Notes under the pieces: model-generated | The model's input: the letters and a program-made list of their open reading frames with translations, nothing else | The model's database searches: none | Told to the model about the DNA's origin: nothing | Assembly: GCA_903858105.1 (NCBI GenBank) | Contig: CAIOHN010000237.1 | Location: 1 to 35,791 of the forward strand | Direction: 5' to 3' | Length of the DNA stretch: 35,791 nt | Origin: an uncultured Pseudomonadota bacterium | GTDB taxonomy: Bacteria > Pseudomonadota > Gammaproteobacteria > Methylococcales > Methylomonadaceae | Part shown: one piece after another, positions 1 through 35,791 of the stretch | How positions within the stretch are numbered: position 1 is the stretch's first letter | How the letters are laid out: every line of letters begins with the position of its first letter | Position numbers and translations under genes: made by a program

Positions 1-50
1 TTACTAACACAAAATGCGGGGTTTTTGGCGGCGATGTCGTGATTTTGGTC

Positions 51-82
51 CGTAGCCTGGATGAAACAAAGCGCAATCCGGG
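51..82. repeat. REP-like palindromic unit (CGTAGCCTGGATGAAACAAAGCGCAATCCGGG)
   Basis: CCTGGAT...ATCCGGG inverted arms; resembles the widespread GTAGCCCGGATGAAGCGCAGCGCAATCCGGG intergenic repeat of gammaproteobacteria. Confidence 0.55.
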
Positions 83-448
83 TTGATTGAAGCGACAGTC
101 TGTAGTCACCTTAAGAGCGCCAATCTAAAATTACCAACTTCCACTACTCAGTCTTTGCCCCAAAAAATACTACAGTCGCAGCGTAGTAGCAAAAACCAGC
201 CAAACCGTCCGCGCATTTCTGCCAATTTCCCAAAATAATACCTTTCAAATAACAAACTATACGTTTGCCATACGCCGCGCTATAGCGCTGAGTGGCGATT
301 GAGAATTACGATATGCACCGGTTGACATGGAAAGGAGTTTTCATGGCAACCGATTGATTTTATTCTGTAATTCGGTGCGGGGGACGAAACGGATTCGAGC
401 AGTGATTTTTCATGCTGAAAAATAATAAAAACCTATCTACAACGAGGA

Positions 449-1726
449 ATGTTTATGCAATGCACCAACCGACTGTTTAAATTAAAAGCGCTGGCTATCG
501 CCATATTGGCGTGCCAAGGCGTGAGTTTCGATGCCGCAGCTGCTGCCCCATGCAAATTAATCACCGCAGCGCGGGTGTTTGACGGTATCAACCCACCTCA
601 AGCCAATATGAGTGTGTTAATTGTCGGCGACAAAGTACAACAGGTTGGGACCTATGCGGCATTGAAAGGACAATGTGCCAGTCAGTTAAATTTAGGCGAC
701 GCCACCATACTGCCTGGATTCATTGAATCGCATGCGCACGTAACCTTTCAGAATGTTAGAAAAGACGCAGTGCTGGAGCATGGCATCACCACCGTACAAG
801 ATACCGGCGGTCCGTTATTACCGCCCCAAGGCGGCAATGGCTCGCTGCGTTTGTTGAGCACCGGCCCCATTATCCAGGCCCAAGACGGATACCCATTAAA
901 TATTTTTTCCGCGGATGGTGTGGGCGGCTACGACAAAATCGGCGTCAATATTGCCGAAACTGCAACCGAAAGCGAAGTTAAGCAAGTCGTTACGGATTTG
1001 GTCAACGGCGGCGCCACGGCGGTTAAAATTTCCCTGGAAGTCGGCGGCGAAGCTGGAGCTCCCTGGATGATGGCGCATGGCGAAACCCCAGTGCCGCCCA
1101 ATGCCGGCAACTGGCCAATCCTGTCCGCACAACACGTACAATGGATTGTGCAACAAGCGCATTTGCTGGGTAAGCGGGTTATCGCACATGTTGGCGAAGA
1201 CGTGGGATTTGCCCGTGCGTTCAATAGCGGGGTTGACGAATTGGCACATATGCCTTGCGCGCAAATCAACAGCGAATTACTCCACGAGGCCGTGCATTCC
1301 GGTGCTGTTACATTTGTAACCACCGTTGATACCTTGGGCTCTTGTGCCGGCATCCACGCCAACATGCACGAAATTGCGCATGTCGTCGAAGGTCATGCCC
1401 CGGAGATCGCATATCCATTTATTTACGGCTCGGAAGTGGCCCACGACAATGTGCCTTGGGGGATCAACGGCGAAGAAATGCATTTAATGTTGCATTTGGG
1501 CAGCGGTAGCAGCATCGATTTTGCCGACGTGATGAACGTGATGACGGCTGCAACTTCAAAAGCCGGTGCGCGACTGGGCATCCCTGGCCTGGGTTCCTTG
1601 GTAGCCAACGCACCCGCCGATTTGATTGCGGTAAAAGGCAATCCATTTGAAAGATTCAAATTGCTGGAGTATCCAGACTTGGTCATGTCTGGCGGAAAGT
1701 TGGTGGTCTACAAGTTTCAGCGCTAG
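449..1726 (+). CDS. Secreted metal-dependent amidohydrolase (imidazolonepropionase-like)
   Basis: 425 aa ORF; N-terminal signal-like segment (ALAIAILACQGVSFDAAAAA), ILPGFIESHAHV metal-binding HxH motif, C-terminal G..AD(L)IAVKGNP typical of amidohydrolases. Confidence 0.85.
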   Translation: MFMQCTNRLFKLKALAIAILACQGVSFDAAAAAPCKLITAARVFDGINPPQANMSVLIVGDKVQQVGTYAALKGQCASQLNLGDATILPGFIESHAHVTFQNVRKDAVLEHGITTVQDTGGPLLPPQGGNGSLRLLSTGPIIQAQDGYPLNIFSADGVGGYDKIGVNIAETATESEVKQVVTDLVNGGATAVKISLEVGGEAGAPWMMAHGETPVPPNAGNWPILSAQHVQWIVQQAHLLGKRVIAHVGEDVGFARAFNSGVDELAHMPCAQINSELLHEAVHSGAVTFVTTVDTLGSCAGIHANMHEIAHVVEGHAPEIAYPFIYGSEVAHDNVPWGINGEEMHLMLHLGSGSSIDFADVMNVMTAATSKAGARLGIPGLGSLVANAPADLIAVKGNPFERFKLLEYPDLVMSGGKLVVYKFQR

Positions 1727-1846
1727 CCGAAATTTAAACCGCCGAAACCGGCTGCCGGGGTTTTGAGTAGGCTCAACTGTGTGGTGTAGCCAAGTCTTAA
1801 CCCCGTCGTAATCGTGATCTTTTACTTGCGCTATAACGCTAATTCC

Positions 1847-2476
1847 ATGAAAAAAATAGATTTTGTATCCTTATTCCTTATATGGCTTTGTCTGGGCAGC
1901 AATGCCGCTCAGGCTAATGTATTGACATTTGACGACGTCGCCACCGATCCAGGTAGTACCTGGGAGGCTATTCCCAATGGCTATGGCGGTTTAAATTGGT
2001 CTAACTTTTGGGTGCTTGCGCCGCAGTTGGATCTTAGTCTGGATCCATCGCTGGGCTGGCAAAATGGTTTGGTGTCTGGAGATTTCCTGGCCTACAATCA
2101 AGCGGGTGCTGTAGCCGAGGTGTCTTCTGGCAGTGTGTTTGATTTTGACGGCGCTTACTTTAACGCGTCTTATCGCGACGGGTTGCAAGTGACGGCAACT
2201 GGTTGGAAAAACGGTGCGCAGTTGTATCAAACCAGTATCGAAGTCGATACCAATGCCGCGCAGTATTTCGCGTTTAACTTCAGCGGCATTGATAGTCTGC
2301 GTTTCGAATCCAGCGGCGGCATAGCGCCGGATGTCTGGGATGGTACTCAATTTAACATCGACAATTTCAGTTTTAAGCCAGCGCCGGTGCCGGTGCCTGC
2401 TGCGGTGTGGCTATTTGGCTCTGGAATCATCGGCTTGGCTGGTGCGGCTCGTCGTCGTCAGCTAATGCAGGCTTGA
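1847..2476 (+). CDS. PEP-CTERM sorting-domain protein (VPLPA-type), exported
   Basis: Signal peptide MKKIDFVSLFLIWLCLGSNAAQA; C-terminal PVPVPAAVWLFGSGIIGLAGAARRR is a typical PEP-CTERM tail. Start trimmed from ORF 1814 to ATG 1847. Confidence 0.85.
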   Translation: MKKIDFVSLFLIWLCLGSNAAQANVLTFDDVATDPGSTWEAIPNGYGGLNWSNFWVLAPQLDLSLDPSLGWQNGLVSGDFLAYNQAGAVAEVSSGSVFDFDGAYFNASYRDGLQVTATGWKNGAQLYQTSIEVDTNAAQYFAFNFSGIDSLRFESSGGIAPDVWDGTQFNIDNFSFKPAPVPVPAAVWLFGSGIIGLAGAARRRQLMQA

Positions 2477-2581
2477 TTGAGCAAACCCGAAGCAGGGCTA
2501 GGGTGTGGTGAGTTTACGAACCGCACCAATCGCCACGATGCGCTTTACGCTGTTCAGCACTTGTTACAGCGCTGATTTATA

Positions 2582-2625
2582 TCCCCTCACCCCAGCCCTC
2601 TCCCGGGGGGAGAGGGGGCTTATGA
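2582..2625. repeat. GC-rich palindromic repeat (CCCCTCACCCCAGCCCTCTCCC...GGGAGAGGGGGCT), copy 1
   Basis: Hairpin AGCCCTCTCCC/GGGGAGAGGGGGCT in a convergent intergenic region; related copies at 8502 and 18206. Confidence 0.7.
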
Positions 2626-2776
2626 AACCCAGCAGCTTAGAAGCTGGTTACATTATCATTCAACCCAGCCTACCTGTGCGAACCCAACATTAGCTTGATG
2701 TCAATTTGCTGACATTAGCAAAGCTTGAGCAAAGCCAGCACGTAAAGGCAATTTGCACGATGTTGTGACGCCACGG

Positions 2777-3409
2777 CTACTTGATATTTCGTACCAAAAA
2801 GTTCTTTTGCCCGCAGGATTTAGCCGCACTTTTTACTATGTCGGCACCGCATGCCTGTATTGCTCCGGTTTTATCCAGGCAGATAAACATTTCCTTAAAA
2901 AAACGACCGCCGCCAGCACAAAACGGCGCTATGGCATAGTCTGCCAACCAAGGATTTGCGTCGGTAAAGGCTTTTTGCAAGCCCTCAGTGGTGGTGCGGA
3001 ATGGCTGTTTCGGTTGTTGGTAGTCAGCTGGAATGGCGACTTTGCTTTTTAATGATTGGGATAATTGAAAATAGCCGGTCTGAGTCAGTCCAGAGCAAGT
3101 GCCGTGTTTTTCCCATTCATGTTCAAACAAAAATTCCGAGGGATATAGATTGGGAAAGGCTTGTGCTTGACTCGGCGCGTAGCGTTCCTGGGTACAAAAA
3201 CTGGGATAACCGACATTATATTGCGGCCACAAGCCATGCAGCACCAAATCCAGTTTCTTGCCGCATTGCTCAGAATCTTTAGGCTGTTCTGCGCAAAAAC
3301 TGGGCGACCAGGACAAAGCCAGCACATAACCGTCAAACTTACCCGGCTTGCCCTTGGCGACAGCGGCAGTCGTAAAAACCGCCAAAAGTAGCAACAACAC
3401 TATATTCAT
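2777..3409 (-). CDS. Ribonuclease T2 family protein, secreted
   Basis: Conserved active-site segments LHGLWPQY (CAS I) and HEWEKHGTC (CAS II); N-terminal signal peptide. Confidence 0.92.
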   Translation of the reverse strand: MNIVLLLLLAVFTTAAVAKGKPGKFDGYVLALSWSPSFCAEQPKDSEQCGKKLDLVLHGLWPQYNVGYPSFCTQERYAPSQAQAFPNLYPSEFLFEHEWEKHGTCSGLTQTGYFQLSQSLKSKVAIPADYQQPKQPFRTTTEGLQKAFTDANPWLADYAIAPFCAGGGRFFKEMFICLDKTGAIQACGADIVKSAAKSCGQKNFLVRNIK

Positions 3410-3463
3410 AACACGTTTCCGGTTGGAGTAACTGTAAGGGCCAATTAATGCGCCCCTCGTGGT

Positions 3464-6340
3464 TTAAATCATCAATTGCTGCCAAATCCTATCGACTTCT
3501 GCGCGCAATTCCTTAAATTCATCGCCCTGAGCGGTGGCGCTGTGGTCTTTCAGTACCTGATGATGGCCATAATCGCGATACGCGCAATAGGCTTTTTTTA
3601 ATAACACCGCGTCGGCAGCGCTGATAAAGTCGTGTTGCTGCAAACCCTCCAGCAAACGCACGTTATCGGTATAAGTTGCCAGGTCAGGGTGCTTGGCGGT
3701 TTCGGCCAGTACGCCAAATTGCACCATAAACTCGATGTCGGCAATGCCGCCGTGGCTTTGTTTAAGGTCGAACACGTCCGGGTCTTTGGGGGCCAGATTG
3801 TCGCGCATTTTTTCGCGCATCTCCCGCACTTCGGTTTTCAGCAGGTCGCGATCTCTGGCTATGCCCAGGATTCGACCGCGTATTGCTGCGTAGCTTTGCT
3901 GCAAGGCTTCGTCGCCCACTACGCACCGGGCGCGCACCAGGGCTTGATGCTCCCAGGTCCAGGCTTCGTTTTTCAGATAAGCCTCGTAATGATCGATATG
4001 CGTCACCAGCAAGCCTGAGTCGCCGTTGGGGCGTAAGCGTAAATCCGCTTCGTACAGGATGCCGGACAACATTTTTGTATCCAGAATGTGTCTGATCTTT
4101 TGGCCCAGACGCAGGTAAAATTGGCCGCAACTGATGGGTTTTTCGCCGTTGGTTTGTGCATCGCCGTCGGCACAATCGTATAAAAACACCAGATCAAGAT
4201 CAGAGCCATAGCCCAACTCGATACCGCCGAATTTACCAAAAGCGACAATCGCAAAATGCTGGGGCGTTGGCCCAGTGCCGGGTGGAAAGCCGTGTTTGCT
4301 GACCAGCATTTGCCAGGCGCGCTCCAGTACTTGTTCCAGAATGGCTTCCGCAGTCCAGGTCAGATAATCGCTGACGATCATCACCGGGATGGCGCCCATG
4401 ATGTCGGCAGCCGCCACTCTCAACACGTTTAGGTGTTTGAACTGCCGCAAAGCGATCATCAGTTGTTCGCTATCCTGGGCGTCAATTTTATTCAGTTCGC
4501 GTTGTAAATCCTCGCGCAGCGCCTGTTTTTGTAAAGGCTCGTAAAGTGAGCGGGTATCCAGTAATTCATCGAACAGAATCGGATACAAGGATAGATATTC
4601 GCAAATCCAGGGGCTCGCCGCCGCCAGTTTTATCAATTGCCCCAGCGCATCAGGATTTTCCGCCAGCAAGGCCAGGTAAACATTGCGACCGGCCACCGCT
4701 TCAAACAAATCCAGGATGCGCAGCAAGGTGACATTGGCGTTTTCGCAACTGGGTACTTGTTCGATCAGTTGCGGCATCAATCTATCCAACACCGCCGCGC
4801 CTTTGCTGGTCATGCGTTTTACGGCGTGGGATTCTTTAAAATCGAGGATGGCTTTTTGAATCGTTACCGGGTCGGTAAAGCCGTAGTCGGTTAAGGTCTC
4901 CAGGGCCATTTCGTCGTCGGCACCGCTGGTCCAGATCAAACGGGCGCTTTGTTGTTTATTGTCCTGGTCGCTAAGCGAAAATACTTGTTCAAAAATCTCC
5001 TGCACTTGGGTGCGGACGCTATCCAATTCGGTTTTGAAGGCCTGCCAATCCTCAAAATCCAGCGAGTACGCCAAAATCGCTTGCACCAGCGGGTTGCCGG
5101 GTAAGTCGTGAGTTTGTCGGTCTTGATATTGTTGAATGTGATTTTCCACCCGCCGCAAAAAGCGATACGCAAATGTCAGGCTTGCTACATCTTCGGCAGC
5201 CATTAATTGTAATTCTTCCAGCACCGCCAGGATGGTTTGAATCTCGCGCTGTTGCAAGGCCGGGTCTTGACCACCTCGAATCAATTGAAAAGCCTGGCCG
5301 ATAAATTCCACTTCGCGGATGCCACCCGGTCCCAGTTTGACATTGTCGGCTCGGTCGCGGCGTCTAAGTTCCTGGGCAATCTGGAATTTTAAGGAACGCA
5401 GTTCCTCGAAAGCGCCGTAATCCAAATAGCGGCGATACACAAAGGGTTTGATCAGCGCGGCTAATTGCTTGCCGGTATTAAAGTCGCCGGCCACCTGACG
5501 GGCTTTGATCATGGCGTAGCGTTCCCATTCCCTGGCTTGCGTCAGGTAATATTGTGCCATACCATCAAAGTTCATAATCAAGGGCCCGCTGTCGCCAAAC
5601 GGCCGCAAGCGCACGTCGGTTCTAAACACAAAGCCATCGACGGTAATTTCATCCAGCATTTTGACCAGGGAGCGGCAGATGCGGGTGAAGAACTCGCTAT
5701 AACTGATTTCTTTTTTCTCGGTTAGCACACCGTCTTCGGCATACGCAAAGATCAGGTCTATATCGGACGAATAATTCAATTCCCAGGCACCAAGTTTGCC
5801 CATGCCCAGCACCACGATGTTAAACGGCGTACCATCTGCCAGTGCAGGCGTACCCCAGCGCTGGCATGCCTGAGCGTATAAAAAATCCAGGGCGGTTTGA
5901 ATGCAAACTTCTGCCAAGCGGGTCAGGTCGGTCAGGGTCTCGTCCAGATCTGACCAACCGGCCAGATCGCGCCAGGCGATGCGCAGCATTTCCCGGCGAC
6001 GAAATAGGCGTAATTGCTTGGCTAAAGCGGGTTCGCTATCCGCTGGGGCTTGTTGCAGAGCGGCTTGGTAATCGTCGCGGCGCAGCGGGGAGAATAGATC
6101 GTTGGATGTAACCAGTTCTGGAATCAGGTCGGGATTTCGCAGCCAGCTTTCGGTAATAAATTGACTGCAGGCGCATACCTTCAATGCTGACGCGCTAAAT
6201 ACGGCATTGTCAAAAATTGTCAGCTGTTCTGAGCTAAGCTTTTCATCAAGCTGCGCACAAAAATCCGTAGCCATACTTTGCAATTCATCCGGCAAATGCA
6301 CTGAATGCTGAGATAACGAATCAAAAAGTGACATGAGCAA
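3464..6340 (-). CDS. glnE: Bifunctional glutamine synthetase adenylyltransferase/adenylyl-removing enzyme
   Basis: 958 aa; duplicated nucleotidyltransferase motifs GMGKLGAWELNYSSDIDLIF and AFGKFGGIELGYGSDLDLVFLYD; GPGGIREVEF / HGGIADIEFMVQ. Confidence 0.97.
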   Translation of the reverse strand: MLMSLFDSLSQHSVHLPDELQSMATDFCAQLDEKLSSEQLTIFDNAVFSASALKVCACSQFITESWLRNPDLIPELVTSNDLFSPLRRDDYQAALQQAPADSEPALAKQLRLFRRREMLRIAWRDLAGWSDLDETLTDLTRLAEVCIQTALDFLYAQACQRWGTPALADGTPFNIVVLGMGKLGAWELNYSSDIDLIFAYAEDGVLTEKKEISYSEFFTRICRSLVKMLDEITVDGFVFRTDVRLRPFGDSGPLIMNFDGMAQYYLTQAREWERYAMIKARQVAGDFNTGKQLAALIKPFVYRRYLDYGAFEELRSLKFQIAQELRRRDRADNVKLGPGGIREVEFIGQAFQLIRGGQDPALQQREIQTILAVLEELQLMAAEDVASLTFAYRFLRRVENHIQQYQDRQTHDLPGNPLVQAILAYSLDFEDWQAFKTELDSVRTQVQEIFEQVFSLSDQDNKQQSARLIWTSGADDEMALETLTDYGFTDPVTIQKAILDFKESHAVKRMTSKGAAVLDRLMPQLIEQVPSCENANVTLLRILDLFEAVAGRNVYLALLAENPDALGQLIKLAAASPWICEYLSLYPILFDELLDTRSLYEPLQKQALREDLQRELNKIDAQDSEQLMIALRQFKHLNVLRVAAADIMGAIPVMIVSDYLTWTAEAILEQVLERAWQMLVSKHGFPPGTGPTPQHFAIVAFGKFGGIELGYGSDLDLVFLYDCADGDAQTNGEKPISCGQFYLRLGQKIRHILDTKMLSGILYEADLRLRPNGDSGLLVTHIDHYEAYLKNEAWTWEHQALVRARCVVGDEALQQSYAAIRGRILGIARDRDLLKTEVREMREKMRDNLAPKDPDVFDLKQSHGGIADIEFMVQFGVLAETAKHPDLATYTDNVRLLEGLQQHDFISAADAVLLKKAYCAYRDYGHHQVLKDHSATAQGDEFKELRAEVDRIWQQLMI

Positions 6341-6512
6341 TATCCTGGTTGCGAGGCTGAAACAGCATGATACCTAAACTGCAAGCCGTACCCTAGATGC
6401 CGACTGAAAAAATATCCACATGCCGATTAAGGTACACTTTCCGCGACCCATAGCCAGACGGTTGGTTATGCCAAATTATTATTAAATAGTTGATAGAGCA
6501 GGAGAGCAGGGT

Positions 6513-6989
6513 GTGAAAACCAAATTTATAGTGGCGATGGTATTGATTTTGAACGGCTGTTCCAGTTCGCAGACAAAACACGACCATGTCGAAGGTGGCC
6601 GCAGTCAAACCGGTCAACCTGCTTTGCATGCCGTACGCGACTCGCAATTACGTGAGTTGATGGCGCGCATGGACAGCCTGATGCAGGAGCGCTTTATGAC
6701 CGAGCAGCAAGTGGACACCGAACGGCGCAAATATTCGCGGCAAATTGCGGAAACCGCCCGGAATTTATCGGGTAATGTCGATAACATTATCAGTAAGTTG
6801 CCAGGTTTGCAGCTAAGCGCCAGCGAACAAACTGCGTTTCTGGCCCTGGCAGGCAAATTGCGAGACGAGACTCGCGAGTTGCAGCGGCTTGCCGAGCAAA
6901 ATCACATAGATGCCATACCGGATAGCCTGCATGAGATTAATACCACCTGTACATCTTGCCACGCCTTGTTTAGAAAGCTTGGGGGCTAA
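6513..6989 (+). CDS. Predicted lipoprotein with C-terminal CxxCH heme-binding motif (cytochrome c'/c556-like)
   Basis: Lipobox-like ILNGCSSS at N-terminus; single CTSCHALFRK at the extreme C-terminus; helical middle region. Confidence 0.7.
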   Translation: MKTKFIVAMVLILNGCSSSQTKHDHVEGGRSQTGQPALHAVRDSQLRELMARMDSLMQERFMTEQQVDTERRKYSRQIAETARNLSGNVDNIISKLPGLQLSASEQTAFLALAGKLRDETRELQRLAEQNHIDAIPDSLHEINTTCTSCHALFRKLGG

Positions 6990-8480
6990 TTGAGCATGCT
7001 AAAACCCGCAGCCAAAATCATCTTGATTTTACTGAGTTGTTTGTTCAGCACGACGACCTTGGCCGCCGATGAGGATATCAAGACTTTGCTGAAAGCCTTG
7101 AGCCAGCAGGTTACCCAGTTGCAGAGCCAGGTTGAGCGCTCCAATTCCCGGATTGAGCAGCTTGAGCAGGAGGTTCAGCAATACCGCGCGGGTCAAGTAG
7201 CTGGGAACAAAACGTTGGCTACTAATTCGACAGGCCAAGCGGCTGCGCCATCGGTTGCAACTGCTTCTGTGATGGACAACGACAAGGCCAAAGAAAAGCC
7301 CGCGGTGACGGTAGGCGATGTCAAAGGTACTTTTAAAATTCCGGGTACTGATACCTCCGTGGGTATGGGGGGATTTGTAAAAATGGATACCTTGTTTAAT
7401 AGCGTGAGTGCAGGGCGAGACAGGCTGGGTGATCAGCAACTGGCGCTGTCGCAAATACCGATAGGTGCGATTGGAGAGCGTGGCCAGATTACTTTTCACG
7501 GCAAGGAAAGCCGGTTATGGTTCAAATCCTTTACACCCAGTAACTGGGGTGACATCAACACTTATATGGAAATGGATTTTTACGGCGACGCGGCGACCTA
7601 CACCTATACGCCGCGCTTGCGACATGCCTATGGCTCAATCGGTCATTTCTTGGCGGGGCAAACCTGGACTACTTTTCTTAACGTAGCGGCGTTGCCGGAT
7701 ACGCTGGATGTCGGCGGTTCGGCTGGCGCAATGTTAAGTTTGCGGCAGCCGCTGGCGCGTTGGAGTGAACCGTTTAATGTGATGGATACGCCGATGGAGT
7801 TGCAAGTGGCGCTGGAGGCACCGCGTAGCAGGCTGTGGGTGGATAATCGACTTGAAACCGGCGCGGCCAACCGGGCTGGCGCCAGCGATCCCAATCTGGA
7901 TGCGGCTTACTACACAACACCCAATGCTGATCGCTACCCAGACCTGGTGGCCCGGCTCAATCTAAACCCGTCATGGGGCAATCTGTCTTTGGCGGCTATG
8001 GGCAGACAGGTGCGCTATACCAATAGCGTGACAGGTTATAGGCAGGACGCCTGGGGTGGCGGTGTGAATGCGGCTGGGCGGATCAGCACCTTTGGTTTGG
8101 ATAATATTCGTTTCACGGCCCATTATGGAAAAGGCGATGCGCGTTATGTATCCACCAACAATACGTTTGCTGATGCCACGCTGACTAACCGTGGAGCAAT
8201 CGATCTGGTCGATACCTACGGCGGCATGCTGTCTTATCAGTATTGGTGGGATAAGCAATGGCGTTCCAGTGTCACTTATGGCTTCTCGCAAGCCGATTAT
8301 CCAGCCTATGCTAATTCGGTATTGAGCAGGCAGGTGCAATCAGTACACGCCAATCTCTTGTGGAGCCCGGTCAGCCAGGCCATGTTGGGTGTGGAATATA
8401 CATACGCGACGCGCGAGTTGATCGATGGTCGCGACGGTCTGTTGCAGCGGGTGCAGTTTTCGGCGCGGTATAGTTTTTAA
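6990..8480 (+). CDS. DcaP-like outer-membrane porin
   Basis: Signal peptide, coiled-coil N-terminus (LLKALSQQVTQLQSQVERSNSRIEQLEQEVQQ), FLAGQTWTTFLNVAALPDTLDVGGSAGAM motif, terminal aromatic (ARYSF). Start may be ATG 6996. Confidence 0.75.
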   Translation: MSMLKPAAKIILILLSCLFSTTTLAADEDIKTLLKALSQQVTQLQSQVERSNSRIEQLEQEVQQYRAGQVAGNKTLATNSTGQAAAPSVATASVMDNDKAKEKPAVTVGDVKGTFKIPGTDTSVGMGGFVKMDTLFNSVSAGRDRLGDQQLALSQIPIGAIGERGQITFHGKESRLWFKSFTPSNWGDINTYMEMDFYGDAATYTYTPRLRHAYGSIGHFLAGQTWTTFLNVAALPDTLDVGGSAGAMLSLRQPLARWSEPFNVMDTPMELQVALEAPRSRLWVDNRLETGAANRAGASDPNLDAAYYTTPNADRYPDLVARLNLNPSWGNLSLAAMGRQVRYTNSVTGYRQDAWGGGVNAAGRISTFGLDNIRFTAHYGKGDARYVSTNNTFADATLTNRGAIDLVDTYGGMLSYQYWWDKQWRSSVTYGFSQADYPAYANSVLSRQVQSVHANLLWSPVSQAMLGVEYTYATRELIDGRDGLLQRVQFSARYSF

Positions 8481-8501
8481 TGATTTAATCGGAACCGCAA
8501 A

Positions 8502-8571
8502 TATCCCCTCTCCCTCAGGGAGAGGGCTAGGGTGAGGGGATGAAAAATTGATTTTAAGCCCCTCACCCCCA
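8502..8571. repeat. GC-rich palindromic repeat (ATCCCCTCTCCCTCAGGGAGAGGGCTAGGGTGAGGGGAT plus trailing CCCCTCACCCCC), copy 2
   Basis: Perfect CCCTCTCCCT/AGGGAGAGGG hairpin inside a convergent junction. Confidence 0.75.
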
Positions 8572-8598
8572 ATCGTTTACCTGAGTACCCACAGGGCA

Positions 8599-10167
8599 TT
8601 AACCATTCAGAAACGGCGACTGCAAAATCACCGCAGCGCTGATCATTGCCGCCGCAGTCAGAATCGTCCAGAGGGTGCGCTTGTTATTTCTTTGTAGCTG
8701 CTTGCGTAGCAGTGTCATTTCCCGCTGCTGATGCTGCATTTGTTGTTGCATCTGGGCGGCGCTTTGCACGGCTTGTAATACCAAGCCAGGAAACTCGGGC
8801 AGTTGCTCGGTGATTTCCGGGAACTTGCGCATCAGTTCTTTGATTTTTGCCGTCGGCCCCAGGCGCTGTTTAAACCAGTTTTCCAGAAACGGCTTGGCGG
8901 TTTGCCACAAATCCAGATCAGGATACAGTTGGCGGCCCAAGCCTTCTATGTTAAGCAGGGTTTTTTGCAGCAATACCAGTTGCGGTTGCACTACCATGTC
9001 GAAGCGGCGCGCGGTTTGGAATAGTCTTAACAGCAGCAAACCAAACGAAATATCTTTTAAGGGCTTCTCGAAAATCGGCTCGCAGACACTGCGAATCGCC
9101 GCTTCAAATTCTTCTACCCGCGTGGTGGCAGGCACCCAGCCGGATTCGATGTGCATCTGCGCAACGCGGCGGTAATCGTGGTTGAAAAACGCCAGAAAAT
9201 TTTCGGCCAGATAGCGCTGATCGGAACTGGACAGACTGCCGACGATACCAAAATCCACCGCCAGATATTTGTCCGGTAACTGCACGAAAATATTGCCGGG
9301 ATGCATGTCGGCATGGAAAAAGTTGTCGCGGAATACCTGGGTAAAAAAGATTTCCACGCCGCGCTCTGCCAGCTTTTTAAAATCGGCATTGCCTTTGCGT
9401 AAGGCGTCGATGTCGCCGACCGGTACGCCGTAAATGCGTTCCATCACCAGCACTTTGCGGCGGGTTAGCGGCCAGTGGATTTCCGGGATGTACAGCATCT
9501 CCGAGTTTTTGAAATTGGCGCGAATCGCACTGGCGTTGGAGGCTTCGCGCACCAAGTCCAGTTCGTCGAGAATGGTTTTTTCAAATTCGGCGACGATTTC
9601 CATCGCGCGCAAGCGGCGGGCGTCGGCCCAAAAGCGTTCCGCCAGACGGGCCAGTTCGTACAGCAAGCCCACATCGGAATGGATTTTGTCTTCAATATCC
9701 GGGCGCAGCACTTTAACGATGACTTTTTCGCCGCTATTCAGCGTGGCGGTGTGAACCTGGGCTACCGAGGCCGAGGCCAAAGGCTGCGGATCAAATTCGG
9801 CAAAGGCTTCTTCTATTGACTGACCCAGTTGCTGCTCGATAATTTTGCGGGCGGTGACTACCGAAAACGGCGGCACCTTATCCTGTAATTTGACCAGTTC
9901 TTCGGCGATGTCTTCCGGCAACAAGTCTTTACGGGTGGACAGGGTTTGGCCAAATTTGACGTAAATCGGTCCCAGGTCTTCCAGGGTTTTACGGATCCGT
10001 ACGCCGCGCGGTTCGCGCGCTTTGCTGGTCCAATAGTTGGGCGACAAAAACGCGATGTAACGAATGGGGCGGAATAGATGGGTTTTTAAAACAATTTCGT
10101 CCAGGCCGTGGAACATCATCACCCAGTTGATGTGGATGAGGCGCATCAAAATTTTCGGGCGAATCAC
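8599..10167 (-). CDS. ubiB: Ubiquinone biosynthesis regulatory protein kinase UbiB
   Basis: KxGQ motif region ([15 protein letters not shown]), [22 protein letters not shown]-terminal TM segment. Confidence 0.95.
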
Positions 10168-10180
10168 GGCTGTTGTCCTT

Positions 10181-10819
10181 TTATTGAGGCTCGGAGGTGT
10201 TGTTTAGTGCGGCGCTCAGACGCTCGAGGCGCGCGGTGAGCCGGTCGCAATCGTTGCGACTGGTATCGATCTGCTGGAAAAACAATTCTGCTTCGGTTTT
10301 GGCCGGTAACTCGCGGGTTTCTTCTTGCAGAAATTCTTCCAGATTTAACCTGAACGTGCTCAGGCTGTTGCGCGTCCAGTCGCGGCTGCCGCGGAAAAAA
10401 TTGCCCAGGCGCTGGGCAAAGGCATCGCCGGTGTAGCGGGCGATTTTGCTTTCCAGATTAATATCCAGTTTTTCAAATAACCGTTGCAGGCGGCGGGCCA
10501 ACTGGGTATCGCCTTCGATCCGCACTTCGCCTTTGAATAGCGAACGCATCGGCGTGGCGCTTAATCCCATTAAACCTAGTGCCGAGAGAGAACCGCTAAG
10601 CGTGGCATCCACCGTGCCCGGATAGCTTTCCAGAATCTGGATGCCATGGGAACTGGGGCAAAGATACAGGCTGCCGCTGACAGAGGAAATGTTCACGGCA
10701 ATCACTTTACCGGCCATGGGTGTCAAATATTCTTCGACATGTGCATCCAACGCCAGGTACTGGTTTAGCGCCGCTTCCAGCGCCGAAATGAATAGCGGTT
10801 TTATGGTGCTGAGCATCAC
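10181..10819 (-). CDS. ubiJ: SCP2-domain ubiquinone biosynthesis accessory factor UbiJ
   Basis: Position directly upstream of ubiB; SCP2-like sequence ([21 protein letters not shown]...[25 protein letters not shown]). Confidence 0.9.
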
Positions 10820-11406
10820 AAGGCCTGTTGCAACTGTTGCAGATATTCCTGCATGTCTTCGTTATTGACGCGCTGGTATAGATCGGCAACGCTCACGCTT
10901 AAACCTATCGATTCCAGCGTCAGGCTGTCGCCCAAAAAGTAGTGCTCCGAGTTCCAGTTCGCCGCGCGTCTATACACAACTATCTCGACGTGGTCTTGTT
11001 CGATAAGCACATATTCCTGCAGGCTGGGCAGGGCTTTGTAGGCGTGGAGTTTGATGGTTTTATCCGTGCGGCGGGTGGCTTTCGACAAAACTTCGACAAT
11101 GATGGTCGGTTTGTCTGTGTAGTACTCGTTGCCGTTGTCGTCGTCGCAGACGACTAATACATCGGGATAAAAGAAACAATGGTCGACTTTTACCTTGATT
11201 TCCGAGGCAAACGGCTCGCACGGATGGACTATCAGGTGTTGGCTAAGTGCGGTAAAAAAATTGCCGACGAGCCGCTGGTGATTCCGGCTGGCACCGGCCA
11301 TAGCATACACTTCACCGTCAATCAGCTCATGCTTGACGTCGCTGATTATTTCGCCAGCCAAGTAGTCGGCTTCGCTGATGTTATGCGATGCTTGTTTTAA
11401 CGCCAT
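10816..11406 (-). CDS. Uma2 family (DUF820) putative PD-(D/E)xK endonuclease
   Basis: HELIDGEVYAMAGAS...FYPDVLVVCDD...PTIIVEVLSKATRRTDKTIKLHAYKALPSLQEYVLI pattern; ends inside the ubiJ start. Confidence 0.9.
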   Translation of the reverse strand: MALKQASHNISEADYLAGEIISDVKHELIDGEVYAMAGASRNHQRLVGNFFTALSQHLIVHPCEPFASEIKVKVDHCFFYPDVLVVCDDDNGNEYYTDKPTIIVEVLSKATRRTDKTIKLHAYKALPSLQEYVLIEQDHVEIVVYRRAANWNSEHYFLGDSLTLESIGLSVSVADLYQRVNNEDMQEYLQQLQQAL

Positions 11407-11433
11407 TTCGCCCTCTCGTGACCGTTTTGTCGC

Positions 11434-12183
11434 TTAAAACTTATAGCCTCTATGCACGGCGACGATGCCTTGCGTCATATTGAAATACTCGCAGCGTTCC
11501 AGGCCAGCGTTTTCCATCATTTGTTTCAGCTCATCCTGCTTGGGATGCATGCGGATGGATTCGGCCAGATAGCGATAGCTGTCCTCGTCTTTGGCCACCA
11601 CGGCGCCGATTTTCGGCAGTAATTTGAACGAGTAAAAATCGTAGACTTTTTCGGTGATGGGGTCGATAGGGTGCGAAAACTCGAGCACGATAACTCTGCC
11701 ACCCGGTTTCAATACCCGGTACATGGAACGCAAGGCGGCGTCTTTGTCGGTGACGTTACGCAAGCCAAAACCAATCGTTACGCAATCGAAAGTATTGTCG
11801 GCAAACGGCAGGCATTCGGCGTTGACCTGGGCGTAGCGGATATTGCCGGTCAAACCATGATCGATCAAACGATCGCGGCCAGTACGCAACATGGCGGCGT
11901 TAATGTCGGCCAGTACCACCTGTCCGGATTTGCCTACGCGCTTTTCGTAAAGCATGGTCAAATCGCCAGTACCGCCAGCCAGATCCAATACAGAATCGCC
12001 TTCGCGGACGTTGGCCAGTTGTACGGCAACGCGCTTCCAGATGCGGTGGATGCCCAGCGACATCAGGTCGTTCATCACATCATATTGACTGGCGACCGAA
12101 TCGAAAACGCCGCGCACCAGCGCCACTTTTTCTTGTTTGGGAACCTGTTTGAAGCCGAAATGGGTAGTATTGTCGTTTGTCAT
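11434..12183 (-). CDS. ubiE: Demethylmenaquinone/2-methoxy-6-polyprenyl-1,4-benzoquinol methyltransferase UbiE
   Basis: [37 protein letters not shown] motif; [16 protein letters not shown]-terminus. Confidence 0.97.
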
Positions 12184-12191
12184 AATGATCT

Positions 12192-12581
12192 TTAATTGGG
12201 TAAGGGCGAGCGGCGGCTAAGGCCGGCTGCTTTGAGTTCTTCGAGATAATTCGACCAGAGTAAAGGAAATTCCGAGCCCAGTTTGTACAGCAAGTCCCAG
12301 CTATAAATGCCGCTGTCGTGACCGTCGCTAAAAGTCAGCGCAATGGCATAGTTGCCGATGGGACGAATATCGGTAATGGTCACGTCCTGTTTGCCGATTT
12401 GCAGGGTTTCCTGGCCTGGGCCGTGGCCTACGGCTTCTGCTGATTGGGTAAATACCCGCAAGTATTCGCTGGGCAGCTCATAGATGCTGTCATCGTCAAA
12501 ATGAATTTCCAAAATCGCCGAAACCTTGTGCAATTTGATTTCGGTTGGAACGCGATGGCTAGGTGTGATTTGGACGCGCAT
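12192..12581 (-). CDS. DUF971 (gamma-butyrobetaine hydroxylase-like N-terminal domain) protein
   Basis: [15 protein letters not shown]...[31 protein letters not shown]. Confidence 0.9.
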
Positions 12582-12583
12582 GC

Positions 12584-13903
12584 TTACAGTATGTATCGGC
12601 TAAGGTCTTCGTCATCCGCTAACTCCATCAGATGCGCATCCACGTAGGCGGCATCGATGTTGATGGATTTTTCGACCAAATCTGGGGCGTCGAAGGAAAT
12701 ATCCTCCAACAGTTTTTCCAATATGGTGTGCAATCGGCGGGCACCGATGTTTTCGGTTTTTTCGTTGACTTGCCAGCCCAGTTCGGCGATGCGTTTGATG
12801 CCGTCGGCGGTGAATTGCACTTCCACACCTTCGGTTTTTAACAAGGCTTGATACTGCTCGGTTAACGAGGCGTCAGGCTCAGTCAGAATACGCACGAAGT
12901 CGTCGGCGCTCAGGGCGTTTAGCTCCACTCTGATCGGGAAACGGCCTTGCAGTTCCGGGATTAAATCAGACGGCTTGGTCAGATGAAACGCACCGGAAGC
13001 GATGAATAAAATATGATCGGTTTTGATCATGCCGTATTTGGTGGTGACGGTGCTGCCTTCCACCAGCGGCAATAAATCGCGCTGTACGCCTTCGCGGGAG
13101 ACTTCGCCGCCGCCCATTTCCGCGCGTTTGCAAATCTTGTCGATTTCATCCAGAAACACGATGCCGTGTTGCTCGACAGATTCCAGCGCCGCTTGTTTGA
13201 TCTCTTCTTCGTTGACCAATTTGCCGGCTTCTTCTTCCTGCAATAGTTTCAAGGCGTCTTTGATTTTCAGCTTGCGGGTTTTGGTGCGGTTACTTCCCAG
13301 GTTTTGAAACATGCCCTGCAGTTGGTTGGTCATTTCTTCCATGCCCGGTGGGGCCATGATTTCTACGCCTACCGACGGCGCGCTGACGTCTATCTGAATT
13401 TCCTTGTCGTTCAACTCGCCTTCGCGCAGCTTTTTGCGCATTTTTTGCCGCGTTGCTTCTTCTGAATCCGACAGCATGCCGCCCTCGGCGCGAGGCAATA
13501 AAATATCCAGTACCCGGTCTTCAGCGGCATCGGCGGCGCGATTTTGCACACGTTCCATCGCTGAGATGCGGGCCATTTTGACGGCGCTATCGATCAAGTC
13601 GCGAATAATCGATTCGACGTCGCGGCCGACATAACCCACCTCGGTAAATTTGGTGGCTTCGATTTTAATGAAGGGTGCGTTGGCTAAACGTGCCAGGCGG
13701 CGGGCGATTTCGGTTTTACCGACGCCGGTCGGGCCTATCATTAATATGTTTTTAGGCGTGATTTCGTCGCGCAATTCTGCAGCAACCTGGCTGCGGCGCC
13801 AGCGGTTACGCAGGGCAATGGCTACCGAACGCTTGGCGGCCGACTGGCCGACAATGTGTTTGTCCAGTTCACTGACGATTTCTCTTGGGGTCATTTGACT
13901 CAT
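12584..13903 (-). CDS. hslU: ATP-dependent protease ATPase subunit HslU
   Basis: [17 protein letters not shown]...[15 protein letters not shown]...FLDEIDKI; starts at MSQMTPRE (ATG 13903), not at the ORF-track start 14164. Confidence 0.97.
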
Positions 13904-13907
13904 GGTT

Positions 13908-14471
13908 TTACTCTTGATGGGCCGATTGCGGCTCGGCGTCCAATTCTTCGATGCGTAAATTGTGGTTGGTATAGATACAAATATCTGCGGCGATACCCAG
14001 CGACTTCTCGACGATTTCCCGGGCGCTGAGTTCGGTGTTTTCCAGCAAGGCGCGCGCGGCACTTTGCGCAAAAGCACCACCTGAACCAATGGCGATAAAA
14101 TCGTATTCCGGTTCGATGACGTCGCCGGTGCCGGAAATAACCAGCGAAGTTTTGCTGTCGGCAATAATCAGTAAAGCTTCCAGTTTGCGCAAGGCCCGGT
14201 CGGTGCGCCAGTCTTTGGCCATTTCCACGGCTGCGCGGGTCAAATTGCCGCGATGTTTTTCCAGTTTGCCTTCAAAATGTTCAAACAAGGTAAAGGCATC
14301 GGCCGTCGCCCCAGCAAAACCGGCGATCACTTTGTCGTGATACAAACGCCTGACTTTACGGGCATTGCCTTTCATTACAGTGTTGCCCAGTGTCACTTGG
14401 CCATCGCCGCCGATCACGACTTTATTGCCGCGTCGAACTGAAAGAATAGTGGTGCCTCTGAAGTTGGTCAT
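13908..14471 (-). CDS. hslV: ATP-dependent protease peptidase subunit HslV
   Basis: [35 protein letters not shown]-terminal Thr after processing; start trimmed from ORF 14585. Confidence 0.96.
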
Positions 14472-14677
14472 GTCTGTGAATGAAAAAGCTAAAGGCGGCG
14501 ATTTTACATGTTCTCGACGGCCATGGGGTAGAAGTTTAAAACCGACAGCCTGGCGGGCAAAATGCCCAAACATTGAACAAAGCACGAAAACTGATTAAAG
14601 TTGAAAGTGCTGGTATTTTAAGGATGCGCCGCTTTGACCGGCGTTACCCACATTACAATAACAACAAGAGGCTAGTC

Positions 14678-15127
14678 ATGAGAGTGTCAATTCGCTGGAA
14701 AAGCGCGCTATTACTGAGCACAATGGTTTTTTCGAGTGCCGCATTGGCTTTATCGCCGGATGAGGAAGAAAGATTGAAAGAGTGTAAAAGGCCAAAATTT
14801 AGGGATTTCGTGCCCGAGCAAAAAGCCGAGGTCGATGCTGGAGCGGATATCGCCTTTCACGTATCCCATAATGCCGACCCGCTGACCATTGCCGCAGACA
14901 TACACGGCGAAAAAATAAAAGTAAGCGTGGTCGATAAAAAAACTTTTTACTTTGTCTCCGCCAAATTGCCGCAATTAAGCCCTGGTTTTGTCCGTATCCA
15001 CCTCTCCGCCAAATCTGCCGAGAGCAAGTTGGAGAGCGGTTGTTTGGGGCAAGACGGCTGGTTGATTAAAATCAAGGGCGACGCAGTGGCGGCAAAGCCT
15101 GCAGAACAGCCCGCGCCTGCTCAATAG
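14678..15127 (+). CDS. Hypothetical exported protein
   Basis: Signal peptide MRVSIRWKSALLLSTMVFSSAALA; RBS-like AAGAGG upstream of ATG 14678. Confidence 0.65.
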   Translation: MRVSIRWKSALLLSTMVFSSAALALSPDEEERLKECKRPKFRDFVPEQKAEVDAGADIAFHVSHNADPLTIAADIHGEKIKVSVVDKKTFYFVSAKLPQLSPGFVRIHLSAKSAESKLESGCLGQDGWLIKIKGDAVAAKPAEQPAPAQ

Positions 15128-15585
15128 CGGATTTTGTCGATTTTACGTTGCCACACATCAAAAGGTCGGGTAGCTGTGTCCAATATTAGTTGGCGCATGG
15201 CTATCTGGCGTTGATCAGTTGGTTTGTCGATTTCGGTGTAAATAAAACTGTCGTCGAAGCCGGCTTTTCCTGCATCAAAACGGTTGCAGGCAAAGTACAC
15301 GGCTTTTAGTCTGGCCCAATAAATCGCGCCCAGACACATCGGGCAAGGTTCGCAGCTAGTGTAAAGCGTACACTCGGTTAATTGAAAATCGCCCAATTTC
15401 TGACAAGCCAAGCGGATGGCAGACACTTCTGCGTGAGCAGTCGGATCGAGATCCGGCGTAACCCGATTGCCGCTAGCGGCAATAATTTCCCCATCTTTGA
15501 CAATAAGCGCACCGAACGGCCCGCCGCCACTTTCTATATTCTCGCAGGCCAGTTCAACCGCGCGTCTCAGAAATGCTTGATGCAC
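15121..15585 (-). CDS. Nucleoside deaminase (guanine deaminase/tRNA adenosine deaminase-like cytidine deaminase fold)
   Basis: HAEVSAI and PCPMCLGAIYWA zinc-binding motifs. Confidence 0.92.
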   Translation of the reverse strand: MHQAFLRRAVELACENIESGGGPFGALIVKDGEIIAASGNRVTPDLDPTAHAEVSAIRLACQKLGDFQLTECTLYTSCEPCPMCLGAIYWARLKAVYFACNRFDAGKAGFDDSFIYTEIDKPTDQRQIAMRQLILDTATRPFDVWQRKIDKIRY

Positions 15586-16649
15586 TATAAGCCCAGTGGG
15601 TTGTTGGGATCGATGCCATCCATGAACGGCAGGCGACGATCTTCGTTGGTGATTTGATAGACCTTGCCCAGCCAGTTGTTGAACACGGCTTTGGCTGAAT
15701 CGCGCCAGGTAATATCCAGATGTTCGATAATCTGTGCTTCCGGCATGGCTTTAAGCGGTCTGCCACCGTGTTTGGCTGCTTTGACATGAAGCGCGTATTC
15801 GGCCAGCAAACCTTGTACCTCGGCATCGAAATAATGCTCCGGATACGGCGGATAATCGTCGCGTTCGCCGCGGTAATAGCGTAATACTTCGCGCTTGTAT
15901 TCTTTTAGCAGGCTAATGTCGTCGTATTCTGGATGGCCCTGGAAGAAGACGATCCGAAAGCCATCGGGGCTAACCGCCAGATGAACGCCTGCAGTTTCGC
16001 TACGCACCAGCACTTTCAGGCCGTGTTTTTCCATATCACTTTGAAACACCTCGTTAAAACGCGAATGCGGCACGTCAAAGCGGGTATTGATTTCCGCAAC
16101 CAAGGGATGATCCCTGTCCACGACTTTGTGCGAAAACACTCCCCAGCGTTTAGCAGGTAGACGTGTGCGCTCTACACCATAGCAATGTTGAATCACGGCA
16201 TGCGTCGCCAGACAAGAGCAAAGCACGGATGTAACGTTCTGCTTGGCCCATTCAAATACCTCAGTCAACGGCGCCCAAAACGCTTCTTCCTGCAAATGAT
16301 CGTGGGTGACGTTAGCGCCGCTGATGATCAGGGCGTCCAGGCCGTCCTGTTTGATTTTCTCAAAGGATTCGTAGTATTGATGAATATGCGCCCAAGCTTC
16401 CGGGCTCCTTTCCAGGCCATCAATCGTAAACGGATGTACATGAAATTGCGCAATTTGGTTGCAGGCGCCTACCAGTCGGAAAAACTGGCGTTCGGTAGCC
16501 TCCAGCGCTGCGTCCGGCATGATATTCAACAAGCCGATATGCAATTCTCTGATCGACTGATGAGTGGCGCGATCCGGGCTGAGAATTTCCTCGCCTTCAT
16601 CATGCAAACGCTGAAAAGTGGGTAAATCGGTATGAGCAACTAGCGGCAT
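15585..16649 (-). CDS. metA: Homoserine O-succinyltransferase family (MetA-type)
   Basis: LHIGLLNIMPDAALEATERQFFRLVG; SVLCSCLATHAVIQHCYG catalytic Cys region; FFQGHPEYDDISLLKEY. Confidence 0.93.
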   Translation of the reverse strand: MPLVAHTDLPTFQRLHDEGEEILSPDRATHQSIRELHIGLLNIMPDAALEATERQFFRLVGACNQIAQFHVHPFTIDGLERSPEAWAHIHQYYESFEKIKQDGLDALIISGANVTHDHLQEEAFWAPLTEVFEWAKQNVTSVLCSCLATHAVIQHCYGVERTRLPAKRWGVFSHKVVDRDHPLVAEINTRFDVPHSRFNEVFQSDMEKHGLKVLVRSETAGVHLAVSPDGFRIVFFQGHPEYDDISLLKEYKREVLRYYRGERDDYPPYPEHYFDAEVQGLLAEYALHVKAAKHGGRPLKAMPEAQIIEHLDITWRDSAKAVFNNWLGKVYQITNEDRRLPFMDGIDPNNPLGL

Positions 16650-16662
16650 TTCACGAACGGTC

Positions 16663-17511
16663 TCAAGATTGTTGCCGGGTAATGGCCTCGGCGATCAGGC
16701 GGATAAAGTCATCTTCGCTGGTGACTTTTGCAGTTTCATCAGCGCTAATGGTGTAGCCGTATTGGTTGGCAATCGCTTCGTAGCGTGGCACCCTGGCTTT
16801 AAATAATTCTGGAAATACCCAGCTGACAAATTCGTCGGGCGGAATCTGGTCAGTCGAGCTGTAATTACGCTCGCGCATGAAGATCGTCAATTTTTCATCG
16901 ACAAATTCTGGTCGGTAATACAGCGGTTTTGGATCGTTTTTGGCGCGGTCGATAATGGTTTGTTCCAGTGCTGGCGGAATTTTTATATAGACGATCAGCG
17001 TGTGCTTGGCCAGATTTTCCAAAACCTCCGGGCAGTCCAGTTCGCAAACGCTGCCACCCGCGTCGTTGATAAAATGCTTGTAGCCATAGATGGCTTCGGC
17101 TTTATGAATAAAATCCGGTACGTCGTTCATGGCAGCAATTTCGGCCTGGTGGTGTAGGGCCTGACGACGTTTAAATTCGCTTAGCGACAAGCCGCCCTTG
17201 TCAGGGTCGCCGAGTTTGCCCAAAAAGCTGGAGACTGGCGACAGGTTTTCGACGGTGATATTGCTGCAAATATAGATGGAGTCGGATTTAAGCAAATCGC
17301 GCAAAAACGGCACCCCCATCGCTTGTTGCTTGATATTGTCCAGAATCGGCTCTTCCAGATATTTGGTGCCGATGCGGTAGTCACCGGAGTAATGAAACCA
17401 CTTATCTCTGGGTAATTTGGCTGACAAGGTAGTCTTGCCAGCGCCGGACATAGCCAGCAATGTAATACTCTTGGATTCCCAGTCCAAAAATTGTTGCGGG
17501 GTCATTTTCAT
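16663..17511 (-). CDS. Conserved P-loop ATPase of unknown function
   Basis: Walker A AMSGAGKTTLSAK near N-terminus; cytosolic. Confidence 0.75.
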   Translation of the reverse strand: MKMTPQQFLDWESKSITLLAMSGAGKTTLSAKLPRDKWFHYSGDYRIGTKYLEEPILDNIKQQAMGVPFLRDLLKSDSIYICSNITVENLSPVSSFLGKLGDPDKGGLSLSEFKRRQALHHQAEIAAMNDVPDFIHKAEAIYGYKHFINDAGGSVCELDCPEVLENLAKHTLIVYIKIPPALEQTIIDRAKNDPKPLYYRPEFVDEKLTIFMRERNYSSTDQIPPDEFVSWVFPELFKARVPRYEAIANQYGYTISADETAKVTSEDDFIRLIAEAITRQQS

Positions 17512-17519
17512 ACAATGTC

Positions 17520-17822
17520 TCAGTCCAGTAAGTCGCTAATGTCCAGGTCTTCGGAGTCCGGTCGCACGTGCCGGTCAGTGTCGGTATAACCCAAGTCGTC
17601 GGTTTCTACGTCGTCGAAGGGGGCGCTCCAGTCTTCTGGATCTTCGATGTAATCGATGGTAGATCCATACCAGGATTCGTTGTCGTACTCTCCCAAATCC
17701 CCATTGGCGAACTGCACTTCGACCGATTCGTCGTTACCTTCTATGGCGACGACTTTAAAGGTGAGGTTGCTTTCCAAATCTTTATACCAGCGGCCTATGA
17801 CCGGGTCTGTAATAGTTGCCAT
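17520..17822 (-). CDS. Small acidic conserved protein (possibly DUF6763-like)
   Basis: 100 aa, IGRWYKDLESNLTFKVVAIEGNDESVEVQFANGDLGEYDNESW; strongly acidic C-terminus; same strand as 16663-17511. Confidence 0.65.
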   Translation of the reverse strand: MATITDPVIGRWYKDLESNLTFKVVAIEGNDESVEVQFANGDLGEYDNESWYGSTIDYIEDPEDWSAPFDDVETDDLGYTDTDRHVRPDSEDLDISDLLD

Positions 17823-17951
17823 CGTTACGTCCTCGCTGTGTTTATATCACCAGCAATGATAGCGAGTTTATACAGGCAGTGCGAGTGCATGGCATAAAAC
17901 TGTGACGGTTTTCGATTAGAATGATGATCTTTACCGTTACTTGGCGCAATC

Positions 17952-18158
17952 GTGGACGAACACAGAATTATCGAGCTGGAAATTAAGCAGGCTTATCAGG
18001 AAGATTTGATTCAGGCTTTGAATCAAGTGGTGGCTGATCAGCAAAAACAGATAGGCAAACTGGAAGAGACGTGTAAATTGCTAAACGACAAAATCAAAAG
18101 TTTGGCGTTTGGCGATAACCAGTCCGGGCAAGCCGATGAAAGGCCGCCGCACTACTGA
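17952..18158 (+). CDS. slyX: SlyX family protein
   Basis: 68 aa coiled coil (RIIELEIKQAYQEDLIQALNQVVADQQKQIGKLE) ending DERPPHY, characteristic of SlyX; GTG start. Confidence 0.92.
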   Translation: MDEHRIIELEIKQAYQEDLIQALNQVVADQQKQIGKLEETCKLLNDKIKSLAFGDNQSGQADERPPHY

Positions 18159-18205
18159 TTGTAGATAGATGATGGGTGAATCGAGGCGCTCACGAATCCC
18201 TGAAA

Positions 18206-18238
18206 ATCCCCTCTCCCTCAGGCAGAGGGCTAGGGTCA
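18206..18238. repeat. GC-rich palindromic repeat (ATCCCCTCTCCCTCAGGCAGAGGGCTAGGGTCA), copy 3
   Basis: Near-identical to the 8502 element with one mismatch in the hairpin (CAGGCAGAGGG vs CAGGGAGAGGG). Confidence 0.7.
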
Positions 18239-18265
18239 ATGCCGTTAAGTTAAGTAGCGAGTTTG

Positions 18266-18327
18266 CTGTAGGGTCGAATTTATTCGACCTCAACACGCCC
18301 ATCGTGCGAATAAATTCGCACCTACAG
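18266..18327. repeat. Double palindrome REP/BIME-like element
   Basis: CTGTAGG-GTCGAATTTATTCGAC-...-GTGCGAATAAATTCGCAC-CTACAG: two nested palindromes inside outer inverted arms CTGTAGG/CCTACAG. Confidence 0.8.
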
Positions 18328-18331
18328 ACAA

Positions 18332-19663
18332 TCAGGATTTGCGTTGATTACGCCGCACCGGTTTGCTGTGGTTGGTGGCCAATGCGGTGTTGACTTGCGG
18401 CGATGCGCTGCAATCCATATGTCTGGCGCGCAGCCGTCTGCAAAAATCCTGACTATCGTCTTGCTGTAAACCCGTCCATTGTGCCCGCCATGCGGTGCTG
18501 CCTTTGGTTTTGGTTTTAACGATTCTGGCCTGACCAGACTTTGCCAATGGCCCCAATGCATTACGGGCCCGTTGCAGATTGACGTCGGCATCAATTTTTC
18601 GCGGATAACTACCGCCCATGCTTACGGTCCAGCTATTGCCATGCCGTTGTGGCTTGGCTGCGGCCAGTTGGTTTTGTTGCTTTAACAACTCGCGGCGACT
18701 ATTGTGCGGCGCGTCGATATGAATCGGCTCGTAACGGCTGCTGCCAGAATCCGCCCCCATTTGCTCGGCACTGCCTGCGCAGCGATTGGATGACAATTGA
18801 TACGGTGGCGGCAGGGCGCTGTAGTCTTTGAGTTGCGAGATATGCTCGCCGAACAAGCCGCGCTCGCTATTGGCAAAGCCCATATCCAGCAGATTACCCA
18901 TTTGTTCAAAGCGTTCGCCGCTGCTATGCGCTCCCAATAACACACCGATCAAGCGATGGCCGTTGCGTTTGGCCGAGGCGATCAGGTTATAGCCCGAGCC
19001 GCAGGTAAAACCGGTTTTTAAACCGTCAGCATCCGGATAGCTTTTCAGAATGCGGTTGGTGTTGGGCATGACCCGGCCTTTGTAGGTAAATTCTGTGGCC
19101 GAAAAAAAGTGGTAATGCTGTGGAAAGTCGCGAATCAGTGCTGCTGATAATAGCGCCAGATCGCGAGCGCTACTGATTTGTCCGTCATTCGGCAAGCCAC
19201 TGGCGTTCTCGAACGAACTATTGTACATGCCCAGGCTACGGGCCTGCTGGGTCATCATCGTCGCAAAATTGCTTTCAGAACCACCCAAGCGCTCCGCCAA
19301 TACCACGGCGGCATCGTTAGCGGAGCGTGTGGTAACCGCCATAATGGCTTGTTCTACCGTCAGGCTTTGACCGGTGCGTAAACCCAGCTTGGATTGGGGT
19401 TGCGAGGCGGCATGCCTGGAGGCGAACACGGTCTCGTTGAGCCGGAGACGACCTGATTCCAGCGCCGACAGCGTCAAATAAATGGTCATGACCTTGGTCA
19501 GCGACGCCGGATACCAGCGTTGGGTCGATTCTGTTTCATGCACCACGCGACCTGTGTCGGCGTCGATGACAATCGCAGCATAGCGCGCAGCCGCACTAGG
19601 GCTTTGCAACATTAGGCAAGTGAGTGAAGCCAGGGCTAAGCGGATTTTCGGTAGGGTGCTCAA
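18332..19663 (-). CDS. D-alanyl-D-alanine carboxypeptidase (peptidase S11) with C-terminal SPOR-like region
   Basis: SLTK (SxxK), SAND (SxN), KTGFTC (KTG) motifs; signal peptide; C-terminal DADVNLQRARNALGPLAKSGQARIVKTKT... resembles SPOR. Confidence 0.92.
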   Translation of the reverse strand: MSTLPKIRLALASLTCLMLQSPSAAARYAAIVIDADTGRVVHETESTQRWYPASLTKVMTIYLTLSALESGRLRLNETVFASRHAASQPQSKLGLRTGQSLTVEQAIMAVTTRSANDAAVVLAERLGGSESNFATMMTQQARSLGMYNSSFENASGLPNDGQISSARDLALLSAALIRDFPQHYHFFSATEFTYKGRVMPNTNRILKSYPDADGLKTGFTCGSGYNLIASAKRNGHRLIGVLLGAHSSGERFEQMGNLLDMGFANSERGLFGEHISQLKDYSALPPPYQLSSNRCAGSAEQMGADSGSSRYEPIHIDAPHNSRRELLKQQNQLAAAKPQRHGNSWTVSMGGSYPRKIDADVNLQRARNALGPLAKSGQARIVKTKTKGSTAWRAQWTGLQQDDSQDFCRRLRARHMDCSASPQVNTALATNHSKPVRRNQRKS

Positions 19664-19711
19664 GTTATTACTTTGCTCCAGATATGTGGTCTAAGCGATT
19701 GACTGCGTTAT

Positions 19712-20614
19712 TTAATCAGAATTATCGATTTCAAAAAAGACCCAATTAACGCGCGGCTGATTTATTTTGATTTGTTTTTCCATGGTATTGATCAAATCCA
19801 CGGCTTCACGGACGCTTAAATCCGGTTGCAAATCAGCCTTGATAGCCACCATCACCTGATTGCCGTGGCTAATCGCCCACAGGTTAAGCACCTGTCTGAC
19901 GCAGGCTTGCTTTTCTAAATAATTGTGAACTTGGTCGCGAATCTGGCTGTCTGCTTCGCCAAGCAATAGCGAATGTACTTCGCGGCCCACCAATATAGCC
20001 ACGATCACTAACAGACAGCCGATGAGTATGGAGCCAATCGCATCGTACAAGGGGTCGCCGGTGACCAAGGTCAAGCCCAGCATAGCCGCGGCGATGACCA
20101 AGCCCAGCAACGCTGCCAAATCCTCACCTATCACCACCATCAGTTCGCTGGAGTGGGTGTTTTTAAACCAGTGCCAAAGGCCTTGCTCGCCACGTTCTTC
20201 TTGCATGGCGTTCATCGCCGCTCGTAATGAAAAACCTTCCATAATCACGGCGATAAATAAAATCCCCAGTGCCATTTCCGCATTTTCCACGGCTTGGGGT
20301 TCGTGATAACGCAGCCAGCCCTCGTGGATCGAAAACAGGCCACCCACTGAAAATAAGGTAATCGCCACCATCATCGACCAAATATACGATTCGCGGCCAA
20401 AACCCATCGGGTGTTTTTGGGTGGCGCTGCGAGCGGAGCGCTTCATGCCAATAAACAACAACACCTGATTGCCGCAATCGGCAAAGGAATGGATGGCTTC
20501 TGCTAACAATGAGCCAGAGCCGGTCCAGAAGGCAGCGCCGGATTTGGTTAGGGCAATGCCCAAATTAGCGGCAAAGGCGTAGACAATGGCAGAGCTTGAG
20601 TTGGCGTGAGACAT
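19712..20614 (-). CDS. Cation diffusion facilitator family transporter
   Basis: SGSLLAEAIHSFADCGNQVLLFIGMKRS; TM-rich; C-terminal cytoplasmic domain. Confidence 0.92.
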   Translation of the reverse strand: MSHANSSSAIVYAFAANLGIALTKSGAAFWTGSGSLLAEAIHSFADCGNQVLLFIGMKRSARSATQKHPMGFGRESYIWSMMVAITLFSVGGLFSIHEGWLRYHEPQAVENAEMALGILFIAVIMEGFSLRAAMNAMQEERGEQGLWHWFKNTHSSELMVVIGEDLAALLGLVIAAAMLGLTLVTGDPLYDAIGSILIGCLLVIVAILVGREVHSLLLGEADSQIRDQVHNYLEKQACVRQVLNLWAISHGNQVMVAIKADLQPDLSVREAVDLINTMEKQIKINQPRVNWVFFEIDNSD

Positions 20615-20637
20615 AGGCTTGGCGTTGAGTAGGTTTG

Positions 20638-20682
20638 AAAATATGGCAATGCCAGGCCTTTTTGGCTGGTATTGCCAATTTT
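20638..20682 (-). terminator. Candidate hairpin terminator downstream of the PepSY gene
   Basis: Inverted repeat AAAATATGGCAATGCCAGGCC-TTTT-GGCTGGTATTGCCAATTTT with U-rich run on the minus strand. Confidence 0.55.
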
Positions 20683-20703
20683 AGTGCAGAAGCAGGATTT
20701 TCC

Positions 20704-21891
20704 CTAACAACTTGCTGAGGAGTTTTGCGATGCCGCCAGACCTTGCCGTTGACGGTTGTGGGCTTTGCCACGACGTTTTTGCAGCCAGCGAATCAGTCCG
20801 GTGACAAATAAAACAGGGCAGGCCAGTCCGGCGATTAGCACCAACAATTGGCCGGTTAGTCCAAAAGCCTCGCCGCTGTGCAAAGGATGCAGCCAGTTAA
20901 TCACCGTGTCGGCTGCGCCCAAGCCGCTGGGGTCGCTGATGGCTAGCACCTGGCCGGAATATTGATCCACCCAGACATTGGTTTTGGGAAAGCGCACACT
21001 GGGTTCGCCTGCTTGACGCAGATTAATCCGGTAGCTGCCGCTGGCTGTGTCAGGGGTTTCGATCCAGCACAGGCGGGCTTGCGGATACTGGGCTTGACCA
21101 ACGGCGACAGCCTGATCCAGACTAATTCGAGCTTGAAATGGACTTGGTGCAGCCGACTGCGGTTTGGTTGCCGCATGCAAAGGCGAAAAATAAGCCAGCA
21201 CTGGATTAACGTATTGCGGAATCTCAAGTGCGATGCCGGTTACGGCCAGCACCAGCATCACAAGCAGGCTGTAGATGCCAGCTAGTTTATGCAGATCATA
21301 ATTTAAGCGGGCGCGACTGGCTTTGGGCTTTAAGGTCAATGCGCTATTGAGTTTGTGTAGCGGCGGCCACCACAAATAGACGCCGCTAAGCAGGGAGACT
21401 AATAACAAGCCGCCGATAATCGCCATGATAATTTTGCCCACATCGCCAAGCAGCAAGGTGTAATGCAAGTCGTATAGCCAGGTCATGACGAAATCACCCC
21501 AGAAGCGATTGTCAATAACCCGCCCTGAATAGGGATCGACAGACAGCATTAAGGGCGCAAAGCCATGCTCTGCGGTTTCTTGCGGTTTGTAATAACGGGC
21601 GGTGATAGCGCGCTGTGGCTGGTCAGGAATTTCCAGGCGCCAGGCATTTAGCCGGTTCGGTTCGGCTTGGCGCAGTGCCTGGAAGACGTTTTCGTAACTT
21701 TGGCGTGGTGTGCTGGTTTGAGCGATGATGAGTTGCGGGTTTAACCACTCGTCCAGATCGATGTAAAACACCAACAGGCTGCCGGTCAATCCCGCCAGCG
21801 CAATAATCAAACCCAGCGCCAGGCCGAGATACAAATGCACGGCCAGCCAAAACTGGCGCAGAGCCGGTTTTTTGCTGGCCGGATTTTTCAT
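20704..21891 (-). CDS. PepSY-associated TM helix domain protein (PiuB/iron-uptake-associated)
   Basis: WLAVHLYLGLALGLIIALAGLTGSLLVFYIDLDEWLNP; WLYDLHYTLLLG; INWLHPLHSGEAFG. Confidence 0.92.
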   Translation of the reverse strand: MKNPASKKPALRQFWLAVHLYLGLALGLIIALAGLTGSLLVFYIDLDEWLNPQLIIAQTSTPRQSYENVFQALRQAEPNRLNAWRLEIPDQPQRAITARYYKPQETAEHGFAPLMLSVDPYSGRVIDNRFWGDFVMTWLYDLHYTLLLGDVGKIIMAIIGGLLLVSLLSGVYLWWPPLHKLNSALTLKPKASRARLNYDLHKLAGIYSLLVMLVLAVTGIALEIPQYVNPVLAYFSPLHAATKPQSAAPSPFQARISLDQAVAVGQAQYPQARLCWIETPDTASGSYRINLRQAGEPSVRFPKTNVWVDQYSGQVLAISDPSGLGAADTVINWLHPLHSGEAFGLTGQLLVLIAGLACPVLFVTGLIRWLQKRRGKAHNRQRQGLAASQNSSASC

Positions 21892-21894
21892 GTG

Positions 21895-24249
21895 TTAATA
21901 GTCGAACCTGACGTTTACTGCGCCATAAAAGGCGATGCCGTCGGCGGGTGAGAACAAAGGCCGAGCCAGAGGATTAGCACCAGTTGTGCCGTAAGATTCA
22001 TCAAACCACAAGTATTCCCGGTGAGTATCAGTCAGGTTTTTAGCTTGAAATTGCAATTCGACTTGCTTGGTAACCTGATAGCCTAAATCGAGATTAAGCA
22101 TGGCGTATTCGCCGTGCTTACCACGAGTGTTGGATTGGTCGGCAAAGAAATTACCCTGGCCGGTTGTCCATAGCGACGAGCGCAGCGCGTGGGTAATTTG
22201 ATAATCAATACCGCCGGAGAACATATAATTGGGGGTGTTGACGATTTGATTGCCAGCAACGTATTCCATCGAAGACGGAATCACGCTAGGCGGATTGGTG
22301 GCTTTAGCTTCTTGCAGAGAATACGCCGTCCAGATGCTGACTTGGTCGATTGGACTAACTTTGACTTCTATATCGACACCTTGCCGTTTGGTGGGGCCGA
22401 TCAGGGTTGAATCGTTGCTGCCCAGGGTGCGGCTGATTTCATTGCTGGCATCCTGCATCCAATACGCAACACGACCTTCGGCCCAATCGACCGGTTTTAG
22501 TTTTAGACCCACTTCCCAACCATCGTTGAGCGAAGGCCCGATATTTGACTGATTTCGGCCAAGGAATGTCGCTTGGCCTACGCCCACCTGAAACGTACGT
22601 CCCCAGTTGCCGTAAAGGCTGTAGCCTTCGATAGGCGTGATTACAGCACCTATCTTGGGTTGCGAAATGACGCCGTAATCGTTGACTCGAGATGGGCCGA
22701 CGTTGCCCGGACGATAATTCATGAAGTCGCCGTCGATGACATCGGCACGGTAGCCTGGGGTGATTTTCAGCCACTTGGTAGGCTTGATCACCGCTTGCAC
22801 ATAGCCGCCGTAGTTGAGGAAATTCCAGTGTTCATCGTTACGGATATTGGTCGCATTGATGGGGGAGCGCGGTACGCCGAGATTGGTGCGATATTGCTTG
22901 TATTTGTTTTCTTGTTGTTGAAAGTCAAACCCCGATTCCAGCGAGAAATCTTCCAGCCAGTTAATCACAGGATGATAAGTCAACGAGGTAGTCGCGCCGT
23001 ACTGCACTTCGTCACGATCACGTTTCACCTGAGCGCAGCATGAGTCAAATAAAACCAAGCGTTGGTCGTCGTAAAGGTTGCTGTAAGCCTTGGTTGACCA
23101 AAACAAGGTTTTGGTCAGATTTACGTCCAAATGGCTGCTGATTTGACCTACAGTGCGCTTACCGCCGTCGGTGGCGTTTCTTGGGAAGGATTGCTCTGGA
23201 TTGGCAAGTTGTTCCTGGAAAGTCATGTAACCGGGCTCCTGGGCACCAGCTTCGCTCCAGCGCGCGATCAAGCCTACCTTGTATTTGTTATCGTCGGGTG
23301 TGTAAAACCATTTGCCGGAAAAGCTGTTTTTATCACTATCACTATGCTCGCGATAGCCATCGCTAGCGCGGTAAGAAATTTGGTAGTTCTGCGAGAGGCC
23401 GTCTTTTTCGTAACCAAGGCCAGACTGGACTTCGTGAGTATTAAAGCTGCCATAGCTGACCCGACCTTTGACATAGTTACCGCCGGTGGATGTGGTGATA
23501 TTGGCATTGCCAGCAATATTATGCAGGCCGTAACGCGGGTCATTGGTGCCGCGCACCACTTCAATCGATTCAATGTCCAGCGGAAACAAGGCATCGATAA
23601 ACGGCATATTGCCGTCGTTGCTGTTGCTGGGAATGCCGTCGATTAACAGTTTTACGGCGTTTACCCGACTTTCACCGTTAAAGCCACGAAATGAAAATTT
23701 GCCGGTGGTGGTGCCTTGGCCATATTGGGTGATTTGTACGCCAGGCATCCGGTGTAGCAAATCGAACGCGGTTGAGACGTTTTGGTCGGCAATTTTGTCG
23801 GCGCGCATAATGTCAACAGAGGTAGCGATATCGCGACTGGTTAATTTGCCGCCTTCTGGCTGGTCGCTGACAGTAACCGCGCCCAATTCAAAAATCGAAT
23901 CGTCAGTTGAGGCGCGTGGTTTGGGTTCTGGCGCTTTTTTAACCGCAATCACACCATCATCAACCTGCTCATATTGCAAGCCGTTTTGTTTCAATACCCG
24001 ATCCAAGGCCTGTTGTACGGTAAAGTTGCCTTTCAGGGCATCGGCCTTTAAACCCTGCACTGCTGAGTCGGCGAAGATGAGTTTGGTATTGGCGATTTTC
24101 GCCAGACTATCCAAAGTGGCGGCCAACGATTGAGCCGGAATATCAAAATTTTGGCTGGCGTCGGCGGCCATTGTGTCCATGGATGCTGCCAGAACCGCAG
24201 CCAGCAAGGCACTGGTTCCAGCTTGTTTCAATCGGTAAGTCATAATCAT
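21895..24249 (-). CDS. TonB-dependent siderophore receptor with N-terminal STN signalling domain
   Basis: STN region FDIPAQSLAATLDSLAKIANTKLIFADSAVQGLKADALKGNFTVQQALDRVLKQNGL; plug IESIEVVRGTNDPRYG; C-terminal NVRFDY. Confidence 0.95.
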   Translation of the reverse strand: MIMTYRLKQAGTSALLAAVLAASMDTMAADASQNFDIPAQSLAATLDSLAKIANTKLIFADSAVQGLKADALKGNFTVQQALDRVLKQNGLQYEQVDDGVIAVKKAPEPKPRASTDDSIFELGAVTVSDQPEGGKLTSRDIATSVDIMRADKIADQNVSTAFDLLHRMPGVQITQYGQGTTTGKFSFRGFNGESRVNAVKLLIDGIPSNSNDGNMPFIDALFPLDIESIEVVRGTNDPRYGLHNIAGNANITTSTGGNYVKGRVSYGSFNTHEVQSGLGYEKDGLSQNYQISYRASDGYREHSDSDKNSFSGKWFYTPDDNKYKVGLIARWSEAGAQEPGYMTFQEQLANPEQSFPRNATDGGKRTVGQISSHLDVNLTKTLFWSTKAYSNLYDDQRLVLFDSCCAQVKRDRDEVQYGATTSLTYHPVINWLEDFSLESGFDFQQQENKYKQYRTNLGVPRSPINATNIRNDEHWNFLNYGGYVQAVIKPTKWLKITPGYRADVIDGDFMNYRPGNVGPSRVNDYGVISQPKIGAVITPIEGYSLYGNWGRTFQVGVGQATFLGRNQSNIGPSLNDGWEVGLKLKPVDWAEGRVAYWMQDASNEISRTLGSNDSTLIGPTKRQGVDIEVKVSPIDQVSIWTAYSLQEAKATNPPSVIPSSMEYVAGNQIVNTPNYMFSGGIDYQITHALRSSLWTTGQGNFFADQSNTRGKHGEYAMLNLDLGYQVTKQVELQFQAKNLTDTHREYLWFDESYGTTGANPLARPLFSPADGIAFYGAVNVRFDY

Positions 24250-24357
24250 CTCCTGAAAGTTTGGAACGGCGGGGTTTTCTATTCGCCATATCCCTAATAA
24301 CGAATCAGGGGAATGAAACTGGACAATTATTTTTAAGTTTTTTAATCGACCGATTTT

Positions 24358-25311
24358 TTATTGCGAATAAAACACGATGTTTTGGTTTTGACGCTGAATT
24401 TTGACAGGCAAGATTTTTTGTACGGCTTGCAAAAACGGCTTGAGATCGGTGGCATTGAAACTACCGCTTAAGGTCTGTTTGCTGACGTTTGGGTCGGCAA
24501 ATACAAAATTGACGGCGTGGTAGCGCTCCAGTTCCGTCACGACCTCGGCAAGCGGGGTGTGATCGAATAACAGTTTGCCGTTGGTCCAGGCCGTGGCTGT
24601 TTGCGCATTGGTGGGTTTTACAGCTTGCCAGCGACCATTTTGGTCTGTCTGACGGCTAAAGCCCGCTTTAAGGCTTTCGCCAAACCAGCTGCGCCCCTGG
24701 CGCAACTCCACTTCGCCTTCCAATACGGCTACCGATGTGCTGGCATTATCGCGGCGGACATTAAATACAGTGCCAATGTCGCTGATGTTTAAGTTATCGG
24801 CATGCACCTGAAACGGTCGCCAGGCTTGATGAGCCACTGTAAACAGCGCTTCACCATGTTGCAGTTCTATATCGCGGCGTAACCAGGATAGTTTGACGCT
24901 CAGCGCTGTCGCGGTGTTTAACTGCAATTGCGAACCGTCGCTTAGATGCACACTGCGTTGTTCGCCGATGCCGGTTTGATAATCGATACGCGGCGCACTG
25001 TAATCCAGCCACCAGCCGCCTGTTAGCGCTACCAATAAGGCAGTGCTTAATATGGTCTTGGCGTGGCGGTCGCGGGGGCGGGCAGAGCGCGCGGCTTTTA
25101 GTCCGGGCACGGTTCGGGTTTTAAGGGTATCCAGATTTCCCCATAAGCCTTGCAGTTCGTTGTACGCCAGGCGATGCGTAGGATCTGCGCTTAGCCAAAG
25201 CTCGAATTGTTGGCGTTGTTGTATGTCACACTGTTCGGATTGCAGTTCGACAAACCATTCGGCGGCTTGTTTGAGAATACGTTGTCGTTGTATTGAACGT
25301 GTGCTTGCCAT
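24358..25311 (-). CDS. FecR family anti-sigma regulator
   Basis: WLSADPTHRLAYNELQGLWGNL; YQTGIGEQRSVHLSDGSQLQLNTATALSV; VAVLEGEVELRQG. Confidence 0.94.
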   Translation of the reverse strand: MASTRSIQRQRILKQAAEWFVELQSEQCDIQQRQQFELWLSADPTHRLAYNELQGLWGNLDTLKTRTVPGLKAARSARPRDRHAKTILSTALLVALTGGWWLDYSAPRIDYQTGIGEQRSVHLSDGSQLQLNTATALSVKLSWLRRDIELQHGEALFTVAHQAWRPFQVHADNLNISDIGTVFNVRRDNASTSVAVLEGEVELRQGRSWFGESLKAGFSRQTDQNGRWQAVKPTNAQTATAWTNGKLLFDHTPLAEVVTELERYHAVNFVFADPNVSKQTLSGSFNATDLKPFLQAVQKILPVKIQRQNQNIVFYSQ

Positions 25312-25319
25312 CTACCCGC

Positions 25320-25835
25320 TCAAATATTTTGCTGTGACAGCATCTGATGGCAATGCAGCATGGCTTTTACCAATTGGCGCTGCACGGTTTTTTCGGAAAT
25401 TCCCAACTGGGTAGCGATTTCTGCGTAGTTTAGTTCATCGATTTTGCGTAGCAGCAAAATATGCCGACATTGGCCCGGCAGACTGGCTATGGCTTGCAAT
25501 AACGCATCGCATTGCTGACGCAGAATTGCTGATTCTTCCGGTTGTGGATGTGGGCAGAGTAATTCGTCGTCCAGTGTTTGTGCGCGGGCGGTTGTGCGCT
25601 GGTGGCTGCGGATAAAGTCTATGGATAGGCGTTCTGCGGTGCGAAACAGATAGCCGGTGAGGTTGTCGGTATTCGCCAGACTGTCTTTGCCCAATAGGCG
25701 CAAATAGGCTTCCTGACTCAAATCTTGGGCGGTGTCTGGGCACTTTACCCGCTGTATTAGAAAGCTGACGATAGCGTCCCTGTGGCTATGGAACAAATCG
25801 GCAATCTGATCGTGATGAACGGCTACGGCTGGCAA
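25320..25835 (-). CDS. FecI-type ECF sigma factor
   Basis: DTAQDLSQEAYLRLL (region 2), LPGQCRHILLLRKIDELNYAEIATQLGISEKTVQRQLVKAM (region 4). Confidence 0.94.
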   Translation of the reverse strand: MPAVAVHHDQIADLFHSHRDAIVSFLIQRVKCPDTAQDLSQEAYLRLLGKDSLANTDNLTGYLFRTAERLSIDFIRSHQRTTARAQTLDDELLCPHPQPEESAILRQQCDALLQAIASLPGQCRHILLLRKIDELNYAEIATQLGISEKTVQRQLVKAMLHCHQMLSQQNI

Positions 25836-26119
25836 ACTAAGGCCTCTGAGATTTGCTGGAGTGAGATTGGCATTGCCAGCAAACGGAGTGCCAAAAATTG
25901 GCAGGCCACGGTTTTAAGGGGGTGGCCAGCGTTGTTCGGGCGGATGCAAGGATATTTTGCAAAAAACTATGTTATTTACCTGATTATGATTTGGTGTTTT
26001 CCCCTGTTTTTAAGCGTGGCAACACTTTTCTGGTTGGCTGGAATCGAGGGATGTTTGTCATTGAGTATGTGCAGCAATTCAGTGATGATGGTGTCGCAGT
26101 CAGTTTTCGAGGTATCGCC

Positions 26120-27145
26120 ATGACGACACTCAGTTTTTCCAAACCGGATAGCTTTATCTTCAAACACAGGGTAGTCGGCATTGTGGCGTTTCCAAATGCG
26201 CAGATTTTGGATATTACCGGCCCCTTTGAAGTATTTAGTTTTGCTAACGCCTTGCTGCAAAAACTAGGTATCTGCGAACAAAAAATTTATTCGATCACAC
26301 TGCTGGCTGCCGAGCCGGGGCCTATAACCACCATGTCCGGGCTGCAAATTGTGGCTGATGAGGCTTATGGCGACTCTGATAGTGAATTCGACACCTTGAT
26401 AATTGCCGGCGGCGAAATTACAGCAGAATTATCCAACGTTAAGCTGCTGGATTGGATCAAGATCATGGTATCCAAAGTCAATCGATTAGCGTCGGTCTGC
26501 ACGGGTGCTTTTCTGCTAGCTGAATCAGGCTTATTGGACGACCGTAAAGCCACCACGCATTGGCATTATTGTCAGCTTCTGGCAAAAAATTATCCGCGGA
26601 TACACATAGAGCCCGATCAAATTTTTGTAAGGGATGGGCGTATTTTTACCTCCGGCGGCATCACCTCAGGAATCGATCTGGCATTGGCTATGGTGGAAGA
26701 GGATTGGGGGCAAGAGTTGGCGCTTGCTGTCGCGCGCTTTTTGGTGGTGTTTCTGAAGCGTCCTGGTGGGCAATCGCAATTCAGTAATTATTTAACCTGC
26801 GAGGCCAGTCATCGGCCCGACCTGCGCGAGTTACAAGCCTGGATCATGGCGCATACCGGCGAAGATTTGCGCGTCGAACTGTTGGCCGAGCGCATGGCGA
26901 TGAGCCCACGTAATTTTGCCCGGCTATTTCTGGCCGAAACCGGCATGACACCTGCCAAATTCGTGGAAATGGCGCGGATTGATCAAGCACGTTTTTTACT
27001 GGAGGTGAGTGAGTTTACGATTGAGCTCATCGCCGACAAGTCCGGCTTTAAAGATACCGAGCGCATGCGTCGGGCATTTATTCGCCAAATTGGCGTCAAT
27101 CCGCAAAATTACCGACAGCGTTTTAGCAAAGCGCTTAGCGCTTAA
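26120..27145 (+). CDS. GlxA family AraC-type transcriptional regulator (DJ-1/PfpI-like domain + HTH)
   Basis: VVGIVAFPNAQILDITGPFEVF; SVCTGAFLLAESGLLDDRKATTHW; C-terminal AraC HTH (MAMSPRNFARLFLAETGMTPAKFVEMARIDQARFLLE). Start trimmed to ATG 26120. Confidence 0.93.
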   Translation: MTTLSFSKPDSFIFKHRVVGIVAFPNAQILDITGPFEVFSFANALLQKLGICEQKIYSITLLAAEPGPITTMSGLQIVADEAYGDSDSEFDTLIIAGGEITAELSNVKLLDWIKIMVSKVNRLASVCTGAFLLAESGLLDDRKATTHWHYCQLLAKNYPRIHIEPDQIFVRDGRIFTSGGITSGIDLALAMVEEDWGQELALAVARFLVVFLKRPGGQSQFSNYLTCEASHRPDLRELQAWIMAHTGEDLRVELLAERMAMSPRNFARLFLAETGMTPAKFVEMARIDQARFLLEVSEFTIELIADKSGFKDTERMRRAFIRQIGVNPQNYRQRFSKALSA

Positions 27146-27238
27146 TCCCACCCACGTCTGATCAAACAGTTTTCAGGTTGCAGCCATTGGCTTAATCGGC
27201 AATGACTTATCCACAATAATTCTAATAAGGGGATAGAC

Positions 27239-29401
27239 ATGCGTATTTTACTCATTTCAACTGCATTTTCTGGTTTGACGCAACGGTATTACACCGAGCT
27301 TGAAGACGCCGGTTATACGGTTTCTGTAGAGTTACACTTGGGTGATGAGGCCAAATTGTTAGAGGCTGTGGCGCTATTTAAACCGGATCTGATTCTTTGT
27401 CCGTTTCTTACCAAACGCATACCCAAAGCGCTTTACCAAAACTATAAATGTCTGATTGTACATCCAGGCATAAAAGGTGATCGCGGAGCCTCGTCGCTGG
27501 ATTGGGCCATTCAAGCCGGTCTGGATGAGTGGGGTGTCACCTTGCTGGAGGCCGACGAGGAAATGGATGCCGGGGCGATTTGGGTCAGCAAGCGTTTTCC
27601 GTTGCGGGCGGCTACCAAAAGTAGCGTATTCAATCGCGAGCTTACCCAAGCTGCTGTCGATTGTCTGTGGGAGGCTTTGAGTTATTTTGAAGCCCCAGCT
27701 TTTAAACCGGAGCCCTTGGATTACACCAAGCGGGATGTAAAAGGCCGCTTGCAAGCTTGCATGAAACAAGCGGATCGGGCTATCGATTGGAAAAAACAAA
27801 CCACCGCGCAAATTTTGCAGCGCATCCGTGCTGCCGATGGCACACCAGGCGTTTTGGACGAAATATACGGTCAGGCTTTTTACCTGTACAACGCGCAAGC
27901 CGAGGCAACTTTAAGCGGTAAGCCCGGTGAGATTATTGCCGTTGCCAATCAAGCCATTTGCCGGGCGACGATAGACGGCGCGGTATGGATCGGGCATTTG
28001 AAGCCAAAATTACCCGCTGGCAACGCTATTAAATTACCGGCACAAATGGCTTTGCGCGATTTGCAGCCAGCACCGGCAAAAGGCTGGCTGGGCTTATTGA
28101 ATAAAACCGTGAAAAACATCGACATCGACTATACCCAACCCGGCAAACAATGGCCGTGCCAGGAAGTGTGGTACATCCTTGATGATGCCGCAGCGTATAT
28201 CCACTTTGCCTTTCATAATGGCGGTATGAGTACGGCACAGTGCCAGTTATTGTTGGCGGTCTATCAGCATGTGGCCACCTTGGATGTCAAAGTGATTGTG
28301 TTAATGGGCGGCGAAAACTGCTGGTCCAACGGCATTCATCTTAACCACATCGAAGCGGCAAAAAATCCCGCCGACGAATCCTGGCAAAACATCAATGCCA
28401 TGGACGATCTGATTCATCAAATAATTGCTACGATGGATAAGCTAACCATCGCCGCTTTAGCGGGCGGTGCCGGTGCCGGCGGGGCGATCTTGGCGATTGC
28501 GCCGGATCAGGTATTTGTCAGGGAAGGGGTGATTTTTAATCCGCATTACAAGAATATGGGCGAGCTTTATGGCTCGGAATACTGGACGTATTTGCTGCCC
28601 AAACGGGTTGGGCTTGGCATGGCCAATCAATTAACAGAAGAGCGTTTGCCGATCAGCGCCAAAAAAGCCTGGCGGATAGGTTTGGTGGACAGGGTGCTTG
28701 ACCGGCAACTGCCGATATTTCTGGCCCAGGTCAAACAACTGGTTAGCACTTACCTTAACGATCCGGCGGCTTTAACGGCTTTACTGAAGCAAAAAGCCGA
28801 AACCCGCTGTGTCGATGAGGCTGCTAAACCCCTGGCTGCTTACCGTAAATTTGAACTCACCCAAATGTACGCCAACTTTTATGGCAACGACGCTTACCAT
28901 CAGGCCAGGCAATGTTTTGTGTACAAACAAGGCTTGCAAAAAACGCCGGACAATATCGCCAAACATAGGCAATCGGCCGAAGTAAAGGCGCCGCAACCTG
29001 GCAGCTTGCTGCATTTTGCCTGGCAGGAAAGTTATGCCTTGGGCGATGAGAAAATCGATGACCAACACAAAGATTTTTTTGTATTGGCAGAAAAATTATT
29101 GGCTGCTCCGAATAAAGAAGCCATGATCGACACCATGTTTGATTTGTATCAGCATGTAAAAATCCATTTTGGCGAAGAAGAAGCCTTTATGCAGCAAGTG
29201 GGTTTTCATCATTACAAAAGCCATGTCAAAGAGCACAATTTGATGCTGGAAAAGCTATTGGAGATGGATAAAAAAGTCCAGCAAGATAACTGGAATGCCG
29301 AGGATGTGGCGAACTTTATCGATAAATGGACCAAGCATATTTTGAATTCCGACCTGGCGTTTAATCAGCATTGGAAGGAAATGTTTAAGTTCTGTGTATG
29401 A
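27239..29401 (+). CDS. hypX: HypX-like protein (formyltransferase + enoyl-CoA hydratase/isomerase domains) fused to a C-terminal bacteriohemerythrin domain
   Basis: CLIVHPGIKGDRGASSLDWAIQ formyltransferase segment; MGGENCWSNGIHLNHIEAAKNPADESWQNINAMDDL and NPHYKNMGELYGSEYWTYLLPKRVG hydratase segment; continuous reading into hemerythrin. RBS AAGGGG upstream of ATG. Confidence 0.9.
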   Translation: MRILLISTAFSGLTQRYYTELEDAGYTVSVELHLGDEAKLLEAVALFKPDLILCPFLTKRIPKALYQNYKCLIVHPGIKGDRGASSLDWAIQAGLDEWGVTLLEADEEMDAGAIWVSKRFPLRAATKSSVFNRELTQAAVDCLWEALSYFEAPAFKPEPLDYTKRDVKGRLQACMKQADRAIDWKKQTTAQILQRIRAADGTPGVLDEIYGQAFYLYNAQAEATLSGKPGEIIAVANQAICRATIDGAVWIGHLKPKLPAGNAIKLPAQMALRDLQPAPAKGWLGLLNKTVKNIDIDYTQPGKQWPCQEVWYILDDAAAYIHFAFHNGGMSTAQCQLLLAVYQHVATLDVKVIVLMGGENCWSNGIHLNHIEAAKNPADESWQNINAMDDLIHQIIATMDKLTIAALAGGAGAGGAILAIAPDQVFVREGVIFNPHYKNMGELYGSEYWTYLLPKRVGLGMANQLTEERLPISAKKAWRIGLVDRVLDRQLPIFLAQVKQLVSTYLNDPAALTALLKQKAETRCVDEAAKPLAAYRKFELTQMYANFYGNDAYHQARQCFVYKQGLQKTPDNIAKHRQSAEVKAPQPGSLLHFAWQESYALGDEKIDDQHKDFFVLAEKLLAAPNKEAMIDTMFDLYQHVKIHFGEEEAFMQQVGFHHYKSHVKEHNLMLEKLLEMDKKVQQDNWNAEDVANFIDKWTKHILNSDLAFNQHWKEMFKFCV
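29008..29398 (+). other. Bacteriohemerythrin domain in the C-terminus of the HypX-like protein
   Basis: Diiron ligand pattern retained: IDDQHKDFF ... HFGEEEAFM ... HYKSHVKEH ... HILNSDLAF. Confidence 0.9.
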
Positions 29402-29554
29402 ATTGTCGGCGTACTGAGTACGGCGCGTCTTAAAACTCAAATATTTAGAATGTTTCTGCGTTAACTAAGGCTCAAACCCGCGCATCGCTACTGCCCCTGA
29501 AAGCAGGTTTGCTATATCATGGCAGCATCAATTATTAATCAATGGGGCGGGATT

Positions 29555-32500
29555 ATGGATAAGCTAAGGGCGCTGGGTCTCGGGCCGGTAGGCCAGGATG
29601 AACAAGCCGTAAAGCAACAATTGCATCTTTACATCAACCTTAAGCTGGCGTCTTGCGGTCAGCCGACGTGTATCGATAATGCCTCTGCGCAATTCATGGA
29701 TACTGCGCAGGACTTGCTGAACAGCTATCTGGAAAAAAGCCGGCAGTTGGCCTCCTCGTCCTTGTATCCAGCCGACAGGCGTATCCAGGATTTTCTGGAG
29801 CGCTATTGTGCCGATTTGGGTATGGCAAAAGTCCCCAGTTTGCCTACCATGACCTTTGAACTGGACAAACACGGTGTGGCGCGCGAACTGTCTTTGCCCT
29901 TGGGCGAGGATGAATTTCGTTCAGAAATCGTCTCCAGTTTCCGGGTTAAACAAGGTATCTTGCATAACCCGGCCAGTGACCGCCGGACAACGCAAGGCTC
30001 GTTTCACATTGCCGAGGGCGGCTTGCCGGTGCCGGGCGACAAAAAGCAGGTGCCCAAACTGACCTTTGCCTTGATGCTGGCTGAGGCTTTGAATCCCCCC
30101 GCTGATTTATTGATTTTGCCGTTTACCGCGCATCAACCGCAACCAGCGCGGATGTTTGCGTCCTTGCTGCTGCGGCCAGTGGTGTGTCCAGAAATTCCGG
30201 GCGTTGCTGCCGAAAAATCGATGGAGATCCGCTTTTTTGCGCCGGGTAATCTGGTCAGCAACCTGGATTTTGTCGAAAGCATCTTTGGCAATGGCGGCAA
30301 TCCGGCCTTACCGGAGTGCGATGCGGCGCTGGACGTGCAGCATTGGTCTGGCCATAGCGGTTGCGTGATTCTGGCACCGCATTTGAGCAAACTCACCAAA
30401 AAACAACTCGGCTTGCCGCATTGGGATGATGCCACTGAACGCCAACGCGCCGATGGCATGTGTTGGCAAATGCCAACCGAACTGTATAACGAAGGCCAGG
30501 CATTCAAACTGACCGCCCGCGACAGTAGTGGCGTGATTGTGACCTTACTGGCCGATAACTATTACGGCTATTGCAAGAAAGAAATCAAAACTCAAATCAG
30601 CTACGCCGCCAATTTGTTTGGCTTGGCCGAAGAAGAGCATGCCGGTGGCGCGTTGGCGTTTCGCAGAATCAATCATGGCGATGAGTTTGGTATCGGCAGC
30701 CTGACCCGCGAGCCGGGATACGATTTTGACGACATGACCTATCACTACGGCGCGCTGATGGACGTGCAACCGGAAGGCTATGCCATAGACCGAAGCTTTC
30801 CAGACATTATTTATGTACCGCAAGATTTACGGATGAGTCTGGCTACGCAAAAAATCACCTGGCTTAAAAACGGCCAGAGCCACAGCATACGCTTGCAACC
30901 CGGCAAGATTTACGTGCAGCCTAACGGTTATAAAATCGAAATGTGCAAGCATCCCGGCGCGCCGTCCTGGCGATTAATCGGCACGGTGGCCGAGGGTACG
31001 TTTTGCCACAAACCTTGCACGGTGTCTGGCGGCGGCAAGTCGGAAATTTCCAAGTCCATTGAGGACGCGGCAATTTACGGCCCACTGTTCGTCGATGATT
31101 TGCAACACGATCTGGATCGGGTGCAGGCGATTTTTGATAGAGATTATCTAAACCGCTTCTTGCCCGGTCACGAGCATGAAGATCGCGATCCGGTGCGCTC
31201 GGTACTGAGTGCGGAGCGCAGTTTGGGCTCGGTGATCAAAATGCTGACGCCTTCGCCGTATTACCTGCCGGAATTTAATAGCTGGCTGAAATCGATTCCG
31301 CCCAGTATCCTGGCGCTGGTATTTTTGATCAAACGTTTTTACCGCCCTGAGTGGGGCGACAATTGGCGCGATAATTTGTCGGTAGACGTTATAGATGGCG
31401 CACCAGGCCACGAATTGAAACTGCATCAGCGCAAGATCGTCGCCACCTATTTGCGCGTGGGTTTTGACCTGGACGGCGGCTGGCGAACCTTTAAGGTCAG
31501 ACAAGACTATATCGCCTGCGAAAAAGTGCAGATGGAAGACGACATCAGCGCCTCAGTGGTAGTGCCAATGGCGGCAGTGCGGCCCTGGCTGGCGGACGAT
31601 GGCTACAACATGAGCCTGAAATTGGTCAGCAACTGCGAATACCGATTGTTTCAGCGCCCTGACGATGCGGTGATTCCCGGTTACGATAAACAGACCGAAC
31701 TGAATATGTCCGGTGCTGATAATTTTATGGCTAACTTTGAGCCGCTGAACCACGAGAAATTGTCGACTATCGTCGAAGATGTGATGACTTTTTCCAAATT
31801 CACCCCGCCGATGCAAAACTTGCTGGACAAGGCTTATCGTGACGGCAAAGGTTATGTGGTGTGCTCTGCGCATCCACGCCTGGTGGATGGCAAACCGTCG
31901 AAAAATCCGCGCTATCTGGAAACCCGAGTGGATGTGGTGAAACCCTTGCGCAAATATGTGGCCGAGATTGGCGCGCGTTTGCATCGCAAAATCGCCTTGA
32001 ATCAGCCGCTGTGTCATCCGGTCGACGCCGTATTGACCGGGCGGCGTAACAATCCGCCGGAGCCAGGCATTAGAGCGTTGGCGGTTTACAACCCGATTCA
32101 TTATCAAGAATTGCCGGAACTGTTCATGGATTTTGTCAGTTCCTTAACCGGCAAATCGCCGTCGACTACCGGCGCAGGTAGCGAAGGCGCATTGACCAAA
32201 GGGCCTTTCAACGCCTTGCGCGGCACCGTCGATTTGAACAACGCTTTGGTGTCGTTCATCCTTACCGGTTATCCGGGCTTCTCTAGCTCGGCAGGATTCA
32301 TCGGGCCGGATACGCGGGTCGATCACGATGTTAGTTTGTTGATTCCAGAGATTTGGGCGCGTTTATCGCGACAAGAGCGGCAGCCGGAGTTTTTGCTGCA
32401 TCATGGCTATCTGGAGCCATTGGCCGATTTCGAGCATAACGGCCAACTTGTTTTGGCTAGCCGCCTGGGGTATCGCATTACCAGTCACTTCGTGCATGGT

Positions 32501-33025
32501 TTGATGGGCAAGATTTTCGATAACCCGTACGCAGTGTTTACCGACGAGATTTTGCAGCCGGAACGCCAGGATCTGGAGGTGTTTGTCGATGGCATCAACA
32601 ACATCGTCGAAACCCAGCAGCGGGTAGCGCAGCAATATCTGGAAGACGGCAGCGTTGATGATGCCTGTCCGCCACTGTATGCCTTGCTGCATATCATGGC
32701 CAATGGTCATTATCAGGGCAAAGACGCACATCACCCGGAGATTCGGGCCATGTTTACTCGCGACTATTTATTGGCTTCGGCGTGGTATCAGGAACGCTTG
32801 CACATCAAGCAACAACGCGATCTGGCCTTGTGGCAGCGGCATGTCGATTATTTGGCCGGGTTCTTGCATGACAGCAGTCACGAGGCGTTGATTGCCGAGC
32901 TGAGGCTGGTTGAGCGGCATCGTCAGGCCCAGCAAAAGCTGGCAGAGTTGGCTAGCCCAGCGTATTTGCAATCCCTGGTTGGCACCTTGGGAGCCGATCC
33001 TTTAGCGCCGTACGCTAGCGCCTGA
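29555..33025 (+). CDS. Large PEP carboxykinase-superfamily protein, candidate PPi-type PEPCK
   Basis: ~1156 aa; SGGGKSEIS (cf. SGTGKTTLS P-loop of ATP-PEPCK), FVDDLQHDLD (cf. GDDEHGWD kinase-2 region), YYGYCKKEIKTQISYAANL (cf. metal-binding Y.G.E.KKG.FS..NYL). Length matches the PPi-PEPCK family (~1100-1200 aa). Start set to ATG 29555 because of GGGGCGGG RBS. Confidence 0.65.
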   Translation: MDKLRALGLGPVGQDEQAVKQQLHLYINLKLASCGQPTCIDNASAQFMDTAQDLLNSYLEKSRQLASSSLYPADRRIQDFLERYCADLGMAKVPSLPTMTFELDKHGVARELSLPLGEDEFRSEIVSSFRVKQGILHNPASDRRTTQGSFHIAEGGLPVPGDKKQVPKLTFALMLAEALNPPADLLILPFTAHQPQPARMFASLLLRPVVCPEIPGVAAEKSMEIRFFAPGNLVSNLDFVESIFGNGGNPALPECDAALDVQHWSGHSGCVILAPHLSKLTKKQLGLPHWDDATERQRADGMCWQMPTELYNEGQAFKLTARDSSGVIVTLLADNYYGYCKKEIKTQISYAANLFGLAEEEHAGGALAFRRINHGDEFGIGSLTREPGYDFDDMTYHYGALMDVQPEGYAIDRSFPDIIYVPQDLRMSLATQKITWLKNGQSHSIRLQPGKIYVQPNGYKIEMCKHPGAPSWRLIGTVAEGTFCHKPCTVSGGGKSEISKSIEDAAIYGPLFVDDLQHDLDRVQAIFDRDYLNRFLPGHEHEDRDPVRSVLSAERSLGSVIKMLTPSPYYLPEFNSWLKSIPPSILALVFLIKRFYRPEWGDNWRDNLSVDVIDGAPGHELKLHQRKIVATYLRVGFDLDGGWRTFKVRQDYIACEKVQMEDDISASVVVPMAAVRPWLADDGYNMSLKLVSNCEYRLFQRPDDAVIPGYDKQTELNMSGADNFMANFEPLNHEKLSTIVEDVMTFSKFTPPMQNLLDKAYRDGKGYVVCSAHPRLVDGKPSKNPRYLETRVDVVKPLRKYVAEIGARLHRKIALNQPLCHPVDAVLTGRRNNPPEPGIRALAVYNPIHYQELPELFMDFVSSLTGKSPSTTGAGSEGALTKGPFNALRGTVDLNNALVSFILTGYPGFSSSAGFIGPDTRVDHDVSLLIPEIWARLSRQERQPEFLLHHGYLEPLADFEHNGQLVLASRLGYRITSHFVHGLMGKIFDNPYAVFTDEILQPERQDLEVFVDGINNIVETQQRVAQQYLEDGSVDDACPPLYALLHIMANGHYQGKDAHHPEIRAMFTRDYLLASAWYQERLHIKQQRDLALWQRHVDYLAGFLHDSSHEALIAELRLVERHRQAQQKLAELASPAYLQSLVGTLGADPLAPYASA

Positions 33026-33041
33026 GTGTAAGCTGGAACTA

Positions 33042-33084
33042 AAAAGGGGCTGCCGGCTTTGTTGACCGGCAGCCCCTTTTTTTT
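33042..33084 (+). terminator. Strong rho-independent (possibly bidirectional) terminator
   Basis: GGGGCTGCCGG-loop-CCGGCAGCCCC perfect 11 bp stem followed by T8 and preceded by A5, 17 bp after the stop at 33025. Confidence 0.95.
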
Positions 33085-33178
33085 GGCTAATCGTTGATTT
33101 TGCCTATTCAAAGCCGCGAAGCGGAAAATGCCGAAGGCAGGTGTTTAAATCCCTTAAATACCGCCCGAGCTGTCGAGT

Positions 33179-33256
33179 TGTATAGGCCGTATAAGCGCCA
33201 GCGTTTCCGGCAATCATGCTACGCCAGAAACGCCTATCGGCTTATTCTGGCCTACA
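33179..33256. repeat. Long imperfect inverted repeat (REP-like)
   Basis: TGTATAGGCCGTATAAGCGCCAGCGTTTCCGGC / GCCAGAAACGCCTATCGGCTTATTCTGGCCTACA arms pair imperfectly around a short loop. Confidence 0.7.
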
Positions 33257-33301
33257 GCTGTCAAAATAAATATAGCCGTATATTTTTGCAACCTACGCTA
33301 A

Positions 33302-34417
33302 TCAACCTTTATGCTTAGCTTTACCCTTCGGCGTTTCCCGGGCAATCAATGTCCGCGCCAACTTACGCAAACCATTAGACGACACTTCCAAACCCAGCGG
33401 CGAGCCTATCGATTCCAGTTCGTACATCAAGTCTGTCGCGGCAATCAATGTAACATAGCGCAGTTTCTCGCCGCCCGGTAATTGGGTAGAGGCATCGCGC
33501 AATAGTGGCGCAAACTTGTCCCAAGAGCCGTTAAAAAACTTACGCACTGGGTCGTTTTCGACTACCGATTCGCTGGTCAAGCCTTGCTCAAAAGCCTGTC
33601 CGGCTTTTTGCAGAACATCGCGCAAAGTGGCGCGACCGGTGTCGGCATCGTTAGTGATAGGCGCTTTATCAATCGCTTTTTCTAATGAAGCTTGCCAGCC
33701 TTGCCAGAGGCTTTGCCACTGCTTCAATTCTGCGTCGTTGAGGGCTTTTGCCGTTTTAACCTCGCCGCTGTTTTGATTTTTGGCGGTGTAACCAACGTTG
33801 ATCAAAAGGCCTTTATCGTCCGCTTTGGCCTGATTGAAGCGCAGGCTGTTAATGGTGTCGTGCAATTCTTCGCTGTCTTCAGCCGCAATGTAAGGCAGCA
33901 AGGTTTTGGTGATGTCTGGCCGCGATTGATTCAAGTCGATTTTTAACGACGCCAATTTGGGTTCGGCAGCTTTTTTGATTAAGGATTGCAACTGATCAAT
34001 GTGTAAAGGCTGGCCGTTGCGATCAAAGGCGTTGAGTTGAGTCACCGGGAAGCTGAGCACATTGCCAGTCGAATCCAGCGTCGGTTGTTGCAAGGTTTGC
34101 AAAACGCCAGACCATTCGACCAGCGTCATGCATTTGCCGCCCATTGAGGTGCCGATTCTGGCTTGGACATTATTCTGGATTTTGACCTGGCCTTGCTCGC
34201 CGCTGATTTGCGGATGATCCAGATCCAAAAAGCTGCATTGTTTGCCGTCTTTCCAGGCCCGTACTGATTCGTCCTGGCCGGTATAGAGCTGGCTTACCAG
34301 GATATTTTTGATAAAGCCATATTCCATGGGAACTGGAATATTGATTTCGCGAGCGAGTCCGGGCTGTGCCGTCAGCAACAGGCTGGTGGACAGTAAAATG
34401 GTTCGCAGTGATGACAT
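33302..34417 (-). CDS. Hypothetical exported protein
   Basis: Signal peptide MSSLRTILLSTSLLLTAQPGLA; 371 aa; adjacent to nadE, same strand. Confidence 0.7.
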   Translation of the reverse strand: MSSLRTILLSTSLLLTAQPGLAREINIPVPMEYGFIKNILVSQLYTGQDESVRAWKDGKQCSFLDLDHPQISGEQGQVKIQNNVQARIGTSMGGKCMTLVEWSGVLQTLQQPTLDSTGNVLSFPVTQLNAFDRNGQPLHIDQLQSLIKKAAEPKLASLKIDLNQSRPDITKTLLPYIAAEDSEELHDTINSLRFNQAKADDKGLLINVGYTAKNQNSGEVKTAKALNDAELKQWQSLWQGWQASLEKAIDKAPITNDADTGRATLRDVLQKAGQAFEQGLTSESVVENDPVRKFFNGSWDKFAPLLRDASTQLPGGEKLRYVTLIAATDLMYELESIGSPLGLEVSSNGLRKLARTLIARETPKGKAKHKG

Positions 34418-34420
34418 GAT

Positions 34421-35791
34421 TTACTCCTTAACGTTGTCGGGCGCTGATGGGTTGAGCGCGGCCGTGCCGCGATACGCGGATGAAATAGGGTAGCGCCGGT
34501 CGCGGCCAAAGGCTCTCGGCGTAATGCGGATACCTGGCGGCGATTGCCGGCGTTTGTATTCGTTTCTATCGACCAGGGTAATAGCGCGATGCACATCGGC
34601 GGTATTAAAGCCTGCCGCGACTATCTCAGTAGCCGATTTGTCCTGCTCCACATACAGCGCCAGAATCGGATCCAACACCGCATAAGGCGGTAAGGAATCT
34701 TCGTCTTTTTGGTCGGGCGCCAGTTCTGCGGAAGGCGGACGAGTAATCACCCGCTCTGGAATAACCGGCGACAGGCGGTTGCGGTATTCGGCCAGTTGAT
34801 AAACCAGTAATTTGGATACGTCTTTCAGTGGCGCAAAGCCGCCGGCCATATCGCCGTATAGCGTGGCATAACCCACGCTCATTTCGCTTTTGTTCCCCGT
34901 TGTTAATAATAGCTTGCCTTGTTTATTGGAAATTGCCATCAGCAACACACCGCGGCAACGGGCCTGGATATTTTCTTCGGTGGTGTCTTTTTTAGTGCCG
35001 GCAAACAAGGGTGTCAGCATCTCGTTAAAGGCTGTCACCGCCGGTTCGATAGGGATAATGTGATGTTTAACGCCCAGCGCTTGGGCTTCCAAGATAGCGT
35101 CCTGGTTGCTCATGTCGTGCGTATAGCGCGATGGCATCAGCACTGCTTCAACCTGATCTGCGCCCAGCGCATCGACCGCCAAGGCCAGTACCAACGCAGA
35201 ATCAATGCCGCCGGATAAACCTAAGATAGCGCCCTGAAAGCCATTTTTACGCACATAATCTTTAATGCCCAAGACCAAGGCCTGGTATTCGCTGGCCACC
35301 GGCTGGTAAAGCGCGGCGACCTGACTGGGCTGTGGCTGACTATTCACAAACTCAACGATGCTGAGTCGTTCGGCAAATTCGGTGGCGCGAAACACAATCT
35401 CGCCGTTGCGGTCGGCGACAAAAGACGCACCATCAAAAATCAACTCGTCCTGACCACCGATCTGGTTGACGTAGACCAGCGGGATCTGGGCATTTTTGAC
35501 TTGCGAACAAATGATGTCTTCGCGCTGCTGCATTTTGCCAGCGTGAAACGGCGAGGCATTCAAACTCAGGATAATATCGGCCCCTGCGGCGTGATTATTG
35601 GCGATGACGCCCGGCTGCCAGATGTCTTCGCAAATAGTCAACGCCAATTGATGGTCGTTGACTTTGAACAGACAGATTTGATCGCCGGCACTAAAGTACC
35701 GCTGTTCGTCGAACACCCCGTAGTTGGGCAGGGCGGTTTTATGATACTCGGCCAGGGTTTCGCCATCGCGTAATACCACGGCAGTATTAAA
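34421..35791 (-). CDS. nadE: Glutamine-dependent NAD+ synthase, 5' end outside window
   Basis: LGLSGGIDSALVLALAVDALG PP-motif; TTGNKSEMSVGYATLYGDMAGGFAPLKDV; N-terminal nitrilase-like domain (LTICEDIWQPG) running to the window edge. Confidence 0.95.
   Translation of the reverse strand, partial: FNTAVVLRDGETLAEYHKTALPNYGVFDEQRYFSAGDQICLFKVNDHQLALTICEDIWQPGVIANNHAAGADIILSLNASPFHAGKMQQREDIICSQVKNAQIPLVYVNQIGGQDELIFDGASFVADRNGEIVFRATEFAERLSIVEFVNSQPQPSQVAALYQPVASEYQALVLGIKDYVRKNGFQGAILGLSGGIDSALVLALAVDALGADQVEAVLMPSRYTHDMSNQDAILEAQALGVKHHIIPIEPAVTAFNEMLTPLFAGTKKDTTEENIQARCRGVLLMAISNKQGKLLLTTGNKSEMSVGYATLYGDMAGGFAPLKDVSKLLVYQLAEYRNRLSPVIPERVITRPPSAELAPDQKDEDSLPPYAVLDPILALYVEQDKSATEIVAAGFNTADVHRAITLVDRNEYKRRQSPPGIRITPRAFGRDRRYPISSAYRGTAALNPSAPDNVKE

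Follow-up and report, generated by a model that had tools for sequence, protein, structure and literature searches.

HypX relatives produce CO from formyl-tetrahydrofolate (formyl-THF) via formyl-CoA under oxic conditions (PMC12134894). In the Aquifex aeolicus enzyme, for which catalytic residues have been proposed, the C-terminal tail sits at a proposed CO-exit window (PMC6802093). Two questions are open for the [NiFe] cofactor, namely the supply and control of its CO and the reason that a special enzyme is required in air. Enzymes switched by an attached hemerythrin also have precedents (PMC9388753). Here we describe a gene that joins these two themes, found in a contig of an uncultured member of the Methylomonadaceae (the window, 35,791 nucleotides in full), together with its relatives across the order Methylococcales. 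The features that matter for the argument are as follows.

25898 to 27145, forward strand: AraC-family regulator with an N-terminal DJ-1/PfpI domain, 93 bp upstream of the fusion gene.
27239 to 29401, forward strand: HypX-hemerythrin fusion gene, 720 aa.
27347 to 28006, forward strand: formyl-THF-dependent formyltransferase module (Formyl_trans_N and Formyl_trans_C), residues 37-256.
28283 to 28921, forward strand: enoyl-CoA-hydratase-like decarbonylase module, residues 349-561.
28979 to 29032, forward strand: linker, residues 581-598, predicted disordered (pLDDT <50) and fast-evolving.
29018 to 29368, forward strand: bacteriohemerythrin domain, residues 594-710, predicted four-helix bundle.

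A preliminary description of this DNA had reported one uninterrupted 720-codon frame that carries both HypX modules and ends in a hemerythrin, and this was borne out. The frame runs from an ATG to its stop codon with no internal stop, and the product matches Formyl_trans_N (residues 37-145), Formyl_trans_C (175-256), ECH_1 (349-561) and Hemerythrin (603-704) in Pfam, all four above the curated cut-offs, as well as the NCBIfam hemerythrin domain TIGR02481 (residues 594-710, E 1.9e-20, above cut-off). The crystallised A. aeolicus HypX aligns over its full length with residues 1-578 (E 7.6e-147), and entries for that protein are the top Foldseek match of the AlphaFold model (TMt 0.94). The model (mean pLDDT 85, pTM 0.77) consists of a HypX body, the disordered linker and a helical bundle from residue 604; it gives no support for docking of the hemerythrin on the HypX body, and the linker is predicted to be flexible. 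A stop hidden near 28990-29010 had been raised as a possible flaw, but a sequencing artefact is excluded because tens of independently sequenced genomes carry the fusion unbroken and in frame. Two genes read as one can likewise be ruled out, with the fusion intact in 37 genomes.

The residues expected for catalysis are in place. H75, D81 and D110 of the fusion correspond to the proposed triad H74/D80/D109 of A. aeolicus HypX, and Y437 and E447 to its Y416 and E426; all five are invariant in the 36 aligned sequences. Since HypX chemistry is established in relatives and these residues are intact, CO formation by the fusion protein is expected: the N-terminal module would transfer the formyl group of N10-formyl-THF to bound CoA, after which formyl-CoA would be decarbonylated to CO by the crotonase-like C-terminal module. 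The diiron ligand set was also complete, as had been claimed, comprising five histidines, one glutamate and one aspartate (H610, H643, E647, H662, H666, H700, D705). The hemerythrin appears to have been added through the flexible linker, straight after the stretch equivalent to the A. aeolicus C-terminal tail. Because it follows the equivalent of a tail that lies near the CO-exit window, an effect on CO release or CoA movement is conceivable. We therefore favour, tentatively and with slightly less than even confidence, a CO-forming HypX that probably serves [NiFe]-hydrogenase maturation and is gated by an O2- or redox-responsive hemerythrin. O2 sensing by the fused domain is a reasonable inference, and the two parts would presumably be coupled; we infer likewise that the protein makes CO, loads its diiron site, is regulated and delivers to HypCD. 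We know of no hemerythrin that binds CO, so capture of CO by the fused domain is unlikely.

HypX occurs in 75 of the 251 Methylococcales genomes and the intact fusion in 37, one of which (G185) has it split over two contigs. Within this set intact fusions are confined to the Methylomonadaceae, the window's own family. A scan of genome contigs recovered the complete fusion, at about 720-750 aa, from Methylomonas, Methylobacter, Crenothrix, Methylovulum and related bins; in Methylomonas it is present in 14 of 37 genomes. Outside the order, HypX had no hemerythrin extension in any of 369 class-wide or 399 phylum-wide genomes, and the plasmid HypX matches listed contained no fusion; we reject the idea that the fusion is widespread beyond methanotrophs. 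The preliminary view that standard HypX architectures do not end in hemerythrin thus stands for about 40 HypX loci outside Methylococcales and for the papers searched, but fails inside one methanotroph family, where the fusion is common. In the open literature (subscription papers and preprints lay outside the search) no paper combined HypX with hemerythrin or HypX with a methanotroph, and HypX is absent from both the hemerythrin survey of M. denitrificans and a hypoxia study of Methylobacter. The fusion appears to be undescribed.

A tree of the HypX part, built by a quick method in which gain versus loss depends on the outgroup, fits one hemerythrin gain followed by three or more clean losses (L094/L096, L095 and L099), plus a frameshift in G084. 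The fusion is best read as having arisen once, judging from these sequences. The window's genome also encodes a second HypX without hemerythrin (L040:5812-7626, contig C248; 604 aa, 66% identical), which branches just outside the fusion clade. This paralogue has no AraC neighbour, sits downstream of TadA- and Sua5-like genes, and is also present in two more Methylomonas genomes (L097, L098).

The repeated losses, in which HypX stayed intact throughout, raise the question of whether the hemerythrin is simply a neutral fusion with a bacteriohemerythrin that plays no role in HypX function. That the domain evolves faster than the HypX part would fit such an account. However, differences between relatives in the hemerythrin part are mostly silent (dN 0.09-0.44, with dS saturated or >1), and the seven ligands are kept in 24 of 25 aligned fusions, the exception (L024) being frameshifted inside the hemerythrin, so that every unbroken fusion aligned retains the full set. 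This pattern indicates that the ligands are under constraint, and with the domain also kept across many genera we regard a neutral passenger as very improbable.

The genomic setting of the fusion departs from that of classical HypX. In 27 of 27 loci, that is, in all first-set Methylococcales loci having upstream sequence, hemerythrin-less ones included, the gene immediately upstream, in the same orientation, encodes an AraC/DJ-1 regulator; the gaps are mostly below about 160 bp, with larger ones in L025 and L027. For the window's regulator the listed frame probably begins too early, at a TTG, when set against relatives of about 350 aa. No hyp or hydrogenase gene stands beside HypX at any Methylococcales locus examined, whereas classical-clade HypX of other Gammaproteobacteria adjoins HypE and/or HypD at all 18 loci checked, and the Cupriavidus necator gene is likewise beside hyp genes. 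Expression of the fusion would probably be set by the adjacent AraC/DJ-1 regulator and not through a hyp operon.

The 1168-aa gene downstream of the fusion, at 29519-33025, has no Pfam or NCBIfam match and is, by its matches to PDB 8E1U and 6K31, a PPi-dependent PEP carboxykinase; it was rejected as a partner on account of that identity and of not lying beside the fusion in relatives. A 371-aa frame on the reverse strand (33302-34417) matched nothing in Pfam, in NCBIfam or, by sequence, in the PDB. At ten loci a P-loop gene follows (AAA_26, resembling the N-terminal portion of phosphate acetyltransferase; for example L010:12663-13424, cluster 3 of L009-L030). Two further HypX loci have settings of their own. 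At L154:2079-6945 a HypX relative precedes three genes (125, 478 and 424 aa) that resemble the HCN synthase genes hcnABC in order, size and similarity (SoxA-like, ThiO-like), possibly placing makers of CO and of cyanide side by side. The HypX of a Mycetohabitans plasmid (L155:7995-9749) lies near acyl-carrier and amino-acid ligase genes in a non-hydrogenase context, with no hydrogenase gene among the nearby genes listed.

Regulators of its own and distance from hyp genes may point to another role for this clade, namely that methanotroph HypX makes CO (or formyl-CoA) for a hydrogenase-independent use such as a gas signal or control of C1 overflow, with the hemerythrin gating by O2 or NO and with the AraC/DJ-1 proteins or MHYT kinases as regulatory partners. 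The upstream regulator gene is consistent with this, as is the tree, in which the methanotroph clade branches separately from hyp-operon HypX. At three hemerythrin-less Methylococcales loci (L105:6060-10671, L106:6082-10698 and L113:4484-9422) the genes after HypX encode a response regulator and an MHYT-domain histidine kinase. In CoxC the MHYT domain senses CO by way of copper (PMC11347149), and by analogy these loci probably place a CO maker next to a CO sensor. Moreover, intact hemerythrin-less HypX occurs in five near-complete genomes that yielded no HypD and no NiFe large subunit (G081, G122, G208, G214, G226). Among them, G081 is 99% complete with three HypX genes (L099, L112, L113), and G122 is 100% complete with two copies. 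A sixth genome, G212, is similar, its one large-subunit hit being weak and NuoCD-like. On the other side, the MHYT genes are not adjacent to the fused form, no CO target is known, intact fusions nearly always accompany HypD, and relics are found where HypD has been lost. We consider hydrogenase-independent use possible but rather doubtful. Its most specific form, an AraC-controlled, HypX-derived CO synthase with an O2/NO-responsive hemerythrin gate that signals by CO to partners such as MHYT kinases, we judge unlikely.

The association with HypD is what draws the fusion back toward hydrogenase. HypD is present in 36 of 37 intact-fusion genomes as opposed to 163 of 214 in the rest of the order (Fisher p about 0.0014-0.0017 by genome). 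By lineage p was 0.0008, or 0.0035 with the window's genome counted, on hand-made lineage counts; the tests lack a correction for genome size and a proper one for phylogeny. The sole exception is the window's own assembly, which is 78% complete and in which searches found none of HypD, HypF and NiFe large subunits. Fusion relics occur in three HypD-less genomes: in G156 and G176 transposase-like genes lie within the locus, and in G166 the gene is truncated. HypD-less G226 and G081 keep the HypX part and have no hemerythrin. G176 retains a HoxH-like large subunit, so its missing HypD may reflect fragmentation. Many Methylomonas genomes with an uptake hydrogenase carry no HypX, and a tie to one hydrogenase class was set aside for want of a clear pattern, fusion genomes having either a group-1-like large subunit or soluble types only. 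The [NiFe]-hydrogenase role given to HypX in the preliminary description is therefore plausible for the fusion, whose presence tracks HypD, although it sits uneasily with the lack of a hyp operon, the wider-clade HypX genes in genomes where no hydrogenase was found and the gaps in the window's own assembly. In the gated-HypX reading that we favour, the CO would most likely be used in [NiFe]-hydrogenase maturation.

The link to HypD could also mean that the hemerythrin is not a switch on HypX but a local O2 sink or shield for O2-sensitive Fe-CO assembly at HypCD. An early HypCD step has been proposed to be O2-sensitive (PMC12134894), and A. aeolicus HypX forms complexes with HypC and HypD (PMC6802093). 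However, with a single O2 bound at each diiron site the sink would be very small, and continuous scavenging would need a reductase partner, of which none was found adjacent to the fusion at the loci examined; we think a shield quite unlikely.

With a diiron O2/redox domain built into a natural HypX, a single purified protein is enough for a direct test of how O2 and CO formation are linked. More broadly, methanotroph HypX outside the hyp operon, with its own regulators and probable CO-sensor kinases and in genomes where no hydrogenase was found, suggests that bacteria may use CO beyond hydrogenases.

Compared with described HypX/HoxX proteins (A. aeolicus 6J0P, C. necator, Rhizobium leguminosarum), the fusion shares both modules, the catalytic residues and the fold, and the C. 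necator protein is 43% identical over fusion residues 1-611. It differs from them in the extra C-terminal hemerythrin, the AraC/DJ-1 neighbour, the separate clade and the lack of a hyp operon, and the CoA-contact residues R9, R131, S194, Q195 and R542 of A. aeolicus HypX are also replaced. With bacteriohemerythrins, such as the Methylococcus capsulatus Bath type (PDB 4XPX was matched), it has in common the domain family, the seven ligands and the length; however, its domain is attached to an enzyme instead of standing alone and scores below the cut-off of NF033749. The nearest parallels in design are Bhr-DGC, Bhr-HD-GYP and the P1B-5 ATPase, in which a hemerythrin likewise sits on a catalytic domain as a presumed redox or O2 switch (PMC9388753). 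In the fusion, which may be switched in like manner, the partner is a C1/CO enzyme and not c-di-GMP or transport machinery.
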